Source: Chitinophagaceae bacterium (GTDB taxonomy: Bacteria > Bacteroidota > Bacteroidia > Chitinophagales > Chitinophagaceae). Taken from it: a stretch of DNA of 64,000 nt. The stretch lies in the NCBI GenBank assembly GCA_016787135.1, contig JAEUVK010000123.1, positions 1 to 64,000 of the forward strand. Reading direction: 5' to 3'. This document shows positions 1-64,000 of this stretch, one piece after another. Both the position numbers and the translations under genes were made by a program. The notes beneath the pieces are model-generated. The model saw only the letters and a list, made by a program, of their open reading frames with translations. It made no database searches and was not told the origin of the DNA. How positions within the stretch are numbered: the stretch's first letter is position 1; every line of letters begins with the position of its first letter.

Positions 1-167
1 AAATTTCCCCTGCTAACGGATTTGTTGTATTTTCCCGTTTCCGAATTGATGACCATACAAATATCCCGTAGAAAGGCGCAATTTGAAGGACAAAAAGGCG
101 TTTTAGAACAGGACGGATTTCCCAAAATTTCACCTGTCAGACCCGAGAAAAAACTTAATTGCTGAGA
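1..167. other. left-edge region, no supported gene
   Basis: One forward frame is open from base 1 to a TGA at 163-165 (54 codons) and another is open to a TAG at 69-71. Neither shows a recognisable family, so either could be the tail of a gene left of the window or chance. I see no clear promoter for the next gene here. Confidence 0.3.
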
Positions 168-1181
168 ATGAAGAAAATCTTATCACCCCTGACTATTTAC
201 ATAGCCCTGGCAAGCGTTACTCATGCACAGGATCCTAACTTTTCCCAATTCTTTGCTTCACCTCTTACATTGAACCCGGCATTGACCGGTAAGTTCGATG
301 GGGTGTACAGGGTAGCCGGCAATTACAGGAACCAATGGCCTTCTATCAGCAATGCTTATACCACCGCTACAGTATCATGGGATATGGGTATCATGAAAAA
401 CCGCATCCCGGAATATGACCAGTTTGGTGTCGGCATCATGGGTTTTACCGACCGTGCCGGCGATGGGGCATTGACAAACAACTACGCCGCTTTGTCATTA
501 GCTTATCATAAAGGGCTTGATGAAAATGGCTATCACCAGATCGGTGCCGGTTTCCAGGGAACGTATGTCAATAAGAGATTGAATACACTTAACCTGAAAT
601 TCCAGGACCAGTTAACCCCCTTTGGATTTACGGGTGTAACGCAGGAGATCTTTACCAACCAGCAGGTCAACGTGAGTTATTTTGACCTGAATGCCGGCTT
701 TATCTACAACGGTTCTACCAACGGGTACAATAATTTTTATCTCGGTGCTTCGATGTACCATATTAACCGCCCGAAAGAAAGTTTCCAGGGTGGCAACTTT
801 GTGCTGAATCCCAGGACAACGATACAAGGCGGCGCCAAGATCCCTGCAGGCACATACAATTATTTACACGTTGCCGCTAACCACAGCATGCAGGCCAAAG
901 CTCATAATACCATGATCGGTGCGGCTTATTCAATGAATGTAAATAATGATGAAGAAAATCCTACCAATGTCTATCTGGGTAGCTGGTACCGTTTGAAAGA
1001 CGCCATTATTCCTTATGTCGGTCTTGAATTCGGTGAATGGCACCTCGGCGCTTCCTATGATGTCAATACCTCTTCCTTAAAACCCGCTTCCAACTCGAGA
1101 GGTGGAGTAGAGATATCGCTGATCTATATCCGTAAGTACACTGACCCTAATATGAAGAAGCTGAACTGTCCGAAGTTCTAA
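168..1181 (+). CDS. PorP/SprF family type IX secretion membrane protein
   Basis: This 337-residue protein resembles the PorP/SprF family, outer-membrane beta-barrel proteins associated with type IX secretion and gliding in Bacteroidota. It has a signal peptide (hydrophobic core after MKK, cleavage after about THA) followed at once by the family hallmark of QDPNFSQFFASPLTLNPALTG type, and the remainder is rich in alternating aromatic beta-strand segments. I chose the ATG at 168 because it begins a clean signal peptide; a TTG nine bases upstream is in frame but adds only three residues. Bacteroidota genomes carry many paralogues, often beside a large secreted adhesin, so which substrate it serves is unknown. 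A terminator-like hairpin follows. Confidence 0.9.
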   Translation: MKKILSPLTIYIALASVTHAQDPNFSQFFASPLTLNPALTGKFDGVYRVAGNYRNQWPSISNAYTTATVSWDMGIMKNRIPEYDQFGVGIMGFTDRAGDGALTNNYAALSLAYHKGLDENGYHQIGAGFQGTYVNKRLNTLNLKFQDQLTPFGFTGVTQEIFTNQQVNVSYFDLNAGFIYNGSTNGYNNFYLGASMYHINRPKESFQGGNFVLNPRTTIQGGAKIPAGTYNYLHVAANHSMQAKAHNTMIGAAYSMNVNNDEENPTNVYLGSWYRLKDAIIPYVGLEFGEWHLGASYDVNTSSLKPASNSRGGVEISLIYIRKYTDPNMKKLNCPKF

Positions 1182-1204
1182 ATTTTGCGTTTAATAAATA
1201 TTTG

Positions 1205-1229
1205 AATGCCCTGTCTGATGCAGGGCATT
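1205..1229 (+). terminator. terminator-like hairpin after the PorP/SprF gene
   Basis: A perfect 9-bp inverted repeat (AATGCCCTG at 1205-1213 and CAGGGCATT at 1221-1229) with a 7-base loop, followed by a T-rich stretch. It lies 24 bp after the stop codon. Confidence 0.7.
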
Positions 1230-1263
1230 TGTTATTTGATGCCTGCTTAAATTGAAAGCATGC

Positions 1264-1293
1264 CTTTAATGTTACATTTTGATAACATTAAAG
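1264..1293. repeat. 11-bp perfect inverted repeat upstream of the lipoprotein
   Basis: CTTTAATGTTA (1264-1274) and TAACATTAAAG (1283-1293) flank an 8-base spacer. It has no T-run, so it does not look like a terminator. It sits about 40 bp upstream of the candidate -7 box at 1335-1342 and could be an operator. Confidence 0.45.
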
Positions 1294-1334
1294 AAATTCC
1301 ACAAAGTGGTATTCTTAGAAAATAACGGAGAAAA

Positions 1335-1342
1335 TATATTTG
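1335..1342 (+). promoter_or_regulatory. candidate -7 promoter box for the lipoprotein gene
   Basis: TATATTTG matches the Bacteroidota -7 consensus TAnnTTTG exactly. It would give a 5' leader of roughly 58 bases before the ATG at 1406. I see no convincing TTTG -33 element at normal spacing. Confidence 0.5.
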
Positions 1343-1405
1343 TCGAAGTTCTTCTAGTCTCTCAGATATTTTCATCGAATTATAACCATTAAACCTCTAT
1401 TCACC

Positions 1406-4400
1406 ATGAGAAAATTTGCCTCCTCAAGAAATTTCTTTCTTTTCGCAATCGCTGCTTTAACTACTCTGTTTCTTCTTCAGGCTTGCCGTAAGATGGACGC
1501 TGTAAGAGAAAAAAATGAGAACATAATTGTTTTGAAATTCTTTAACGACCACACCCCCACAGATTTGAAGGTGAAAGCAGCTATTGGTTATATCAAACGC
1601 AAACATGAAAAGTATCAGTTTGCAGAGAATGTGGTAGAGAAGATCGGCTTTCCGTATTGGGACAAGACACGGGTGTTTGAAAACGTCAGAACCGGCAAAT
1701 CAAAACCAACAGGTAATAATAACAGAGAGACTACTATGAGCCAATCTCCGGGAAGTGATACGGCCGATGTATTGTATATCCCATTTGTCAGACCCGGAGA
1801 AAACAGGGTTAACACAATTTTGATGCTAAAGATGACCGGAACAGACACCGTTCATCAGTTTTTGTCTGACTGGCAATACAAACAATTTGGCTTTGGGGCA
1901 GAGCAGTCCGGCCAGTGGAATGCCGGGAACATCTTCCACATCTTTATGACAATGAACAATACCGTTTTCGGGCATACACAATTCATAGTAACCGACCAAC
2001 GTCTGTTGAGTGATACTTCCAAAAACTTAGTTACCCTTGAGCCAGCAGAAGAGACATCAACGAATTCTGGCGATGGTCAAACCCAGGTGCAATCTTACTA
2101 TTATGGTATTCAATTCTGCCATTCGGTAAAGGCTTGTGTATATGTCGGCAATACATCTTCAGGTCGTCTTCAAACGCTTAATTCACCTCCTTATGCAGGT
2201 GGGGTATGTGTGACCAGTCAGTCTTGCACAACAATATGGGTGCTTGTGTTTACTAATGATGACGCAGGTGGAGATCCAAACGGAAGTGGGCCGCCAAATA
2301 CCGATCCTAATAATGGCGGCAACCCCAGTGGTGGATCAAATCCCGACCCTAACGATCCACCTGATGATTGGGAACCGGAAGAATGTAATACTGACCCACA
2401 GGCGCCTCAGGATCCCTTTTCCGAGCCTTGTGAACCTGGGTGGACGCCTACTGGTGGAGGAAATAATCCCCCTTCTTATACTCCATTAAATAATGCGAAC
2501 TATGAAAAGGATGCGAACTTTCACAATATAAGCACATATGTTACATCATCCGGAAAAGCAATTACACTGCCTCCTGGCTCAAAAATCAAGACATATAAGA
2601 ACATAGATCTTAATATTTTCCCCAACGGAGCTCTATATGCGTTTGTGTTACCATCGGGTGATACTTACGTTGCTGTTCAGCAACAGTATTTGGCGGCAAG
2701 TGCACTTGCCGTTCCTCCTCCCCATTATACCGGTTTTTATAAAGTAAACCCAGATAATACTGTTGACTTTAATAGCCCCTATCCCGAAACCGCATTTCAA
2801 TACCCCCAACCTGTCAATGGTGCAATAAAAGCTGTTCGTATAAAAGAAATAAAGAAGAGCGATGGCACCTGCCATATGGTCAGGGAATTAGTAGACTATG
2901 CCCCGGGCAATTCTACTCCCGCAACTGCCAGCGAAAACGCAGATGTCAACTATGGAATTGAGTTTTTGGATGCGCAAATAACATCATCAACCCCTGCTGA
3001 AGAAACCCCGCTTCAGGAATGTTCTGGCGCCAGTCCTTCAACATATGTACCCTACACATTACAATCTCTGTATAATGAGCAGTCGCAATATTTAACGTTC
3101 TTTCTCAATAGCAGGATTCAAAGTTCCGTAAAAGTGTATCTGTATGATTGTAACACAAACGAGACGAAATATACAATTACAAAAAATGGAGCCTCTCCCG
3201 CATCAGGATCGATGACGGAATACGACAACAATAGTTTCAGCGAAGATATTGCTATAAAAGCCTGCCTTGAGAACGGACAATGGAAATATGATGTGAAGTA
3301 CAACCCGGCAGGCCTGAGCAGCGGAAATGTTCATCCCAAAGTACAGCAGCACCTGAGCCAGGTGGTTGCGGAAATAAAAAGGCAGGCGGATGAGGAAGCA
3401 AGATTTTTAAAAAACCCCAAAAAAAGATACTCAAGCGAAACCATAAATGTAGCAGATGGGGAGCGGTTTTTTAAAGAAGGAATGAATCTTTTTGAATCGC
3501 TTGCAGCCATTTATGATGTAGGTAAGCATATCATCAGCGAAGGGCAAATGCCGGAATACATCTGGGATCAAGGGAGACGCAGTGGTACAACACTGGCAGA
3601 TGTAAATACAAAATATTTCAAAAGCCCCTTCAACCTTCCGTCAGGAATTGCCGGCGGAGCTGATCAATTGATAGATGAAGTAACCGGGGTTGTGCAATTG
3701 GTAAAAATGGGATTGGAGGCTATTCGGCGTCCCCGGGCTACTTTCAACAATATCTATGAAAGTATTAGGACATTAAATGAAGAAAAGCTAAAACAAATCC
3801 TTAGCAGCATATCCGGCCTGGATAATTACCTGGCTGGCGGCGACAGGGCCATTTACCAGGGAGGGCGGCATAGTGTGCAGGCAGCTATGATATTTTTCAG
3901 CAGCATTAAAGCGCTGGCTGATGGCACCAAAGCTGTAAAAGAGGCTGGCGATGAAATAACCGACCTGCAAAAATTTCTGCCTGATGCTACACCGAACAGC
4001 CAGGTATCTGATGCATTGAAAAATGCCGCAGAGAATAATAAGCTATTAAAAAACATTGACAACGAAAAGTTACTGACTGAAAATGTTATCAATGGACAAC
4101 GAAGAACTATTGCCATTGATAAAGATGGTGAAATATATGATGCTTCTGCAATAAACAACCTCGACGAAATTGGTGAAGATGTAATGAAAAAAGCAGATGC
4201 CGGGGACATTGCTGAAAGCGCTGAAGACATAGTGGTGCATAATGAGATGAAAACGCAGTCTCAGCGGTTCAAAGATGGAAAAGACTTTGAAAGAAACATT
4301 AATAACGATGCTTCACATCCTGGCAAAGTACAGGCTGCGAGCGGAATCGATTTGACAGGATTTAATAAAGCCGAACAGGTTCAAATTAATCTACCAAATG

Positions 4401-4693
4401 GAAAGTATATGGTCGCAGATAATGTATGGTGGAAAGAGGTTAATATAAATGGCCAACAAAAGTTCGAAATAGTGGTAAACGAAAGCAAACTTAGTGATGC
4501 GGCACCTTTTAGCATAAACCAAGTTGAATTCAAGAATCAAATTCTAAGTGGTACTACTAATTTTACGTTGAGAAATACGAAATTTAACCCTGATTTCCCT
4601 CAAAATGCGCAATTAGTAGTAAAAAGTTATGTAAATACAGTTAGTAATGGCACCACAGGAACAAGCAATTACAATGTAATAAAAATATTCTGA
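1406..4693 (+). CDS. large lipoprotein with a nuclease-like C-terminus (candidate polymorphic toxin)
   Basis: A 1095-residue protein with a lipoprotein signal peptide: basic start, hydrophobic core, and a lipobox LLQAC placing the acylated cysteine at residue 27. A linker rich in Gly, Pro, Asn and Asp covers about residues 285-350. The middle (about 640-950) is largely helical, with Ala, Glu and Lys. The last 100 or so residues resemble a PD-(D/E)xK-type nuclease core: Asp1005 (ADNVW), then Glu1026-x-Lys1028 (NESKLS), then Gln1039. A separate gene starts 3 bp after the stop, as toxin-immunity pairs do. I infer a lipid-anchored toxin with a C-terminal DNase-like domain; the N-terminal parts match no family I recognise. 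It could instead be an unrelated surface lipoprotein. The C-terminus and the next gene look more AT-rich than neighbouring genes. Confidence 0.55.
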   Translation: MRKFASSRNFFLFAIAALTTLFLLQACRKMDAVREKNENIIVLKFFNDHTPTDLKVKAAIGYIKRKHEKYQFAENVVEKIGFPYWDKTRVFENVRTGKSKPTGNNNRETTMSQSPGSDTADVLYIPFVRPGENRVNTILMLKMTGTDTVHQFLSDWQYKQFGFGAEQSGQWNAGNIFHIFMTMNNTVFGHTQFIVTDQRLLSDTSKNLVTLEPAEETSTNSGDGQTQVQSYYYGIQFCHSVKACVYVGNTSSGRLQTLNSPPYAGGVCVTSQSCTTIWVLVFTNDDAGGDPNGSGPPNTDPNNGGNPSGGSNPDPNDPPDDWEPEECNTDPQAPQDPFSEPCEPGWTPTGGGNNPPSYTPLNNANYEKDANFHNISTYVTSSGKAITLPPGSKIKTYKNIDLNIFPNGALYAFVLPSGDTYVAVQQQYLAASALAVPPPHYTGFYKVNPDNTVDFNSPYPETAFQYPQPVNGAIKAVRIKEIKKSDGTCHMVRELVDYAPGNSTPATASENADVNYGIEFLDAQITSSTPAEETPLQECSGASPSTYVPYTLQSLYNEQSQYLTFFLNSRIQSSVKVYLYDCNTNETKYTITKNGASPASGSMTEYDNNSFSEDIAIKACLENGQWKYDVKYNPAGLSSGNVHPKVQQHLSQVVAEIKRQADEEARFLKNPKKRYSSETINVADGERFFKEGMNLFESLAAIYDVGKHIISEGQMPEYIWDQGRRSGTTLADVNTKYFKSPFNLPSGIAGGADQLIDEVTGVVQLVKMGLEAIRRPRATFNNIYESIRTLNEEKLKQILSSISGLDNYLAGGDRAIYQGGRHSVQAAMIFFSSIKALADGTKAVKEAGDEITDLQKFLPDATPNSQVSDALKNAAENNKLLKNIDNEKLLTENVINGQRRTIAIDKDGEIYDASAINNLDEIGEDVMKKADAGDIAESAEDIVVHNEMKTQSQRFKDGKDFERNINNDASHPGKVQAASGIDLTGFNKAEQVQINLPNGKYMVADNVWWKEVNINGQQKFEIVVNESKLSDAAPFSINQVEFKNQILSGTTNFTLRNTKFNPDFPQNAQLVVKSYVNTVSNGTTGTSNYNVIKIF

Positions 4694-4696
4694 CAG

Positions 4697-5401
4697 ATGA
4701 ACAAAACCGATGCTAAGAAATTAATGATGAAATATCTATTGCCACAAATTGAAAAAATTGGCTATAAAGAACGTGGAAAGGGGGCTGAATTCGAAATCGT
4801 TAGAAAAATCGCAAGCGGAGAAGATATTATTAGCGGCGGATTCACAGACTATAACCCCATTCAGAAAATTATTTATGGGTGTAACAAGAGGCACGAGGCG
4901 ATAATCGCCATTTTGAAATCACTCGAAGAGAAAGGTGTTATATTATCTCCACCAATTTCACGTCACACAATTACAATAGGATTCAGGTATGAGACATTAA
5001 ACGGCCTAAATTTCGTAGGGTATCTTCCGGAAATGGAAACTGAAGTAGACGTAAAAAAATGCGTTGATAAGATGCTTGATTTTTTGCACAATATCGCATT
5101 CCCGCTATTAGACAAATTTAATGACTTACGTGAAATAGATATGCTCATTAATGGCGAACAACCGTGGACTACGGATTATCGGATGCCTTATGCATTGGGT
5201 GGAAACTTTTATGAGAAAAGACTGATCATTGCCAAGCTTTCCGGCAATCCAAACTTTCAATCTTTGATTGATTTTTGCTATGATTCGCTTGAGCAACTGT
5301 CGGCAAAGAGCGGCCATCCATTTACGTATAACCGTAATGACATGACTAAGCCTCTTCCCGCATTAATTAAGCTTTTACAAGGCGTAAAATCTTTATATTA
5401 A
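4697..5401 (+). CDS. candidate immunity protein for the preceding lipoprotein toxin
   Basis: A 234-residue soluble protein with no signal peptide or membrane segment, starting 3 bp after the toxin-like lipoprotein and so almost certainly co-transcribed with it. Its opening (KLMMKYLLPQIEKIGYKERG) resembles the start of DUF4304-like proteins, which occur among immunity genes, but the likeness is weak and I do not claim the family. One 60-base block I counted (4741-4800) is 40% G+C, against 57% in a block of argG (11941-12000), consistent with accessory or acquired DNA. Cytoplasmic location and pairing suggest it neutralises the C-terminal domain of its neighbour; this is inference from position. 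A strong terminator follows it. Confidence 0.5.
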   Translation: MNKTDAKKLMMKYLLPQIEKIGYKERGKGAEFEIVRKIASGEDIISGGFTDYNPIQKIIYGCNKRHEAIIAILKSLEEKGVILSPPISRHTITIGFRYETLNGLNFVGYLPEMETEVDVKKCVDKMLDFLHNIAFPLLDKFNDLREIDMLINGEQPWTTDYRMPYALGGNFYEKRLIIAKLSGNPNFQSLIDFCYDSLEQLSAKSGHPFTYNRNDMTKPLPALIKLLQGVKSLY

Positions 5402-5428
5402 TACGCCCTCTTGCCAAGCAACAAATAG

Positions 5429-5461
5429 ATATTGCCGCTTAACAACCTCAAGCGGCAATAT
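5429..5461 (+). terminator. terminator after the toxin/immunity pair
   Basis: A perfect 12-bp stem (ATATTGCCGCTT at 5429-5440, AAGCGGCAATAT at 5450-5461) with a 9-base loop and TTTT immediately after. It ends the two-gene unit. Confidence 0.8.
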
Positions 5462-5517
5462 TTTACAAAAGAGACCCTTATATCAAGCCATCAGTGACAA
5501 AAACAAACACCTAATAA

Positions 5518-6591
5518 ATGAACAAGGCAATATTTCTATTCATTTGCATTTTTTTCTTTGTATCTCATTCCCGAGCTTATGCCCAATCCATTACCGGCAC
5601 CTGGAAAGGCAAAAGTTATGTACCGGGTGAGAGAGATGACACCACAACCGTTTACCTGGAAATACAAAACGGCGACACGGCAGGTCAGTTTACCGGCACG
5701 AGTACCGCTATCAACGAAAATGGTGAATGGTATTACTTTTATACCAAAGCAACATTTAAAGGCGCTTATGACTCAAAAGATAAAAAATACCTGTTTACAG
5801 AAATAAAAATAATTGACGGAACAGGTCTTACTATCCCCGATAAATACTCAATTGGGTTTGTTGCCGGTAAAAATGAGCGTCTTGCAGGCACCATTAATTG
5901 TATTGATGAAAAAAAGGATCTGATGGCGGCATGTGCTACACAAAGACGGGTGGTTTTTTCAAGATCCCATGAAACGATTCCGGAAAGGAAAAATAAAACA
6001 AGAACTAGTACCCGTACAGATACGGTCTGGACAAATCCACCCCGCATGAAAGACACCCTTTGGGTAAGGAATGCCCAGAAAACCAGGTGGGAATATGAAA
6101 AATCCATTATCATCAGCGGAACCGCCGGCGACAGGGATTTGCAATGGAGTGATTTTACGCCGTTACAGGCGTCATCCTCTCCTTTTGCCGCAGAAACATT
6201 CTGGACAGTAAAAAATGATTTTGATATTCTCTGGATGAAGAATGATACCATTGGCCTCTCTCCCCGCCCGCTTTTATACTGGGATGAAAGATCATGGTCG
6301 TTGACCGGTAAACAAACAAACGAACTGCTCCGCCACGAAGAACTCCATTTCATCATTGGTAAACTGTGCCTGTTACAACTATACAAGGTCATAAAAAGCA
6401 CCCCTTTTAATAGAAATAATGTTTCAGAAAAGCTTTCCCGGCTATCGGCCGAGGTTACGACTGAATTCAGGCAGATGGGCAGCGATTACGATCTGCAAAC
6501 GGATCATGGAAGAAATAAAAAAGAGCAAAAGATATGGGATGATCGTATCATGTCTCTTTTACAGGAAGCCCGGCAATCCTTTATTGAATAA
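5518..6591 (+). CDS. secreted HExxH zinc protease, DUF922-like
   Basis: A 357-residue exported protein: an N-terminal signal peptide (hydrophobic to about residue 20, cleavage near AYA-QS), a beta-rich N-terminal half (about 25-145), and a C-terminal half with the zinc-protease motif HEELH at residues 273-277. The domain opening WSDFTPLQ and the arrangement around the motif resemble DUF922, a family of predicted bacterial zinc-dependent proteases. The two histidines should bind zinc and the glutamate act as base; the third ligand is not certain, though a His lies in the TDHG segment further on. It stands alone behind a terminator. The substrate is unknown. Confidence 0.65.
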   Translation: MNKAIFLFICIFFFVSHSRAYAQSITGTWKGKSYVPGERDDTTTVYLEIQNGDTAGQFTGTSTAINENGEWYYFYTKATFKGAYDSKDKKYLFTEIKIIDGTGLTIPDKYSIGFVAGKNERLAGTINCIDEKKDLMAACATQRRVVFSRSHETIPERKNKTRTSTRTDTVWTNPPRMKDTLWVRNAQKTRWEYEKSIIISGTAGDRDLQWSDFTPLQASSSPFAAETFWTVKNDFDILWMKNDTIGLSPRPLLYWDERSWSLTGKQTNELLRHEELHFIIGKLCLLQLYKVIKSTPFNRNNVSEKLSRLSAEVTTEFRQMGSDYDLQTDHGRNKKEQKIWDDRIMSLLQEARQSFIE

Positions 6592-6625
6592 TTGTCTATT
6601 TTACGACCTTATTGAACGATAAGGT

Positions 6626-7957
6626 TTGAAAAGACTATTCACCAATCTCACTTTCTGGGTATTGCTGGCCATTACGGCAGGGGTACTGGTCGGGCATTTT
6701 GTTCCTTCCTTTGCCAAATACCCGGTGCTGGATGAAACGGTCAGAACAAGATTACTCGGCCAGGAGATCAAGTTCGGTACTTCTCTCAGCGAATTTCTCG
6801 GCGATTGTTTTATCAGTCTTGTGAAATTATTCATCAATCCCATTATTTTCCTCACCATCACGCTGGGTATTATCAGCATGGGCGATCTGAAAAAAGTAGG
6901 CCGTGTAGGTGGCAAAGCGCTGATCTATTTTGAAGTGGTGACCACCTTTGCCCTGCTGGCAGGCATAGTGGTGGCGCTGATCATTCAGCCGGGCACAGGG
7001 GTAGATGCTTCTGCAGTAAAGGGAAGCGATGTATCCAAATATGTCAAAGGCAGCCAGTCATTCGATCTCTGGCATTTCTTCAGGGACAATTCCACGTTGC
7101 AGGTATTGGTTATAGCGATCGTACTTGGAATAGCCCTCAACTTTTACCGGCAAAAAGAAGATGTGGTTGCCGTGCTGAAACCGTTGTCGAAATATATTTT
7201 CATCGGTTTGCACAAAGTGATGCTGCTGGCACCTATTGGTGCATTTGGCGGCATGGCCTTTACCATCAGTAAATATGGGATCGAAACTTTGTATCCTCTG
7301 GCCAAATTGATGGGAACGGTGTATGCCACCATGGCCGTCTTTATTTTCGGGGTACTGTATCTTATCTTGCGCATGTACAAGGTCAGTTTATGGCGTTTCC
7401 TGAAATACATCCGGGAAGAACTGCTGATTGTCTTAGGAACATCTTCTTCAGAGCCGGCTCTGCCTTCGCTGATGGAAAAACTGGAACGGATGGGCTGTTC
7501 CAAACCTGTTGTCGGTTTGGTGGTCCCTGCTGGTTATTCATTCAATTTGGATGGCACGACTATTTACTTATCTATGTGCATGATCTTCCTGGCACAGGTA
7601 TTTAATGTTCATCTTAGCTGGGAACAGATATTGTCTATTATCGGGATACTGATGCTAACCTCCAAAGGAGCAGCCGGGGTAACGGGAAGCGGATTTGTAG
7701 TACTGGCCTCGACACTTACCACCATCAAAGTAGTACCGGTAGAAGGTCTCGCTTTATTATTAGGCGTTGATCGTTTTATGTCCGAAGCAAGGGCCATTAC
7801 CAACTTTATCGGTAATGGTGTGGCTACTGTCTGGCTCGCCAATAATGAAAAAGAGTTCGACAGGGAAAAGATGGAAATGGCCTTTGCCAATGTAGCAGCT
7901 ACAGAAAATATCATTACCGACAATATCCGGGATGCCAACCTTGAAGAAAAAGGATAA
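6626..7957 (+). CDS. DAACS family dicarboxylate/amino acid:cation symporter
   Basis: A 443-residue inner-membrane transporter of the GltP/DctA (DAACS) family, which imports C4-dicarboxylates or glutamate/aspartate with protons or sodium. Diagnostic motifs are the serine-rich re-entrant loop GTSSSEPALPSL near residues 271-282 and SFNLDGTTIYLSM near 302-314, with the usual pattern of hydrophobic segments. The start is a TTG at 6626: an in-frame stop lies directly upstream (6620-6622) and the residues that follow (KRLFTNLTFWVLL) form a typical first segment. The exact substrate cannot be read from sequence. The gene converges on the glycosylase gene, their stops almost touching. Confidence 0.88.
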   Translation: MKRLFTNLTFWVLLAITAGVLVGHFVPSFAKYPVLDETVRTRLLGQEIKFGTSLSEFLGDCFISLVKLFINPIIFLTITLGIISMGDLKKVGRVGGKALIYFEVVTTFALLAGIVVALIIQPGTGVDASAVKGSDVSKYVKGSQSFDLWHFFRDNSTLQVLVIAIVLGIALNFYRQKEDVVAVLKPLSKYIFIGLHKVMLLAPIGAFGGMAFTISKYGIETLYPLAKLMGTVYATMAVFIFGVLYLILRMYKVSLWRFLKYIREELLIVLGTSSSEPALPSLMEKLERMGCSKPVVGLVVPAGYSFNLDGTTIYLSMCMIFLAQVFNVHLSWEQILSIIGILMLTSKGAAGVTGSGFVVLASTLTTIKVVPVEGLALLLGVDRFMSEARAITNFIGNGVATVWLANNEKEFDREKMEMAFANVAATENIITDNIRDANLEEKG

Positions 7958-7958
7958 T

Positions 7959-8567
7959 CTATTTTGGCTTGCCGCTTACATACGGGTTTCCCTTAATATA
8001 GAAACGGTAAGGCAATAATGCATCTTTTCCTGCATAATCCACACCTATTCGTGGTGATGCAGCGATCTCACTTCGCTTATACCTGAACCCGTCATCCATG
8101 ATCAGCAGGTGTTCGCCGTCATTCAGTGAAAGACCGCTGTGATGGGTATAGATCCCTAATGCCTTTGACAGGTTACCCGGGCCGCGGGTCAATGTATGAT
8201 CCCATTTCTTTTTGGCGGTTCGTTTCAGCATGGTCTCCACTCCTTCCACAGGTTCGCCGGCACGTATCAATATGGCATGAGGTATTTCTTCAGCATTTGT
8301 CACCACATTAAATAAATGATGAATACCATAACAGAGATACACATATGCTACTCCCCCATGTGCATACATTATTTCATTCCGGTTCGTACGCCTTGACCCG
8401 TAGGCATGTGATGCTTTATCTGTGATGCCGGCATAGGCCTCTGTCTCCACTATCCTTGCACTAGTGACAACATTGTCCCATTTGGTAACGATCACTTTAC
8501 CGAGCAGCTCTCTGGCTACCTGTAAAACGTTCTTCCTCTTATAAAATGAAAGGGATAATTTTTCCAT
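7959..8567 (-). CDS. mpg: DNA-3-methyladenine glycosylase (AAG/MPG family)
   Basis: A 202-residue base-excision repair enzyme that removes alkylated purines such as 3-methyladenine. Family motifs are clear: RIVETEAYAG near residues 38-46, whose second glutamate (residue 43) aligns with the catalytic Glu of the human enzyme; DKASHAYGSRRTNRN; YVYLCYGIHHLFNVVT; and the C-terminal RIGVDYAG. Its length is typical of bacterial members. It is transcribed towards the DAACS gene, leaving one base between the two stop codons, and an intergenic stretch of short degenerate repeats lies upstream. Confidence 0.92.
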   Translation of the reverse strand: MEKLSLSFYKRKNVLQVARELLGKVIVTKWDNVVTSARIVETEAYAGITDKASHAYGSRRTNRNEIMYAHGGVAYVYLCYGIHHLFNVVTNAEEIPHAILIRAGEPVEGVETMLKRTAKKKWDHTLTRGPGNLSKALGIYTHHSGLSLNDGEHLLIMDDGFRYKRSEIAASPRIGVDYAGKDALLPYRFYIKGNPYVSGKPK

Positions 8568-8611
8568 TTAGCTTCTTGTTTCATCCCTCACTTCGTTCCG
8601 GATGATATAAA

Positions 8612-8677
8612 CTTGCTTCTTGTGCTTTGTTCCTTGTACCTTGATTCTTGTGCTTTCCCTCTTGTTTCTTGTGCCTT
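8612..8677. repeat. degenerate short tandem repeat (TTCTTGTGC units)
   Basis: TTCTTGTGC occurs at 8617-8625, 8645-8653 and 8666-8674, separated by related CTTGTTC and CTTGTAC words. The spacing is irregular (28 then 21 bases). The complementary word GCACAAG recurs near 25073-25090 and 51622-51629. Confidence 0.6.
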
Positions 8678-8709
8678 AATAATTATATTTACCCACTCAA
8701 AATTAGGCC

Positions 8710-9456
8710 TTGCTCAAAGAAATAGTAATAGCCTTCCAATCCTGGTCAGAAGCCAACCGTTTTATCAAAGAGCATAAACTCTGGAAATGGATCGTCGTAC
8801 CCGGTATTATCTATACCCTTCTTTTTATCGCAGGTATGTATTTCTTCTGGTCTTCGGCTGATGATGTTATTTCCTGGATAAGCGAACAGATGCGGATCGA
8901 GAACTGGCTGCAGAAAAAGAGAAGCGAATGGCTGAGTTTCTTTTTTGTAATGATGGGCATGATGCTACGGTTGGTACTGGTGCTTTTTTATTTTTCGGTC
9001 TTTAAATACCTTATCCTGATCATCGGTTCGCCTGTATTTGCCTACCTGAGCGAAAAAACAGAAGCGATCATTGACAACAGGGCGTATTCATTTAACTGGA
9101 AAGAATTAAGAAAAGATGCTGCACGGAGTATCCGGATGGCCATTCGCAATTGCGGCGGTCAGACATTATATCTTTTCGGGCTGGTACTAATGTCACTCCT
9201 GCCATTGGTGGGCTGGATCACTCCGATCATCGCCCTGCTGATGGAATGTTATTATTTCGGCTTTTCTATGCTTGATTACAGTTTTGCCCGGAGCGGTTTT
9301 ACCCGCCAGCAAAGTTTTCAGTTCATTGGCCGTCATAAAGGATTGGCTATCGGTAATGGCATACTATTCTTTCTGATGCATGTGGCTATCATCTTAGCAC
9401 CCGCTTACGCAATCGTAGCCGCCACATTAAGTGTTCATAAAGTAAAAAACAGCTAA
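8710..9456 (+). CDS. EI24 domain integral membrane protein
   Basis: A 248-residue protein with about five strongly hydrophobic segments (near 27-48, 75-110, 150-185 and 215-240) and the look of the EI24/CysZ-like family: a conserved opening around a first helix, then GSPVFAYLSEKTE after the paired central helices. CysZ itself is a sulfate transporter, but Bacteroidota EI24 proteins have no proven role, so transport is only a possibility. The start is a TTG; no ATG precedes the conserved opening. Its stop overlaps the next start codon by one base (TAATG), so the two genes are translationally coupled. Confidence 0.75.
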   Translation: MLKEIVIAFQSWSEANRFIKEHKLWKWIVVPGIIYTLLFIAGMYFFWSSADDVISWISEQMRIENWLQKKRSEWLSFFFVMMGMMLRLVLVLFYFSVFKYLILIIGSPVFAYLSEKTEAIIDNRAYSFNWKELRKDAARSIRMAIRNCGGQTLYLFGLVLMSLLPLVGWITPIIALLMECYYFGFSMLDYSFARSGFTRQQSFQFIGRHKGLAIGNGILFFLMHVAIILAPAYAIVAATLSVHKVKNS

Positions 9457-10163
9457 TGGAGCCAACAGGAACAGTGTACCTGATCCCTTCGCTGCTGGAT
9501 GAGAGCGGTGTAGAAGCTATTCCTTCTTATGTGATCGATGCCGTAAAAAAGTGTTCTGTTTTTTTTGTAGAAAATGAACGGACAGCCCGCCGCTACCTGA
9601 AAAGAATATGGAAGGAAATAGTCATTGATGACTATGAATGGTTCGTAATGTCAGACACCTCAGAGGTATCTGAAACATTCAGACTGAAATTAAAAGGGGG
9701 AAAGACCATCGGCATTATCAGCGAAGCAGGATGTCCCGGCGTAGCTGACCCGGGCCAATTGCTGGTGGCCATTGCCCAGGAAATGAATGCAGTCGTAAAA
9801 CCGTTGGTAGGCCCCAACTCCATACTACTGGCGCTGATGGCAAGCGGCATGAATGGTCAGCAGTTCCGGTTTGCCGGATATTTGCCCATTGATAACCACC
9901 AAAAGGTAAAGACAATAAAAGAGCTGGAAGCAGAATCACATAAGAAGAACTGCACCCAGATATTCATTGAAACTCCTTACAGGAATAATCAATTGATCGA
10001 AACCCTGACCGCCCATTGCAAGCCATCAACGAAGCTCTGTATTGCTGTTGATCTTACTGGTACTGCCGAATGGACCAGAACAAAAAGTATTGCTGAATGG
10101 AAGAAAGAAAAAGTGGATATACATAAACGACCGGCTATATTCTTATTACTGGCCGGTCATTGA
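9456..10163 (+). CDS. tetrapyrrole-methylase-fold SAM-dependent methyltransferase
   Basis: A 235-residue enzyme of the tetrapyrrole (corrin/porphyrin) methylase fold. The GTVYLIPSLLDE opening, the ENERTARRYL segment and the cofactor-loop region GIISEAGCPGVADPG (about 88-102) are shared with the RsmI-type 16S rRNA 2'-O-methyltransferases. It is shorter than RsmI and belongs to the second, uncharacterised lineage that Bacteroidota carry alongside RsmI, so the substrate is uncertain. It is coupled to the EI24 gene upstream and its last bases overlap the end of the opposing gene. Confidence 0.78.
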   Translation: MEPTGTVYLIPSLLDESGVEAIPSYVIDAVKKCSVFFVENERTARRYLKRIWKEIVIDDYEWFVMSDTSEVSETFRLKLKGGKTIGIISEAGCPGVADPGQLLVAIAQEMNAVVKPLVGPNSILLALMASGMNGQQFRFAGYLPIDNHQKVKTIKELEAESHKKNCTQIFIETPYRNNQLIETLTAHCKPSTKLCIAVDLTGTAEWTRTKSIAEWKKEKVDIHKRPAIFLLLAGH

Positions 10164-10576
10164 TCCTGCTGACGGATAGGGATAACGCCTGTAACAATGT
10201 ATTTACTGTCTCCCCGCCAGGGCAAAGTAGCCCTGTACTGAACATAAGTAACCTGCACACATTCATCCTGCAGGTTCTTCATCACGTTGGCAAGACTATC
10301 GTTGGTAACAGAAAAATAAAATTTCTCAGGGTTCATGGTTTGTCTGCAACTCAGCCACATTTCCCCTTCATCGGTTTTAAAGATATTTCCCTTGTGTGTT
10401 ATCTTGATCAGCGTTCCCTTACGTTCACCATCACTGTATTTATTGAAGAAGAACCAGTAAATGGCAAAAGCGCTGATCAATACGGCTATGATCACTATAT
10501 TCCGGAAGAACCGGCTGACTCTCTTTTTAAAACCGTCTTTCTTTTCACTAACTCCCGTTTGTTTCAGCTCATTCAT
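10157..10576 (-). CDS. hypothetical single-pass membrane protein
   Basis: A 139-residue protein with a basic, soluble N-terminus (about 1-25), one membrane helix (IIAVLISAFAIYWFFFN, about 29-45) and a C-terminal domain of about 90 residues that would lie outside the cytoplasm. I do not recognise the family. The reading frame is supported by the well-formed helix with its flanking Arg/Lys residues. It converges on the methyltransferase gene with a 7-bp overlap of the 3' ends. The opposite strand is also open over the same length but gives an implausible protein. Confidence 0.6.
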   Translation of the reverse strand: MNELKQTGVSEKKDGFKKRVSRFFRNIVIIAVLISAFAIYWFFFNKYSDGERKGTLIKITHKGNIFKTDEGEMWLSCRQTMNPEKFYFSVTNDSLANVMKNLQDECVQVTYVQYRATLPWRGDSKYIVTGVIPIRQQDQ

Positions 10577-10625
10577 GGCCAGTAATTTGTAACAAAAAAT
10601 TTATAAGGCAAACCAATTATTATTA

Positions 10626-10633
10626 TACATTTG
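10626..10633 (+). promoter_or_regulatory. -7 promoter box of the arginine operon
   Basis: TACATTTG is an exact match to TAnnTTTG and lies 27 bases before the leader ORF. The -33 element is weak: the best is TTTA at 10600-10603. Confidence 0.55.
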
Positions 10634-10640
10634 TACCCAA

Positions 10641-10659
10641 TTTACAATTTGTTTGTAAA
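10641..10659. promoter_or_regulatory. palindrome at the arginine promoter, possible operator
   Basis: TTTACAA and TTGTAAA form a 7-bp inverted repeat around a 5-base spacer, at the expected transcription start and directly before the leader ATG. It does not match the E. coli ArgR box, so assignment to an arginine repressor is not supported; it could equally be an RNA hairpin near the leader start. Confidence 0.4.
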
Positions 10660-10660
10660 C

Positions 10661-10783
10661 ATGAACAATATTCTGACACATACAAAGCAGTTTGCCTTCC
10701 ATGCACCCAATACCAGCGGTGTATATGCAGTAGGTTTTGATGTGTTCACGTTTTCCCGCCCACGACGTACTCCTGAATGCTGA
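10661..10783 (+). CDS. candidate arginine leader peptide
   Basis: A 40-codon ORF with an ATG start, 27 bases after an exact -7 box and 98 bases before the first gene of the arginine operon. Near its end it encodes Arg33-Pro34-Arg35-Arg36 (codons CGC, CCA, CGA, CGT at 10757-10768), then Thr-Pro-Glu-Cys and a TGA that overlaps the left arm of a perfect 8-bp hairpin. Three arginine codons in four at the end of a short ORF ahead of arginine genes is the layout expected of a leader peptide that senses charged tRNA-Arg by ribosome stalling. No such peptide is known to me for this phylum, and the mechanism is inferred. It could be an ordinary small protein or a chance ORF. Confidence 0.45.
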   Translation: MNNILTHTKQFAFHAPNTSGVYAVGFDVFTFSRPRRTPEC

Positions 10784-10815
10784 CAGGACGAACCCCTGAC
10801 CATGGTCCCTGTCAG
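10780..10815 (+). promoter_or_regulatory. hairpin overlapping the leader ORF stop
   Basis: CTGACAGG (10780-10787) and CCTGTCAG (10808-10815) form a perfect 8-bp stem around a 20-base loop that itself contains the palindrome GACCATGGTC (10798-10807). A ribosome paused on the arginine codons would cover or approach the left arm. No T-run follows, so a terminator hairpin is not obvious. Confidence 0.5.
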
Positions 10816-10881
10816 TGAAGTATCCCCAAAAAGGCAATCAAGGAGTGGTCTTCCAATATTCAATCAAATATTTTCGACAAA

Positions 10882-11589
10882 GTGGACAATCAACAGATCA
10901 TCGTCAGGGTAGCTACACCGGATGATAAGGTTTACTCAAAAACGATCACCGATGAAATGGAATCTTCGGCAGCTGCCCGTGGTACAGGTATTGCCAAACG
11001 TTCTCCTGAGTATATAGAACAAAAGATAGATGAAGGCAAAGCGGTAATAGCCCTTACGACCGGTGGCAAATGGGTAGGTTTTTGCTATATCGAAACCTGG
11101 AGTCATGGCGAGTATGTGGCCAATTCAGGACTGATCGTAGCGCCTGAATTCAGGAAAAGCGGGGTAGCCAAACTGATCAAGCAAAAAATATTTAATCTTT
11201 CACGGCAGAAATATCCTGAAGCTAAAATATTCGGCCTGACCACTGGTCTGGCAGTCATGAAGATCAACTCCGATCTGGGTTATGAACCGGTCACCTATTC
11301 TGAGCTTACGCAGGATGAAGCTTTCTGGGCAGGTTGTAAGAGTTGTGTAAATTATGACATACTGATGAGCAAGGACCGGAAGAATTGTATGTGTACCGCC
11401 ATGCTCTACGATCCAAAAGACCATTACGAGCCGGAAGAAACCAAAGAATTCTTCAAAGAAAATGTAAAAGGGTTTGAACGATTGCTCCGGTTCAAACAAT
11501 GGAAACTGCTGCGCCCTTTTATGAAAAAAGATAAGGACGGTAACAGCACTGGCAGGCTCAAATCACTATTCCATTTATTCCATCTCTAA
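10882..11589 (+). CDS. GNAT acyltransferase, probable N-acylglutamate synthase
   Basis: A 235-residue GNAT-fold enzyme opening the arginine operon. The acyl-CoA binding loop is GLIVAPEFRKSGVAKLI (about 84-100, RxxGxA type), and the fold is followed by a C-terminal helical extension. Position at the head of the operon, together with the absence of another argA/argJ here, suggests it makes the N-acylglutamate that starts the pathway, the acyl group being acetyl or succinyl. Unusually, it has a CKSC then CMC cysteine cluster (about 153-173) that could bind a metal. The start is GTG; 17 bp separate its end from argG. Confidence 0.7.
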   Translation: MDNQQIIVRVATPDDKVYSKTITDEMESSAAARGTGIAKRSPEYIEQKIDEGKAVIALTTGGKWVGFCYIETWSHGEYVANSGLIVAPEFRKSGVAKLIKQKIFNLSRQKYPEAKIFGLTTGLAVMKINSDLGYEPVTYSELTQDEAFWAGCKSCVNYDILMSKDRKNCMCTAMLYDPKDHYEPEETKEFFKENVKGFERLLRFKQWKLLRPFMKKDKDGNSTGRLKSLFHLFHL

Positions 11590-11606
11590 ATAAGGCAAGA
11601 AACAAG

Positions 11607-12812
11607 ATGTCAAAAAAGGTTGTTTTAGGGTTCAGCGGCGGATTAGACACTTCTTACTGTGTAAAATATCTGAGCGAAGACAAAGGCTATGAAGTACATA
11701 GCATCATTGTGAATACGGGCGGTTTTACCGAAGAAGAATTAAAGCAAATAGATGCCCATGCACATAAACTGGGTGTGAAGTCGCACAAGACGGTCAATGC
11801 CGTTAAAAGTTATTACGACAGCATCATCAAATTCCTCATATACGGAAACGTGTTAAAAAATAACACCTATCCGCTGAGTGTAAGTGCTGAAAGATTGAGC
11901 CAGGCCCTGCATATCGCCGATCATGTACAGGAACTTGACGCTGTAGCAGTGGCACATGGTAGTACCGGCGCCGGCAACGACCAGGTCAGATTTGATATGG
12001 TATTTAATATCATGATCCCCGGCGTAGAGATCATCACTCCTATCCGCGACCTGAAGCTAAGCCGTGAACAGGAAATAGAATACCTGAAGAACAAAGGCGT
12101 CCTGATGAATTTTGAAAAAGCCGCCTATTCTATTAACAAAGGACTATGGGGTACCAGTGTAGGAGGAAGAGAGACGCTTTCATCTAAAGGCATGTTACCG
12201 GAATCGGCATGGCCTACACAGGTGACCAAACAGGATACCGAAGAAGTAAAACTGCATTTTGAAAAAGGCGAGTTGAAAAAGGTGAATGATAAATTTTTCG
12301 CTCACCCGTCTGAGGCGATACAATATTTGCAAACCATTGCCGGCCCTTATGGTATCGGCCGTGATATACATGTTGGCGACACGATCATTGGCATTAAAGG
12401 ACGTGTAGGATTTGAAGCCGCCGCACCGATGGTCATCTTAAAAGCGCATCATGCGCTGGAAAAACATGTGCTGACCAAATGGCAACTGACCTGGAAAGAC
12501 CAGCTGGCCCAGTTCTATGGCAACTGGTTGCATGAAGGGCAGATACTGGACCCCGTAATGAGAGATATCGAAGCATTCCTGGAAACCACGCAGAGAAATG
12601 TAACGGGCGATGTATTTGTACAGTTATACCCTTATCGTTTCCAGGTCATAGGTATTGAATCGAAATACGACCTGATGAGCAGCAAGTTTGGCAAATACGG
12701 TGAGATGAATAATGGCTGGAGCGGCGAAGATGTAAGAGGGTTCAGCAAGATATTCGGCAACCAGACCATGATCTATCACCAGGTAAAAGAAGAAGCGGAT
12801 GGCAAACATTAA
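11607..12812 (+). CDS. argG: argininosuccinate synthase
   Basis: A 401-residue enzyme that joins citrulline and aspartate using ATP, the penultimate step of arginine synthesis. The ATP-binding loop VVLGFSGGLDTSYC is at residues 4-17, followed by the AHGSTGAGNDQVRFD segment typical of ArgG and the central SVGGRETLSSKG. The length is normal and the ATG follows the GNAT gene by 17 bp. The 3' end overlaps argC by 14 bp, indicating tight operon organisation. Confidence 0.96.
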   Translation: MSKKVVLGFSGGLDTSYCVKYLSEDKGYEVHSIIVNTGGFTEEELKQIDAHAHKLGVKSHKTVNAVKSYYDSIIKFLIYGNVLKNNTYPLSVSAERLSQALHIADHVQELDAVAVAHGSTGAGNDQVRFDMVFNIMIPGVEIITPIRDLKLSREQEIEYLKNKGVLMNFEKAAYSINKGLWGTSVGGRETLSSKGMLPESAWPTQVTKQDTEEVKLHFEKGELKKVNDKFFAHPSEAIQYLQTIAGPYGIGRDIHVGDTIIGIKGRVGFEAAAPMVILKAHHALEKHVLTKWQLTWKDQLAQFYGNWLHEGQILDPVMRDIEAFLETTQRNVTGDVFVQLYPYRFQVIGIESKYDLMSSKFGKYGEMNNGWSGEDVRGFSKIFGNQTMIYHQVKEEADGKH

Positions 12813-13779
12813 AGCAGGTATAATCGGCGGAGCAGGATATACCGGTGGCGAACTGATACGTTTACTCATTCGCCACCCGCATGTAAATGTTTCCTTTATT
12901 CATAGCCGCAGTAATGCCGGCAAACCTGTTTATAGTGTCCACCAGGATCTGTTTGGAGATACAGACCTGGAATTTTCCGGTATCCTGTCAAATGATATTG
13001 ATGTATTGTTTCTCTGTCTGGGCCACGGGGAATCGAAAAAATTCCTTTCCGAAAATAAAATCGCTGATAAAATTAGCATCATTGATCTGGCGAATGATTT
13101 CCGCTTAAGCAAACAATCTAAAATTGGCAACAGAGAATTCGTTTATGGGTTGCCTGAACTGAACAGGGACAATATCAAAAAAGCAAACAATATCGCTAAT
13201 CCGGGATGTTTTGCTACCACCATACAATTAGGATTATTACCACTGGCAAAAGCTGGTTTATTGAATGAAATTTACACAACAGGGATCACGGGCTCAACAG
13301 GTGCAGGACAAAGTTTAACGCAAACCTCTCATTTTAGCTGGAGGGCCAATAACATTCAAGCCTATAAAACACTAACACACCAGCATCTTGGTGAGATCGG
13401 CGAATCATTACTTCAATTACAATCCGGCAGTACCATTGACCTGAGCTTCGTGCCGTGGCGGGGAGATTTTACAAGAGGTATTTTCGTCAGCTCCACGATC
13501 AATTGCGACCTGAGCCTCGAAGAACTCAATAAACTATTTACTGATTTTTATAAAGGACATCCCTTTACGCATGTCAGCAAAGAACCAATATTCCTGAAGC
13601 AGGTGGTGAATACCAATAAAGCCGTGATACACCTGGAAAAAGCAGGAAGCAAGTTAGTGGTACATTCAGCTATTGACAATTTACTAAAAGGGGCCAGCGG
13701 ACAAGCTATTCAGAATATGAACATCATGTCCGGCCTTGATGAAAAAGCAGGTCTTCAGCTTAAACCATCGGGCTTCTGA
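12799..13779 (+). CDS. argC: N-acyl-gamma-glutamyl-phosphate reductase
   Basis: A 326-residue NADPH-dependent reductase that converts N-acylglutamyl phosphate to the semialdehyde. The nucleotide-binding motif GGAGYTGGE is at 10-18 and the catalytic cysteine lies in NPGCFATT (Cys137). The late HxGxxxR-type region is replaced by the expected SFVPWRGDFTRGIF segment. It starts inside the end of argG. A 93-bp gap follows in which I see no gene. Confidence 0.95.
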   Translation: MANIKAGIIGGAGYTGGELIRLLIRHPHVNVSFIHSRSNAGKPVYSVHQDLFGDTDLEFSGILSNDIDVLFLCLGHGESKKFLSENKIADKISIIDLANDFRLSKQSKIGNREFVYGLPELNRDNIKKANNIANPGCFATTIQLGLLPLAKAGLLNEIYTTGITGSTGAGQSLTQTSHFSWRANNIQAYKTLTHQHLGEIGESLLQLQSGSTIDLSFVPWRGDFTRGIFVSSTINCDLSLEELNKLFTDFYKGHPFTHVSKEPIFLKQVVNTNKAVIHLEKAGSKLVVHSAIDNLLKGASGQAIQNMNIMSGLDEKAGLQLKPSGF

Positions 13780-13872
13780 TGCATGAAGAAAAACCCTTTA
13801 AACCAGTTGCTGCAGAGAAAAGTCTGCTGCCGGATAACACAGTTCTTTTTACAAACATTGAAATTTTAATAA

Positions 13873-15033
13873 ATGAAGCTATTTGACGTTTATCCGATTA
13901 ATGACATCACTATTGTCAAAGCCAAAGGCTCTTATGTATGGGATGACAGGGGCGAACAGTACCTTGACCTCTACGGAGGCCATGCAGTGATCAGTATTGG
14001 CCATACGCATCCTCACTGGGTAAAACGAATTGAAGATCAGCTGGAGAAGATCGCATTTTATTCCAACTCTGTAAGAATACCACTGCAACAGCAGATGTCT
14101 GATAAATTAGGAAAGGTATCCGGTAAAAATGATTACCAGCTCTTCCTTTGCAATTCAGGGGCAGAAGCAAATGAGAATGCCCTGAAACTGGCTTCTTTTC
14201 ACAATGGAAGGAAGAAAGTCGTGGCATTCAGCAGATCATTTCATGGCAGAACCTCCCTGGCAGTTTCTGCAACGGATAATAAGAATTATATCGCCCCTGT
14301 CAACGAAACAGATAATGTCGTCTTTCTTCCTTTTAACGATGAAGAAGCGCTGGAAGGGTATTTCAGAGAAAATGGTGAGAAAATATCATCGGTTATCATA
14401 GAAGGTATCCAGGGTGTAGGCGGGATCAATGTTGCAGATGATTCTTTTTTAAGAAAGATACGCTCCCTTTGTGATGAGTATGGCGCTTTATACATAGCTG
14501 ACAGTGTACAATGCGGTTATGGCAGAAGTGGCAAATTCTTCAGCCATGATTTTGCCGGGGTGAATGCTGACATCTATACAATGGCCAAAGGTATGGGAAA
14601 TGGTTTCCCGGTTGCAGGTATTATTATTGCCCCGCATATAAAGCCAAAACATTTTGCCCTTGGCACTACATTTGGCGGCAATCACCTGGCTTGTTCGGCT
14701 GCGCTGGCTGTACTCGAAATTATTGAAGAAGAAAAACTGATGGGCAATGCCGTCATGGTGGGCAAATACCTGAAAGATCAGTTGGAAGACATCCCGGAAT
14801 TAAAGAATGTACGCGGCAGGGGCCTGATGATCGGCTTTGATGTACCCGAAGAATTGAAAGACCTGAAAAAGAATTTGCTTTGGAACCAGAAAATTTTTAC
14901 AGGGGAAGCAAAGCCAAATGTGATACGTTTATTGCCCTCACTTGCGCTAAAGAAAAGGGATGCAGAACAGTTTATAGAATCCCTGAAGGAAGAAATTGAA
15001 AAAATACTGACTGGAGAAAAAGTCCATGGCTAA
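13873..15033 (+). CDS. argD: N-acylornithine aminotransferase
   Basis: A 386-residue class-III pyridoxal-phosphate aminotransferase that turns the N-acylglutamate semialdehyde into N-acylornithine. It shows the family pattern: LDLYGGHAVISIGHTHP near the start, SGAEANENALKLA for phosphate contact, SVQCGYGRSGKF, and the PLP lysine at about residue 239 in AKGMGNGFPVAG. GTTFGGNHLAC completes the site. As the operon appears to use a succinyl- or acetyl-blocked pathway, the acyl group it handles should match argF'. Confidence 0.93.
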   Translation: MKLFDVYPINDITIVKAKGSYVWDDRGEQYLDLYGGHAVISIGHTHPHWVKRIEDQLEKIAFYSNSVRIPLQQQMSDKLGKVSGKNDYQLFLCNSGAEANENALKLASFHNGRKKVVAFSRSFHGRTSLAVSATDNKNYIAPVNETDNVVFLPFNDEEALEGYFRENGEKISSVIIEGIQGVGGINVADDSFLRKIRSLCDEYGALYIADSVQCGYGRSGKFFSHDFAGVNADIYTMAKGMGNGFPVAGIIIAPHIKPKHFALGTTFGGNHLACSAALAVLEIIEEEKLMGNAVMVGKYLKDQLEDIPELKNVRGRGLMIGFDVPEELKDLKKNLLWNQKIFTGEAKPNVIRLLPSLALKKRDAEQFIESLKEEIEKILTGEKVHG

Positions 15034-15139
15034 AGCTGTGTAGATAAAAATTCATTGGACTTTAATCCCGAAAGCATATAAAAAGATAAAAGATTAATAA
15101 TGGCGCTTGTTTCCTGATAAACTAAAACAATCTGTAAAG

Positions 15140-16105
15140 TTGAAACAGTTCATTTCCGTTGATGATGTAACCAATATTGATGCCCTGGTTCAAAAAGCAC
15201 TTACGTACAAGGCTGACCGTTTTAAGGACAGGACCTTGGGGGCCAACAAACGTATCGGTTGCCTGTTCCTGAACCCCAGTATGCGTACCCGGTTAAGCAC
15301 ACAGGTGGCTGCGCAAAATCTTGGTATGGAATGTATCATTTTTAATGTGGGCAGCGAAGGCTGGGCTTTAGAGTTTGAAGAAGAGGCGATCATGAGCGGA
15401 AATACGGTAGAACATGTAAAAGATGCAGCCCCGATCCTGGGAAAATATTTTGATATTCTCGCTATCCGGACTTTCCCTTCATTAAAGAACAAAGAAGATG
15501 ATTACAGTGAATTGTACATAAAACAATTCATCAAATATGCGGGTATACCGGTGGTAAGCCTGGAAAGTGCAACCCTTCATCCGCTGCAGTCCCTTACTGA
15601 CATCATCACCATAACCGAAAACTATAAACCGCAAACAACAGGCCGCAAACCCAAAATCGTTTTGACCTGGGCCCCGCATATCAAACCCCTTCCCCAATGT
15701 GTGGCGAATAGTTTTGCACAATGGATCAATGCATGGGGCAAAGCTGATTTTGTGATCACCCACCCGGAGGATTATGAATTAAGTGAACAATTCACCAAAG
15801 GCGCCATCGTCACACTTGACCAGGACGAAGCATTGAAAGATGCAGATTTTGTATATGTGAAGAACTGGAGTACATATAATGATTACGGCAGGGTTTATTG
15901 CAATGATCCTGAATGGATGCTCACCAATGAAAAGCTGAAACTGACCAATAATGCCAAAGTGATGCACTGCCTGCCGGTAAGAAGAAATGTAGAATTAAGT
16001 GATGAAATACTGGACGGCCCCAACAGCCTTGTGACACAGGAAGCAGCTAATCGGGTTTGGGCAGCACAGGCTGTTTTATCGGAAATACTCAAGTCCGCAT
16101 TATAA
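15140..16105 (+). CDS. argF': N-acylornithine carbamoyltransferase, predicted N-succinylornithine type
   Basis: A 321-residue transcarbamylase of the AOTCase/SOTCase group. The carbamoyl-phosphate motif is SMRTRLS, and HCLPVRRN and HPLQSLTD are also present. The residue that decides substrate choice (Glu92 in the Xanthomonas N-acetylornithine enzyme, Pro90 in the Bacteroides fragilis N-succinylornithine enzyme) is Val90 here, in SGNTVEH. From published mutants (E92V among them) this predicts a succinyl substrate. I chose the TTG at 15140 because it gives the MKQFISVDDV opening seen in the family and makes the valine exactly residue 90; a TTG at 15107 adds 11 residues. An ATG at 15100 would read into the same protein only after a one-base shift. 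The stop abuts the argB start. Confidence 0.9.
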   Translation: MKQFISVDDVTNIDALVQKALTYKADRFKDRTLGANKRIGCLFLNPSMRTRLSTQVAAQNLGMECIIFNVGSEGWALEFEEEAIMSGNTVEHVKDAAPILGKYFDILAIRTFPSLKNKEDDYSELYIKQFIKYAGIPVVSLESATLHPLQSLTDIITITENYKPQTTGRKPKIVLTWAPHIKPLPQCVANSFAQWINAWGKADFVITHPEDYELSEQFTKGAIVTLDQDEALKDADFVYVKNWSTYNDYGRVYCNDPEWMLTNEKLKLTNNAKVMHCLPVRRNVELSDEILDGPNSLVTQEAANRVWAAQAVLSEILKSAL

Positions 16106-16891
16106 ATGGAGAAACTTTTTGTCATAAAGATCGGCGGTAATATCATTGATGATGAAACAAAGCTTTCGTCATTTCTCGCCAGCTTTTCCAATATTAACGG
16201 CAAAAAGATCCTGGTACATGGCGGAGGCAAACTGGCTACAAGGCTGGCTGAAAAATTAGGTGTAGAACAGCAATTGGTAGAAGGCAGGAGGATAACAGAT
16301 GCGGAAACATTAAAGATCGTTACGATGGTATATGCCGGATATATCAATAAGAATATCGTGGCTACTTTACAAGCGCATCATTGCAATGCCATCGGGCTTT
16401 GCGGCGCAGACGGTGATGTGATATTGGCGCATAAAAGGCAACATCCTGTATTGGATTATGGCTTTGTAGGTGATGTGGATGCCATCAATACTGTTTTACT
16501 CAAAAACCTGCTGAACCAGAATATAGCGGTAGTATTTGCACCGATCACACACGACCAGCAGGGGCAGTTGTTAAATACCAATGCAGACACCATAGCACAG
16601 GAAGTAGCCAAAGGGCTGAGCCGTGATTACGAAGTAAGCCTTATTTATTCTTTTGAAAAAAACGGCGTGTTACTGGATGCCAATGATGACAATACGGTAA
16701 TTGGCAAGATCAACCTGTCCTATTATCAGCAACTGAAAGCGAAACAAAAAATATTTGCCGGTATGATCCCAAAACTGGACAATGCCTTTGCGGCATTGAA
16801 CAATGGTGTAAAAAAAGTGATCATCGGCAAGGCAGAGAACCTGGAACAGCTTGTACAGGGGAGTTCCGGAACAACCATAGAAAATGAATAG
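16106..16891 (+). CDS. argB: N-acetylglutamate kinase family (N-acylglutamate kinase)
   Basis: A 261-residue amino-acid kinase that phosphorylates N-acylglutamate. It begins FVIKIGGNIIDD, carries the substrate loop LVHGGGKLATRLAEKLG (about 33-49), and has GLCGADGD and the late NADTIAQEVAKGL region. The ATG directly follows the argF' stop, and its end overlaps argE by 8 bp. Feedback inhibition by arginine cannot be judged, since the N-terminal helix linked to sensitivity in other bacteria is short here. Confidence 0.93.
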   Translation: MEKLFVIKIGGNIIDDETKLSSFLASFSNINGKKILVHGGGKLATRLAEKLGVEQQLVEGRRITDAETLKIVTMVYAGYINKNIVATLQAHHCNAIGLCGADGDVILAHKRQHPVLDYGFVGDVDAINTVLLKNLLNQNIAVVFAPITHDQQGQLLNTNADTIAQEVAKGLSRDYEVSLIYSFEKNGVLLDANDDNTVIGKINLSYYQQLKAKQKIFAGMIPKLDNAFAALNNGVKKVIIGKAENLEQLVQGSSGTTIENE

Positions 16892-17957
16892 TGAAAAAAT
16901 ACATCAACTGCATGAGGATGCTGTCGGCCTGCTGAAAGAGCTGATCGCTACACCTTCATTCAGCAAAGAAGAAGATGAAACGGCGGGTATCCTTTGCCGG
17001 TTTATCGGTACAAGGAACATTGCACACGCAAGAGTAGGCAATAATGTATATGCACTGAATAAATACTATGATACTAACAAACCAAGTATCCTATTAAACT
17101 CTCATCACGATACGGTAAAGCCTAACAAAGGTTACACGTTCGACCCCTTTAGTCCATTTGAAAAAGACGGGAAGATATTCGGGCTGGGAAGCAATGATGC
17201 AGGCGGCTGCCTGGTGTCATTACTGGCTGTCTTCCTTTATTTCTATGAAAGACAGAATGTGAAGTATAATGTGATCTTTGCTGCCAGCGCCGAAGAAGAG
17301 ATCAGCGGCGTGAATGGTATTGAGCTGGTATTACCTTATCTTGGCAAAATTGATTGCGGTATTGTAGGCGAACCTACCAAACTGGAAATGGCCGTTGCAG
17401 AAAGAGGGCTGATGGTGATCGATTGTACTGCCGAAGGCCGTGCAGGTCATGCAGCCAGGAATGAAGGGGAGAATGCCTTATATAAAGCCGTAGATGACAT
17501 CAGCTGGATACGTGGATATAAATTTGAAAAAGTAAGCCCCCTTCTTGGTGAATCCAGGTTGACAGTAACTATCATTGGTACAGAAAACCAGCAGCATAAC
17601 GTTGTTCCTTCGCAATGTAAGTTTGTGATCGATGTAAGGGTAAATGAACTCTATACCTTTGAAGAGATACTGGATGCCCTGCAAAAGAATCTTAAAAGTA
17701 AGTTCAAGCCCCGCACCACCCGGATGAAATCAACTTCCATAGCGATGGATCATCCATTGGTAAAAGCGGGCATCGCATTGGGCAGAGGATATTATGGTTC
17801 GCCTACCACTTCCGATAAAGCCCTGATGCCATTTCCCACATTGAAAATGGGGCCGGGAGATAGTGCCCGCAGTCACACGGCTGATGAATACATTTACATT
17901 GATGAAATAAAAGAAGGGATCGAAACGTATATAAAACTGGTAAATCAGTTATTATGA
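16884..17957 (+). CDS. argE: M20 family N-acylornithine/N-acylcitrulline deacylase
   Basis: A 357-residue zinc hydrolase of peptidase family M20. Likely metal and catalytic residues are the histidines of LLNSHHDTVKP (74-75), Asp105 in GSNDAGG and the glutamates of SAEEEISG (137-139). The dimerisation domain contains GRAGHAARNEGENA. Because the operon encodes an N-acylornithine transcarbamylase, the physiological substrate should be N-acyl-citrulline, with removal of the acyl group before argininosuccinate synthase. It overlaps argB upstream and shares ATGA with argH downstream. Confidence 0.88.
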   Translation: MNSEKIHQLHEDAVGLLKELIATPSFSKEEDETAGILCRFIGTRNIAHARVGNNVYALNKYYDTNKPSILLNSHHDTVKPNKGYTFDPFSPFEKDGKIFGLGSNDAGGCLVSLLAVFLYFYERQNVKYNVIFAASAEEEISGVNGIELVLPYLGKIDCGIVGEPTKLEMAVAERGLMVIDCTAEGRAGHAARNEGENALYKAVDDISWIRGYKFEKVSPLLGESRLTVTIIGTENQQHNVVPSQCKFVIDVRVNELYTFEEILDALQKNLKSKFKPRTTRMKSTSIAMDHPLVKAGIALGRGYYGSPTTSDKALMPFPTLKMGPGDSARSHTADEYIYIDEIKEGIETYIKLVNQLL

Positions 17958-19288
17958 AATTGTGGCAAAAAGATAAGGTATCATTAAAAGAAGTGGAAGC
18001 CTTCACTGTCGGTAAAGACAGGGAAATGGATATGTACCTGGCCGCTTTTGATGTACTCGGTTCCCTGGCCCATATCCAGATGCTGCAATCAATAGGATTG
18101 ATCACAAAGAATGAATTACCCCGCTTACAGGCAGAACTGAAGGGTATATATGTACAGATAGAGGAAGGTAAGTTCATCCTGCAGGATGATGTGGAAGATA
18201 TTCATTCACAAATCGAATTGTTGCTGACCCAAAAGCTGGGGGATATCGGCAAAAAGATCCACTCTGCCCGCAGCCGCAACGACCAGGTGCTGGTAGATAT
18301 AAAACTTTTTTTAAGAAATGAAATAGAAGAACTGGTAAAGACAATCCAGCCATTTTTCGAACTGCTGCAATCGCAAAGTGAGAAATACCAGGAGCATCTG
18401 TTGCCCGGATATACACATTTGCAATTAGCCATGCCATCTTCATTTGGTCTATGGTTTGGCGCTTATGCAGAAAGTCTAGTAGATGATATCATTACATTAA
18501 GAGCAGCTTATGACGTTGTTAATAAAAACCCGTTAGGCTCTGCTGCCGGTTATGGTTCTTCTTTCCCGATCAACCGGGCCCTGACAACAAAGTTGCTTGG
18601 TTTTGATGATCTGAACTATAATGTAGTGTATGCCCAGATGGGAAGGGGTAAAGCAGAACGGATCACCGCAATGGCGTTGGCGAATATTGCTGATACACTA
18701 AGCAAACTTTCGATGGATGCCTGCCTTTTCCTAAACCAGAATTTTTCCTTTATCAGTTTTCCGGCAGAACTGACGACCGGCAGCAGCATCATGCCGCATA
18801 AAAAGAACCCCGATGTATTTGAACTGATCCGTTCTCACTGTAACCGCATCAAAGCATTGCCAAATGAGATCATGATGATGACCACCAATCTTCCCTCGGG
18901 CTATCATCGCGACCTGCAATTACTGAAAGAACATTTGTTCCCCTCATTCAGGGTACTAAAAGATTGCATTGGAATGGCTGAACTGATGTTATCGAATGTT
19001 GAGATCAAAAAAAATATACTGGCTGATGAAAAATACAGGTACCTGTTCAGCGTAGAAGAAGTAAATAAGCTGGTATTACAGGGTATGCCTTTCCGGGATG
19101 CCTATAAAAAAGTGGGGATGGATATTGAAGCAGGAAAATTTTCTTATGATACAGATATTCATCATACACATGAGGGCAGTATCGGGAATCTTTGCAATGA
19201 TGAGATAAAACAACAAATGCAGAAAGTACTCGACAGCTTTTCTTTTAAATCAGTGGAAAAAGCACTGACAGGTTTACTTGCCCAGTAA
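17954..19288 (+). CDS. argH: argininosuccinate lyase
   Basis: A 444-residue member of the fumarase/aspartase superfamily that splits argininosuccinate to arginine and fumarate. It has DVEDIHSQIE, HSARSRNDQV, PGYTHLQLAMP with the catalytic histidine, and the superfamily signature GSSIMPHKKNPD near 276-287. It is the last gene of the operon; its 3' end overlaps the converging DinB-like gene by 15 bp and I see no terminator between them. Confidence 0.96.
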   Translation: MKLWQKDKVSLKEVEAFTVGKDREMDMYLAAFDVLGSLAHIQMLQSIGLITKNELPRLQAELKGIYVQIEEGKFILQDDVEDIHSQIELLLTQKLGDIGKKIHSARSRNDQVLVDIKLFLRNEIEELVKTIQPFFELLQSQSEKYQEHLLPGYTHLQLAMPSSFGLWFGAYAESLVDDIITLRAAYDVVNKNPLGSAAGYGSSFPINRALTTKLLGFDDLNYNVVYAQMGRGKAERITAMALANIADTLSKLSMDACLFLNQNFSFISFPAELTTGSSIMPHKKNPDVFELIRSHCNRIKALPNEIMMMTTNLPSGYHRDLQLLKEHLFPSFRVLKDCIGMAELMLSNVEIKKNILADEKYRYLFSVEEVNKLVLQGMPFRDAYKKVGMDIEAGKFSYDTDIHHTHEGSIGNLCNDEIKQQMQKVLDSFSFKSVEKALTGLLAQ

Positions 19289-19720
19289 ACGCCGGTGATA
19301 ATTGATCTGTCCAAGGTGGTATCCTAAATGTACAGAAAGGTGTACCAGGAAATAACCTGTCGAAGTCTTTTCGGTAAATACCAGTAAAGGGTATTCTTTT
19401 TCCAGGTCTCCTTCTTTTAGCCTATCCAATGAATGGTCAACAACATTTATTGTAGCCTCAATCTTTTTGATCAGCTCCTGCTGCGGGATATTCTTCAGTG
19501 AAAACTCAAGATCCCTGTTCCGGATATACCCTGTTTTTCCTATCTCAGACCCAATATAAGTATTCAGGTTTCCTATAAGGTGCAGACATAGGTTCCCGGC
19601 TGAATTAGCAATATCTTTTTCGACGATCCACAGTTTACTTTCATCCGAATACAGGCTTATTTCCTGTTTCAGTTTTTCGAGGTCCCTTCGAAATAACTTC
19701 TTTAATGTCTGTATCAGCAT
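19274..19720 (-). CDS. DinB-like four-helix protein (DUF1572 type)
   Basis: A 148-residue helical protein of the DinB/YfiT-like superfamily, whose members bind a divalent metal through three histidines and often act as thiol-dependent transferases. Candidate ligands are His47 in NLCLHLIGNLN and the histidines of HLSVHLGYHLGQINYH near the C-terminus. DinB-like proteins include bacillithiol-dependent enzymes, and bshA lies 1.5 kb away, but a link is only suggestive. Its end overlaps argH. Confidence 0.65.
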   Translation of the reverse strand: MLIQTLKKLFRRDLEKLKQEISLYSDESKLWIVEKDIANSAGNLCLHLIGNLNTYIGSEIGKTGYIRNRDLEFSLKNIPQQELIKKIEATINVVDHSLDRLKEGDLEKEYPLLVFTEKTSTGYFLVHLSVHLGYHLGQINYHRRLLGK

Positions 19721-19728
19721 ACCAGATT

Positions 19729-21090
19729 TTATAGTCCGTATTTATCAATCAAATAGATCAGTGCCGCCATATTCACCGCACCAAGTTCCAGTTCCCTTTT
19801 ATTCACGGCTTCAAATACATCGCTCCTGGCATGATGAACATCAAAATAACGCTGTGAGTCGGGATTCAGGCTGCCGGTAGGTGTGCTCAATGCCCGGTTC
19901 AACGGGCCTATATCTGCGCCACCGCCACCTTTGGTAAATTCAGAACAACCATACGGGGCTATCAGTTCTTTCCACATCAGTATTTTTTTAAACTGCTCTT
20001 CCGATACGGTAAAACCTAAACTTCTTGGAGTAAAACCACCCGCATCGCTTTCAATAGCGAAAATATGTTTCTCGTTTTTTGCTTTCGCTTCATCGGCATA
20101 TTTGTTGCCGCCACGCAAACCGTTTTCTTCATTAGCAAATAAAACAAAACGGATCGTTCTTTTAGGTTTATATCCGACAGCTTTTAAAGCCCGCATTACC
20201 TCAATGGTCTGGACACAGCCAGCCCCGTCATCATGTGCCCCCTCACAATTATCCCAGCTATCAAGGTGCCCGCCAATGGTAATGATCTCATCCGGAAATT
20301 CCGTTCCTTTTAATTCACCAATCACATTATGCCCGATCGTATCCGGCAAAAACTTACCGTTCGTTTTCATCTGAATAGTTCCTTTTCCCTTTGCCAGTGT
20401 TTCACTCAGCCAATCGGCATCTCTCAACCCGATCGCAACAGCCGGTATTTTGGGATACAATGAATCATACCGCATAGCACCGGTATGCGGGTTATTGTCC
20501 GCACTATGGCTCATACTTCTCACCATGGCGGCCACAGCGCCGTATTTTGCCGCCATAGAAGCGCCTTGCCCGCGGTATTTATTAGCATCTCCGTATGCCT
20601 GGAATGTGCGGACAAATGTCGGATTGAATTTATAATTGTAGAAAACGACCTTGCCTTTTACCAGGTCTTTTTTGGCTTCCAGGTCGTCGAATGATCTTAC
20701 TTCTATCACTTCCCCGGAAACCCCTTTCGGGCCTGAGCCCATTGAATTACCAAGAGCAATAACGTCCAGTTTCTTCATAGTACTTCCTTTGAAAGAGGCT
20801 TCATCTTTCCCTCCTCTTACCCAGTGCGGCACTATACATTCCTGCAGCCATGCTTTGTCAGCCCCACTTTCCTGCATGATCTGATATCCCCATTTCTCTG
20901 CTTTGACCATCCCCTGAGAACCCGCTAACCGGCCCCCGATCTTTTTGGTCAGGTGACGAAGATTGTCATATGCTTTACTGTTTATCAGAATTTCATCAGC
21001 GATTTTGCGTATCATCAATGAGTCTTCTATCTGCGAAAATGACGCCAATGAAACCATGCTGCAAATAACCAGGAGAGAAACTGTCCTCAT
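19729..21090 (-). CDS. secreted M28 family zinc aminopeptidase
   Basis: A 453-residue exported metallopeptidase. The start at 21090 gives a standard signal peptide (MRTVSLLVICSMVSLASFSQ, cleaved near SFSQ). A protease-associated-like region (about 130-260) precedes the M28 catalytic domain with its metal ligands: GGHLDSWD, AHDDGAGC, ANEENGLRGG, ESDAGG and DVHHARSDV. Two zinc ions would be bound. An upstream in-frame start would put a non-signal tail in front and is unlikely. The periplasmic or extracellular substrate is unknown. Confidence 0.85.
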   Translation of the reverse strand: MRTVSLLVICSMVSLASFSQIEDSLMIRKIADEILINSKAYDNLRHLTKKIGGRLAGSQGMVKAEKWGYQIMQESGADKAWLQECIVPHWVRGGKDEASFKGSTMKKLDVIALGNSMGSGPKGVSGEVIEVRSFDDLEAKKDLVKGKVVFYNYKFNPTFVRTFQAYGDANKYRGQGASMAAKYGAVAAMVRSMSHSADNNPHTGAMRYDSLYPKIPAVAIGLRDADWLSETLAKGKGTIQMKTNGKFLPDTIGHNVIGELKGTEFPDEIITIGGHLDSWDNCEGAHDDGAGCVQTIEVMRALKAVGYKPKRTIRFVLFANEENGLRGGNKYADEAKAKNEKHIFAIESDAGGFTPRSLGFTVSEEQFKKILMWKELIAPYGCSEFTKGGGGADIGPLNRALSTPTGSLNPDSQRYFDVHHARSDVFEAVNKRELELGAVNMAALIYLIDKYGL

Positions 21091-21213
21091 GTGTATGAAT
21101 TTTGCTAAAGATAAAGGATAGCCAGAAAAGCAAAACAAAGATTTAAGACAAACGGTAAACCTTCGTCACTCAAAACTGTTACCTTAGGGTGCTCATTTGA
21201 GCCATATACTATT

Positions 21214-22350
21214 ATGCGTATAGGAATTGTTTGCTATCCCACATTTGGCGGAAGCGGAGTTCTGGCTACTGAACTGGGGAAAGCACTGGCCCGTGAGGGC
21301 CATATGGTGCATTTTATCACTTACCAGCAGCCCGTAAGACTGAGTGAGTTCATACCGAATATTTATTATCACGAGGTACAGGTGCCTACCTACCCTTTAT
21401 TTGACTATCCTCCTTATGAAACGGCGTTGGCCAGTACAATGGTGGATGTGATCAGGAACAACAACCTGGATCTTTTGCATGTACACTATGCTATCCCGCA
21501 TGCTTCTGCTGCTTATATGGCGAAGAAAATACTAGAGAAAGAAGGCATGCATATTCCTGTCATCACCACTTTACATGGTACGGATATAACGCTGGTGGGC
21601 AGGGATAAGACCTATGCGCCGGTTGTAGCCTTTTCGATCAATCAGAGCGATGCGATCACGGCAGTATCGAATAACCTGCGGGATGAAACATATAAGACAT
21701 TCAATATTGAAAAAGAGATCGAGGTCATTTACAACTTTGTAGATGTGCAACGTTTCAGCCGTAAACCCATCGATGCATTCAGAAAAGTAATAGCCCCGAA
21801 TGGTGAACGGATATTATTACATGCTTCTAACTTCAGGAAGATAAAACGGGTACAGGATATCGTAAAAATATTCTATGAGGTGCAGAAGAAGATCCCTGCA
21901 AAGCTGTTGTTCGTCGGCGATGGTCCTGAACGACAGGCAGCAGAAGAACTGGCCCGGTCGCTTGGTGTATGTGATGATATGCGTTTTGTAGGCAAACAGG
22001 AGCAGATGGAAGATATTCTTGCTATAGCCGACCTTTTCCTGCTGACATCAGAATATGAGAGTTTTGGGCTGGCAGCATTGGAAGCTATGGCGGCTGGCGT
22101 TCCTGTTATTTCCACCAATGCTGGCGGCCTGAAGGAAATAAACATCAATGGTGAGACCGGTTATATGGCAGATGTCGGGGATATTCTTACTATGAGCCGC
22201 AAAGCAATGGACATCTTGCAGGATGATGAAACATTAAAAGGTTTCAAAAAGAGAGCTGCTGATCACGCAAAGAAATTTGACATCGCTAATATTGTTCCGC
22301 TGTATGAAGAGTTGTATGAACGTTTTTTAGTAATGGAAAAGCCCCTTTAA
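21214..22350 (+). CDS. bshA: N-acetyl-alpha-D-glucosaminyl L-malate synthase
   Basis: A 378-residue GT4-family glycosyltransferase catalysing the first step of bacillithiol synthesis (UDP-GlcNAc plus L-malate). The opening MRIGIVCYPTFGGSGVLATE is characteristic of BshA, as are HVHYAIPHA, the TTLHGTDITLVG segment and the C-terminal ESFGLAALEAMAAGVP nucleotide-sugar site. Bacillithiol is the low-molecular-weight thiol of many Bacteroidota, so this gene supplies a likely persulfide carrier for the sulfur island further along. Its stop codon lies within the loop of a terminator hairpin. Confidence 0.93.
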   Translation: MRIGIVCYPTFGGSGVLATELGKALAREGHMVHFITYQQPVRLSEFIPNIYYHEVQVPTYPLFDYPPYETALASTMVDVIRNNNLDLLHVHYAIPHASAAYMAKKILEKEGMHIPVITTLHGTDITLVGRDKTYAPVVAFSINQSDAITAVSNNLRDETYKTFNIEKEIEVIYNFVDVQRFSRKPIDAFRKVIAPNGERILLHASNFRKIKRVQDIVKIFYEVQKKIPAKLLFVGDGPERQAAEELARSLGVCDDMRFVGKQEQMEDILAIADLFLLTSEYESFGLAALEAMAAGVPVISTNAGGLKEININGETGYMADVGDILTMSRKAMDILQDDETLKGFKKRAADHAKKFDIANIVPLYEELYERFLVMEKPL

Positions 22351-22360
22351 GGGGCTTTTT
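22337..22360 (+). terminator. terminator of bshA
   Basis: AAAAGCCCC (22337-22345) and GGGGCTTTT (22351-22359) form a 9-bp stem with a 5-base loop containing the bshA stop codon, followed by T residues. It lies between converging genes. Confidence 0.85.
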
Positions 22361-22387
22361 ATTTGAATTTGATAATAGATAGTCAAT

Positions 22388-23701
22388 CTACCGACGTAAC
22401 CATATTTCCGGGTTCACGTTATTCTTTTCGATCATCAGCATAAAATCAACTTGCCCGCCCGAACCATCCTGAGCTTCTCCGACACGCCCAATTGCCTGAC
22501 CGGTTTTTACCTGGGCGCCTTTGCTCACATTTACCCCGGAAAGATTACTATAAGATGTAAAATATTTCCCATGACGAATAACCACTGCTACCCCGTCACC
22601 ATAATTATGGATAGCAACCACTTCGCCGTCAAATACTGCTTTAACGGACCCGCCTGCACTTGGTGTGGCTATAGTAACCCCGGGATTGTTATCCCTGAGA
22701 TCAGTTCCCTCAATAGTATAAGGGCCAAAGTGAACACTTACAAATCCATTATCAACCGGCCATGGTAACCGGCCCCGGTTTGCCTGGAACTCTCCATTAA
22801 GTTTAACATCACTTGCATTCAGATCAAGGTAACTTGATGTTTTCTTCACTTCAATCTTTTCTGCCGTTGTTTTGACGGTACTGGTACCAGAAGAAGGGGT
22901 TACAACATTCGGAGAAACAACAGCGTTCTTCCTCTCCAGCTCTGCCTTTCTTTTTGCCTCTTCTGCCGCTTTAGCTATTTCCCTTTTTACAATGGCATCT
23001 ATTGCATTTTTAATATCCCTGTCTCGCTTCTTTTTAGCTGCTAATTGTTTCTGCAGGTCCTTTTCCTGCGATTTCAGGTCTGACACAACTGCATCTTTTT
23101 CTTTTCGCTGCACATCCAATACCGTTTTCTCTTTCACCTGGCTTTGCAGTGCAATATTCTTTTGCTGCTTTCTTCCTAATTGCTGTTGCTGGCGTTTAGC
23201 AATCAGTTGCTGTGTTTCCAGGATAGTATTCACCTGCTTTTCCCGGTAGTTCCGGTAGCTTTTCAGATAAGAGATCCTTCGTACGGCGTCATTGAAACTG
23301 GTAGAGGAAAAAATAAAATTCACGTAGTCGTAATTACTACGGTTCTTATAAGCATACACCAGGCTGCGTGCATATTGTGATTTTAATGTGTCAAGCTGTT
23401 TTTGGAGGCGATATATCTCCAGGTTACTGAGATAGATGTCATCATCTATCATTTTCAGCTCCCGGTTGATGCTATTGATATACCGCTCCTGCAGACTGAT
23501 CTTTTTCTTGAGCATATTCAACTGGCCGAGGGATTGCTTTTTCTGTCCCTTGATCTTATCATACATGCCCTGTATCTGCTTTAGTTCATTTTGTATCTCC
23601 TGTCTTTCTTTTTCAAGCTGGGCTTTGTCCTGCGGCTGCGCCAGCAAAACAGTTGCCGCCGAAGTAAAAATGAGGGTAATGAGCAGATGTTTTTTCAGCA
23701 T
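22388..23701 (-). CDS. EnvC-like murein hydrolase activator with degenerate M23 domain
   Basis: A 437-residue exported protein: signal peptide (to about residue 21), a long coiled coil (about 25-255) rich in Lys, Glu and Gln, a Ser/Thr linker, and a C-terminal LytM/M23 domain (about 315-437). In active M23 peptidases zinc is bound by HxxxD and HxH; here the first site reads NNPGVTIATP and the second VDFML, so both histidine sites are lost. This matches EnvC/NlpD-type proteins, which do not cleave peptidoglycan but activate amidases in division. It is the last gene of the minus-strand group dut, DUF4292, envC-like. Confidence 0.85.
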   Translation of the reverse strand: MLKKHLLITLIFTSAATVLLAQPQDKAQLEKERQEIQNELKQIQGMYDKIKGQKKQSLGQLNMLKKKISLQERYINSINRELKMIDDDIYLSNLEIYRLQKQLDTLKSQYARSLVYAYKNRSNYDYVNFIFSSTSFNDAVRRISYLKSYRNYREKQVNTILETQQLIAKRQQQQLGRKQQKNIALQSQVKEKTVLDVQRKEKDAVVSDLKSQEKDLQKQLAAKKKRDRDIKNAIDAIVKREIAKAAEEAKRKAELERKNAVVSPNVVTPSSGTSTVKTTAEKIEVKKTSSYLDLNASDVKLNGEFQANRGRLPWPVDNGFVSVHFGPYTIEGTDLRDNNPGVTIATPSAGGSVKAVFDGEVVAIHNYGDGVAVVIRHGKYFTSYSNLSGVNVSKGAQVKTGQAIGRVGEAQDGSGGQVDFMLMIEKNNVNPEIWLRR

Positions 23702-23785
23702 AGTTTATTATTGGCTTGATAATTAAAAACAGGGTGCGGAAACAAAAACATATAACGGATTACTGACAAATAAATTTTACTTTCC

Positions 23786-24607
23786 TTAATTCGATTTATA
23801 ATTTTTAGGCACGGAAAAGGGGAAGCTTAACGTTTCATTAAAGCTATAAGATTTGAAATCCAGCTTAATATCCAGCTTTGATTTCTCTGCGACTGTAATT
23901 CTTCGTTTAGCAGAGAAGTCGGGCCCCTTCTTATTTTCATACTCATCATAGCTCAGGTCACAGGTACGGTGCCGGTTAATGTCCGTGTCATCCAGCTTGC
24001 TATGATGCATTTTGCCTCCATTCAGTGTAATCAGGTTAGTAAAAAAATCCCCGGCAGATAAAAGAGAGATCGTTTCTGATGTACGGGTATAGGATATGAT
24101 ATTGCTGTCAAGGAAAATAGGGTTACCGATAATCAACTCCTGCATAGAAGCAAGATCAAGCGGCAGGCCGGTCACTTCCTGTATATAAGCCACACTTCTC
24201 CCCGTATAAATCTTATCCAGCTTATTGAGGATCCTGATCGAATCCTGTGTGATATAAGCCCTCAACCCTTCTATGCCAAAAAGGCCGGTAACTGCCAGCC
24301 AGATCACACTGTCTTTGTACATTCTTAATGTAACATTTACATTCTCTTTCTTTCCATCGCCTCCTACATAGTCAACATCCACTTTTGCGTTAAAAGTCGT
24401 AAAACTGATCTTCTGTGATTGAAGCCTTGTATAATTTTCCCTGATGACGGCAGCAGAATCTTCCCCGCTCTTTACCGGCTGGGCAATAGTTATTGTATCA
24501 GTTTTTGTAATAGCTGTCTGTATTTTTCGGGTAGACCGGCAGGAAGTAAAGAATAAAGCTGCCGTACTTATTATGATCAATAGGATTCTCATTATTTGCT
24601 CATTCAT
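23786..24607 (-). CDS. DUF4292 lipoprotein
   Basis: A roughly 270-residue lipoprotein of the Bacteroidota family DUF4292, a LolA/LolB-like fold possibly involved in lipoprotein or lipid handling at the outer membrane. The signal ends in the lipobox FFTSC. Family-like features are the TFNAKVDVDY strand and the ALVTGLFGIEG-type segment, here WLAVTGLFGIEG. The first ATG (24607) overlaps the dut stop as TAATG; a second ATG at 24592 gives a cleaner signal peptide. Being placed between dut and an EnvC-like gene is a common Bacteroidota arrangement. Confidence 0.82.
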   Translation of the reverse strand: MNEQIMRILLIIISTAALFFTSCRSTRKIQTAITKTDTITIAQPVKSGEDSAAVIRENYTRLQSQKISFTTFNAKVDVDYVGGDGKKENVNVTLRMYKDSVIWLAVTGLFGIEGLRAYITQDSIRILNKLDKIYTGRSVAYIQEVTGLPLDLASMQELIIGNPIFLDSNIISYTRTSETISLLSAGDFFTNLITLNGGKMHHSKLDDTDINRHRTCDLSYDEYENKKGPDFSAKRRITVAEKSKLDIKLDFKSYSFNETLSFPFSVPKNYKSN

Positions 24608-25050
24608 TATTGTTTACCGGTGTGGCCAAAGCCGCCGGCATTCCTTTCAGTAGCCGCCAGTTCATTTACAGGTTTCCACTCCGCTTTCTCCACTTTTTGT
24701 ACCACCAGTTGTGCTATCCGGTCACCCGGATGAATGACCTGTTCCTCACCGGAAAGGTTGATTAAAATAATCTTAATTTCTCCCCTATAGTCAGCATCAA
24801 TAGTTCCCGGTGTATTCAGACAGGTAATGCCCTGTTTCACAGCTAATCCGCTCCTCGGTCTTATCTGTATCTCGTACCCATCGGGTATCTCAACAAATAA
24901 ACCTGTTGGGATCAGCGTTCTTTCAAGTGGCCGCATCGTTACCGGTATATCAAGTGAAGCTCTCACATCCATTCCTGATGAGCCATTCGTAATATAAGCA
25001 GGCAAATCATTGATAGAACGATTGATGATCTTTATTTCAACTGCTGACAT
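24607..25050 (-). CDS. dut: deoxyuridine 5'-triphosphate nucleotidohydrolase
   Basis: A 147-residue trimeric dUTPase that hydrolyses dUTP to dUMP, keeping uracil out of DNA. All five motifs are present: [16 protein letters not shown], a [16 protein letters not shown] segment, [10 protein letters not shown] and the C-terminal [11 protein letters not shown] chose the ATG at 25050, which leads straight into the family's first strand; an exact -7 box ends 5 bases before it, so the transcript may have almost no leader. The stop overlaps the start of the DUF4292 gene. Confidence 0.95.
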
Positions 25051-25055
25051 GGGCG

Positions 25056-25063
25056 CAAAGGTA
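25056..25063 (-). promoter_or_regulatory. -7 promoter box of dut (near-leaderless)
   Basis: On the minus strand the sequence reads TACCTTTG, an exact TAnnTTTG, only 5 bases before the dut ATG. Transcription would begin at or next to the start codon. Confidence 0.5.
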
Positions 25064-25114
25064 AATGAAAGAAGGCACAAGGCACAAAGGGTAAGGTTCA
25101 GGAAGAAACTGGTA

Positions 25115-25594
25115 TTATTCTTTCATTAGTAATACTGTTGCATATGCTACCAGGCCTTCTTCTCTTCCTACAAACCCAAGGTGCTCCGTAGTGGTAGCTT
25201 TGATCGAGATATCTCTTTCTGTAACCTCGGCTATAACAGCTATCGCTTTCTGCATTTGCTCCACATAGGGTTTGATCCTGGGGGCTTGCAGGCAAAGCGT
25301 ACTGTCAATATTCACGACGGCATATCCCTCCTTTTTTATCAGGTCAATGGTACGTTGCAATAATATCTTACTGTCAATATTCCTGTAAGCCGAGTCTGTA
25401 TCAGGAAAGTGAACACCGATGTCTCCCAGGCATAATGCACCAAGCAATGCATCACAAATTGCATGTAACAACACATCAGCATCACTGTGGCCTACTGCGC
25501 CTTTATGATGAGGGATCTTCACCCCTCCTATCCAGAGATCTCTTCCCTCTGCCAGCTTATGGAAATCTACTCCCGATCCTATACGGTATGACAT
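25115..25594 (-). CDS. ispF: 2-C-methyl-D-erythritol 2,4-cyclodiphosphate synthase
   Basis: A 159-residue zinc enzyme of the MEP isoprenoid pathway. The metal ligands are seen in SGVDFHKL (Asp10, His12) and in [20 protein letters not shown] (His44), with GDIGVHFPD following and the C-terminal [16 protein letters not shown]. The length is typical. A strong hairpin separates it from the porV gene upstream in the same orientation, so it is probably a separate unit. Confidence 0.96.
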
Positions 25595-25623
25595 GCTTTG
25601 GTTTTAAATGCAAGTAACAAAAC

Positions 25624-25656
25624 AAAAAGCGTCCTGCCAGAGGCAGGACGCTTTTT
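25624..25656 (-). terminator. terminator of the porU-porV unit
   Basis: AAAAAGCGTCCTGCC (25624-25638) and GGCAGGACGCTTTTT (25642-25656) form a perfect 15-bp stem with a 3-base loop. It lies 20 bp beyond the porV stop on the minus strand and has T residues on both sides. Confidence 0.9.
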
Positions 25657-25675
25657 ATCGAAAAAGAAAATGAGA

Positions 25676-26836
25676 TTATTCGCCACCTGCGCCACCATCC
25701 AGATCAAACAACACAGAGAAACGAAGTGTATTTGAAAGAGGGTTGCGGCTTACACCACTTCCTGAAGGCAGGAGGTAAGAAAAGTTCAAACCGAAAATAT
25801 TGTATTTAACACCCAGGCCGGCAGTGAAATAACGACGGTTACCTTTTGTAGCATCTTCCCAGAAATAGCCTGCACGAAGAGCGAACTGGTTATTGTACCA
25901 GTATTCAGCACCGGCAGATACCTGGAATTCTTTCAACTCTTCGCTAAAACCATCAGGAGCATCGCCAAATGAACTGAACCAGCTTCCTACTACACTTTTC
26001 TTCCTGTAATCAGCTATTGCATTAGGATCGGAAAGATCGGTCGGTGGAGTAGGTACCAGCAATTTGTTGATATCAACACCAAAAGTGATCTTGTTCTGGT
26101 CATTGAAGTTCTTGGTATAGGTTGTACCCAAGCCGAGGTTAGCCGGAATAAAGTCTTTCATATCAGCATTGTCAGTATAGGAAACTTTTGAACCAAGGTT
26201 GGTCATTGTAGCGCCAAAGGCCCAGCCATCACCTGCCTGGTTTTTGGCATCATAATAAAAACCAATATCACCGGCTACTGAGCTACCTACTTTGTAAGTA
26301 GTGCTGCCGTTGGTAACACCGCCACCGGTAAGATTTGAATTGATATAGCGAAGGGCCACACCCAAACCTACACGATCGGAAAGTTTACGTGAATAGCCAA
26401 GGTCAAAACTGAATTCTCTTGGTTTGGCAGAACCCCAGTCATTACCTAATCCATCGGTGAACTGAATATTACCAAGGCTGAAATAACGCAATGACAGATT
26501 GATAGCCTGGTTCTCATCAAATTTGTAATAACCGGCTAATGAAGCAAGGTAAACATCGTTTACGAGGTCCTTTAACCATGGCGTGTAAGTGGCCGCAATA
26601 CCACCTTTTGATTCATTGAAAGCAACTTTACCGATGTTCCAGAAACCTGAGCTGGCATCGGGAGACGTTGCTACACCGATATCCCCCATACCTCCTGAAC
26701 GTGCGTCGGGTGAAATACGCAGGAATGGTACTGCAGTAGTAACTACGTTGATTTCGTTAACCTGAGCCCGCAAGGTGGAAGTAAAGCCGCATAAGAGAAG
26801 AATACCGGCAGTTAGTTTTAAAGCAGATGGTCTCAT
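25676..26836 (-). CDS. porV: type IX secretion outer-membrane protein PorV
   Basis: A 386-residue outer-membrane beta-barrel of the FadL-like PorV (LptO) family. PorV carries type IX substrates from the SprA translocon to the surface sortase. The signal peptide ends near TLRAQ, followed by the family segment FLRISPDARSGGMGDIGVATSPDASS. It lies directly downstream of porU, its partner in the attachment complex. The C-terminus ends with alternating strand residues. Confidence 0.95.
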   Translation of the reverse strand: MRPSALKLTAGILLLCGFTSTLRAQVNEINVVTTAVPFLRISPDARSGGMGDIGVATSPDASSGFWNIGKVAFNESKGGIAATYTPWLKDLVNDVYLASLAGYYKFDENQAINLSLRYFSLGNIQFTDGLGNDWGSAKPREFSFDLGYSRKLSDRVGLGVALRYINSNLTGGGVTNGSTTYKVGSSVAGDIGFYYDAKNQAGDGWAFGATMTNLGSKVSYTDNADMKDFIPANLGLGTTYTKNFNDQNKITFGVDINKLLVPTPPTDLSDPNAIADYRKKSVVGSWFSSFGDAPDGFSEELKEFQVSAGAEYWYNNQFALRAGYFWEDATKGNRRYFTAGLGVKYNIFGLNFSYLLPSGSGVSRNPLSNTLRFSVLFDLDGGAGGE

Positions 26837-26917
26837 CAGAAAATGTTTATTTGGTTGTATAAATTTATGAGGGTTTGGATAAAAATGAGCGGCTAAAGTA
26901 TTGAAATTTACCCGAAA

Positions 26918-29900
26918 CTAAAAAATGACCAGTTTTTCTATCTTTTCTTTTTTCAGTTTACCGGGGGCAGTCACGGAAAGCTTATAAAGATAAACTCCTC
27001 TTCCTACTTTATCGCCGTATTCGTCTCTACCGTCCCATTCCAACTCACTTGAACGGTTTCCGGGGGTGTTTATTGTCTTTTGGATCACTTTTATTACCCT
27101 TCCGGTAAGCGTAAATACCTGTATTCTAACGAGCAACTCCTGTCCGGGTTTATTATGCTCAAACCAGAACTGTGTTTTAGTAGTAAAGGGATTAGGATAA
27201 TTCAAAATATGACTTAATTCCAGATCCTCATCTTTGGCTACGGTGAAGTCAAGAACGGTCTCATTTGAGTTATTCAGGACATCCCAGGCTTTGATGCTAA
27301 GGGTATGATAGCCGGGTTTCAGTTCCGGCAACTGAAACCGGACTATCCCCTGCTGGTAGCTATCCTGTTCTCCTTCATAAAAGTCATTAAGAATAAAAAA
27401 TTGACGATTGTCATTATCCAACGTAGCAACGATATCATGACCGACCCCTGTGCCAACTGTATTGATACCGGATGAATCAGCCAGTTTCACGATCAATATG
27501 GGATTTTCATTAGCAATACCGCCATTGACAAACTTTTCGTCATTTAAAAAGGGTTTGATCTCCGGTCCTTCGTTATCCCCGTCAATCATATTGCCCGCAC
27601 CGCCGATCACCAGGTTGGTAAAAAATCCATTCCCGTCCTGCGACCCGTTCTCTGCATACAGGCTTAGCTTTCCGTTACCATACTGGTAGTTGATGTCTTT
27701 GGGAACCTTGAAAGAAAAAGTAAAGCGGCCATTGACAACAGAGGCCTTGCCTTTGAATAGGATATTGGATTGAGTGCTGAAACTTGTTTGCTGGCTACCT
27801 GGGTCATTAGCTAATGTGTTTACCGTCTGGGCTTTGTCAAAAACAGCAGGATATACATTCCCGTTAAATGATGTAAGCAAATTTCCTTGTACGTCGGTCA
27901 CTTCACCTTCTATGATCACTTTTTCTTTTGAGCTTAACGTATCTGCCTGTGAAGCAGGAACGTTATTCACTTTTGTGGCACGCACTCTAAAAACAGGGTA
28001 AGCAATTGTCAGAGCAGGATCACCAAGCAGCGTGAATTTCCGGTTATTAGCAATGTCACCAAAAGTTTGATAAGTATAATTCTTCGCTTCCTTTACTGCA
28101 TCGCCCAGAGTTTTGTACTTGCCGCCGGCATCAGGCTGCAGCGCAAACTGCAGGTAATTATTGTTCATAATGCGGTTGCTGAAAGCAAATACCACTCTTG
28201 TTGTTGTCATCAGGGCGATGGCACCGGTCTTAGGGCGCAGTAAAATGTTTTCTCCAATAGAATTGACCTGCGGAATGTCATAAGGGGCAAAATCACAGGT
28301 AGCAGTGATAAACAATGGAAGCCGGTTTGGATTATTCCAGTTATTGACTATATCCTGGTCCAAAACGGTTTCTTCCGCCAGTCTTCTCGGCCCACCATGA
28401 CCGGTATAGTTCCAGATCAATGTCCCGTTATAGACCTGGTTACTGATAGCCTGGTTCGCCTGCGGGTAACTGCTGCCTCCCGATCCGCTTTGCTGCTGAA
28501 AGGCATCAAGGTAAATTTTTTCCTGGTTAAAAACCGGCGCTGTATTGTTAGCCGTATTCGTGATCATTTCTGCATCCTGCAGATGAAGGTTCAGGTCTTC
28601 ATCATCAGCAATGAATGTGAGATTATTCCTCCAGGGCCCAAAACTCGCAGAAGAAAAATACGCTTCGACCTTTTCCACAAAATTCTTCGCTTCACCTGAA
28701 TTCTTTGCGGGTACCCGGCCAATACCAATATCAAGATAATTTGTAATAACCCCGGAATTGATATCCTCATTATCATCCAGGAAACCATAAAAATCATCAG
28801 AAGCATAAGTAGCCAGTGGATCCAATGAAAAATAATTTTCCCATGCCGGAACGAAATTGGTATTATTTGCCACCCTGTTTTTATAATCATACGAAGCATC
28901 CCCAAAAAGCAAGAGGTACTTTGGTTTATCGGCAGCACTGGTGTATTTATCATAATACATCTTTACAAAATCCCGGATTGCCACAGGGTCGGGGCTTCCA
29001 CTGCCAAATTCATTGAATATTTGCTGTGTAGTTACCACCAGCACCCTGTAGCCGTTCTGCTGTTGGTGAAATTGCGCAAGGCGTTGTGCCTGTGCTAAAA
29101 AAGGCTGATAAACCACTATGATATAATCTGCCGGTGAAGTGTTATGTAAATTCTGGTTAGCCACCACTCCTTCAGCCTTTGGCACTAATGGATTATCAGG
29201 ATTGAACGCAACATATTCGCGAAGCCTGTTGCAATTGTTGACAAACCTGTATTGATTACCTGCGAGGCTCCCCTGCATTCTTGCCGGATTCAAATGATCG
29301 GTTACATCCCATACCTGGGTGTTAGGTCCGGCGTTACTGATAACAAATTCACCGGTATTATTCCCGACACTTACCCAGTCACGAAATGATATCTGGCCGA
29401 CTCCATTTAACGACAGATTTCTTCTGGCAAACACCTCAAACCAGTTCAGCCACCCCTGCGCATTAAAACTACCGGGATTATAAGTATAACCGATACTTAA
29501 ATTATTTTGAGGAACAGGAGCAGTGGCAATGGAAGTTGCCTGCTGCGCAAAAAGATCATACTGGCCGGTACCGACAGGTAATATGGATAGCTGAGCCACT
29601 ATGTTATTATTCAGCTTTATATCGAAACTCCCTCCGCTACCCGCCGAACGTGCAATACAGTTACTCCGAATCGCCAATAATGAACCAGTCACTAATTCAG
29701 GAATACCGACAGAAAAACTTCTTGACAGGCTTCTGCCCGGAAGATCAGACATTTCCTCTCCATACCATTCCCTGCCGCTCAGATAAAAGTTCACTGTATC
29801 CAACTCATGAAAATACCTTTCGGAAAAACTATTGATGGTAATTGCCGGAAATGTTACTACAGGAGCATTGGCAAGCCTTTTTCCGCTTCCCCCGATCGTC

Positions 29901-30373
29901 AGGAAATAATAAGCCCATTCACTATATGAATTTTTTTGATGGGCAAAACGCTGATTGGCCGAGTCTTTTATCCATTGATCAGGCCCGGAGGCATAAAAAA
30001 GTATATAATCACTGCCATTGAAGATGCCATCGCCTCCATCTGCAACCAGTAAAGAATTCTCCTGCAGGTCATCAACCCATATTCCCGCATTAGCTTCAGC
30101 CAGCATCTTTCCGCCATTTCCATACAGCCGGATAGAGTTAGAAGTAAGATTTGCAGTGTTAACTCCAAGACTGTTTAAAAAAGCAAGGTCAATTTTATAG
30201 ATACCCGCTTCTTTTACTGAGATTTTGTACCAGGTACCTGAAGATAATACTGAGTTGGCCCTGTACGAACGCTGAGCTGCGGTACTTATCGCCAGTAGAA
30301 ATAGGACTGAAAAGATCGGCATCATTTTTCTCCGCAGCATAAGAGCAAAAATCTGTTTTATTGCGCAGAGCAT
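26918..30373 (-). CDS. porU: type IX secretion sortase PorU (C25 family)
   Basis: A roughly 1150-residue surface sortase that removes the C-terminal signal of type IX cargo and attaches cargo to lipopolysaccharide. The gingipain-like C25 domain is in the middle, with the catalytic His at about 659 (NYTGHGGPR) and Cys at about 693 (ITATCDFAPYD). An Ig-like domain and a FlgD-like C-terminal domain ending in GRGVYLYKLSV follow. The annotated start is ATG 30373; ATG 30340 would give a tidier signal peptide beginning MLRRKMMPIF. porV lies 81 bp downstream and gldJ is divergent upstream, as in Flavobacterium. Confidence 0.95.
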   Translation of the reverse strand: MLCAIKQIFALMLRRKMMPIFSVLFLLAISTAAQRSYRANSVLSSGTWYKISVKEAGIYKIDLAFLNSLGVNTANLTSNSIRLYGNGGKMLAEANAGIWVDDLQENSLLVADGGDGIFNGSDYILFYASGPDQWIKDSANQRFAHQKNSYSEWAYYFLTIGGSGKRLANAPVVTFPAITINSFSERYFHELDTVNFYLSGREWYGEEMSDLPGRSLSRSFSVGIPELVTGSLLAIRSNCIARSAGSGGSFDIKLNNNIVAQLSILPVGTGQYDLFAQQATSIATAPVPQNNLSIGYTYNPGSFNAQGWLNWFEVFARRNLSLNGVGQISFRDWVSVGNNTGEFVISNAGPNTQVWDVTDHLNPARMQGSLAGNQYRFVNNCNRLREYVAFNPDNPLVPKAEGVVANQNLHNTSPADYIIVVYQPFLAQAQRLAQFHQQQNGYRVLVVTTQQIFNEFGSGSPDPVAIRDFVKMYYDKYTSAADKPKYLLLFGDASYDYKNRVANNTNFVPAWENYFSLDPLATYASDDFYGFLDDNEDINSGVITNYLDIGIGRVPAKNSGEAKNFVEKVEAYFSSASFGPWRNNLTFIADDEDLNLHLQDAEMITNTANNTAPVFNQEKIYLDAFQQQSGSGGSSYPQANQAISNQVYNGTLIWNYTGHGGPRRLAEETVLDQDIVNNWNNPNRLPLFITATCDFAPYDIPQVNSIGENILLRPKTGAIALMTTTRVVFAFSNRIMNNNYLQFALQPDAGGKYKTLGDAVKEAKNYTYQTFGDIANNRKFTLLGDPALTIAYPVFRVRATKVNNVPASQADTLSSKEKVIIEGEVTDVQGNLLTSFNGNVYPAVFDKAQTVNTLANDPGSQQTSFSTQSNILFKGKASVVNGRFTFSFKVPKDINYQYGNGKLSLYAENGSQDGNGFFTNLVIGGAGNMIDGDNEGPEIKPFLNDEKFVNGGIANENPILIVKLADSSGINTVGTGVGHDIVATLDNDNRQFFILNDFYEGEQDSYQQGIVRFQLPELKPGYHTLSIKAWDVLNNSNETVLDFTVAKDEDLELSHILNYPNPFTTKTQFWFEHNKPGQELLVRIQVFTLTGRVIKVIQKTINTPGNRSSELEWDGRDEYGDKVGRGVYLYKLSVTAPGKLKKEKIEKLVIF

Positions 30374-30587
30374 CAAAAGTTAAATAGACCCGGGTTCACC
30401 TGAATTGTGGGTAAGAGTATGAGAAAAGCCCGGATACTTCGCAGTAGAAGCACGCAGTAAAAAAAGTAAATGTGCTAAAAGACTTTTTATCCAAAGTATC
30501 TATATTCGCAATTCCGGCTTTAAAATCAGTGCCAGGTGCAATATTTTTACCTAAGCCGGCGTTAAATTTATTCCAATCCATAGGTTT

Positions 30588-32159
30588 ATGCAAAAAACAA
30601 TGAGAGTGAAAAACTTAGTAATCCTTTTAGCCGCTGTAGTGCTGCTTGCATCATGCAAAGGCAAAGGCCTGTTCGGGAAGAAAAAGACCGATAAATCCGA
30701 CGTAACAGGCTGGAACTACAATGACAAGAATATGGGCGGCTTCCAGGTAGCCAAATCTAAAGATCAGGGCACAGGCCCGGGTCTCGTATTCGTTCAGGGT
30801 GGTACCTTCACTATGGGCCAGACTGACGAAGATGTAATGGGAGACTGGAACAATGTACCCCGCCGTGTATCTGTTCCCTCTTTCTACATTGACCGTACCG
30901 AAGTAGCCAATGTTCACTACCGTGAATATCTCTACTGGCTGCAGAAAGTATTCGATCCAAGTGATCCGGTTAACGTTCCTATCATTGAAGGTGCATTACC
31001 TGATACCCTGGTTTGGAGAAGTGAGCTGAGCTATAATGAACCCCTGGTGGAATACTATTTCCGTCACCCGGGTTTCAACTACTATCCTGTGGTAGGTGTA
31101 ACCTGGAGACAAGCCAATGACTTCTGTCTCTGGAGAAGTGACAGGGTGAACGAAGGGATTCTGTTGAAAAAGCAATTCATCAATAAACAAGGTTTGCAGG
31201 GACAACAGGGTAGTAATAACTTTACTACTAAATCTTACCTGCTGGATCTTTATCAAACTGCCCCGGGTAAAGGCGCTACTTCTAAGAAAAGTTCATTAAA
31301 AACTGCCACTGGTCAGCCCCGTACAAAAGTTTCTATGGAAGACGGTATCCTTTTACCTGATTATCGTCTGCCTTTTGAGGCTGAGTGGGAATATGCCGCC
31401 TATGGCCTGATCAACCAGAATCCACGCCCAAGTATGAAAGAAGGCAAACGTGGTGAAGAATTACAATCGAACAAGCAGATATATCCCTGGTCTCAAAACG
31501 TGAACGGCTTGCGTGATACACGTCATGGAACATGGCAGGGACAGTTCCTGGCCAACTTCAAACGTGGATCTGGTGATAATGCCGGTGTTGCCGGGGGTTT
31601 GAATGACCGTGCATTCTATACTGCAGAAGTAAAATCATTCTTCCCCAACGGTTTCGGTCTTTATAATATGGCTGGTAATGTTAGCGAGTGGGTACAGGAC
31701 GTTTACAGGCCTCTCTCCACTATGGATTTTGATGATAACCCCGCACCCATGCGTGGTAACGTATATATGAAATTATACAAAGATCCTACAACGGGTGAAG
31801 CGCAAATCAATGATACAACCGGACGGGTAAGAATGGTACAGGTAACAGATGCTGAAAGTAAAGGCCGCCGCAACTATCAGCGTGGTAATGTGATCAACTA
31901 CCTGGATGGTGACACTGCTTCCCAGTCAAGCTACGGTTATGGAATGACCACTTTGATCAGTGATAAGTCAAGGGTGTACAAAGGTGGTAGCTGGAATGAC
32001 CGTGCCTATTGGCTGAGCCCGGGTGCCCGTCGCTTCCTCGAAGAAGACCAGGCATTAAGCACTTTAGGGTTCCGTTGTGCCATGGACCGTATGGGTAGCC
32101 CCGAAGGTAACGGCCGCAAAGTGGGTCAGCAATTCCCGACAAGAAGGCAAAAGCGCTGA
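30588..32159 (+). CDS. gldJ: gliding motility/T9SS lipoprotein GldJ
   Basis: A 523-residue lipoprotein with an FGE-sulfatase (formylglycine-generating-enzyme-like) fold. The signal ends in LLASC (Cys23). Fold markers are FVQGGTFTMGQ, the VGVTWRQANDFCLWRS segment, PFEAEWEYAA, NMAGNVSEWVQD and the terminal KGGSWNDRAYWL...GFRCAMD region. GldJ stabilises GldK and the gliding/type IX secretion apparatus; it is not thought to be an enzyme. Position next to porU and porV distinguishes it from its paralogue gldK. An alternative ATG at 30600 gives a shorter signal. Confidence 0.93.
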   Translation: MQKTMRVKNLVILLAAVVLLASCKGKGLFGKKKTDKSDVTGWNYNDKNMGGFQVAKSKDQGTGPGLVFVQGGTFTMGQTDEDVMGDWNNVPRRVSVPSFYIDRTEVANVHYREYLYWLQKVFDPSDPVNVPIIEGALPDTLVWRSELSYNEPLVEYYFRHPGFNYYPVVGVTWRQANDFCLWRSDRVNEGILLKKQFINKQGLQGQQGSNNFTTKSYLLDLYQTAPGKGATSKKSSLKTATGQPRTKVSMEDGILLPDYRLPFEAEWEYAAYGLINQNPRPSMKEGKRGEELQSNKQIYPWSQNVNGLRDTRHGTWQGQFLANFKRGSGDNAGVAGGLNDRAFYTAEVKSFFPNGFGLYNMAGNVSEWVQDVYRPLSTMDFDDNPAPMRGNVYMKLYKDPTTGEAQINDTTGRVRMVQVTDAESKGRRNYQRGNVINYLDGDTASQSSYGYGMTTLISDKSRVYKGGSWNDRAYWLSPGARRFLEEDQALSTLGFRCAMDRMGSPEGNGRKVGQQFPTRRQKR

Positions 32160-32178
32160 TTATAATAAATCTTATTCA

Positions 32179-32210
32179 AACCCTCTCGTCAGATACGAGA
32201 GGGTTTTTTA
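32179..32210 (+). terminator. terminator of gldJ
   Basis: AACCCTCTCGT (32179-32189) and ACGAGAGGGTT (32195-32205) form a perfect 11-bp stem with a 5-base loop, followed by TTTT. Confidence 0.9.
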
Positions 32211-32223
32211 TTGCCTGCCAACT

Positions 32224-32231
32224 TACTTTTG
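32224..32231 (+). promoter_or_regulatory. -7 promoter box of murF (near-leaderless)
   Basis: TACTTTTG matches TAnnTTTG exactly and ends 4 bases before the murF ATG, so transcription would start at about the initiation codon. Confidence 0.5.
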
Positions 32232-32235
32232 CAAT

Positions 32236-33522
32236 ATGCATATTCATCAACTCTACGATATTTACAAGCAACATCCTTCAGTTCAAACCGATACCCGCAA
32301 GCTGAAACAGGGCGATATTTTCTTTGCATTGAAAGGCGACAATTTCAATGGCAATACGTTCGCCAAACAAGCTATTAATGCCGGTGCTGCGTATGCTGTT
32401 ATTGATGAAAAAGAATATGAAATACCCGGTAAAACTTTTTTGGTAGATGATGTACTGACCGCTTTACAGCATTTAGCCAGATACCATCGCGAACAATTTA
32501 CTATTCCCTTTATCGCCATAACAGGCAGTAATGGGAAAACAACAACAAAAGAATTGATCCATGCCGTTCTTTCTTCTGCTTACAAAACCTATACAACAGA
32601 AGGCAATCTGAATAATCATATTGGCATTCCGCTTACCATTTTAAAAATAAAAAAAGATGCTGCGATCGCCGTGATTGAAATGGGTGCCAACCATATCGGT
32701 GAAATTGCGGGTTATTGCCAATATGCTTTACCTACACATGGATTGATCACGAATTGCGGAAAAGCCCACCTTGAAGGGTTTGGTGGCATAGAAGGAGTAA
32801 GAAAAGGGAAAGGCGAATTATTTGATCACCTGCGTACTTTGAAAGACGGAATAGCCTTCGTTATGTGGGATTATGATTATCTGCATGACATGAGCAGGGA
32901 TATCCATACCGTCATAAAATATGGTACGACCGGAGTTTCCGATGTGGCAGGAAGGGTAAAACAAAGTGAACCATATCTTGAAGTGGAGATAACAAAGGGA
33001 TTGGCCAATGCCGTCATCAGGACACAACTTGTCGGTGAATATAACCTGCCTAATGTGCTGGCTGCCGTTACGGCTGGAAAAGCTTTTGACGTGCCTGAGA
33101 AGAAAATCATAGCAGCTATTGAAGCCTATACCCCCTCCAACAGCCGGTCGCAACTGGTAACTAAAGGAACTAATAAAATAATCCTCGACGCTTACAACGC
33201 TAACCCCAGCAGTATGAAACTGGCAATTGAGAATTTTGCCAAACTGCATGCAGAGAATAAGGTGCTTATGCTTGGCGCAATGGCCGAACTCGGTCAAGAG
33301 AGTATCAGTGAACACAAAGCGATCACTGACCTCATCGGGCAATACACATGGACAAATGTAGCCCTGGTAGGCGGTGATTTTTTAAAGATCGATCACCCCT
33401 TCTTACAATTTCAAAATGCGACTGAGGCAAAACAATGGTGGAAGCAACAACAGTTTGCCAATACCCATTTCCTGGTCAAAGGCAGCAGAAGTATGCAAAT
33501 GGAAAAAGTATTAGAAGACTAA
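32236..33522 (+). CDS. murF: UDP-N-acetylmuramoyl-tripeptide--D-alanyl-D-alanine ligase
   Basis: A 428-residue Mur ligase that adds D-Ala-D-Ala to the peptidoglycan precursor in the cytoplasm. The N-terminal domain opens with DTRKLKQGDIFFALKGDNFNG, the ATP loop TGSNGKTTTKEL begins at residue 96, and EMGANHIGEIAGY, ITNCGKAHLEGFGG and DAYNANPSSM are MurF hallmarks. The ATG at 32236 starts the family N-terminus; longer frames upstream run through the gldJ terminator. The Crp/Fnr gene follows after 9 bp. Confidence 0.95.
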   Translation: MHIHQLYDIYKQHPSVQTDTRKLKQGDIFFALKGDNFNGNTFAKQAINAGAAYAVIDEKEYEIPGKTFLVDDVLTALQHLARYHREQFTIPFIAITGSNGKTTTKELIHAVLSSAYKTYTTEGNLNNHIGIPLTILKIKKDAAIAVIEMGANHIGEIAGYCQYALPTHGLITNCGKAHLEGFGGIEGVRKGKGELFDHLRTLKDGIAFVMWDYDYLHDMSRDIHTVIKYGTTGVSDVAGRVKQSEPYLEVEITKGLANAVIRTQLVGEYNLPNVLAAVTAGKAFDVPEKKIIAAIEAYTPSNSRSQLVTKGTNKIILDAYNANPSSMKLAIENFAKLHAENKVLMLGAMAELGQESISEHKAITDLIGQYTWTNVALVGGDFLKIDHPFLQFQNATEAKQWWKQQQFANTHFLVKGSRSMQMEKVLED

Positions 33523-33531
33523 CTTTACAAT

Positions 33532-34149
33532 ATGAACTGGAAACAACTCTTCCCCCAATTCGAACCTGAGCTCATAAAACTCATAGAAGATAATGCGGTC
33601 GAACGGTCATTCAGGGCCGGCGATGTGATCATGCGTACGGGCCAATATATCAAGTCAACTGTTCTGGTTCTGGAAGGCCAGATAAAAATTTACCGTGAAA
33701 ATGCAGAAGGCGGTGAATTCCTCATGTATTATCTCGGCCCCGGCCAGGCATGCGCTATATCCATGATCTGTGCCATCCAATCCCAAACCAGCGAGATCAT
33801 GGCGCAGGCCGAAGAAGATACCGAAGTGCTGATGATCCCCATCCAGTTAATGGAAGACATGATGAACAGGTACAAAAGCTGGTACCAGTTCGTCATTCAG
33901 ACATACCGGGGACGTTTTGATGAGTTGCTCTCTGTCGTGGACAATATTGCCTTTAGGAATATGGATGAACGCCTTGAGTTCTATTTAAAACGCTATGCGG
34001 ATAAGTCGGGAAAAAAATTGCTGGAGATATCTCATCAGCAGATAGCCGATGATCTGAATAGCTCAAGAGAAGTGATCTCCCGGTTGTTAAAAAAGATGGA
34101 GCAGCGGAACCTGGTAAAACTGCACCGTAACATGATCGAACTGATGTAA
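33532..34149 (+). CDS. Crp/Fnr family transcriptional regulator of the sulfur island
   Basis: A 205-residue regulator with an N-terminal cyclic-nucleotide-binding-like beta-roll (about 25-110), a dimer helix (about 120-150) and a winged helix-turn-helix (about 165-205). The recognition helix reads SSREVISRLLKKME, so Arg179, Glu180 and Arg184 align with the E. coli CRP residues that read GTGA. Repeated GTGA-N6-TCAC palindromes stand upstream of the next dozen genes, making this the probable regulator. There is no four-cysteine FNR cluster; only Cys74 and Cys80 are present (GQACAISMICA), which could be a thiol-based sensor. The effector is unknown. It starts 9 bp after murF. Confidence 0.85.
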   Translation: MNWKQLFPQFEPELIKLIEDNAVERSFRAGDVIMRTGQYIKSTVLVLEGQIKIYRENAEGGEFLMYYLGPGQACAISMICAIQSQTSEIMAQAEEDTEVLMIPIQLMEDMMNRYKSWYQFVIQTYRGRFDELLSVVDNIAFRNMDERLEFYLKRYADKSGKKLLEISHQQIADDLNSSREVISRLLKKMEQRNLVKLHRNMIELM

Positions 34150-34162
34150 TCTGGTTAAAGCA

Positions 34163-34176
34163 GTGATCACTGTCAC
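34163..34176. promoter_or_regulatory. Crp-type operator 1, upstream of TauE/SafE gene
   Basis: GTGATCACTGTCAC, a perfect GTGA-N6-TCAC. Its centre is 29.5 bp before the -7-like box TAATCTTG (34199-34206), which corresponds to about -42 from the expected start, a class II activator position. Confidence 0.65.
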
Positions 34177-34218
34177 ACTTTACGAAAGATCATTCCGGTA
34201 ATCTTGCAAAAAAAATGA

Positions 34219-35022
34219 ATGGAAATACTGGGTTACATAGCTTCTGTGCTGATCGGCATTTCACTGGGCCTGGTAGGGAGCGGCGGTTCGATACTTACTG
34301 TACCTGCATTAGTTTACCTGATGAATGTAAACCCACTTCTGGCTACTACCAGTTCTCTTTTCATTGTTGGCGTTACCAGCTTAGTGGGCGGTCTCAGGGC
34401 CTATTCGAAAAAAATTGTTGACTTCGAATCAGTAACAGAATTTGGTATTCCCTCTATCTTTTCCATTTTCATTACCCGACATTATATATTACCCGCTCTC
34501 CCCAATCATTTATTTACGATCAGCAATATTTCCGTATCAAAGGAGATGTTCCTGATGATCATATTTGCCATTCTGATGCTGGCTGCATCATTTTCTATGA
34601 TGAGAAACACGATACCTGAACAGGATGCCGGACAAGCACAACCGGAACGACATAACAAAGCACTACCGCTTATGTTACTTGGGTTATTTGTCGGCGTGAT
34701 CACAGGTTTACTTGGAGCAGGTGGCGGTTTCCTGATCATTCCCTCATTAGTACTGTTCCTGAAGCTTCCGATGAAAAAAGCGGTTGGAACATCCTTATTG
34801 ATCATTGCCATCAATTCATTACTCGGTTTTCTTTTTAGCCTGAAGCAGTTTGAATACAACTGGACACTTCTGATCTCGTTTACCGTTCTCTCTATTGCCG
34901 GGCTTTTTATCGGCAGCAAACTCTCCGAAAAGATACCGGGTGCCTCGCTCAAAAAAGGGTTTGGCTGGTTTGTACTGGCTATGGGGATCTATATCATTGT
35001 GAAGGAATTATTTATCAAATAA
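34219..35022 (+). CDS. TauE/SafE family sulfite/organosulfur exporter
   Basis: A 267-residue inner-membrane protein with about eight hydrophobic segments and the two internal glycine-rich repeats typical of TSUP/TauE-SafE proteins: GSGGSILTVPALVYL (about 20-34) and GAGGGFLIIPSLVLF (about 165-180). The family exports sulfite and related anions. Its place between the Crp-type regulator and a CstB-like gene parallels TauE in the staphylococcal cst operon, where it is thought to dispose of sulfite made from sulfide. An operator of the island lies upstream. Confidence 0.85.
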   Translation: MEILGYIASVLIGISLGLVGSGGSILTVPALVYLMNVNPLLATTSSLFIVGVTSLVGGLRAYSKKIVDFESVTEFGIPSIFSIFITRHYILPALPNHLFTISNISVSKEMFLMIIFAILMLAASFSMMRNTIPEQDAGQAQPERHNKALPLMLLGLFVGVITGLLGAGGGFLIIPSLVLFLKLPMKKAVGTSLLIIAINSLLGFLFSLKQFEYNWTLLISFTVLSIAGLFIGSKLSEKIPGASLKKGFGWFVLAMGIYIIVKELFIK

Positions 35023-35039
35023 TTACTGTGCTTATCTCT

Positions 35040-35053
35040 GTGACATAAGTCAT
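35040..35053. promoter_or_regulatory. Crp-type operator 2, upstream of CstB-like gene 1
   Basis: GTGACATAAGTCAT, one mismatch from GTGA-N6-TCAC. Its centre is 29.5 bp before the -7-like box GAAATTTG (35076-35083). Confidence 0.6.
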
Positions 35054-35107
35054 AGTGCGGCACATTACCAAACAGGAAATTTGCTTACCAATCAATCATA
35101 AACAATC

Positions 35108-36526
35108 ATGAAAATAGAACAGATATATACAGGATGCCTTGCTCAGGGCGCTTATTATATCGAAAGCAACGGAGAGGCTGCCGTAATTGACCCGCTGCGT
35201 GAAGTGCAACCTTATATTGACAAAGCTGAACGGAATGGAGCGACCATCAAATACGTTTTTGAAACACATTTTCATGCAGATTTTGTGAGTGGTCATCTTG
35301 ATCTCAGCAAAAAAACCGGTGCTCCTATTGTATATGGCCCCAATGCCAAACCTGAATTTGATGCCTATATAGCAAAAGATGAAGAAGAATTCAAAATCGG
35401 CAATGTAACCCTGAAAGCTTTACATACCCCTGGTCATACTATGGAGAGCACTTGCTACTTACTGAAAGATGAAAAGGGAAAAGATGTGGCCTTATTCTCC
35501 GGCGATACATTGTTTATTGGCGATGTAGGTCGTCCTGACCTGGCGCAGAAAGTTGCCGCCGATCTGACGCAGGATAAATTAGCCGGCTATTTATTTGATT
35601 CGTTGCGTAACAAAATAATGCCGTTGTCAAACGATATTATCGTTTATCCTGCTCACGGTGCCGGCAGCGCCTGCGGCAAGAACATGAGCAAAGAAACTAC
35701 GGATACACTAGGCCATCAGAAGGGAACCAATTATGCGCTGCGGGCCGACATGAGCAAAGAAGAGTTCATTAAAGAAGTAACGACAGGCCTGGTAGCTCCG
35801 CCTGCCTACTTTCCCTTGAATGTCATGCTGAACATTAAAGGCTATGAAAGCATAGATAAAGTATTGGAACGCGGCCAGCATGCATTGAGCCCCGAAGCAT
35901 TTGAAGCCGCCGCCAATGAGACCAGCGCTTTGATACTGGATACAAGAGAGCCACAAACCTTTGCCAGAGGTTTTGTGCCCAACTCTATCAATATTGGAAT
36001 TGACGGGCAATTTGCCCCGTGGGTAGGGGCCATGATCCCCGACATCAGGCAGGAAATATTGCTGATAACAGATGAAGGGCGTGAAGAAGAAGTAATCACA
36101 AGACTGGCCCGTGTCGGATATGATCATACGATCGGTTACCTGAAAGGTGGATTTGAAGGCTGGAAAAAGGCTGGTAAAGAAACAGACCAGATCACTTCCA
36201 TCACATCGGATGAACTGGCTGGCATTATGAAAACAGAAAACGTGAACATACTGGATGTCCGCAAGAAAAGTGAATATGTAAGCGAGCATATCATCAATGC
36301 TGAAAATGCACCCCTTGATTTTATCAACGACAGTATGCTGCAGGTGGACAAGAACAAAACCTACTACGTTCATTGCGCCGGAGGTTACCGTTCCATGATC
36401 TTTAGCTCTATACTCCGGGCAAGAGGATATGACAATTTAATTGATGTAAAAGGTGGTTTAAAAGCTATGAAGGAAAGCGGAAATTTCAGGATCAGCGAAT
36501 ATGTATGCCCCTCTACGCTATTATGA
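35108..36526 (+). CDS. CstB-like persulfide dioxygenase/rhodanese fusion 1
   Basis: A 472-residue cytoplasmic protein with three domains: a metallo-beta-lactamase persulfide-dioxygenase domain (about 1-245; iron ligands in THFHADFVSGH, HTPGHT and GDVGRPDL), a pseudo-rhodanese (about 265-355) whose active loop reads ITDEGREEE with no cysteine, and a C-terminal rhodanese (about 365-460) with Cys423 in HCAGGYRS. This is the order known for CstB of Staphylococcus aureus, which oxidises low-molecular-weight persulfides to thiosulfate. A paralogue lies 8 kb downstream. A terminator follows. Confidence 0.87.
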   Translation: MKIEQIYTGCLAQGAYYIESNGEAAVIDPLREVQPYIDKAERNGATIKYVFETHFHADFVSGHLDLSKKTGAPIVYGPNAKPEFDAYIAKDEEEFKIGNVTLKALHTPGHTMESTCYLLKDEKGKDVALFSGDTLFIGDVGRPDLAQKVAADLTQDKLAGYLFDSLRNKIMPLSNDIIVYPAHGAGSACGKNMSKETTDTLGHQKGTNYALRADMSKEEFIKEVTTGLVAPPAYFPLNVMLNIKGYESIDKVLERGQHALSPEAFEAAANETSALILDTREPQTFARGFVPNSINIGIDGQFAPWVGAMIPDIRQEILLITDEGREEEVITRLARVGYDHTIGYLKGGFEGWKKAGKETDQITSITSDELAGIMKTENVNILDVRKKSEYVSEHIINAENAPLDFINDSMLQVDKNKTYYVHCAGGYRSMIFSSILRARGYDNLIDVKGGLKAMKESGNFRISEYVCPSTLL

Positions 36527-36575
36527 AAAAGATATTCATGAAGTTTTATATAGTAAGGTTTAATGGTTAATAACC

Positions 36576-36600
36576 GGCCGGGGTAAAAGCCCCGGCCTTT
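36576..36600 (+). terminator. terminator after CstB-like gene 1
   Basis: GGCCGGGG (36576-36583) and CCCCGGCC (36590-36597) form an 8-bp GC stem with a 6-base loop, followed by TTT. Some read-through into the rhodanese genes is possible since I see no clear promoter between them. Confidence 0.75.
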
Positions 36601-36625
36601 CCTCACAATAAAAATAAATGACGAT

Positions 36626-36907
36626 ATGAGTGTATTAAGAGAACTGATAAAAAACCCCTCCACTGTCCTGGTGGATGTACGAAATCAATGGGAATACGAT
36701 ATGGAACATATTCCCGGTGCTATGAATATACCACTGGATCAGGTGCCGTACAGGATAGATGAGTTTAAAGCTATTCAAAAACCTGTTGTGGTGTATTGCC
36801 GCAGCGGCAGCCGGAGCGGAATGGCGGTGAGTATTCTAAAGCAGAATGGCATTGCCGACGTGTATAATGGCGGCGGCATCGGCGATATACAATTACTTTT
36901 AAATTAG
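36626..36907 (+). CDS. single-domain rhodanese 1
   Basis: A 93-residue cytoplasmic rhodanese (sulfurtransferase). The domain is complete though short: LVDVRNQWEYDMEHIPGA near the start and the active-site loop VVVYCRSGSRSG with the persulfide-carrying Cys at about residue 72. It would pass sulfane sulfur to thiols or carrier proteins. The second rhodanese begins 7 bp after its stop. Confidence 0.85.
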   Translation: MSVLRELIKNPSTVLVDVRNQWEYDMEHIPGAMNIPLDQVPYRIDEFKAIQKPVVVYCRSGSRSGMAVSILKQNGIADVYNGGGIGDIQLLLN

Positions 36908-36914
36908 ATAAACA

Positions 36915-37223
36915 ATGATTGGCTTTTTCAAAAAATTATTCACGGGTACAACTATTGATTTCAAGGACCTGGTAAAAAAAGGAGCTGTTATTATAGATGT
37001 CCGTAGTCCGGGCGAGTATAAAAGCGGCCATATACAAGGTTCGAAAAACTTTCCGCTCGATAATATCCGTAGCAAGGTTACTGAGTTAAAAAAAACAGGC
37101 AAACCGGTGATCACTGTATGCCGCAGCGGCACAAGAAGTGGAATTGCCAAAGGAATTTTGAAAGCTGCCGGTATTGAGGTGTATAACGGTGGAGCCTGGA
37201 CAAGCCTGAGACATAAGATTTAA
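36915..37223 (+). CDS. single-domain rhodanese 2
   Basis: A 102-residue rhodanese with a hydrophobic N-terminus (MIGFFKKLF) and the active-site loop [31 protein letters not shown] is the usual N-terminal motif. It has the same role as its neighbour; the different loop residues (Thr instead of Ser) may alter the partner. The end is 77 bp before the YeeE-like gene. Confidence 0.85.
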
Positions 37224-37300
37224 AACCTGACGGCTTAAAATATATGGGTAGAATCCTTCCCACATAATTGGTAATTTCGCTTACAAACCAATTAATATTT

Positions 37301-37864
37301 ATGCTGGAATGGCTCAAACAACCCTGGCCTTGGTATGTGGCAGGTCCTCTTATCGGGCTGATGGTACCCCTGTTACTGATCGTCGGCAATAAATCATTCG
37401 GAATATCTTCTTCATTGCGCCATATATGCGCTGCCTGCATACCGGCCAATATTCCATTCTTCAGATATAACTGGAGAAATGAAATATGGAACCTGTTCTT
37501 TGTGGCAGGCATACTGCTGGGTGGTGTGATCACCGCCTCTTTTCTTTCAAATACCGATCCCGTTTCAATTAATCCGAAACTGGCTACAGAATTGGCCGGT
37601 TACGGAGTAACTAATACTGAAGGCCTGGTTCCGGGGGATCTTTTTAACTGGCAAAGTCTCTTTACGATAAGAGGAGTTGTTCTTATTGTGATCGGTGGTT
37701 TTCTTGTCGGTTTTGGGACAAGATATGCCGGAGGGTGCACCAGCGGACATGCCATCATGGGGTTGAGTACACTTCAATGGCCTTCACTGGCAGCCACTAT
37801 CAGTTTTATGGCAGGTGGTTTCATTGTAGCTAATCTTTTGCTTCCGGTCATATTAAAATTATAA
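37301..37864 (+). CDS. YeeE/YedE family transporter, N-terminal half protein
   Basis: A 187-residue membrane protein with about four or five hydrophobic segments. The family motif [14 protein letters not shown] (about 145-158) includes the conserved cysteine thought to relay thiosulfate in YeeE. In E. coli YeeE is one chain with two cysteine motifs; here they are on separate adjacent proteins. I chose the ATG at 37301 because it gives the conserved [20 protein letters not shown] opening. Confidence 0.82.
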
Positions 37865-37872
37865 TCCTCCCC

Positions 37873-38406
37873 ATGAATACAAAAGAAATAACCCCTGTAA
37901 AAAAACACCGTGAATTCCTGACGGAGAATGCCGACTTTGAGGTTCGTTCATTAGATGCAGTCTGCATCAATGAATCTGAACTCAAACATCCGTGGTGGTA
38001 TAATTTCAAATATGCTATCGCTGGAATAGTGTTCGGTATATTACTGGTAAAAGCCGAGGTGATTTCCTGGTTCCGCATACAGGAAATGTTCAGGCTGCAA
38101 AGCTTCCACATGTACGGGGTGATAGGAACAGCCGTAGCTACAGGCACGTTATCTGTATGGCTGATCAAAAAATTTAAGGTCAGAACGATTTATAACGAAC
38201 CCATTGTGTTTATCAATAAAAAACTGAATAAAGGAAATATATACGGCGGGCTGTTGTTCGGCTTTGGCTGGGCATTAACAGGTGCATGCCCGGGGCCATT
38301 GTTTGCACAAATAGGTACTGGCGCTACCGTGATCATCATTTCATTATTAAGTGCAATAGCCGGCACCTGGGTATATGGAAACCTACGGGAAAAATTACCT
38401 CATTAG
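37873..38406 (+). CDS. YeeE/YedE family transporter, second half protein (DUF6691-like)
   Basis: A 177-residue membrane protein with four hydrophobic segments and the second YeeE-type motif, WALTGACPGPLFAQIG (about 130-145). It starts 8 bp after the first half and probably forms one transporter with it, importing thiosulfate or another sulfur species. A soluble N-terminal region of about 45 residues precedes the first membrane segment. Confidence 0.82.
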   Translation: MNTKEITPVKKHREFLTENADFEVRSLDAVCINESELKHPWWYNFKYAIAGIVFGILLVKAEVISWFRIQEMFRLQSFHMYGVIGTAVATGTLSVWLIKKFKVRTIYNEPIVFINKKLNKGNIYGGLLFGFGWALTGACPGPLFAQIGTGATVIIISLLSAIAGTWVYGNLREKLPH

Positions 38407-38417
38407 TTATTTATACG

Positions 38418-38448
38418 AAATAAGCGGCCAAATGGCCGCTTATTTTTT
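38418..38448. terminator. bidirectional terminator between convergent sulfur genes
   Basis: AAATAAGCGGCCA (38418-38430) and TGGCCGCTTATTT (38433-38445) form a 13-bp perfect stem around a 2-base centre, with further T residues. It can serve the YeeE gene and the DsrE-like gene. Confidence 0.85.
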
Positions 38449-38492
38449 TCCAACCTATGCTCGCAATCTAAAATACTTTTCCTGGCTGTCAC

Positions 38493-38975
38493 TCAAATGA
38501 ACAGCATGTGAACACCTGCTCCTTCACTCTTTTTATAAAAGTCACCTACGGTTATCACATCTTCAATACCCTCAAAGAGGTCTTCCTTTTTGTAATGGAA
38601 CATATCCATCGCCAGTTTACAGGCCCACATCCTTACACCGGATGCCGAAAGTATATCGAGGAATTCAGGCACTTCCGGCATATCTATCTTTTCCATTTCT
38701 TTTTTCATCATAGATGTGGCAAATGCTTCCATACCGGGTAAGCCACCGATCATTGTCGGTATATGCATGGCAGGGTTACCAACAGTAGCTACATGCAGGC
38801 GTGCCAGTTTCTTTTTATGTACAGCCTCCAATCCAAAAAAAGTAAAGAAAATTTCCGCGTCTATTCCTTCCATCCGGGCGCCATTGGCCAATACAAAAGC
38901 AGCATACACATTTTCCAGTGTGGCTTTTGACAAGATGATCATCATCCTTTTTATTTCGCCATTATTTTCACTCAT
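38493..38975 (-). CDS. DsrE-like sulfur carrier (DsrE2-type)
   Basis: A 160-residue protein of the DsrE/DsrF-like family, resembling DsrE2 proteins of sulfur oxidisers. MMIILSKATLENVYAAFVLANGA is the typical opening; the conserved cysteine is Cys119 in GVRMWACKLAMDMF, which would hold the persulfide. DsrE proteins accept sulfur from rhodaneses and pass it to TusA or DsrC-like partners. The gene is the third of the minus-strand operon sqr, tusE-like, dsrE-like, 22 bp after the second. Confidence 0.8.
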   Translation of the reverse strand: MSENNGEIKRMMIILSKATLENVYAAFVLANGARMEGIDAEIFFTFFGLEAVHKKKLARLHVATVGNPAMHIPTMIGGLPGMEAFATSMMKKEMEKIDMPEVPEFLDILSASGVRMWACKLAMDMFHYKKEDLFEGIEDVITVGDFYKKSEGAGVHMLFI

Positions 38976-38997
38976 GATTGATACGCTTTACAGGTTA

Positions 38998-39306
38998 TTA
39001 AATACAGCTGGCTGGTTTGGGGATACCTGCGATCTTGGTAGCTGTTTTCAAAGGCGCTTTAGGGAATAGCTGGTAAAATTCTTTGATATCCACCACCCCG
39101 CTTTTCCCAATTTTACGGATGCTCAGCGGTACCTCATTCCTATATTCATTCTGCAGGTAGCCCAGTATTTCCCAATGCCTCGGCGTCAGACTGATCTCTG
39201 CTTCTGAAGCAAGCACATCTGCTATTGATTTATCCCATTGTTTGAAATCGGTGAGATACCCTTCTTCATTAACGGCTATTGACTTGCCGGCGATAGTCCT
39301 TTCCAT
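38998..39306 (-). CDS. TusE/DsrC-like sulfur relay protein with a single cysteine
   Basis: A 102-residue protein of the TusE/DsrC/DsvC family. The C-terminal arm ends KPASCI, with the conserved penultimate cysteine (Cys101). True DsrC has a second cysteine eleven residues earlier; that position is Thr90 here, so the protein resembles TusE-type sulfur carriers rather than the DsrAB substrate DsrC, and no dsrAB is present. LTPRHWEILGYLQNEY is the usual central helix. The start at 39306 gives the family length. Confidence 0.85.
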   Translation of the reverse strand: MERTIAGKSIAVNEEGYLTDFKQWDKSIADVLASEAEISLTPRHWEILGYLQNEYRNEVPLSIRKIGKSGVVDIKEFYQLFPKAPLKTATKIAGIPKPASCI

Positions 39307-39325
39307 AATAGTTGATTTAAAATGA

Positions 39326-40561
39326 TTAATTATATTTTTTACCGGATTCGGACATGGTAGCCGAAACAAACGGTATATGTGTTCCTTTCAGTAAAACATT
39401 CCAATAGATCCAGCGGAAAGCTAGTTTGCCCAAATGGTTCATCCGGCTTTCTTTCAATAATCGTAGCGGGCCTACCCCGGCAAACGGGAAGGTTCCTTCC
39501 ACCGGCTCATGCGTATAGTTGAAATCAATCAACAAAGCCTTGCCGTTACCGGTCTCAATAAAACAATTGGCATGTCCGTCAAATTCTTCTTTGAGAGGTT
39601 CACCTTTTACAAACCGGAGAATATTCTCAGTAAGGATCTCCGCTTCAAAGTGGGCTACAGACCCTGCTTTGGATGCCGGTATGTTGCTGGCATCTCCCAG
39701 TACAAAAACATTAGTATATTCTTTCGACTGTAATGTTGCTTTATGAGTTGGCACATAATTGAGGTCATCGCCCATTCCTGATCTTGCCATCACTTCATCC
39801 CCTTTATTGGTCGGTACGGTAACGAGAATATCAAATGGGATCGCCCTTCCTCCATAATCCACTATTTCCTTTGCTTCATTGTCCACATGTTCGATAGCAA
39901 AGTCGCTTTCGATATTAATATGTTTTTCCTGAAGCAAATGCTCAAGTGCCTCAGTGGCTTTGGGCTTGGTAAAAGCGCCGCTCAGCGGTGTCACATAAGT
40001 GATCTCTACTTTATCCCGCATATGCTTATGCTTGAAATAAGAATCTGCGAGGAAGGCAAATTCCAGCGGAGCTACGGGACATTTTATCGGCATCTCTGTA
40101 ATATGAACCACTAATTTTCCGCCCTCCCAGTCTCTTAGCTTATTTCTCAAAGCAAGCGAGCCTTCAAAAGTGTAAAAATCAAAGACAGATTTTTGCCATT
40201 CACTTCCTTTCATACCTTCAATTTCTTCAGGTGCGATCTTTGCTCCTGTAGCAACGATCAGCAGATCATAGTTCAGCTCATTGCCTCCTGTCATCTTTAC
40301 CTTATTCTCTTTAGGTAAAACCTTATCTATTTTACCTTTTACCAGGTTCACGCCTTTGGGGATGAATTCTTCGATATGCTTCACAATATCTTCCGGAGAA
40401 TATATATCAAAAGGTAAAAAAAGATACCCGGGTTGATAATGGTGCTCTTCCCTTTCATCTACAATACTGATCTCCCATTCAGGTTTTTTCAGGTGATGAT
40501 TCAGATGGTTTGCCATCATCGTTCCGGCCGTCCCTGCTCCTAAGATTACGAGGTGTTTCAT
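39326..40561 (-). CDS. sqr: sulfide:quinone oxidoreductase
   Basis: A 411-residue flavoprotein, peripheral to the inner membrane, that oxidises sulfide to sulfane sulfur and reduces quinone. The FAD-binding GAGTAGT lies at 8-14, and VLGDASNIPASKAG (about 287-300) is the second flavin site. The two redox cysteines are Cys161 in MPIKCPVAPLEF and Cys333 in GHANCFIETG; the third cysteine found near 128 in some SQRs is absent. It leads the minus-strand operon with the TusE- and DsrE-like genes, which start 19 and 22 bp apart from their neighbours. A weak operator lies upstream. Confidence 0.9.
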   Translation of the reverse strand: MKHLVILGAGTAGTMMANHLNHHLKKPEWEISIVDEREEHHYQPGYLFLPFDIYSPEDIVKHIEEFIPKGVNLVKGKIDKVLPKENKVKMTGGNELNYDLLIVATGAKIAPEEIEGMKGSEWQKSVFDFYTFEGSLALRNKLRDWEGGKLVVHITEMPIKCPVAPLEFAFLADSYFKHKHMRDKVEITYVTPLSGAFTKPKATEALEHLLQEKHINIESDFAIEHVDNEAKEIVDYGGRAIPFDILVTVPTNKGDEVMARSGMGDDLNYVPTHKATLQSKEYTNVFVLGDASNIPASKAGSVAHFEAEILTENILRFVKGEPLKEEFDGHANCFIETGNGKALLIDFNYTHEPVEGTFPFAGVGPLRLLKESRMNHLGKLAFRWIYWNVLLKGTHIPFVSATMSESGKKYN

Positions 40562-40652
40562 ACAGTGATTCTTTAAATGAGCTTTGAATGAATTGCACTG
40601 TAAAATTGGATACGTTGCAGCCTTTCTTCTGCGAGTTGTGTCACAAAAGAGT

Positions 40653-40666
40653 ATGACTCATATCAG
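40653..40666. promoter_or_regulatory. Crp-type operator 3 (weak), upstream of sqr
   Basis: ATGACTCATATCAG keeps only the TGA-N6-TCA core. It is 51.5 bp from the minus-strand CAATTTTA box, the same offset as operator 9 from its box. Confidence 0.4.
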
Positions 40667-40711
40667 TTAAAGAGATGATTATCTTTTATGTGTAACCCCG
40701 GTCGCCTGTTA

Positions 40712-40727
40712 TGTGATAATAGTCACA
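40712..40727. promoter_or_regulatory. Crp-type operator 4 between sqr and DUF2202 genes
   Basis: TGTGATAATAGTCACA is a perfect TGTGA-N6-TCACA, the textbook CRP consensus. I see no -7 box at the 29.5-bp spacing on either side. Confidence 0.65.
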
Positions 40728-40782
40728 AATAACAGAGGGTCCGTTCATTATTAAAGTGCCGGAAAATCAGGTAAAATGAATA

Positions 40783-40798
40783 AGTGATAATAATCACT
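40783..40798. promoter_or_regulatory. Crp-type operator 5, upstream of DUF2202 gene
   Basis: AGTGATAATAATCACT, a perfect palindrome with GTGA-N6-TCAC. Its centre is 30.5 bp before TATTTTTA (40821-40828). Confidence 0.6.
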
Positions 40799-40898
40799 GT
40801 TCCCGGGGAAATATCAAATGTATTTTTAAGCAAGTTTCAAATAAGGTTATTCGTCCGGGAAAATACATTGGCTACTATTGATATTAAACATTCAAACG

Positions 40899-41507
40899 AT
40901 GAAAAAAGTAATTTTTTTTATGGTTACTGCTTTTATAAGTATCAGCAGTTTTGAACAAAAAAACTCTACTTTGAATAAGGAAGAAATGGACGCAATATTA
41001 TATATGCGGGAAGAAGAAAAACTAGCAAGAGATGTTTACGATCTGCTATTTGAGAAATGGGGTGTTAATCCTTTTGGCAATATCCGCCGGAGCGAACAGG
41101 TGCATATGGACAGAATGAAAACACTGATCAACACTTATGAACTGGAAGATCCGGTCGACAGGAACAATGACCAGCGCGGCCTGTTTGTCAATGCTGTTCT
41201 GCAAGAATACTATAACGAACTGTCAGCAGCAGGCAGTACTTCATTGACCGAAGCACTAAAAGCGGGAGCCAAAATAGAGGAACTTGACATCAAAGATCTT
41301 GAAGAAAGGATTAAACAGACACAAAGACAGGACATCATTTCCGTTTATACGTATTTAAAAATGGCCTCAGAAAATCATCTCCGGGCCTTTGTACGCCGTC
41401 TGAAAATGCAGGACATTATCTATGAACCGGTACTATTGGACAAAAAAGAATTTGATAAAATCATCGAATCTGAGCATAACAGGAGTGGTGGAATGAGATG
41501 GGATTAA
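40899..41507 (+). CDS. DUF2202 ferritin-like protein
   Basis: A 202-residue exported protein: a signal peptide (to about residue 18) and a helical DUF2202 domain, a ferritin-like fold. Possible metal ligands are the glutamates of MREEEKLARDVY, the histidine of SEQVHMDRM and the glutamate/histidine of ASENHLRAFVRRL. The function of the family is unknown; it may bind iron or copper outside the cytoplasm. Operators 4 and 5 upstream place it with the sulfur genes. The ATG at 40899 starts the signal peptide. Confidence 0.78.
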   Translation: MKKVIFFMVTAFISISSFEQKNSTLNKEEMDAILYMREEEKLARDVYDLLFEKWGVNPFGNIRRSEQVHMDRMKTLINTYELEDPVDRNNDQRGLFVNAVLQEYYNELSAAGSTSLTEALKAGAKIEELDIKDLEERIKQTQRQDIISVYTYLKMASENHLRAFVRRLKMQDIIYEPVLLDKKEFDKIIESEHNRSGGMRWD

Positions 41508-41541
41508 ATTATGCAACTTTGTGAAACCTCAAACGCCTATC

Positions 41542-42114
41542 ATGTTCAAACTTATTTTACTGCTGACTTTTAGTACTGCCATGATCGTCTCCTGTACAGG
41601 CAAAAAAGGAGCAGAAAATGAGGCACTATGGAAAAGCAAGGGTGACTCGCTGATCAGCCTCACCTTTGATACGCTCAGAAATACCCTGCTCAGGGCCATC
41701 GGGAAAAATGGTTTACCGGGAGCAGTTGCCTTTTGTAATACAGAAGCTACCGGTCTCACCAATACTTACGCCACAGAAAGGGTTATCATCAGGCGCAGTT
41801 CGGATAAAGTAAGAAACCCTGCCAATGCACCCGATAGTCTTGAACAAAGAATATTGTCTTCCTTTTATCAGATGATAAAACAAAAGAAAGAACTGACACC
41901 AGTATTAGAAAAAGATGCGGAAGGAAATCTTCATTATTTCAAACCCATTATCTTCCAGGCAATGTGCCTCGATTGCCATGGCGACAGGAGTACACAAATA
42001 AAACCTGATGTATGGCGAACTATACAATACAAATATCCGGCTGATTCAGCATTCAATTATAAAGAAGGCGACCTGCGTGGTGTCTGGCATGTGCTATTCA
42101 AAAAAGAAAAATGA
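41542..42114 (+). CDS. DUF3365 haem-binding lipoprotein
   Basis: A 190-residue lipoprotein (lipobox MIVSC, Cys18) with a Tll0287-like DUF3365 domain and a single c-type haem site CLDCH (Cys142, Cys145, His146). Periplasmic or surface electron transfer or redox sensing is likely, but no role is proven. It follows the DUF2202 gene by 34 bp, so both probably share the operator-controlled promoter. A start at 41521 would place hydrophilic residues before the signal and is less likely. Confidence 0.8.
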   Translation: MFKLILLLTFSTAMIVSCTGKKGAENEALWKSKGDSLISLTFDTLRNTLLRAIGKNGLPGAVAFCNTEATGLTNTYATERVIIRRSSDKVRNPANAPDSLEQRILSSFYQMIKQKKELTPVLEKDAEGNLHYFKPIIFQAMCLDCHGDRSTQIKPDVWRTIQYKYPADSAFNYKEGDLRGVWHVLFKKEK

Positions 42115-42120
42115 CTTACA

Positions 42121-42714
42121 TCACAGCCGCTGGCCGGTCATTCGCAGGACGGCAGCCTTCCCTTTATGATATTGTCCTTCATCCAGTACAATTTCCTGTT
42201 GCCCGCAAGTCATCAGATGCAAAAAAGGGAAATCATTGCATAGGGAAGGTGCGTCATATAAAAGGGAAATTTCTTTCGGCCCCCCGCTTTTAAATTGTAG
42301 TTGTTCTTTGGCAAAAGCTTCCAGTACCAGGAATCCTCCGGGCTTAATAACATCATATATCTCCCGGTGAAATTTCTTTCGAAGAGGCTCCGACAGGTGT
42401 ACATAAATCAGTGCAACGGTATCATACTGTTTTGAGGCCTTGAATTCTTCAATGCTTTTCACTTCATAGTTAATACCAACTCTTTCGCCCCTGGCAAAAT
42501 CCATCGCCTTTTCCCTGGCCACTTCACTGAAATCAAAGGCATCCACATGCCAGCCTCTGGAGGCAGCATAGACAGCATTACGGCCCTCTCCTTCTGCCGG
42601 CAGCAGTAGTGTGCCCGGTTTATGACTATCAATGAACTGTTTAAAGAACGTATTGGGCTTATACCCATAAACCGTTTCATTTTCAGCATATCTCTGATCC
42701 CAGAACTGTTGCAT
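42121..42714 (-). CDS. class I SAM-dependent methyltransferase (TehB/thiopurine-type)
   Basis: A 197-residue cytoplasmic methyltransferase. The opening FWDQRYAENETVYGYKPNTF and the SAM-binding LLLPAEGEGRNAVYAA (about 36-51) and VDAFDFSEVA are typical of the TehB/TPMT-like group, some of which methylate tellurite, selenite or thiols. A thiol or sulfide substrate would fit the sulfur island and its upstream operator, but this is inference. I place the start at 42714, downstream of the predicted transcription start near 42725. Confidence 0.72.
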   Translation of the reverse strand: MQQFWDQRYAENETVYGYKPNTFFKQFIDSHKPGTLLLPAEGEGRNAVYAASRGWHVDAFDFSEVAREKAMDFARGERVGINYEVKSIEEFKASKQYDTVALIYVHLSEPLRKKFHREIYDVIKPGGFLVLEAFAKEQLQFKSGGPKEISLLYDAPSLCNDFPFLHLMTCGQQEIVLDEGQYHKGKAAVLRMTGQRL

Positions 42715-42761
42715 TTTATCAATCTTTTGGCAAATTTGCATAAGTATTTGCGTACATAAAG

Positions 42762-42775
42762 GTGATATTTATCAC
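42762..42775. promoter_or_regulatory. Crp-type operator 6, divergent methyltransferase/TlpA promoter
   Basis: GTGATATTTATCAC, a perfect GTGA-N6-TCAC. On the minus strand CAAATTTG (42738-42731) is 30.5 bp away, leading to the methyltransferase; towards TlpA the box is weaker (GCAAATTG, 42797-42804). Confidence 0.6.
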
Positions 42776-42825
42776 TGCCGCCTATAGATCCGGGTGGCAA
42801 ATTGCATACTTAAATAAATCCTTGA

Positions 42826-43356
42826 ATGAAAAATATTTTATCATCAATCATTGTTCTTATTGCTATTGCTGGTTGTAATAATTCTACAGCGGAGAATACC
42901 GCGGCAGCTAATTATGAACCATCAGATGCAGCAAGACCCGTTGTTTCTTACGTACCAACTCTTCCATCCTTTAATATGCTTGGCGGCAGTGGACAAGTGA
43001 CCGATCTCTCCCAACTCAAGGGAAAAAAGGTATTCGTTAACCTGTGGGCGACCTGGTGCCCACCCTGCCGTGCCGAAATACCTTCCATCCAACAACTTTA
43101 CGCAAAGGCAGATAAAAGCAAAACGGTTTTCGTCATGCTTTCTCTTGATAATGATTTTGAAACCGCCAGAAAATTTGCAGCCAAAATGAAGATGAACCTG
43201 CCTGTTTATTACCCGGCAGGTAATCTCCCCGAATTATTCAACGTACAAGGGATACCTGTTACCTATATTTTTAATGAAAAGGGAGAATTGATCCATCGCC
43301 AGGATGGCGCTGCCGATTATAGCACTCAATATTATATTGATCTGCTAAACCAATAA
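42826..43356 (+). CDS. TlpA-like thioredoxin-fold lipoprotein
   Basis: A 176-residue lipoprotein (lipobox AIAGC, Cys17) with a TlpA/ResA-type thioredoxin domain. The active site is WATWCPPC (Cys78, Cys81) and the cis-proline is in GIPVTYIFN. Such proteins keep periplasmic disulfides or haem-binding cysteines reduced; here it may serve the neighbouring haem lipoprotein or a sulfur carrier. Operator 6 lies upstream. Confidence 0.85.
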   Translation: MKNILSSIIVLIAIAGCNNSTAENTAAANYEPSDAARPVVSYVPTLPSFNMLGGSGQVTDLSQLKGKKVFVNLWATWCPPCRAEIPSIQQLYAKADKSKTVFVMLSLDNDFETARKFAAKMKMNLPVYYPAGNLPELFNVQGIPVTYIFNEKGELIHRQDGAADYSTQYYIDLLNQ

Positions 43357-43381
43357 ATAAATTGCTCTTTATAATTAGCAA

Positions 43382-43410
43382 AAAAATGCCGGTTTATCAC
43401 CGGTATTTTT
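43382..43410. terminator. bidirectional terminator between TlpA and thioredoxin genes
   Basis: AAAAATGCCGGT (43382-43393) and ACCGGTATTTTT (43399-43410) pair with a 5-base loop (one G-U in the stem) between converging genes. Confidence 0.8.
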
Positions 43411-43430
43411 CATTTCAGTTTACCTGGCTT

Positions 43431-43805
43431 TTAATCCTCACTTTTTACAGGTGCCAGTAATTTTTCTTCGATCACTCTTTTGAAAACAGCTTTAGGGAAC
43501 GCACCGGGCTGCATCATCGGTTCGCCATCGGCGCCGATAAAAATAAATGTAGGGATGCTGCTGATCCCAAATACCTGCGCAAGCTCCTGCTCTATCTCAG
43601 TATCTACTTTATATACGAGCAGGCGTCCTGCATATTCTTCTGACAATTCTTCCAGTACGGGGGCTACCATTTTACAGGGGCCGCACCAGTCTGCATAAAA
43701 GTCAATGATCGCCGGCAGTTCCCCCAGATACTTCCACTCCTTTTCCGTTTCATAATTGAAAACGTTTGCTTTAAAATCCTGTGTGGTCATTTGTATAGTT
43801 GCCAT
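43431..43805 (-). CDS. thioredoxin
   Basis: A 124-residue cytoplasmic thioredoxin with the active site DWCGPCKM (Cys41, Cys44) and cis-proline in SIPTFIFIG. It has a longer N-terminus (about 18 residues) than canonical thioredoxin. In this setting it could reduce persulfides on the rhodanese and CstB proteins. The promoter is unusually clear: an exact TACATTTG box and a perfect operator at the standard distance. Confidence 0.88.
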   Translation of the reverse strand: MATIQMTTQDFKANVFNYETEKEWKYLGELPAIIDFYADWCGPCKMVAPVLEELSEEYAGRLLVYKVDTEIEQELAQVFGISSIPTFIFIGADGEPMMQPGAFPKAVFKRVIEEKLLAPVKSED

Positions 43806-43819
43806 GATGATTATTTGTA

Positions 43820-43827
43820 CAAATGTA
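43820..43827 (-). promoter_or_regulatory. -7 promoter box of the thioredoxin gene
   Basis: Minus strand TACATTTG, an exact TAnnTTTG, 14 bases before the ATG. Operator 7 is centred 29.5 bp upstream. Confidence 0.6.
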
Positions 43828-43849
43828 CCAGTCTTGCTCCATGCGTTGA

Positions 43850-43863
43850 GTGACAGCTATCAC
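43850..43863. promoter_or_regulatory. Crp-type operator 7, upstream of thioredoxin
   Basis: GTGACAGCTATCAC, a perfect GTGA-N6-TCAC, 29.5 bp from the exact -7 box. It is the clearest operator-promoter pair of the island. Confidence 0.7.
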
Positions 43864-43892
43864 AAAAAAGGCCGGTCCTTAAGGACCGGCCT
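43864..43892 (-). terminator. terminator of CstB-like gene 2
   Basis: AGGCCGGTCCTT (43869-43880) and AAGGACCGGCCT (43881-43892) make a perfect palindrome; on the minus strand it is followed by six T residues that run directly into operator 7. Confidence 0.85.
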
Positions 43893-43911
43893 GTAGAGCA
43901 GATAGTGATTG

Positions 43912-45336
43912 TCAAAGCATTGTTTTGGGTTCTTTATACTTTGTCTTTTCCAGACCTGTCTGGCTTAAAGCTTTATATCCGCCCTTTATATTGACAAGAT
44001 CAGCAAATCCTCTTGATTTAAGTATGGATATCATAATGACAGAGCGGTACCCCCCTGCACAATGGATGAAATATTTCTTACTTCTGTCAAGAAGAGACAT
44101 ATTCTGATTGATAAAATCCAACGGGAAATTCTCTGCACCCACCAGGTGTTCTGAATCATATTCACTTCTGCGCCGTGCATCCAGCAGATGAATATGCAGA
44201 CTATCCATTTCATACAGTATATCAAAGTCCTTGGCACTGATCTCTTTTATGAGGTCCGTATCAAAACCCGCTTCTTTCCATGCATTCACTCCGCCTTTCA
44301 GGTAACCGATCGTGTTATCATATCCTACTCTTGAAAGACGTATCACGACTTCTTCTTCACGCCCCTCATCTGCCAGGAATAAAATGGGTTGTTTCAGGTC
44401 AGGGATCAATGTACCGGCCCAGGGTGCAAAATTGTCATCTATTCCAATAAATATCGAGCCGGGGATATGTTCTACCACAAAAGCTTCTTTGCTGCGTGTA
44501 TCCAGCACCAGTGCCTCCACACTTTCCCAAACGGTCAGAAATTCTTTAGCAGTCAGCGGGCGTTTTCCTCTTGCAATGATCTCATCAATACTATCGATCC
44601 CTCCCTGCAAATTCATCAACACATTGAATGGAAAGTAGTGAGGCGGCTCTACCAGCCCTTCTGTTACTTCTCTGATGAATTGCTCTTTGGTCATATCAGC
44701 CCGCAGTGCATAGTTCACTTTCTTTTGATGCCCAAGAGTATCAGTGGTCTCCTTACTCATGTTTTTGCCACAAGCACTGCCGGCCCCATGACCGGGATAA
44801 ACGATCACATCATCAGGCAGTGTCATTATTTTATTCCGTAACGAATCGTATAGCTGTCTGGCCAGGAAATCAGGAGTGATCTCTGCTTTCACTTTCTGTA
44901 CAAGATCAGGGCGGCCTACATCACCAATAAATAAAGTATCGCCGGTAAAAATGGAATTCTCATCGCCTTTTTCATCAATAAGCAGATAAGTAGTTGATTC
45001 CATAGTATGGCCTGGCGTATGAAGCACTTTGATTTTTACTTTGCCCAGTTTCAATATCTCGCCGTCCTTTGCAATATGAGCTGTATAATTGGGTGCCGCC
45101 GTTGGGCCAAATACAATTGTAGCCCCCGTTTTTTTGGACAGATCAATATGCCCGCTTACAAAATCAGCATGGAAGTGCGTCTCCAGAATATATTTGATCT
45201 TCGCCCCATTCCGCTCAGCTTTGTCAATGTAAGGCTTCGTTTCTCTCAGTGGGTCAATGATAGCAGCCTCGCCATTACTTTCAAGATAATATGCTGCTTC
45301 TGCCAGGCATCCCGTATAAATTTGTTCAACTTTCAT
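43912..45336 (-). CDS. CstB-like persulfide dioxygenase/rhodanese fusion 2
   Basis: A 474-residue paralogue of the protein at 35108-36526, with the same order: metallo-beta-lactamase domain (THFHADFVSGH, HTPGHT, GDVGRPDL), cysteine-free pseudo-rhodanese (loop LADEGREEE), and C-terminal rhodanese with Cys426 in HCAGGYRS. The start at 45336 aligns with the start of the paralogue (MKVEQIYTGCL). It also keeps GHGAGSACGKNMS. Its promoter has operator 8 at the standard distance and a second site 22 bp further out. The two copies may differ in substrate or induction. Confidence 0.87.
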   Translation of the reverse strand: MKVEQIYTGCLAEAAYYLESNGEAAIIDPLRETKPYIDKAERNGAKIKYILETHFHADFVSGHIDLSKKTGATIVFGPTAAPNYTAHIAKDGEILKLGKVKIKVLHTPGHTMESTTYLLIDEKGDENSIFTGDTLFIGDVGRPDLVQKVKAEITPDFLARQLYDSLRNKIMTLPDDVIVYPGHGAGSACGKNMSKETTDTLGHQKKVNYALRADMTKEQFIREVTEGLVEPPHYFPFNVLMNLQGGIDSIDEIIARGKRPLTAKEFLTVWESVEALVLDTRSKEAFVVEHIPGSIFIGIDDNFAPWAGTLIPDLKQPILFLADEGREEEVVIRLSRVGYDNTIGYLKGGVNAWKEAGFDTDLIKEISAKDFDILYEMDSLHIHLLDARRRSEYDSEHLVGAENFPLDFINQNMSLLDRSKKYFIHCAGGYRSVIMISILKSRGFADLVNIKGGYKALSQTGLEKTKYKEPKTML

Positions 45337-45473
45337 AAATGCATCGTTTTGGTGGTCTGTGCGATAAAGAATATAATTCCCCTGATTTGTTCTTATACGC
45401 CAGAAATGTTGGTACGCAATAAGGGTTTTTGAATTTATATATGCAAAGTTCCAATCCATGGGAAATGCTATAA

Positions 45474-45487
45474 ATGACATTTGTCAC
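45474..45487. promoter_or_regulatory. Crp-type operator 8, upstream of CstB-like gene 2
   Basis: ATGACATTTGTCAC, one mismatch, with its centre 29.5 bp from the minus-strand box GAACTTTG (45451-45444). Confidence 0.6.
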
Positions 45488-45495
45488 AGAAATGT

Positions 45496-45509
45496 CTGAT
45501 CAAGGTCAT
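45496..45509. promoter_or_regulatory. Crp-type operator 9 (weak)
   Basis: CTGATCAAGGTCAT keeps the TGA-N6-TCA core. It is 22 bp (two helical turns) outside operator 8, as a second bound dimer would be. Confidence 0.4.
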
Positions 45510-45577
45510 AATCATTCTGTTCTTTTATAACGGCAGTAATTATTCTATTTTAAAATGGATCAGGCTGGCCTTTTTCT

Positions 45578-45591
45578 GTAACTATTGTCAC
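45578..45591. promoter_or_regulatory. Crp-type operator 10, upstream of the small membrane protein operon
   Basis: GTAACTATTGTCAC, one mismatch, centre 29.5 bp before GAATTTTG (45614-45621). Confidence 0.6.
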
Positions 45592-45642
45592 CCATTTTTC
45601 CCGGTATTACCTGGAATTTTGAACAAGTAACGTTGAAATAGT

Positions 45643-45900
45643 ATGCAATTTGTCAAAAGGCTTAAAAGCGGCTGGACTCTTTTAAAATTTATACGAGTTG
45701 GACTGGGTGGCTTAATTTTGCACTCTTCGATCCAAAGCGGGCATATAACCGGAATAGTGCTTGGCGGATTATTTACATTATTTGCCCTGCTTACTGAAGG
45801 AGTTTGCTGCGCAGGAAATGCGTGTTATATTCCTCAAAAAGGGAAAAGCAGCTCTCCCAAACATGAAAATATTGAATATGAAGAGCTGGCTGCTAAATAA
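45643..45900 (+). CDS. small membrane protein with a cysteine cluster
   Basis: An 85-residue protein with two hydrophobic segments (about 20-35 and 36-55) and a GVCCAGNACY motif (Cys54, Cys55 and Cys60) at the end of the second, then a hydrophilic tail. It resembles DUF2892-like small membrane proteins often linked to rhodaneses, but I cannot name the family with confidence. It opens a four-gene operon with a DUF6132-like protein, a thioredoxin and a DUF983 protein, controlled by operator 10. Confidence 0.65.
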   Translation: MQFVKRLKSGWTLLKFIRVGLGGLILHSSIQSGHITGIVLGGLFTLFALLTEGVCCAGNACYIPQKGKSSSPKHENIEYEELAAK

Positions 45901-46090
45901 CAAATGGGTGATCTCGGGAGTGATCATTGGCGCAGTGGGAGGGTATCTTTACTGGCAACAGGTTGGCTGCAGCAGCGGCACTTGTGCTATCACTTCAAAG
46001 TGGCATAACAGTACAGGTTATGGCGCTTTGATGGGCGGGTTGTTATTCAGTATGTTCAAAAAAGAAAAAAATGGAACAAACAGCAAATAA
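45878..46090 (+). CDS. DUF6132-like small membrane protein
   Basis: A 70-residue protein: an N-terminal membrane helix (WVISGVIIGAVGGYLYW), then VGCSSGTCAITS with two cysteines, then a second short hydrophobic segment (GYGALMGGLLFSMF). The glycine-rich helix and GCxxGTC motif are those of the Bacteroidota family DUF6132. I chose the ATG at 45878, giving KSWLLNNKWV as opening; an ATG at 45863 is possible. It overlaps the ends of both neighbours. Confidence 0.75.
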   Translation: MKSWLLNNKWVISGVIIGAVGGYLYWQQVGCSSGTCAITSKWHNSTGYGALMGGLLFSMFKKEKNGTNSK

Positions 46091-46400
46091 AAGAGAAAGC
46101 TTTGGTGAAATACTTGGTGGAAGTACGCCGGTATTGGTGGACTTCTTTGCAGAATGGTGCGGCCCTTGCAGGCTGATGAAACCAATACTGGAAGAACTCC
46201 ATCAAAGAATGGGTGATAAGGTACGCATCCTGAAGATAGATATTGACAAAAGCCCGGCTTTGGCCGATAACCTGAATATCCATAGTGTACCTACACTGAT
46301 GTTTTTTCAGAATGGTAAATCCCTATGGAGACAATCAGGAGTTGTTCAGGCTCTCCAATTAGAAAAGATCATCAAACAACATACAACCAATCAGCAATAA
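46071..46400 (+). CDS. thioredoxin
   Basis: A 109-residue thioredoxin of standard length with AEWCGPCRLM (Cys30, Cys33) and cis-proline in SVPTLMFF. It begins inside the end of the DUF6132-like gene and ends in TAATG, overlapping the DUF983 start. It is the third thioredoxin-fold protein of the island. Confidence 0.9.
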   Translation: MEQTANKRESFGEILGGSTPVLVDFFAEWCGPCRLMKPILEELHQRMGDKVRILKIDIDKSPALADNLNIHSVPTLMFFQNGKSLWRQSGVVQALQLEKIIKQHTTNQQ

Positions 46401-46858
46401 TGTCGGATAAAAAAATGAACCGGGGCTATTTAGCTTCATCAGCAGGATGCCGCTGTCCCCGCTGCCGTGAAGGAAAGCTATTTCAGCACCCCGTCAGCAT
46501 CAGCATGAAAAAGAATATGCAGATGAATAAGAATTGTCCCGTTTGCGGGCAGGCAACAGAAATAGAAGTAGGTTTTTACTATGGTACCAGCTACGTCAGT
46601 TATGCAATGACAGTGGCCTTGAGTGTTGCTACATTGGTAGCCTGGTGGGTGATCATCGGTTTATCCACAGATGACAACCGCTTCTTTTACTGGATGGGAT
46701 TTAATGCCGTATTCCTGATCATCCTTCAGCCATGGCTGATGCGCCTGAGCCGCAGCCTTTGGATATCATGGTTTGTAAAATATGATCCTTACTGGAAAGA
46801 ACACCAACCGGAAGATGTATCTGAAAGGTTAAATACAGACCAGGCAGCCAATTGGTAA
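46400..46858 (+). CDS. DUF983 membrane protein
   Basis: A 152-residue protein with an N-terminal zinc-ribbon-like region (Cys17, Cys19 and Cys22 in GCRCPRC, Cys46 and Cys49 in NCPVCG) and two membrane helices (about 72-92 and 100-120). This is the pattern of DUF983, a Bacteroidota and proteobacterial family of unknown role. The ATG overlaps the thioredoxin stop. It is the last gene of the operator-10 operon. Confidence 0.8.
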   Translation: MSDKKMNRGYLASSAGCRCPRCREGKLFQHPVSISMKKNMQMNKNCPVCGQATEIEVGFYYGTSYVSYAMTVALSVATLVAWWVIIGLSTDDNRFFYWMGFNAVFLIILQPWLMRLSRSLWISWFVKYDPYWKEHQPEDVSERLNTDQAANW

Positions 46859-46863
46859 AATAA

Positions 46864-49740
46864 TCACCGGCCCCGTTCCAGTTGAACAGACTGCCTGCTG
46901 CCATTATATCTTACAAAAATCCCGTCATTTTTGTCGAGCTCTAATGAAATGGCTTTGTTCTTTGTAATATATTTTATCCTGAAGAATCTTTTCCTGAGCA
47001 TTCCGGCAAATGATCCTGCTCTTTTATCCAGTATAAGTGTTTTATCAGCTTCAGAATAAATGAAACGAATGGTTGAATACATCCCCTTCTCATAATTATA
47101 ATTCACCCCTTCATCTTCATACAAAGTAAACTCACCGTCCTTACCTGCATAAACATACAAGGTGATCGTATCCGGCTTCTTTTCAGTAGTGTATTGCAAT
47201 GACGGCCCAAACGGGATAATTGAACCCGCCTTTACAAAAACAGGTATCCGCTCATACACTGCCTGAGCATTGATTGTTTGCCCGCCTTCTGCATATTGCC
47301 CGGCGTAAAGATCGTACCAGCCCTGCCCTTTAGGTAAGTACACCTGCCTGCTTCTTTCCTTATACGTATAAACAGGATTAATAAGCAATGCCGGGCCAAA
47401 CATATATTGATCGGCGATATTCTTCACAGCATTGTCTGCGGCAAAATCCATCACTAATCCACGCATGATCGTATAGTCATTATGAAAGGTTTGTCCGGCC
47501 AATGAATAGATATATGGCAATAGCCTGTATCTCAGCTTATCATAATACAACATACTTTGATAGCATGTATGGTTTTCCTGCGATAAATTATAAATTTCTC
47601 TGAATGGATATTGACCATGTACCCTGAACAACGGAACAAATACCCCGAATTGGTACCATCGGGCATTCATCTCTCTCCATTCTTCCAGTGTTTCAGCATC
47701 GGGTTGTTCATATCTACTTTCAACAGCAAACCCGCCAATATCCATGCTCCAATACGGCAAGCCGGACATAGAGAAATTCACGCCTGCCGCTATCTGCAGT
47801 TTCATATCATGCCAGCGGCTGGATATATCACCACTCCACGTTGCGGCCGCATAGCGCTGCATACCCGAAAAAGCAGATCGGGTAAGAATAAACACTCTTT
47901 TATCAGGATCAACAGAGCGCTGCCCTTCATAAATGCCTTTTGCGTTCATCAATGGATACGCATTCAAATATTCAGACGTGATACCGGTAGCCAGCGGGTA
48001 CATTTGTTGCTTTCTTTTTTGCGGACTTACATTCGAAAGTATATCCGGCTCACTGGCATCCATCCACCATGCATCCACTCCCTTTTTATACAGCTTGTCA
48101 TGAATCAGGTTCCAGAAACCCTTTTGCGCATTTTCATTGAAAGCATCATAGAAAGTGGAAACAAATCCCTGTGCGATCCAGTCACGCTGACGATCGGCGA
48201 TATTTCTCTTATACAACCAGCCATTCTTATCAAATTCATTATACGCCTTAATACCTTCATAGAACTTGGGCCATACAGAGATCATGAACCGGGTATTGTA
48301 TTTTTCATGCAGTACCCTGATCATACTGTCCGGATTGGGAAAACGGGAAGCCTCAAATTCTTGGCTACCCCAGTCATCCTGTTTCCAATAGCTCCAGTCC
48401 AACACAATATTATCCAGGGGTATTCTTCTTTTTCGGAATTCCTGTACCGTATTCAAAATCTCATCTTGTGTTTTATAGCGTTCCCGGCTTTGCCATAGTC
48501 CTAATGTCCAAATTGGCAGCAAAGTAGCTTTACCCGTAAGTGACCGGTATCCGCTGATCACCTCATCCATACTCTTACCATAAATAAAATAATAGTCCAG
48601 TTGCTTACCAGCTTCGGACAAAAAATTCAAGACATTCTCCTCATTGTTTTCAATTGGGCCAAGCCACTTAAAAGAAGTGTAGGATTCACCGCCATCAGGT
48701 GTCCACTCGATCTTTACAGGTATTTTTTTGTTTTTCTCAAAAGGAATATCCAATATGGCAGTGCCGGGATTCCACGCCTGCCTCCATCGGTCCAGTAACA
48801 ATTTTCCATCCACCCAAACTTTCATATATCCCGCATAACTCACCCTCAATTTATGAATACCGTCCTTGTAAGAAGCAATGCTGCCCTCCCAACGTATAAA
48901 GCCATTATCAGGCTTGAATTCAGCGGGCAGATAAAGTTTTGAATCGTTGACATACTCGTATTTGATGTCAGATTCTGCTTTTTGCATCAGCATTTCTGCT
49001 GGTTTCCTTCTGTCATTATAATAAGAGGCGGTCAGCCACCCCGTTTCATCATTTTTGGAAAAGAGCTTCAGAGCAGAAAGCTCTTTATAACTACGGGTAT
49101 CCCCCACTTTTGTTATCGAGTTATTGTCCCATAGTATCCCGTAATTTTTTTTTGAGATAAGAAATGGAACGGCTACTTCTGTATTATTCTGAAAAAGGAA
49201 TACCTGGTAACCCCTGTAATTCATGTGCCCATCCTGGTGCTGTCCAAGTCCGTACCATGCATCATCGGCTGTTGTTTCAAATTTTTGACTGATGCTATAT
49301 GTCCTTTCTCCTTCAAAGACGGCGGGCTGCAGATTTTTACTGAATTTACTTTCTGCAAGAATTTTTCTCCGGGAACTATCGGAGAAAATAACACTGCCAG
49401 TATTCAGATCCGCTTCAGCAATGATCAGTTTTGTTTTTATTATTATTGTTTTCTTATCAGGCCCCTCAGCTATATCCCATTGAACTGATTCGAAATTTGT
49501 ATTGACAGTTACCAGGCTTTTGATGTCAGGAAATATATTTTCCGGGCTGGCAGATATCCGGATGATATTATCATTGACAACCTGCAACCTTACAGCCTTT
49601 GGTTGCCCGGGCATTTCAAAAGCAGGATGAATAATAATACCGTCAGGGATTTTAGTATAAGAGGGCTGTGACAGGGAGAATTGAGGAATAAAAAGTAATA
49701 TGGCAAGGCTCAATCGTATCAAAACAGGCAAAGCAGTCAT
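46864..49740 (-). CDS. secreted GH31 glycosidase with inserted PA14 domain
   Basis: A 958-residue exported glycoside hydrolase of family 31 (alpha-glucosidase or alpha-xylosidase). The signal peptide is at the N-terminus (start 49740). A PA14-like carbohydrate-binding domain (about 260-365) is inserted after the N-terminal beta domain. The (beta/alpha)8 domain contains the nucleophile Asp561 in WWMDASEPD and the acid/base Asp638 in WSGDISSRW. The inserted PA14 is common in xyloglucan alpha-xylosidases, which makes that activity plausible but not proven. The 3' end lies 5 bp from the converging DUF983 gene. Confidence 0.85.
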   Translation of the reverse strand: MTALPVLIRLSLAILLFIPQFSLSQPSYTKIPDGIIIHPAFEMPGQPKAVRLQVVNDNIIRISASPENIFPDIKSLVTVNTNFESVQWDIAEGPDKKTIIIKTKLIIAEADLNTGSVIFSDSSRRKILAESKFSKNLQPAVFEGERTYSISQKFETTADDAWYGLGQHQDGHMNYRGYQVFLFQNNTEVAVPFLISKKNYGILWDNNSITKVGDTRSYKELSALKLFSKNDETGWLTASYYNDRRKPAEMLMQKAESDIKYEYVNDSKLYLPAEFKPDNGFIRWEGSIASYKDGIHKLRVSYAGYMKVWVDGKLLLDRWRQAWNPGTAILDIPFEKNKKIPVKIEWTPDGGESYTSFKWLGPIENNEENVLNFLSEAGKQLDYYFIYGKSMDEVISGYRSLTGKATLLPIWTLGLWQSRERYKTQDEILNTVQEFRKRRIPLDNIVLDWSYWKQDDWGSQEFEASRFPNPDSMIRVLHEKYNTRFMISVWPKFYEGIKAYNEFDKNGWLYKRNIADRQRDWIAQGFVSTFYDAFNENAQKGFWNLIHDKLYKKGVDAWWMDASEPDILSNVSPQKRKQQMYPLATGITSEYLNAYPLMNAKGIYEGQRSVDPDKRVFILTRSAFSGMQRYAAATWSGDISSRWHDMKLQIAAGVNFSMSGLPYWSMDIGGFAVESRYEQPDAETLEEWREMNARWYQFGVFVPLFRVHGQYPFREIYNLSQENHTCYQSMLYYDKLRYRLLPYIYSLAGQTFHNDYTIMRGLVMDFAADNAVKNIADQYMFGPALLINPVYTYKERSRQVYLPKGQGWYDLYAGQYAEGGQTINAQAVYERIPVFVKAGSIIPFGPSLQYTTEKKPDTITLYVYAGKDGEFTLYEDEGVNYNYEKGMYSTIRFIYSEADKTLILDKRAGSFAGMLRKRFFRIKYITKNKAISLELDKNDGIFVRYNGSRQSVQLERGR

Positions 49741-49839
49741 AATTATTTCATTTCGAGACAAAATTGCCTAAAAATAACTGCTATCGTTGATACTATTTTA
49801 GCATTTACCTGTACTAAAATAGTGTAGCCCATAAAAAAA

Positions 49840-49863
49840 CCTGCTGAATGAATGATCAGCAGG
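49840..49863 (-). terminator. terminator of tRNA-Ser
   Basis: CCTGCTGA (49840-49847) and TCAGCAGG (49856-49863) pair with an 8-base loop; on the minus strand it is followed by seven T residues. Confidence 0.85.
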
Positions 49864-49869
49864 TGAAGG

Positions 49870-49957
49870 CGGAGACTGAGGGATTCGAACCCTCGATACC
49901 CTTTAGAGGTATACACACTTTCCAGGCGTGCTCCTTCAACCACTCGGACAAGTCTCC
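49870..49957 (-). tRNA. tRNA-Ser(GGA)
   Basis: An 88-base tRNA with a 7-bp acceptor stem (GGAGACT paired with AGTCTCC), long variable arm as expected for serine, GGTTCGAATCC T-loop and anticodon GGA (plus-strand TCC at 49921-49923). It reads serine codons UCC and UCU. The CCA end is not encoded. Confidence 0.96.
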
Positions 49958-49971
49958 AGTTTAAAGGGGTG

Positions 49972-49979
49972 CAAAAATA
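49972..49979 (-). promoter_or_regulatory. -7 promoter box of tRNA-Ser
   Basis: Minus strand TATTTTTG, an exact TAnnTTTG, 14 bases upstream of the mature tRNA 5' end. It supports use of this consensus in the organism. Confidence 0.65.
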
Positions 49980-49991
49980 CGTCTTCACCTC

Positions 49992-50759
49992 TTAGAGACC
50001 GAATAATTTTTGGGCATTTGCGGTGGTAATAGAAGCGATTTCTGCCGGAGGTTTTCCCTTAACATCTGCAAGTTTCTCAGCCACATATTTTATATAGGAA
50101 GGTTCATTTCTTTTTCCCCGATAAGGCACAGGCGCCAGGTAAGGAGCATCTGTTTCCAAAACGACATACCGTAGGTCAATATTCTTCATTACCTTATCCA
50201 GTCCTGAATTTTTAAAAGTGATGACCCCGCCTATTCCAAGATAAAACCCAAGATCAATTACTTGCCGGGCCTGTTCATCTGATCCCGAAAAACAATGAAA
50301 TACTCCTTTTAAACTCCCTTTTTGATTCTGTGATATCATATCTATACACTCATCTGTCGAATTTCTTGAATGTATGACAACGGGTATCTCAAACTCTAAA
50401 GCCCATTCAATTTGTTGCTGAAAGGCATAGTACTGCTGTTCTTTAAAAGTAAGATCCCAGTAAAAGTCGAGACCTGTTTCCCCGATAGCAACAAACTTCC
50501 TTTTTTCAAGATGATCTCTGGCTAGATCCAACTCAGCTAAGTAGTTTTCCTTAACCGAACAGGGATGTAAGCCCATCATAGAAAGGCTAAGCCCCCCCGA
50601 AAACGCCTCTGCTTCCAGCATTTCGCTGTGAGTCACTGAGTCTATAGCAGGCATTAGTATCTTTGCAACTCCCACTTTTTCAGCATTTTCCATCATATAT
50701 GGGCGGTCTGGATCAAAGTCCTTAAGATAAATGTGCGAATGTGTATCTATCAGCTTCAT
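49992..50759 (-). CDS. tatD: TatD family metal-dependent deoxyribonuclease
   Basis: A 255-residue hydrolase of the TatD family, which acts as a 3'-5' exonuclease or D-aminoacyl-tRNA-linked hydrolase. Metal ligands are DTHSHIYL near the start, GETGLDFYWD (about 98-107), PVVIHSRNS, HCFSGS and ETDAPYLAPVP. The fold and length are normal. The upstream region is AT-rich and carries no gene. Confidence 0.92.
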   Translation of the reverse strand: MKLIDTHSHIYLKDFDPDRPYMMENAEKVGVAKILMPAIDSVTHSEMLEAEAFSGGLSLSMMGLHPCSVKENYLAELDLARDHLEKRKFVAIGETGLDFYWDLTFKEQQYYAFQQQIEWALEFEIPVVIHSRNSTDECIDMISQNQKGSLKGVFHCFSGSDEQARQVIDLGFYLGIGGVITFKNSGLDKVMKNIDLRYVVLETDAPYLAPVPYRGKRNEPSYIKYVAEKLADVKGKPPAEIASITTANAQKLFGL

Positions 50760-50887
50760 GTGTATTTTAAAATCTTATTCCTGCAAAAAATACAAGCATT
50801 TCAGTATCAAACAAATTGAAATAAGTTTGGATTAATTAAAAAATATTATACCTTTAAACCAGTTTTCATAGGGTACGGATTAAAAAC

Positions 50888-50916
50888 GGGCCAGGGTTTC
50901 TACCCAGGCCCTAACT
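50888..50916 (-). terminator. terminator of the polysaccharide deacetylase gene
   Basis: An imperfect inverted repeat at 50888-50911 (GGGCC and GGCCC arms, an inner GGGT/ACCC pair, one A-A mismatch) with T runs on both sides. On the minus strand it lies about 63 bp after the deacetylase stop. Confidence 0.65.
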
Positions 50917-50974
50917 TTTTTGTATGGTTACCAGTTTTTTAAACTAGCACAGGCAAAAATGCTATGTATGTATT

Positions 50975-51616
50975 TTAATCGGATTCTAACGGTAATACAT
51001 CAAAACGGTATCCTTTGGAACTAAAAAAATCCAAAATACGGGGTAAAACAAACTCCAGCAACCGGAATGCTTTCTGGCTATCATGAAATACAACAATAGA
51101 GCCCCTCTTTGTATTAAGTATGACGTTTTGCAAACATTGTTCTCTTGTAAGTGTTTCATCAAAATCTCCGCTCAGCACATCCCACATAATGATCTTTGAC
51201 GCTTTGCGTTTCAATGCAATACTTATGTTCTTTGCCTGGAACGATCGTATTCTGCCATAAGGCGGACGAAACAAAGGTGTATCAATGATCTTTGCCGCTT
51301 CAGCAATATCTTTTAAGTATTCTTCATCGTTTGTCTTCCATCCGTTCCGATGACTATATGTGTGATTACCCATCAAATGACCTTCATCCAACATGCGTTT
51401 GTAAATATCCGGAAGGGCCGCAACATTCTTACCAATACAAAAAAAACTTGCTTTGGCATTGTACTTTTTCAATTCATCGAGAACAAAAGGCGTAGCCTGT
51501 TCATGCGGGCCATCATCAAAAGTGAGATAGATGACCTTTTCTTTCGTTTTAATATCCCAGGTATAAGAAGGATATATCTTTTTCAACCACCAGGGTGTTT
51601 TGACCAGGTATCTCAT
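50975..51616 (-). CDS. polysaccharide deacetylase (NodB domain)
   Basis: A 213-residue NodB-type deacetylase acting on N-acetylated polysaccharides such as peptidoglycan or chitin. Motifs are TFDDGPH (about 37-43), HTYSHR (zinc ligands), and RPPYGR. It has no clear signal peptide. The start at 51616 leads to MRYLVKTPWWLKKIYPSYTW; an upstream start adds four residues. Short GCACAAG words lie just before the start. Confidence 0.85.
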   Translation of the reverse strand: MRYLVKTPWWLKKIYPSYTWDIKTKEKVIYLTFDDGPHEQATPFVLDELKKYNAKASFFCIGKNVAALPDIYKRMLDEGHLMGNHTYSHRNGWKTNDEEYLKDIAEAAKIIDTPLFRPPYGRIRSFQAKNISIALKRKASKIIMWDVLSGDFDETLTREQCLQNVILNTKRGSIVVFHDSQKAFRLLEFVLPRILDFFSSKGYRFDVLPLESD

Positions 51617-51709
51617 AGAAAGGCACAAGTTACAGGATACAAAGCATAATCCTGTTTCCCATAGATCCAGAGCTGTATTTCGTCTGTTATCCTTCTGCCT
51701 TTATCAGTT

Positions 51710-51717
51710 TATATTTG
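51710..51717 (+). promoter_or_regulatory. -7 promoter box of gltX (near-leaderless)
   Basis: TATATTTG matches TAnnTTTG exactly and ends 6 bases before the gltX ATG at 51724. Confidence 0.5.
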
Positions 51718-51723
51718 CAGCCT

Positions 51724-53250
51724 ATGAGTAAAAAAGTCAGGGTTCGTTTTGCTCCAAGTCCCACAGGAGGTTTGCATCTTGGCGGGGTCAGAACGGTTTT
51801 ATATAATTACCTTTTTGCCAAAAAAAATAACGGTGATTTTATTCTCCGGATAGAAGATACCGACCAGGCCCGCTATGTTCCCGGAGCTGAGCAATACATT
51901 TTCGACTGTCTGAAATGGGCCGGGCTGGAACCCGATGAAAGTCCTTTACACGGTGGTGAATATGGCCCTTACCGTCAGAGTGAAAGGAAAGAGATATACC
52001 GCCAGTATGCAGAACAACTGATAAAAGATGGGCAGGCCTATTATGCATTTGATACGCCAGAAGAACTGGAAAAGATGCGGCAGGATTTTAAAACAGAACA
52101 GAATCCCTCTCCTCAATATGACCACTCCATCCGTATGAAAATGCGGAATTCATTAACAATACCGGCTGAAGAAATAAAAAAACTGCTGAATACAAATACC
52201 CGTTATGTCATCCGCATCAAAATGCCCGAACACGAAACAGTATCTTTTACAGATATGATACGGAGAGAAGTAAGTTTTGACACTTCTGTTGTTGATGATA
52301 AAGTGTTGCTGAAAGCTGATGGAATGCCTACATATCACCTGGCGGTAGTGGTGGACGACTATCTGATGAAAATCAGCCACGCTTTCCGTGGTGAAGAGTG
52401 GTTGCCCTCGGCCCCTGTGCATATCCTATTATGGAAATACCTGTTTGGCCTGAACGCCATGCCACAATGGGCACATCTGCCTTTGATTCTTGGCCCAAAC
52501 GGAAAACTAAGTAAAAGGGATGGTGCCAGGTACGGTTTCCCTGTCTTTGCCATGAACTGGACCGATCCTAAAACCGGTGAACTCACTGAAGGCTTCAAAG
52601 AAAAGGGATTTTTGCCGGAAGCATTTATCAACTTACTGGCGTTATTAGGCTGGAATGATGGTACAGAGCAGGAGATCTTTACCAAGGAAGAACTGATCGG
52701 AAAATTTTCTATTGAAAGAGTACATAGTGGAGGCGCTAAATTCGATTATGAAAAAGCAAAGTGGTTCAATCATGAATGGATCAAGAGAACGGAGGCAGGA
52801 CTTCTGAAGTCCGGGGTTAGAAATTTGGTGACGGCAAAAGGTGTGATCATTTCAGAAGAGGCTCTTTTGGAAAAAGTAATTGATTTAGTAAAAGACCGTT
52901 GTACTTTCCTGACAGACTTTTATGACCAGTCAGTTTTCTTTTTCAAAACACCTGAACAATATGACCTGAATGCTGTCAAACCCAAATGGAATGAAGCTAA
53001 GCAGCTCTTCTTTACAGAAGTGATAAGAGATTTTGAATTAAATAATGATTGGAAGGAAGCCGTTCTTGAAAAAGACTTTAAAGAGATTGCTGCGGCTAAT
53101 CATATCAAACCCGGGGATGTATTACTTCCGTTCCGCGTCATGCTGGTAGGCGGAAAGTTCGGACCAGGCGTTTTTGATATTGCTGAAATAATAGGGAAAA
53201 AAGAAACGATCAACCGTATAAAGAAAGCGCTGGATGCTTTTAATAATTGA
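51724..53250 (+). CDS. gltX: glutamyl-tRNA synthetase
   Basis: A 508-residue class I aminoacyl-tRNA synthetase charging tRNA-Glu. RFAPSPTGGLHLGG near the N-terminus holds the HIGH-like site, and KLSKRDGA carries the KMSKS-like site. RVHSGGAKFDYEKAKWFNHEW and the C-terminal anticodon-binding part fit the GltX family. The ATG at 51724 follows an in-frame TTG that would add three residues. A gatB/gatA-type amidation route cannot be judged from this window. Confidence 0.96.
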   Translation: MSKKVRVRFAPSPTGGLHLGGVRTVLYNYLFAKKNNGDFILRIEDTDQARYVPGAEQYIFDCLKWAGLEPDESPLHGGEYGPYRQSERKEIYRQYAEQLIKDGQAYYAFDTPEELEKMRQDFKTEQNPSPQYDHSIRMKMRNSLTIPAEEIKKLLNTNTRYVIRIKMPEHETVSFTDMIRREVSFDTSVVDDKVLLKADGMPTYHLAVVVDDYLMKISHAFRGEEWLPSAPVHILLWKYLFGLNAMPQWAHLPLILGPNGKLSKRDGARYGFPVFAMNWTDPKTGELTEGFKEKGFLPEAFINLLALLGWNDGTEQEIFTKEELIGKFSIERVHSGGAKFDYEKAKWFNHEWIKRTEAGLLKSGVRNLVTAKGVIISEEALLEKVIDLVKDRCTFLTDFYDQSVFFFKTPEQYDLNAVKPKWNEAKQLFFTEVIRDFELNNDWKEAVLEKDFKEIAAANHIKPGDVLLPFRVMLVGGKFGPGVFDIAEIIGKKETINRIKKALDAFNN

Positions 53251-54240
53251 TCAGCCCTGATCTCGTATTAACTTCATTACCTCAACAAATTCTTTTTTTC
53301 CCAGATCCTCGATCAGTTTCCTGTCTCCGGGTTCCATACGGAATAACCCGGATGTATTCAACACGGCCTGTGAGGCGGTCCTGATGCCTGGGATAACCGT
53401 GGATACTTCCTGATAACTCAGTACATAGCTTAAAGCAAGTTGTGTTTTCGTACAATTGTACTTACTGCATAAACCCCAGACAGGCTGCAGAGCCTTATTG
53501 GTCCTTTCGATCACGGAAGTTACCAGCCGGTTCTTCCGGTGATCATTGTCTGCAAACGAAACTCCTTTATCAAATTTGCCTGTTAATAGACCGAATTGCA
53601 AAGGCATCCTTGCTATGATACCATAACCCTTTAACGCAGCCTTTTTCATTACCGGCAAAGCCTTTTGATTAAGTATGTTCAATACCAACTGAAACCCGCT
53701 GCCAAACCCATACTCGATCAGGTATTCCGCTTCAACCGATGGGTCGAATGTATTCAGCGATAAGCCCCAGTAACGGATCTTTCCCTGTTGCTGCAGCTGC
53801 TGCATGGCTTCTATACATTCCCCCTGAAGCAAGTGTTCCATCCGGGCGGTGTGTAACTGATAATAATCGATGACCTCTCTTTGTAATCGTTTTAAACTTT
53901 GCTCGCAGGCCCCCGTAATATACTTCTTTGAATAATCAACGGTAAACTTTTCATCTCTTGAAACATTACCCACCTTCGTTGCGATCAACATCTTCTTATT
54001 CTTACCGATCGTTTTGCCCAGTAATTCTTCAGAGTGGCCAAGCCCATAAATATCTGCTGTATCAAAAAAATTGACCCCGTTATCAATAGCCGTATATATT
54101 GCTTTTATTGAAGTGCTGTCATCCGCTTCTCCCCAGCCGATAGCGGTGGATCCGATCATGGCCCCGCCACCAATGGCCCATGCTCCAAACCCCACCTCAC
54201 TGACCAGCAGGTCAGTTTTCCCGAATTTCCTGTATTGCAT
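53251..54240 (-). CDS. aldo/keto reductase
   Basis: A 329-residue NADPH-dependent oxidoreductase with the AKR tetrad: Asp60, Tyr65 (FFDTADIYGLGHSE), Lys89 (IATKVG) and His130 (DYYQLHTA). The start at 54240 gives the family opening MQYRKFGKTDLLVSEVGFG; an upstream frame extends into the divergent promoter and is not credible. The substrate is unknown. It converges with gltX with no intervening bases. Confidence 0.88.
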   Translation of the reverse strand: MQYRKFGKTDLLVSEVGFGAWAIGGGAMIGSTAIGWGEADDSTSIKAIYTAIDNGVNFFDTADIYGLGHSEELLGKTIGKNKKMLIATKVGNVSRDEKFTVDYSKKYITGACEQSLKRLQREVIDYYQLHTARMEHLLQGECIEAMQQLQQQGKIRYWGLSLNTFDPSVEAEYLIEYGFGSGFQLVLNILNQKALPVMKKAALKGYGIIARMPLQFGLLTGKFDKGVSFADNDHRKNRLVTSVIERTNKALQPVWGLCSKYNCTKTQLALSYVLSYQEVSTVIPGIRTASQAVLNTSGLFRMEPGDRKLIEDLGKKEFVEVMKLIRDQG

Positions 54241-54301
54241 AATGCAAATTACTAAGCTGTTGCTTAAAGAACTGTAATTTTGATCATACAAGATTGCTGA
54301 T

Positions 54302-54709
54302 ATGAACCGACCACTCAGAGTTTTAGTCGCCAAAGTAGGATTAGATGGCCACGACCGCGGGGCCAAAGTGATCGCCACTGCATTAAGGGATGCTGGTATG
54401 GAAGTGATCTATACTGGCCTTCGCCAAACTCCTGAAATGGTTGTAAATGCCGCTCTCCAGGAAGATGTGGATGCCATCGGGATCAGCATTCTCTCCGGCG
54501 CTCACATGACCGTTTTCCCAAAAGTCATCGGTCTGATGAAACAGAAAGGGCTCGATGATGTGCTGCTCACCGGCGGCGGTATTATCCCTGAAGAGGATAT
54601 GGAACAATTGAATAAGCAAGGAGTGGGAAAGCTCTTTCCTCCCGGCACCCCTACCGGAGAGATCGCCAGTTATATAACAACATGGGTAAAAGAACACCGC
54701 TCATTCTGA
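54302..54709 (+). CDS. stand-alone B12-binding subunit of methylmalonyl-CoA mutase type
   Basis: A 135-residue cobalamin-binding protein corresponding to the C-terminal domain of methylmalonyl-CoA mutase. The DxHxxG motif DGHDRG lies at residues 15-20, with SILSGAH and [12 protein letters not shown] for the nucleotide tail. It would pair with a separate catalytic subunit encoded elsewhere. A TAATTTTG -7 box lies at 54275-54282. Confidence 0.9.
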
Positions 54710-54874
54710 CTTTTAATTTTACCGCAAACGAGATCATCCCCGAAAACACCTCATCAGCCATTTCCTGCATTTCATTATACCAATCCCGCCATTCACTAAC
54801 CTTACCACTGATTCAAAAAACCCGCCCGGTATCTTTGCCGCTCCATTAAAACCTTGGAACGGAGAATAGTAACC

Positions 54875-55120
54875 ATGAAACAATTTATACTACAGCACCG
54901 CAATCGCATCTGGGCAAAGGCGCTGTATTCATCTGCCACTATTTCGCTTTTCATCTATATCATCATCCGGGGCTTTACCTACGACTTTCCTATGTCGTGG
55001 ACGGAAGAAGCCATACTTTTTGTCAAGGTCATCTTTGCGGGAAGTTGCCTGATGTCGCTTGCTACTATCGGCTGCGCCAGCCTGTACCGGGCTTTTGAAA
55101 GAATAAAAAGGCACAAATAG
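54875..55120 (+). CDS. hypothetical small two-helix membrane protein
   Basis: An 81-residue protein with two hydrophobic segments (about 15-32 and 45-68) and basic ends. I do not recognise a family. The ATG at 54875 begins the sensible protein; an upstream TTG adds seven residues. It sits between the B12 subunit and an enoyl-CoA hydratase, but no functional link is evident. Confidence 0.6.
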   Translation: MKQFILQHRNRIWAKALYSSATISLFIYIIIRGFTYDFPMSWTEEAILFVKVIFAGSCLMSLATIGCASLYRAFERIKRHK

Positions 55121-55147
55121 GCCGCCTGGGTTATCTCAATCCTCTAT

Positions 55148-55173
55148 TGACTATTTTTGAAAAAAAATAGTCA
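55148..55173. promoter_or_regulatory. 11-bp palindrome at the enoyl-CoA hydratase start
   Basis: TGACTATTTTT (55148-55158) and AAAAATAGTCA (55163-55173) flank GAAA; the right arm ends on the A of the ATG. It overlaps an exact -7 box, TATTTTTG at 55152-55159. Confidence 0.5.
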
Positions 55174-55949
55174 TGTACAATACGTTGCTTGTTCAAACGG
55201 AGAATGGCATCTGCACGATCACTGTTAACCGCCCCGATAAACTCAATGCCCTGAATAAAGCGGTCTTTGATGATCTTAATACAGCGCTGGATGACATACA
55301 GGTTAACGATAATATAAAGTCTGTGATCATTACCGGTGCAGGAGTAAAAGCATTTGTTGCAGGGGCAGATATCACAGAGTTCAGCGGTTTGAATAAAGAA
55401 CAGGCCAAAGCATTGGCCCAAAGAGGGCAGGATACATTTTTCAGGATTGAGAATTCTTCTAAACCCATAGTTGCCGCCGTAAACGGGTTTGCTCTTGGCG
55501 GTGGCTGCGAACTCGCAATGGCCTGTCATTTCCGTGTGGCATCCGAAAATGCAAAATTTGGCCAGCCGGAAGTGAACTTAGGGCTTATACCAGGATATGG
55601 AGGTACGCAACGACTGGTTCAATTAGTTGGTAAAGGAAAAGCTATGGAGTTATTGATGTCAGCGCATATCATAGATGCCAATGAAGCTAAACAATACGGG
55701 CTTGTCAATCATGTGACTACTGCTGAAAGCCTGTTAGAAAGGACGAAAGAGATACTCACTATTATCAATTCAAAGGCGCCTTTGGCAGTGGCTGGTTGCA
55801 TCAAAGCAGCCAATGCCGTATTCGATGAAACAAGAGATGGCTACTCAGCCGAAATAGATGAATTCGGGAATGCCTTTGCCACCGAAGATATGATAGAAGG
55901 CACTACTGCTTTTCTGGAAAAACGGAAAGCTGATTTCAAAGGGAAATAA
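55173..55949 (+). CDS. enoyl-CoA hydratase/isomerase family protein
   Basis: A 258-residue crotonase-fold enzyme. The oxyanion-hole motif is VAAVNGFALGGGCELAMACH (about 93-112) and the second catalytic region is FGQPEVNLGLIPGYGGTQRL (about 129-148), with glutamates in the positions of a syn hydratase. It fits beta-oxidation or short-chain acyl-CoA metabolism. The start lies at the edge of a palindrome that may affect its expression. Confidence 0.9.
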   Translation: MYNTLLVQTENGICTITVNRPDKLNALNKAVFDDLNTALDDIQVNDNIKSVIITGAGVKAFVAGADITEFSGLNKEQAKALAQRGQDTFFRIENSSKPIVAAVNGFALGGGCELAMACHFRVASENAKFGQPEVNLGLIPGYGGTQRLVQLVGKGKAMELLMSAHIIDANEAKQYGLVNHVTTAESLLERTKEILTIINSKAPLAVAGCIKAANAVFDETRDGYSAEIDEFGNAFATEDMIEGTTAFLEKRKADFKGK

Positions 55950-55959
55950 CCTCACCGAT

Positions 55960-57045
55960 TTATTGCAGTACTGAAAGTACAGGGTCAGCCACCGGGTGAT
56001 CTGCTTTAAAAGTGTAACCCAGTAGTTTTGCTATCGTTTGTGCAAATTGCTTTTGATACAACTGCATTGCCTCATTTACTTCACCTTTTGCTTTTATATC
56101 CGGCCCCATCACTGCGAACCAGATCTCGTGGGCATCCTGTATCTTATTATTATGACTGGTCCATTCATCTTTTTTTATATCACCGCGGCCATGATCTACC
56201 GTAATGAACAAGGAAGTCTTATTCCTGTATTTCGGATCGCTTTGCACAAAATCCCATATCTGTTTTATCCATGTGTCTACCTGATGAGTGGCGTCAAGAT
56301 AAGAACGATACATACCAGCATGTGCCCATTCATCTGTTTCCCCATAAGCGATGTATAGCACTTTTGGTTTTCTTGTTCTCAACCATTCCATCGCCATATA
56401 ATGCGTAAATACATCCAGACACTCGCCTTCCAGCCATGGTTTGTAGGAATCTTTCAGCATCGCATTGATCAGTTTTTCGTTGGCTGTGGGTTTTCTGCCA
56501 CCGGTCGTATCGAATGAACAAACCACCGGGAACCCTGCTCTTTTCTCATTCAGTATCCTGTCAAAGGCATCCCATGCACCAAAGGCCACCACCTTTCCTT
56601 TTATTGCAGATTGCTTATTCAGAAACTCAAATACTGATACGTTTGGATTAGGCGGATAGCTGTTTGAATTGATAGCCGTATCGGCATATCCCGTCATGAT
56701 CTCGCTATAGCCGGGATAAGAAAACCAGTAGGGATTGGCGTTATCCACTTTATTATTGAATTGCCTGTTGCCATATATCTGTCCTTTTGACTCCAGTACA
56801 TTCCATAAGAAGGGCATCAGCCTTTTTCTGCGTTCACTTTCCGTATCATGCCAATAATTCTCATAAATATACCCGCTGTCTCCCTGGTTAAACTTCTTGT
56901 TATTGGCAATAGCCGGGTCCATTCCTTTGAAAACATCCTGCCATCTAAGTCCATCGGTAGTGATGATGATGATATTTTCTGTTTTGCTTTGCGGATAAGC
57001 TGCTATCGCTCCAAAAATAAATAACAAGGATACTATTCTTTTCAT
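55960..57045 (-). CDS. secreted alkaline-phosphatase-superfamily phosphodiesterase-like protein
   Basis: A 361-residue exported hydrolase of the alkaline phosphatase superfamily, phosphodiesterase/nucleotide pyrophosphatase or phosphoglyceromutase-like. Signal peptide at 1-18. Metal and nucleophile regions are TTDGLRW, the PYWFSYPGYSEIMTGY loop with its Ser/Thr nucleophile, and YGETDEWAH, TVDHGRGD for zinc. It is the last of three minus-strand genes with the fucosidase and phosphoesterase, which suggests degradation of a phosphorylated or decorated glycan. Confidence 0.78.
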   Translation of the reverse strand: MKRIVSLLFIFGAIAAYPQSKTENIIIITTDGLRWQDVFKGMDPAIANNKKFNQGDSGYIYENYWHDTESERRKRLMPFLWNVLESKGQIYGNRQFNNKVDNANPYWFSYPGYSEIMTGYADTAINSNSYPPNPNVSVFEFLNKQSAIKGKVVAFGAWDAFDRILNEKRAGFPVVCSFDTTGGRKPTANEKLINAMLKDSYKPWLEGECLDVFTHYMAMEWLRTRKPKVLYIAYGETDEWAHAGMYRSYLDATHQVDTWIKQIWDFVQSDPKYRNKTSLFITVDHGRGDIKKDEWTSHNNKIQDAHEIWFAVMGPDIKAKGEVNEAMQLYQKQFAQTIAKLLGYTFKADHPVADPVLSVLQ

Positions 57046-57061
57046 TGATTCAAAATTCAGG

Positions 57062-59227
57062 TTAATGATACAATACAGATGCAGGTATTTCTTCTTTTGC
57101 TCCGCCTTCGGGCTGCATACTTACCTTTAACTCGTTGCCACCTCCGCTGTCGAAGTACAGGACACGTATTTTATGATATCCCTTTTTCAATGCTGCTTTT
57201 CCGCTTTTTTCTTCAGTGCCATGGTTACCATCATTATTTACGACTTCTGCTTCATCTATAAATAATTTACTGCCATCATCGGACTCAGTAAAGAAACTAT
57301 ACACACCCTGTTTAGCAATATGTATATAGCCCGAGAATTCAAAGGCAAATTTATCAGTACGTTGTTTCCTTTTGTTGGATATGATGGTGGCTACCCCTTT
57401 TGTCACAGGATTACCATTTACGAAACCCATATCAATACTTCCTGAAGGCTCATAATACTTATAAGAAATACCTGGCTCTGGTCTTTGCACTTTTGCAGGA
57501 CTAATCCAACTGTAAACCGTAATATCTGCTGAAGCTACCGGCCCCGGAATAATGCCAGAAAAACCTGCCTGCGGACAAGCAATAGCTTTCAGCACAACAC
57601 TCTTATCGGTTGTAAAAGGACCTGTATAATGTTGGGAGTTCTTTGACGGTTCCGTGCCATCCGTTGTATAAAACACATCACCACCTAAAACATTACGGAT
57701 CGTTACAACGGGCCTCATTATATTCTTGCTGTAATCTGCCACAATCTGTGGTTTAGGCATATAAGACCCGAACTTTTCTATCCTGACAGCAAAAGCATAT
57801 TGCGACCTTATTTTATTGGGATTAAATTCCGGCAAACTGATCTCTACATTTTCTCCTGCCTGCTGCCACGAAAGATCTTCCTTTGTTGACAAAAACCTTA
57901 TCCTGGTTCCTTGCGGAAGCTGCATTTTTTTTAGCACGAGTTTTCTGTTGTCAGGATATTTTGGGAAAATGGCATACAGGCTTTGATTGGTGTAATGATA
58001 GGTATAAAACACTTCCTTCACGGCATACCCAGGATCGGGATCGACGGTCAGCTTGAGCATGATATCACCACCTGTTTTCCAATCTCCGGCAATATGTTCA
58101 TTGTTTCCTCTATAATCCTTTCTTCCATCACTCCACTGCACGGGAGTTTTCCACCTTGACGTGCCGTAAATAGCTTCCCCGTTTATCTTCAACCATTCGC
58201 CTATCTCTAACAGCCGCTCCTGCATGATGGGTGGTATCTTTCCATGCTCATCGGGACCAATGTCGAGTAAAAAATTTCCACCCCGGCTCACTTTATCCAC
58301 CAATGCGATCACCAATGACTGCGTAGAATTATAATCCCAGGCATCTTCTTCGCGATTGTAACCATAACTATAGCCCATCCCCCGGCTTTCCTCCCAATAG
58401 TGATCTTCAAAATCAAGATCGGGCTGGTATTCGGGAGTAAAAATTCCGCCATGTTTAAACCGGATACCTGCGCCCCACCTGTCATTCACTACCACCTTTT
58501 CCTTTACCGGGCTTTCATTGTAAAGCCAGGCCAAAAACTCCTGTGACCTCCATGTTTCGGCAGGTGCATCCCAATCGCCATCTGTCCAGAATATATCCGG
58601 CTGATAGGTATGAATGAGATCTTTCATCTGTGGCCACGTATGTTCTTCCGCAAATCGTTTCGGGTCTTTTTTCCATAATGGATTGAACCATTCATACAAT
58701 GAATAATACATGCCGGCATGAACAGAAGTTTTCTTCACAGCTTTGAACAGGTCACCTAACAGATCTCTCTTCGGACCTATATCCCGTGCATTCCATTTGA
58801 ATCCCCATGTTTTATCAGATTCTTTACTCGGCCACAAGGTGAATCCGTCATGATGTTTGGAAGTAAGTACAATATATTTTGCCCCCGACTGCTCGAAAAG
58901 TTTTGCCCATTCATCCGGGTTAAAAAGCTCCGCTTTAAAATCATGAGCCAGATCATAGTAACTCCGGTCGCCAAACTTTGTTTTATGAAATTTCATTCTT
59001 GCTGAGTCAGTGGTTTGCAAACCATATTGGTACCATTCCGCATAATTGCCCTTAGCGGACCAGCCGGGCACAGCATATACTCCCCAGTGAATGAAGATCC
59101 CGAACTTTGCATCTTTAAACCACTGCGGCGTGGGTCGTTTATCAAGGCTTTCCCAATTGGGCTGATATATTTGTGCTGACAAATGCTGGGAGAAGATAAA
59201 AAGCAAAATGGCAAGGATGTTTCTCAT
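57062..59227 (-). CDS. secreted GH29 alpha-L-fucosidase
   Basis: A 721-residue exported glycosidase of family 29. Signal peptide, then a GH29 catalytic barrel (about 25-360) with the nucleophile Asp216 in FWTDGDWD, a beta-sandwich (about 390-510), a chitobiase-like segment (about 520-580) and a C-terminal PA14-type domain (about 595-715). The order is common in Bacteroidota fucosidases with broad substrates. It starts 3 bp after the upstream phosphoesterase stop. Confidence 0.9.
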   Translation of the reverse strand: MRNILAILLFIFSQHLSAQIYQPNWESLDKRPTPQWFKDAKFGIFIHWGVYAVPGWSAKGNYAEWYQYGLQTTDSARMKFHKTKFGDRSYYDLAHDFKAELFNPDEWAKLFEQSGAKYIVLTSKHHDGFTLWPSKESDKTWGFKWNARDIGPKRDLLGDLFKAVKKTSVHAGMYYSLYEWFNPLWKKDPKRFAEEHTWPQMKDLIHTYQPDIFWTDGDWDAPAETWRSQEFLAWLYNESPVKEKVVVNDRWGAGIRFKHGGIFTPEYQPDLDFEDHYWEESRGMGYSYGYNREEDAWDYNSTQSLVIALVDKVSRGGNFLLDIGPDEHGKIPPIMQERLLEIGEWLKINGEAIYGTSRWKTPVQWSDGRKDYRGNNEHIAGDWKTGGDIMLKLTVDPDPGYAVKEVFYTYHYTNQSLYAIFPKYPDNRKLVLKKMQLPQGTRIRFLSTKEDLSWQQAGENVEISLPEFNPNKIRSQYAFAVRIEKFGSYMPKPQIVADYSKNIMRPVVTIRNVLGGDVFYTTDGTEPSKNSQHYTGPFTTDKSVVLKAIACPQAGFSGIIPGPVASADITVYSWISPAKVQRPEPGISYKYYEPSGSIDMGFVNGNPVTKGVATIISNKRKQRTDKFAFEFSGYIHIAKQGVYSFFTESDDGSKLFIDEAEVVNNDGNHGTEEKSGKAALKKGYHKIRVLYFDSGGGNELKVSMQPEGGAKEEIPASVLYH

Positions 59228-59230
59228 ATG

Positions 59231-60046
59231 TTACAAAGTTTGCTCGTTCAGTTTATCTGATGGATTCAGTATATAGGTCAGAATGCTATTATCCTTACGC
59301 AATTCAACAACACGAAAGCCCCTGTATGCGGTTCCCCAGTTTCCGCCGAAATGGGCATCAAAAATAAAAGGAATATGCTCTTTCATTTTAATGGTATCAA
59401 CATCATGGTCATGCCCGTTGAATACAGCCCTTACATTCCTGTATTTGGACAGTAATTCAAAAAACTCAGGGCAATCTACCGCATTCTTTGTGTGTTTCAC
59501 CGGGTTGATATGAATAAATATGAAAACATTCTTTTGCTTTTTGTGCTCCTCCAGTTTCCGGGCAAACCAGTTCAGATCGGGACAGAGGTATGTTCCATTT
59601 TCATTGGAAGTAGTGCCGATAAGCACCGTATTCTTCCTGACCCTGAAATCAAGGTTCACCGGCATATTCCAGATCGCCTGCCATTCCTCAGCTGTTACAT
59701 GATCATGATTCCCCTGGCTGACATAATATTTTACTGCCAGTTTATCCAATGCTGCTTTGGCCTCTGCAAACCATTTTTTATCATCGTGGATAATATCCCC
59801 GTTGATCATACAGAAATCAAATTCCTTCTCCACATGGTGCCGGTTGATATGCCTGACCATATCTGAGAAGTATTCCTCATACTCAGTATTTGGTTGTCCG
59901 TAATGTCCGTCAGATGCCACAGCAAACCTAAGTACAGGTCTACTGGCACGCAATTCATCATGATCCCCGGTAAAAGATAAAATATCCCCGCTCTGTAAAA
60001 TGACAAAAGCGGCGGAAGCCTGTTTAATAAAATCCCGGCGGCGCAT
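59231..60046 (-). CDS. Tat-exported calcineurin-like metallophosphoesterase
   Basis: A 271-residue phosphoesterase. The N-terminus has a twin-arginine motif RRRDFIKQ followed by a hydrophobic stretch, so it should fold before export. Calcineurin-like metal motifs are ASDGHYG (about 48-54), INGDIIHD, SQGNHDH, HINPVKH and NGHDHDVD. The start at 60046 keeps the Tat signal; two upstream codons are optional. It forms an operon with the fucosidase and phosphodiesterase-like genes. Confidence 0.85.
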   Translation of the reverse strand: MRRRDFIKQASAAFVILQSGDILSFTGDHDELRASRPVLRFAVASDGHYGQPNTEYEEYFSDMVRHINRHHVEKEFDFCMINGDIIHDDKKWFAEAKAALDKLAVKYYVSQGNHDHVTAEEWQAIWNMPVNLDFRVRKNTVLIGTTSNENGTYLCPDLNWFARKLEEHKKQKNVFIFIHINPVKHTKNAVDCPEFFELLSKYRNVRAVFNGHDHDVDTIKMKEHIPFIFDAHFGGNWGTAYRGFRVVELRKDNSILTYILNPSDKLNEQTL

Positions 60047-60097
60047 TGGCAATGTTTTTTGTGAAACAGCTAACTAAAAATAAAACTTGCAGGCAAT

Positions 60098-60111
60098 ATG
60101 ACATTTATCAT
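60098..60111. promoter_or_regulatory. possible distant Crp-type palindrome upstream of fumC
   Basis: ATGACATTTATCAT has the TGA-N6-TCA core and a perfect symmetric outline. Its centre is 40.5 bp before the fumC box, 11 bp more than the island spacing. Assignment to the same regulator is weak. Confidence 0.3.
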
Positions 60112-60144
60112 GCAAAACAGGGCAGCCATTTGCCTCCATGAATG

Positions 60145-60152
60145 TACATTTG
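60145..60152 (+). promoter_or_regulatory. -7 promoter box of fumC
   Basis: TACATTTG, an exact TAnnTTTG, about 39 bases before the ATG at 60192. Confidence 0.5.
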
Positions 60153-60191
60153 CCGGACCAAAAATCTCTCAACCAATATTAATTTCTGATT

Positions 60192-61589
60192 ATGGAATAC
60201 CGGATCGAAAAAGACACTATGGGCGAAGTGAAAGTGCCCGCTGAAGCCTATTACGGCGCCCAGACACAACGCAGTATTGATAACTTTAAAATAGCGCAGG
60301 ATATCAACAGGATGCCCAAAGAGATCATTGCTGCATTTGCATATCTGAAGAAAGCAGCGGCGATCACCAACCTTGAAGCCGGTGTTCTGCCTAAAAATAA
60401 GTCCGTGCTTATCGGGAGGGTTTGCGACGAAATTCTGAAAGGACAATTGAATGATTATTTCCCGCTGGTAGTGTGGCAAACAGGTAGCGGCACGCAAAGC
60501 AATATGAATGTGAATGAAGTGATCGCTTACCGCGGCCATGTATTGAAAGGCGGAAAATTAACTGACAAAGAGAAATTTCTTCATCCCAATGATGATGTGA
60601 ACAAATCACAATCCTCCAACGATACCTTCCCCACTGCAATGCATATTGCTGCTTATAAGATACTGGTGGAAGTAACTATTCCCGGTATAAAAAAATTAAG
60701 GGATACGCTGGCAAAGAAAAGCAAACAATACATGAAAGTAGTAAAGATCGGAAGGACCCATTTCATGGATGCTACCCCTTTGACAGTAGGACAGGAATTC
60801 AGCGGCTATGTTTCGCAATTGGATCATGGATTAAAAGCTATCAAAAATTCACTGGCGCATTTAAGTGAGCTTGCATTAGGCGGCACAGCAGTAGGAACAG
60901 GCATCAACACTCCTCCGAAATATGCAGAGAACGTGGCCAAACATATTGCTAAACTGACTGGCCTTCCGTTTGTGACGGCAGAAAATAAATTTGAGGCGCT
61001 GGCAGCCCACGATGCCATTGTGGAAGCACATGGTGCTTTGAAAACAGTTGCAGTAAGCCTGATGAAGATCGCAAATGATATCCGTATGCTATCCTCAGGC
61101 CCGAGAAGCGGTATCGGTGAAATATTCATTCCCGATAATGAACCGGGATCGTCCATCATGCCGGGTAAAGTAAACCCTACACAATGTGAAGCCATGACCA
61201 TGATCGCGGCACAGGTATTAGGGAATGATGTCGCAATCAACATTGGTGGCGCTACCGGTCATTTTGAGCTCAACGTTTTCAAACCGGTTATGATCTATAA
61301 CTTTCTGCACAGCGCCAGGCTGATCGGTGACGGATGTGTTTCGTTCAATGATAAATGCGCCGTGGGTATCAAACCCATTGAAGCCAACATCAAAAAGCAC
61401 GTAGATAATTCTTTGATGCTTGTTACGTCGCTTAATACAAAGATCGGCTATTATAAAGCAGCCGAGATAGCACAAAAGGCTCATAAAGAAGGTACAACTT
61501 TGAAAGAGATGGCAGTAAAGCTTGGGTATGTAACCCCGGAGGAGTTTGACAAATGGGTGGTACCCGCCAATATGGTTGGTAAAATTTAA
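60192..61589 (+). CDS. fumC: class II fumarate hydratase
   Basis: A 465-residue iron-independent fumarase of the TCA cycle. It has [42 protein letters not shown] and the signature [15 protein letters not shown] (about 319-333). The length is standard for FumC. A terminator follows. Confidence 0.96.
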
Positions 61590-61614
61590 AGCCAGAATCG
61601 TAAAACCCCTTAGT

Positions 61615-61649
61615 AAAAAGAGAAGTACAGACCGTATTTCTCTTTTTTC
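61615..61649 (+). terminator. terminator of fumC
   Basis: AAAAAGAGAAGTAC (61615-61628) and GTATTTCTCTTTTT (61634-61647) pair (one G-T) around a 5-base loop, followed by further T. Confidence 0.8.
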
Positions 61650-61737
61650 CTTTTGAAAGCTTGCGAATTGACCGGCATCCGTCTATTTTAGTGTTGTTAA
61701 TCTAATACCTTTTAAAAAAACAACTAATCCCTACACT

Positions 61738-62007
61738 ATGAGAAGTATTGCAAAGCCATCTGTCCATCTCTCTTCTTATCCGCTTACAGCTGTCAAACAA
61801 TCAAATATCAATAAGCCTGATTCCCCGTATTTAAGGGCATTGTTGTCCGGTGCATCTACTGCTAATAATGGAACTACGGGCCGGGTAAGGAGACTTTCAC
61901 TCGCCAATCCACAAGCTATTCAAAAAAAGCACATTCAGGCCGAAAAGAATAAACTGCCCACAGATATCGAGTTGACTGAAAAAGACTGGTTTAAAAACTA
62001 CGAGTAA
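61738..62007 (+). CDS. hypothetical 89-residue basic protein
   Basis: A small hydrophilic protein without signal peptide, membrane segment or cysteine, and rich in Ser, Asn, Lys and Arg in its first two thirds; the last 15 residues are acidic (IELTEKDWFKNYE). No family is recognised. It is flanked by terminator-like hairpins on both sides, which supports an independent transcription unit. Confidence 0.55.
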   Translation: MRSIAKPSVHLSSYPLTAVKQSNINKPDSPYLRALLSGASTANNGTTGRVRRLSLANPQAIQKKHIQAEKNKLPTDIELTEKDWFKNYE

Positions 62008-62031
62008 TCAAACCTTAAGCATAATAAATGT

Positions 62032-62062
62032 AAGAGGCAGTCTTTATTTGGCTGCCTCTTTG
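62032..62062 (+). terminator. terminator after the 89-residue protein gene
   Basis: AAGAGGCAG (62032-62040) and CTGCCTCTT (62052-62060) form a perfect 9-bp stem with an 11-base loop, followed by T. Confidence 0.75.
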
Positions 62063-62294
62063 CATATTTACCTGATACAATAACATATCCGGAACAATTA
62101 CCTGCTGATAGCTTATCTTATTCTCTTCCCGGTTTTTGTCCCATTCATTCTGCGCTGATATACAGTTTTCCATCGTTCGGAAAATACGGAAAAACCCCCT
62201 GTTTTACCTAAGTCTATTCCCTCTGTGTATTTATTAAACCATTTACTATTTTTTCGTTCATAAAACCCGGAATCCTTGAGAAAAAAACGTGCCC

Positions 62295-64000
62295 ATGAAA
62301 AAAATTTTACTCGCATGCGTGAAAGCGCCTTCCTGTATTATTTTACTGCTGATCTCTGTTCTCCTGGTTAATAACACAGCGCTTGCGCAACCAGCCAACG
62401 ATAACTGTGCGGCTGCAGTTCTGTTAACTTCTAATACTGCCTGTGCAAACATTGCAGGCACTGTAGTGAATGCTACAGCCAGTGCAGGCGTTCCCATAGG
62501 CACCTGTACAGGTAATCCAAATGATGATGTCTGGTATCGCTTTACTACGGTCTCTACCGACCATACCATTACGCTTAGCAGTATTGGCGCCAATCTCAAT
62601 ACTTCCGGAGCGAGAATACAGCTCTTAGCAGGTACCTGCGCTGGTCTCACTTCTGTTGCATGCGGCACAACAACTATTACATCAACTACTCTCGCAAGAG
62701 GCGTCACTTACTATATCCGGGTGTATTCAGCCGGGGCTGCAGCCATAACAACTGCCGGCAATTTTAATATTTGTGTCACTCACCCGGCACTTGTTACACC
62801 GGTAATCGATTTTGGAAAAAGCTATGTCAATATCAGTAAGCCGGCAAGCGGTACTGTAGAGACGGGAGATGTCCTGGAAATAAGAGCATCCGTTGCGGTA
62901 AGGGCAGGTGCTTATGATAGTTGCGGGTTCACGGATAATATACCCGCCGGTACTACTTATATCCCGGGAACTTTAAGAGTATTAACTAACGAAGGAAAAA
63001 TATTCAGGCAATTTACCGATGCACAGTTTGATGCTGCCAATGATGCGGGATGGATAACCGGATCATCGATCACCATAAACCTTGGATATAACCAGGCAGA
63101 TAACCCTGCCACCATCAGCAGAAGGGGTAGAATACGAAATAATAACGGGCATAAACCTTCTTTTTATGGCAGCAGTTGTATCATGATGGCATCTTACAGG
63201 GTCACTGTGACTGCCGCCATCGGTTCACAAATCAATACAGGCGGAGGAGCGATCACCTATACTACTTCGCCTTTATCCGTAAACATATTTACTTTCCCAT
63301 CCAACCCGGTTGCCATCTATACAAACTATGGAATGTGTTCAAATGCTATTGGAGCCAATTCGATCGGTACAGAATTTAATGGCACATTCGGATCTGGTCC
63401 TACCAGGAACAGGGGAACCTCTGCCAATGTTCCGGTTGGTTATACTTATTCTGTTTTTACTACGGGTGGCCCCAATGACTATTTCTACGGTATTGCCAAC
63501 AACACCAGTACAAGAACTAACTATACTACATTAAATACATGGCCCAAGCCTGATGGTTCATCCCCGACACACCGTGTATTTTCTGTATGGGATATCATTG
63601 GTGATCATACAGGGGCAGCCAGCCCTACTGCCGGCAATCCTGCTACTGATACAGTAGCCAATAATAATGGCGGCTATATGCTGGTGGTGAATGCTGCCTA
63701 CAGGATCGACTCAGCCTTCCAGCAAACAATATCGAATCTGTGCCCCAATACTTATTATGAGATATCCTGCTGGATGAGAAATATCTGCTCTAAATGCGGA
63801 TGCGACTCCAATGGTGTGGGCGGTTCCAGTGGAAATCCGAGCTATATACCTACTGGCCCCGGTGACACTTCGGGCGTTGCACCTAATATCACGTTTGAAG
63901 TAGACGGCGTTGATTATTATACGACAGGCTATATTAATTATACCGGGCAATGGGTAAAAAGAGGATTCACCATCCTGACAGGTCCTGCACAAACCAGTTT
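62295..64000 (+). CDS. large secreted surface protein, 3' end outside the window
   Basis: An open frame runs from the ATG at 62295 to the window end, giving at least 568 residues with no stop. It begins with a signal peptide (MKKILLACVKAPSC..., cleavage near ALAQ). Residues about 35-155 resemble a pre-peptidase C-terminal-like beta-sandwich (NPNDDVWYRFTT, TYYIRVYSAG). Then come two beta-rich regions with repeat-type isopeptide or DUF11-like strands (FGKSYVNISKPASG) and a cysteine-rich NICSKCGCDSNG segment with NPSYIPTGPG. Composition (Thr, Asn, Gly, Ala) is typical of adhesin-like T9SS cargo. A C-terminal sorting domain would lie outside the window. Confidence 0.75.
   Translation, partial: MKKILLACVKAPSCIILLLISVLLVNNTALAQPANDNCAAAVLLTSNTACANIAGTVVNATASAGVPIGTCTGNPNDDVWYRFTTVSTDHTITLSSIGANLNTSGARIQLLAGTCAGLTSVACGTTTITSTTLARGVTYYIRVYSAGAAAITTAGNFNICVTHPALVTPVIDFGKSYVNISKPASGTVETGDVLEIRASVAVRAGAYDSCGFTDNIPAGTTYIPGTLRVLTNEGKIFRQFTDAQFDAANDAGWITGSSITINLGYNQADNPATISRRGRIRNNNGHKPSFYGSSCIMMASYRVTVTAAIGSQINTGGGAITYTTSPLSVNIFTFPSNPVAIYTNYGMCSNAIGANSIGTEFNGTFGSGPTRNRGTSANVPVGYTYSVFTTGGPNDYFYGIANNTSTRTNYTTLNTWPKPDGSSPTHRVFSVWDIIGDHTGAASPTAGNPATDTVANNNGGYMLVVNAAYRIDSAFQQTISNLCPNTYYEISCWMRNICSKCGCDSNGVGGSSGNPSYIPTGPGDTSGVAPNITFEVDGVDYYTTGYINYTGQWVKRGFTILTGPAQTS

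Follow-up and report, generated by a model that had tools for sequence, protein, structure and literature searches.

A conserved candidate arginine-sensing leader ORF upstream of the arg operon in Chitinophagaceae

Introduction

How might a bacterium without a recognizable ArgR repressor adjust its arginine biosynthetic operon to the supply of arginine? To our knowledge, bacterial arginine biosynthesis has been described as being under the control of ArgR-type proteins or, in Firmicutes, of T-boxes, and we know of few leader-peptide systems in the Bacteroidota. The question is raised by an operon with the gene order GNAT-argGCDF'BEH in a Chitinophagaceae bacterium (GenBank assembly GCA_016787135.1), which lies in the first 64,000 nucleotides of contig JAEUVK010000123.1. 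This whole stretch is referred to below as the window. An earlier reading of the window, made from its letters alone, proposed that a short ORF in front of the operon encodes a leader peptide by which charged tRNA-Arg is sensed.

We considered this proposal in the light of the corresponding loci of other Bacteroidia. The ORF at 10661-10783 is probably a translated, arginine-sensing leader peptide that controls the arg operon by ribosome-mediated attenuation. The grounds for this assignment are comparative, and its parts carry different degrees of confidence.

Results

Organization of the leader and the operon

The elements described by the sequence-only reading are all in place (Table 1). A 40-codon ORF preceded by an exact -7 box ends with Arg-Pro-Arg-Arg, and 98 nt separate it from the GTG start (10882) of the first operon gene. 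Its stop codon overlaps a perfect 8-bp hairpin, here termed H1, whose loop contains the palindrome GACCATGGTC. The first operon gene, a GNAT acetyltransferase, is present in 156 of 197 Chitinophagaceae genomes. Readthrough of the stop codon or frameshifting into this gene was considered and rejected, as the ORF and the gene are in different frames in the window and are separated by a gap of varying length among relatives.

Table 1. Positions of the leader elements and operon genes in the window.
Feature	Position	Strand	Remark
-7 promoter element TACATTTG, Bacteroidota type TAnnTTTG, for the leader transcript	10626-10633	+	
Leader ORF, 40 codons, MNNILTHTKQFAFHAPNTSGVYAVGFDVFTFSRPRRTPEC followed by stop	10661-10783	+	sequence, homologues, pN/pS 0.23
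Start codon ATG	10661-10663	+	
Putative control codons CGC-CCA-CGA-CGT (Arg-Pro-Arg-Arg)	10757-10768	+	Arg CGC 10757, Pro CCA 10760, Arg CGA 10763 (conserved rare codon), Arg CGT 10766
Stop codon TGA	10781-10783	+	
Hairpin H1, overlapping the stop codon	10780-10815	+	outer 8 bp paired in 54/54 rows, covariation
H1 outer arms	10780-10787 with 10808-10815	+	CTGACAGG with CCTGTCAG
H1 inner stem	10792-10794 with 10804-10806	+	ACC with GGT
H1 loop strand (T)GACCA	10797-10802	+	complementary to H2 loop
Downstream element H2, GGAGTGGTCTTCC	10842-10854	+	TGGTC 10846-10850 complements H1 loop
GNAT acetyltransferase, first gene of operon	10882-11589	+	GTG start
argG, argininosuccinate synthase	11607-12812	+	TIGR00032 above cut-off
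argC	12799-13779	+	TIGR01850 above cut-off
argD-type acetyl/succinylornithine aminotransferase	13873-15033	+	
argF', N-acyl-ornithine carbamoyltransferase	15107-16105	+	
argB, acetylglutamate kinase	16106-16891	+	
ArgE/DapE-family deacylase	16884-17957	+	
argH, argininosuccinate lyase	17954-19288	+	

The -7 element recurs among relatives: a TAnnTTTG box stands 60-260 nt upstream of the stop of the upstream ORF (uORF) at 64 of 112 loci, compared with 9% in shuffled sequences. Upstream of this box the window's clade has a conserved block, AACAAAAAATTT (10590-10605 in the window, and at the same place in loci L002-L016); it is perhaps an upstream promoter element or a protein site. The leader peptide is encoded in a single copy in the genome. 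Searches of Pfam, NCBIfam and PADLOC returned no family for it (in Pfam none at E 1, DUF2618 included), and no Rfam family matches positions 10500-10950. A sub-threshold Rfam snoRNA match on the minus strand (10558-10666; 22.6 bits against a cut-off of 40) is very probably due to chance.

Conservation of the arginine tail and its codons

A peptide search over the 197 Chitinophagaceae genomes, many of them metagenome bins, recovered close homologues, and the upstream DNA was examined at 113 GNAT loci. All 27 homologues inspected in detail stand directly before GNAT-argG. A short ORF that ends 70-145 nt before the GNAT gene and carries at least two arginines in its last eight codons is present at 110 of the 113 loci, which are not independent, the tail codons being inherited along with the structure. 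Such a tail occurs in 6.3% of dinucleotide shuffles and at 1 of 113 loci on the reverse strand. At least three arginines were found at 88 of 113 loci, against 0.7% of shuffles. Upstream of 44 other genes of the window, four ORFs reach two arginines and none reaches three. In a second, partly overlapping set of loci with organism names, which includes Terrimonas, Niabella, Lacibacter, Flavihumibacter, Sediminibacterium and Niastella, an Arg-tailed uORF precedes the operon in 79 of 80 cases.

The tails fall into the types RPRRTPEC, PRPRRGC/F, RRPRI and VRR, and the N-terminal part of the peptide is recognizable within clades only. Two loci, L022 (1501-1629) and L024 (1501-1614), have a well conserved body but only one arginine in the last eight codons (tails PRPQRCCPLF and YLVRPAI, respectively). 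Such leaders are a point against the model, and as natural variants they should be of use.

The choice among arginine codons is strongly biased. CGA, the rarest arginine codon of the neighbouring genes (6 of 165 arginine codons, or 4%, in 14 genes of the window), makes up 171 of the 328 arginine codons (52%) in the last eight positions of the tails, against 65 of 753 (9%) in the GNAT genes of the relatives (odds ratio 11.5). Of 121 Arg-Arg pairs, 102 begin with CGA. In the his leader of Salmonella, Arg pairs containing CGA held ribosomes more than CGU or CGC did and were among the strongest stallers (PMC4046918). Under tRNA sensing, one would expect a slow codon for a single amino acid to be selected. 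The preference could alternatively reflect an RNA-level constraint on CGACG, but no partner sequence for this string was seen.

The sequence-only reading had looked to relatives for a conserved short ORF ending in arginine codons upstream of GNAT-argG, and had named absence of the ORF or loss of these codons as the case against it. The ORF, its position and its tail persist, and together with the preference for the rare CGA they support the proposed sensing of charged tRNA-Arg as the probable function. That the ORF is an arginine-sensing leader is, on this comparison, very likely.

Conserved pairing at and beyond the stop codon

Leaders of the window's clade, and many of the PRPRRG type, have H1 with the consensus C-UGAYAGG...CCURUCAG-UGAA, which includes the stop codon. 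Among 54 aligned sequences its outer stem shows C-G/U-A exchange and an inner pair alternates between A-U and G-C. A second element, H2 (consensus GGAYUGGUNAUCC), has a loop that is complementary to that of H1, NACCA. H2 lies 27 nt from the operon start in the window and about 21-28 nt from it in most relatives, and the linker before it varies. Over H1, its inner stem and the pairing of loop with H2, 48 cells of the alignment are altered on both sides, compared with 16 in shuffles; because the sequences were chosen by a motif that included the UGGU core, with the linker omitted, independent evidence for the loop-H2 pairing comes from the flanking pairs alone (columns 18-19 with 52-53), one of which, 19-52, occurs as five standard types (C-G, A-U, U-A, G-C and G-U). 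At loci without a canonical H2 motif, complementarity of the loop to downstream sequence exceeds that of swapped loops (z 4.7; n=23, a few of them window-type loci missed by the motif). At the canonical loci a permutation test of the loop pairing gives only p 0.014, their pairing core being almost without variation.

The fold stability of the window leader alone is ordinary (z -0.9), so the evidence for these structures is comparative and not energetic. Elsewhere in the genome the H1 motif has one perfect and two one-mismatch matches, no more than the control. Masking the 5' arm of H1 revealed no conserved alternative fold, a point against the attenuation model, and alignment gave no consensus fold for the VRR and RRPR clades, whose sequences are too divergent. 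A general competing pairing of the uORF tail with the 5' flank of H2 was also considered; complementarity scored only slightly higher than in swapped pairs (10.9 against 10.2, p 0.002), and it was set aside as a feature of some lineages that is not conserved. Examples are ACUCCU/AGGAGU in the window (10769-10774 with 10841-10846) and an 8-bp pairing of GUCCUGAA with UUCAGGAC in L002. A C-rich patch (UCCCC or UCUCCGG) recurs 5-10 nt after H1 (10823-10830 in the window, and in relatives) and is possibly a Rho or protein site.

Comparison of the loci thus shows the putative leader ORF, its place, its arginine tail with the rare CGA, and the predicted H1 and H1 loop-H2 pairing. These correspond to what is expected of an attenuator: a conserved coding leader ORF, conserved codons for the product near its end, and conserved structure at the stop codon and downstream, positioned to respond to a ribosome that waits at those codons.

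A possible switch and its output

Beyond the codon in its A site, a ribosome covers about 11-12 nt of downstream RNA. Of the 52 loci in the H1 group, 51 have a last CGA that starts 11 or 17 nt upstream of H1, a spacing at which H1 would be just free and would be opened by a further step of the ribosome. When arginine is short, the ribosome would wait at CGA 10763 or CGT 10766 with its front edge at about the first base of H1; H1 would then form, its loop would pair with H2, and the operon would be expressed. When arginine is plentiful, the ribosome would proceed to the UGA inside the 5' arm of H1 and keep H1 open, and H2, a short hairpin with a U-run behind it in many relatives, could then serve as a weak attenuator. 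As a biosynthetic operon is expected to be on at low arginine, we take H1 with the loop-H2 pairing as the on state. A switch of this kind between the H1 loop and H2 is, in our judgement, somewhat favoured as the output of the leader.

The switch could act on transcription or on translation. Positions 10560-10900 of the window contain no terminator-like site and no U-run after H1, and H1 was for this reason rejected as an intrinsic terminator; H2 is weak in the window and has no U-run behind it. The remark of the sequence-only reading that a transcription-terminating hairpin is unsupported therefore stands for H1 and for the window, but it does not extend to the relatives. A U-run directly follows H2 at 21 of 75 window-type loci, against 5 expected, an excess compatible with transcription attenuation. 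In two clades that lack H1, terminator-like hairpins occur at 11 of 22 and 13 of 34 loci, against about 2.5 each in shuffles. In Sediminibacterium ginsengisoli (L324) and at L168 the H1 loop complements the 3' arm of a short hairpin with a U-rich run behind it, and here pairing of the loop would act as an anti-terminator. For the window itself, intrinsic termination is nevertheless a doubtful form of output. Leaders with RRPRI tails and without H1 (L080, L113, L116, L158, L162, L177 and others) carry a CGTGTAT(C) element tens of nucleotides before the GNAT start, and ACACG-ATA-CGTGT hairpins occupy a similar place in L131, L171 and L175.

Alternatively, translation of the leader could open or close the start region of the first gene, or shield the transcript from Rho. 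This possibility concerns the output step only and is compatible with arginine sensing by the leader ribosome. It would suit the lack of a U-run in the window and the near-fixed distance of H2 from the start codon (21-28 nt), beside the expected 30S site, while the linker varies; the speF leader of Salmonella likewise employs Rho, start-site masking and RNA decay (PMC6386406). The U-runs behind H2 in many relatives and the terminator-like hairpins enriched in the two clades without H1 point the other way, and we regard such an output as a tentative option.

The peptide body and other functions of the ORF

In the window's clade the third codon positions of the ORF vary and the residues are kept (pN/pS 0.23 over 58 unique 27-codon cores), which indicates constraint at the protein level. 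The conserved body, HTKQFAFHAPxTSGVYAVGFDVFTF, is more conserved than the arginine tail, in which a proline is invariant and mostly part of an Arg-Pro motif. Plain tRNA sensing does not require such conservation of the body, which counts against the attenuation model and makes a contribution of the nascent chain possible. The body might, in the full form of this idea, stall the ribosome from within the exit tunnel in response to free arginine or a related metabolite, in the manner of the fungal arginine attenuator peptide or of bacterial SpeFL, with the arginine tail as part of the arrest motif. Both the constrained body and the invariant proline would fit, but the body is unrecognizable in other clades that have the same arginine tail and H1 (for example, LQPMFATPIHMEAFFIQSLPRPRRGC), and it is the arginine codons and the rare CGA that persist across clades, a codon choice that points to decoding by tRNA. 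Nascent-chain arrest as the principal mechanism is accordingly improbable.

Protein-level conservation in one clade would also be expected of a small protein with a function of its own that is carried in the arg operon. This is a very remote prospect, given that the C-terminal arginine codons, CGA, stop position and spacing are retained from clade to clade although the body becomes unrecognizable, and that the single-copy ORF matched no family in Pfam, NCBIfam or PADLOC. Any sequence contains many short ORFs, but conservation at 110 of 113 loci against 6% by chance, and separation from the first gene by a variable gap, lead us to discount almost entirely a chance ORF or a remnant of that gene.

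Distribution beyond the family and relation to ArgR

We return to arginine sensing by the leader, for which the distribution outside Chitinophagaceae is informative. A profile search with the leader peptide outside this family gave matches at chance level apart from family members, and more distant leaders were found by inspecting the DNA upstream of the operon. In a class-wide sample of Bacteroidia from outside the family, scored with a wider gap between ORF and GNAT gene (60-220 nt), an Arg-tailed uORF precedes 39 of 60 loci (null 17%). Leaders with such tails, including VPFFPRR, RPVFYIRR and SPLRRNRFTFRV, each directly followed by the stop codon, occur in many other families of Bacteroidia.

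ArgR is absent from 196 of the 197 Chitinophagaceae genomes, the remaining one having a marginal match, and the genome of the window (91.6% complete) has no match over the cut-off. None of the five class-sample genomes with both the operon and a good argR has an Arg-tailed uORF, against 39 of the 55 others (Fisher p 0.004, with the five drawn from only two families, four genomes from one and one from another). In these five genomes (G228, G268, G332, G363 and G301, with loci L244, L242, L245, L246 and L248) argR adjoins GNAT-argG on its upstream side. From their occurrence, the repressor and the putative leader look like alternatives. A broader version, in which a leader that replaces ArgR throughout Bacteroidia combines decoding of the rare CGA, a conserved nascent peptide and a loop-capture switch (a ribosome-gated kissing or pseudoknot interaction), is as a whole rather unlikely.

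Discussion

If the proposed function is correct, a codon-sensing leader would serve arginine biosynthesis across large parts of Bacteroidia without ArgR, and would answer how these bacteria may control the arg operon at all. The leaders, well over a hundred in number, form a natural set for comparison, with sensing codons that vary separately from the RNA parts of the output, and they offer a ready reporter of arginine supply. The model also predicts many small genes undescribed in the protein-family libraries that were searched. Our search of the literature on arginine or Bacteroidetes amino-acid leader peptides, made in a library of mostly non-subscription journals, found no description of this system.

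ArgR is the ordinary means of control of arg genes in many bacteria; among the sampled Bacteroidia it is confined to a minority, mostly beside the operon. In the classical trp, his, ilv, leu and thr attenuators of Proteobacteria, a biosynthetic operon is preceded by a leader ORF with many codons for the amino acid that the operon produces. The present leader differs from these in responding, as proposed, to arginine, in having few control codons at its very end, in its conserved body, in the pairing of a loop with a hairpin in place of the 1:2/2:3/3:4 set, and in that the window has no strong terminator with a U-run. A uORF in front of a gene for arginine biosynthesis also encodes the fungal arginine attenuator peptide (AAP), whose sequence is likewise conserved. 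On eukaryotic ribosomes the AAP responds to free arginine by way of the nascent chain. No sequence relation between the two peptides was seen, and in the present leader rare arginine codons are selected. Bacteroid-trp RNA is an attenuator-like element upstream of trp genes. It belongs to a different operon and is unmatched in 10500-10950; it is listed (RF01692) as a cis-regulatory RNA motif of Bacteroidetes (PMC2864571).

The closest system in mechanism is ORF34 of the speF leader of Salmonella and E. coli (SpeFL, DUF2618), which shares the short ORF, the consecutive rare arginine codons and a hairpin after the stop codon. Experiments in Salmonella showed that this hairpin, located just after the stop of orf34, forms only when the ribosome pauses at two arginine codons and does not form when the ribosome reaches the stop (PMC6386406). 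The peptides are unrelated, and speF ORF34 controls ornithine decarboxylase, whereas the present leader precedes arginine biosynthesis. The arginine codons of ORF34 are at positions 12-13 in a 5' leader of about 500 nt, and its output involves Rho, start-site masking and RNase G (PMC6386406); those of the Chitinophagaceae leader stand at the end of the ORF, where a waiting ribosome would leave H1 just free to form.
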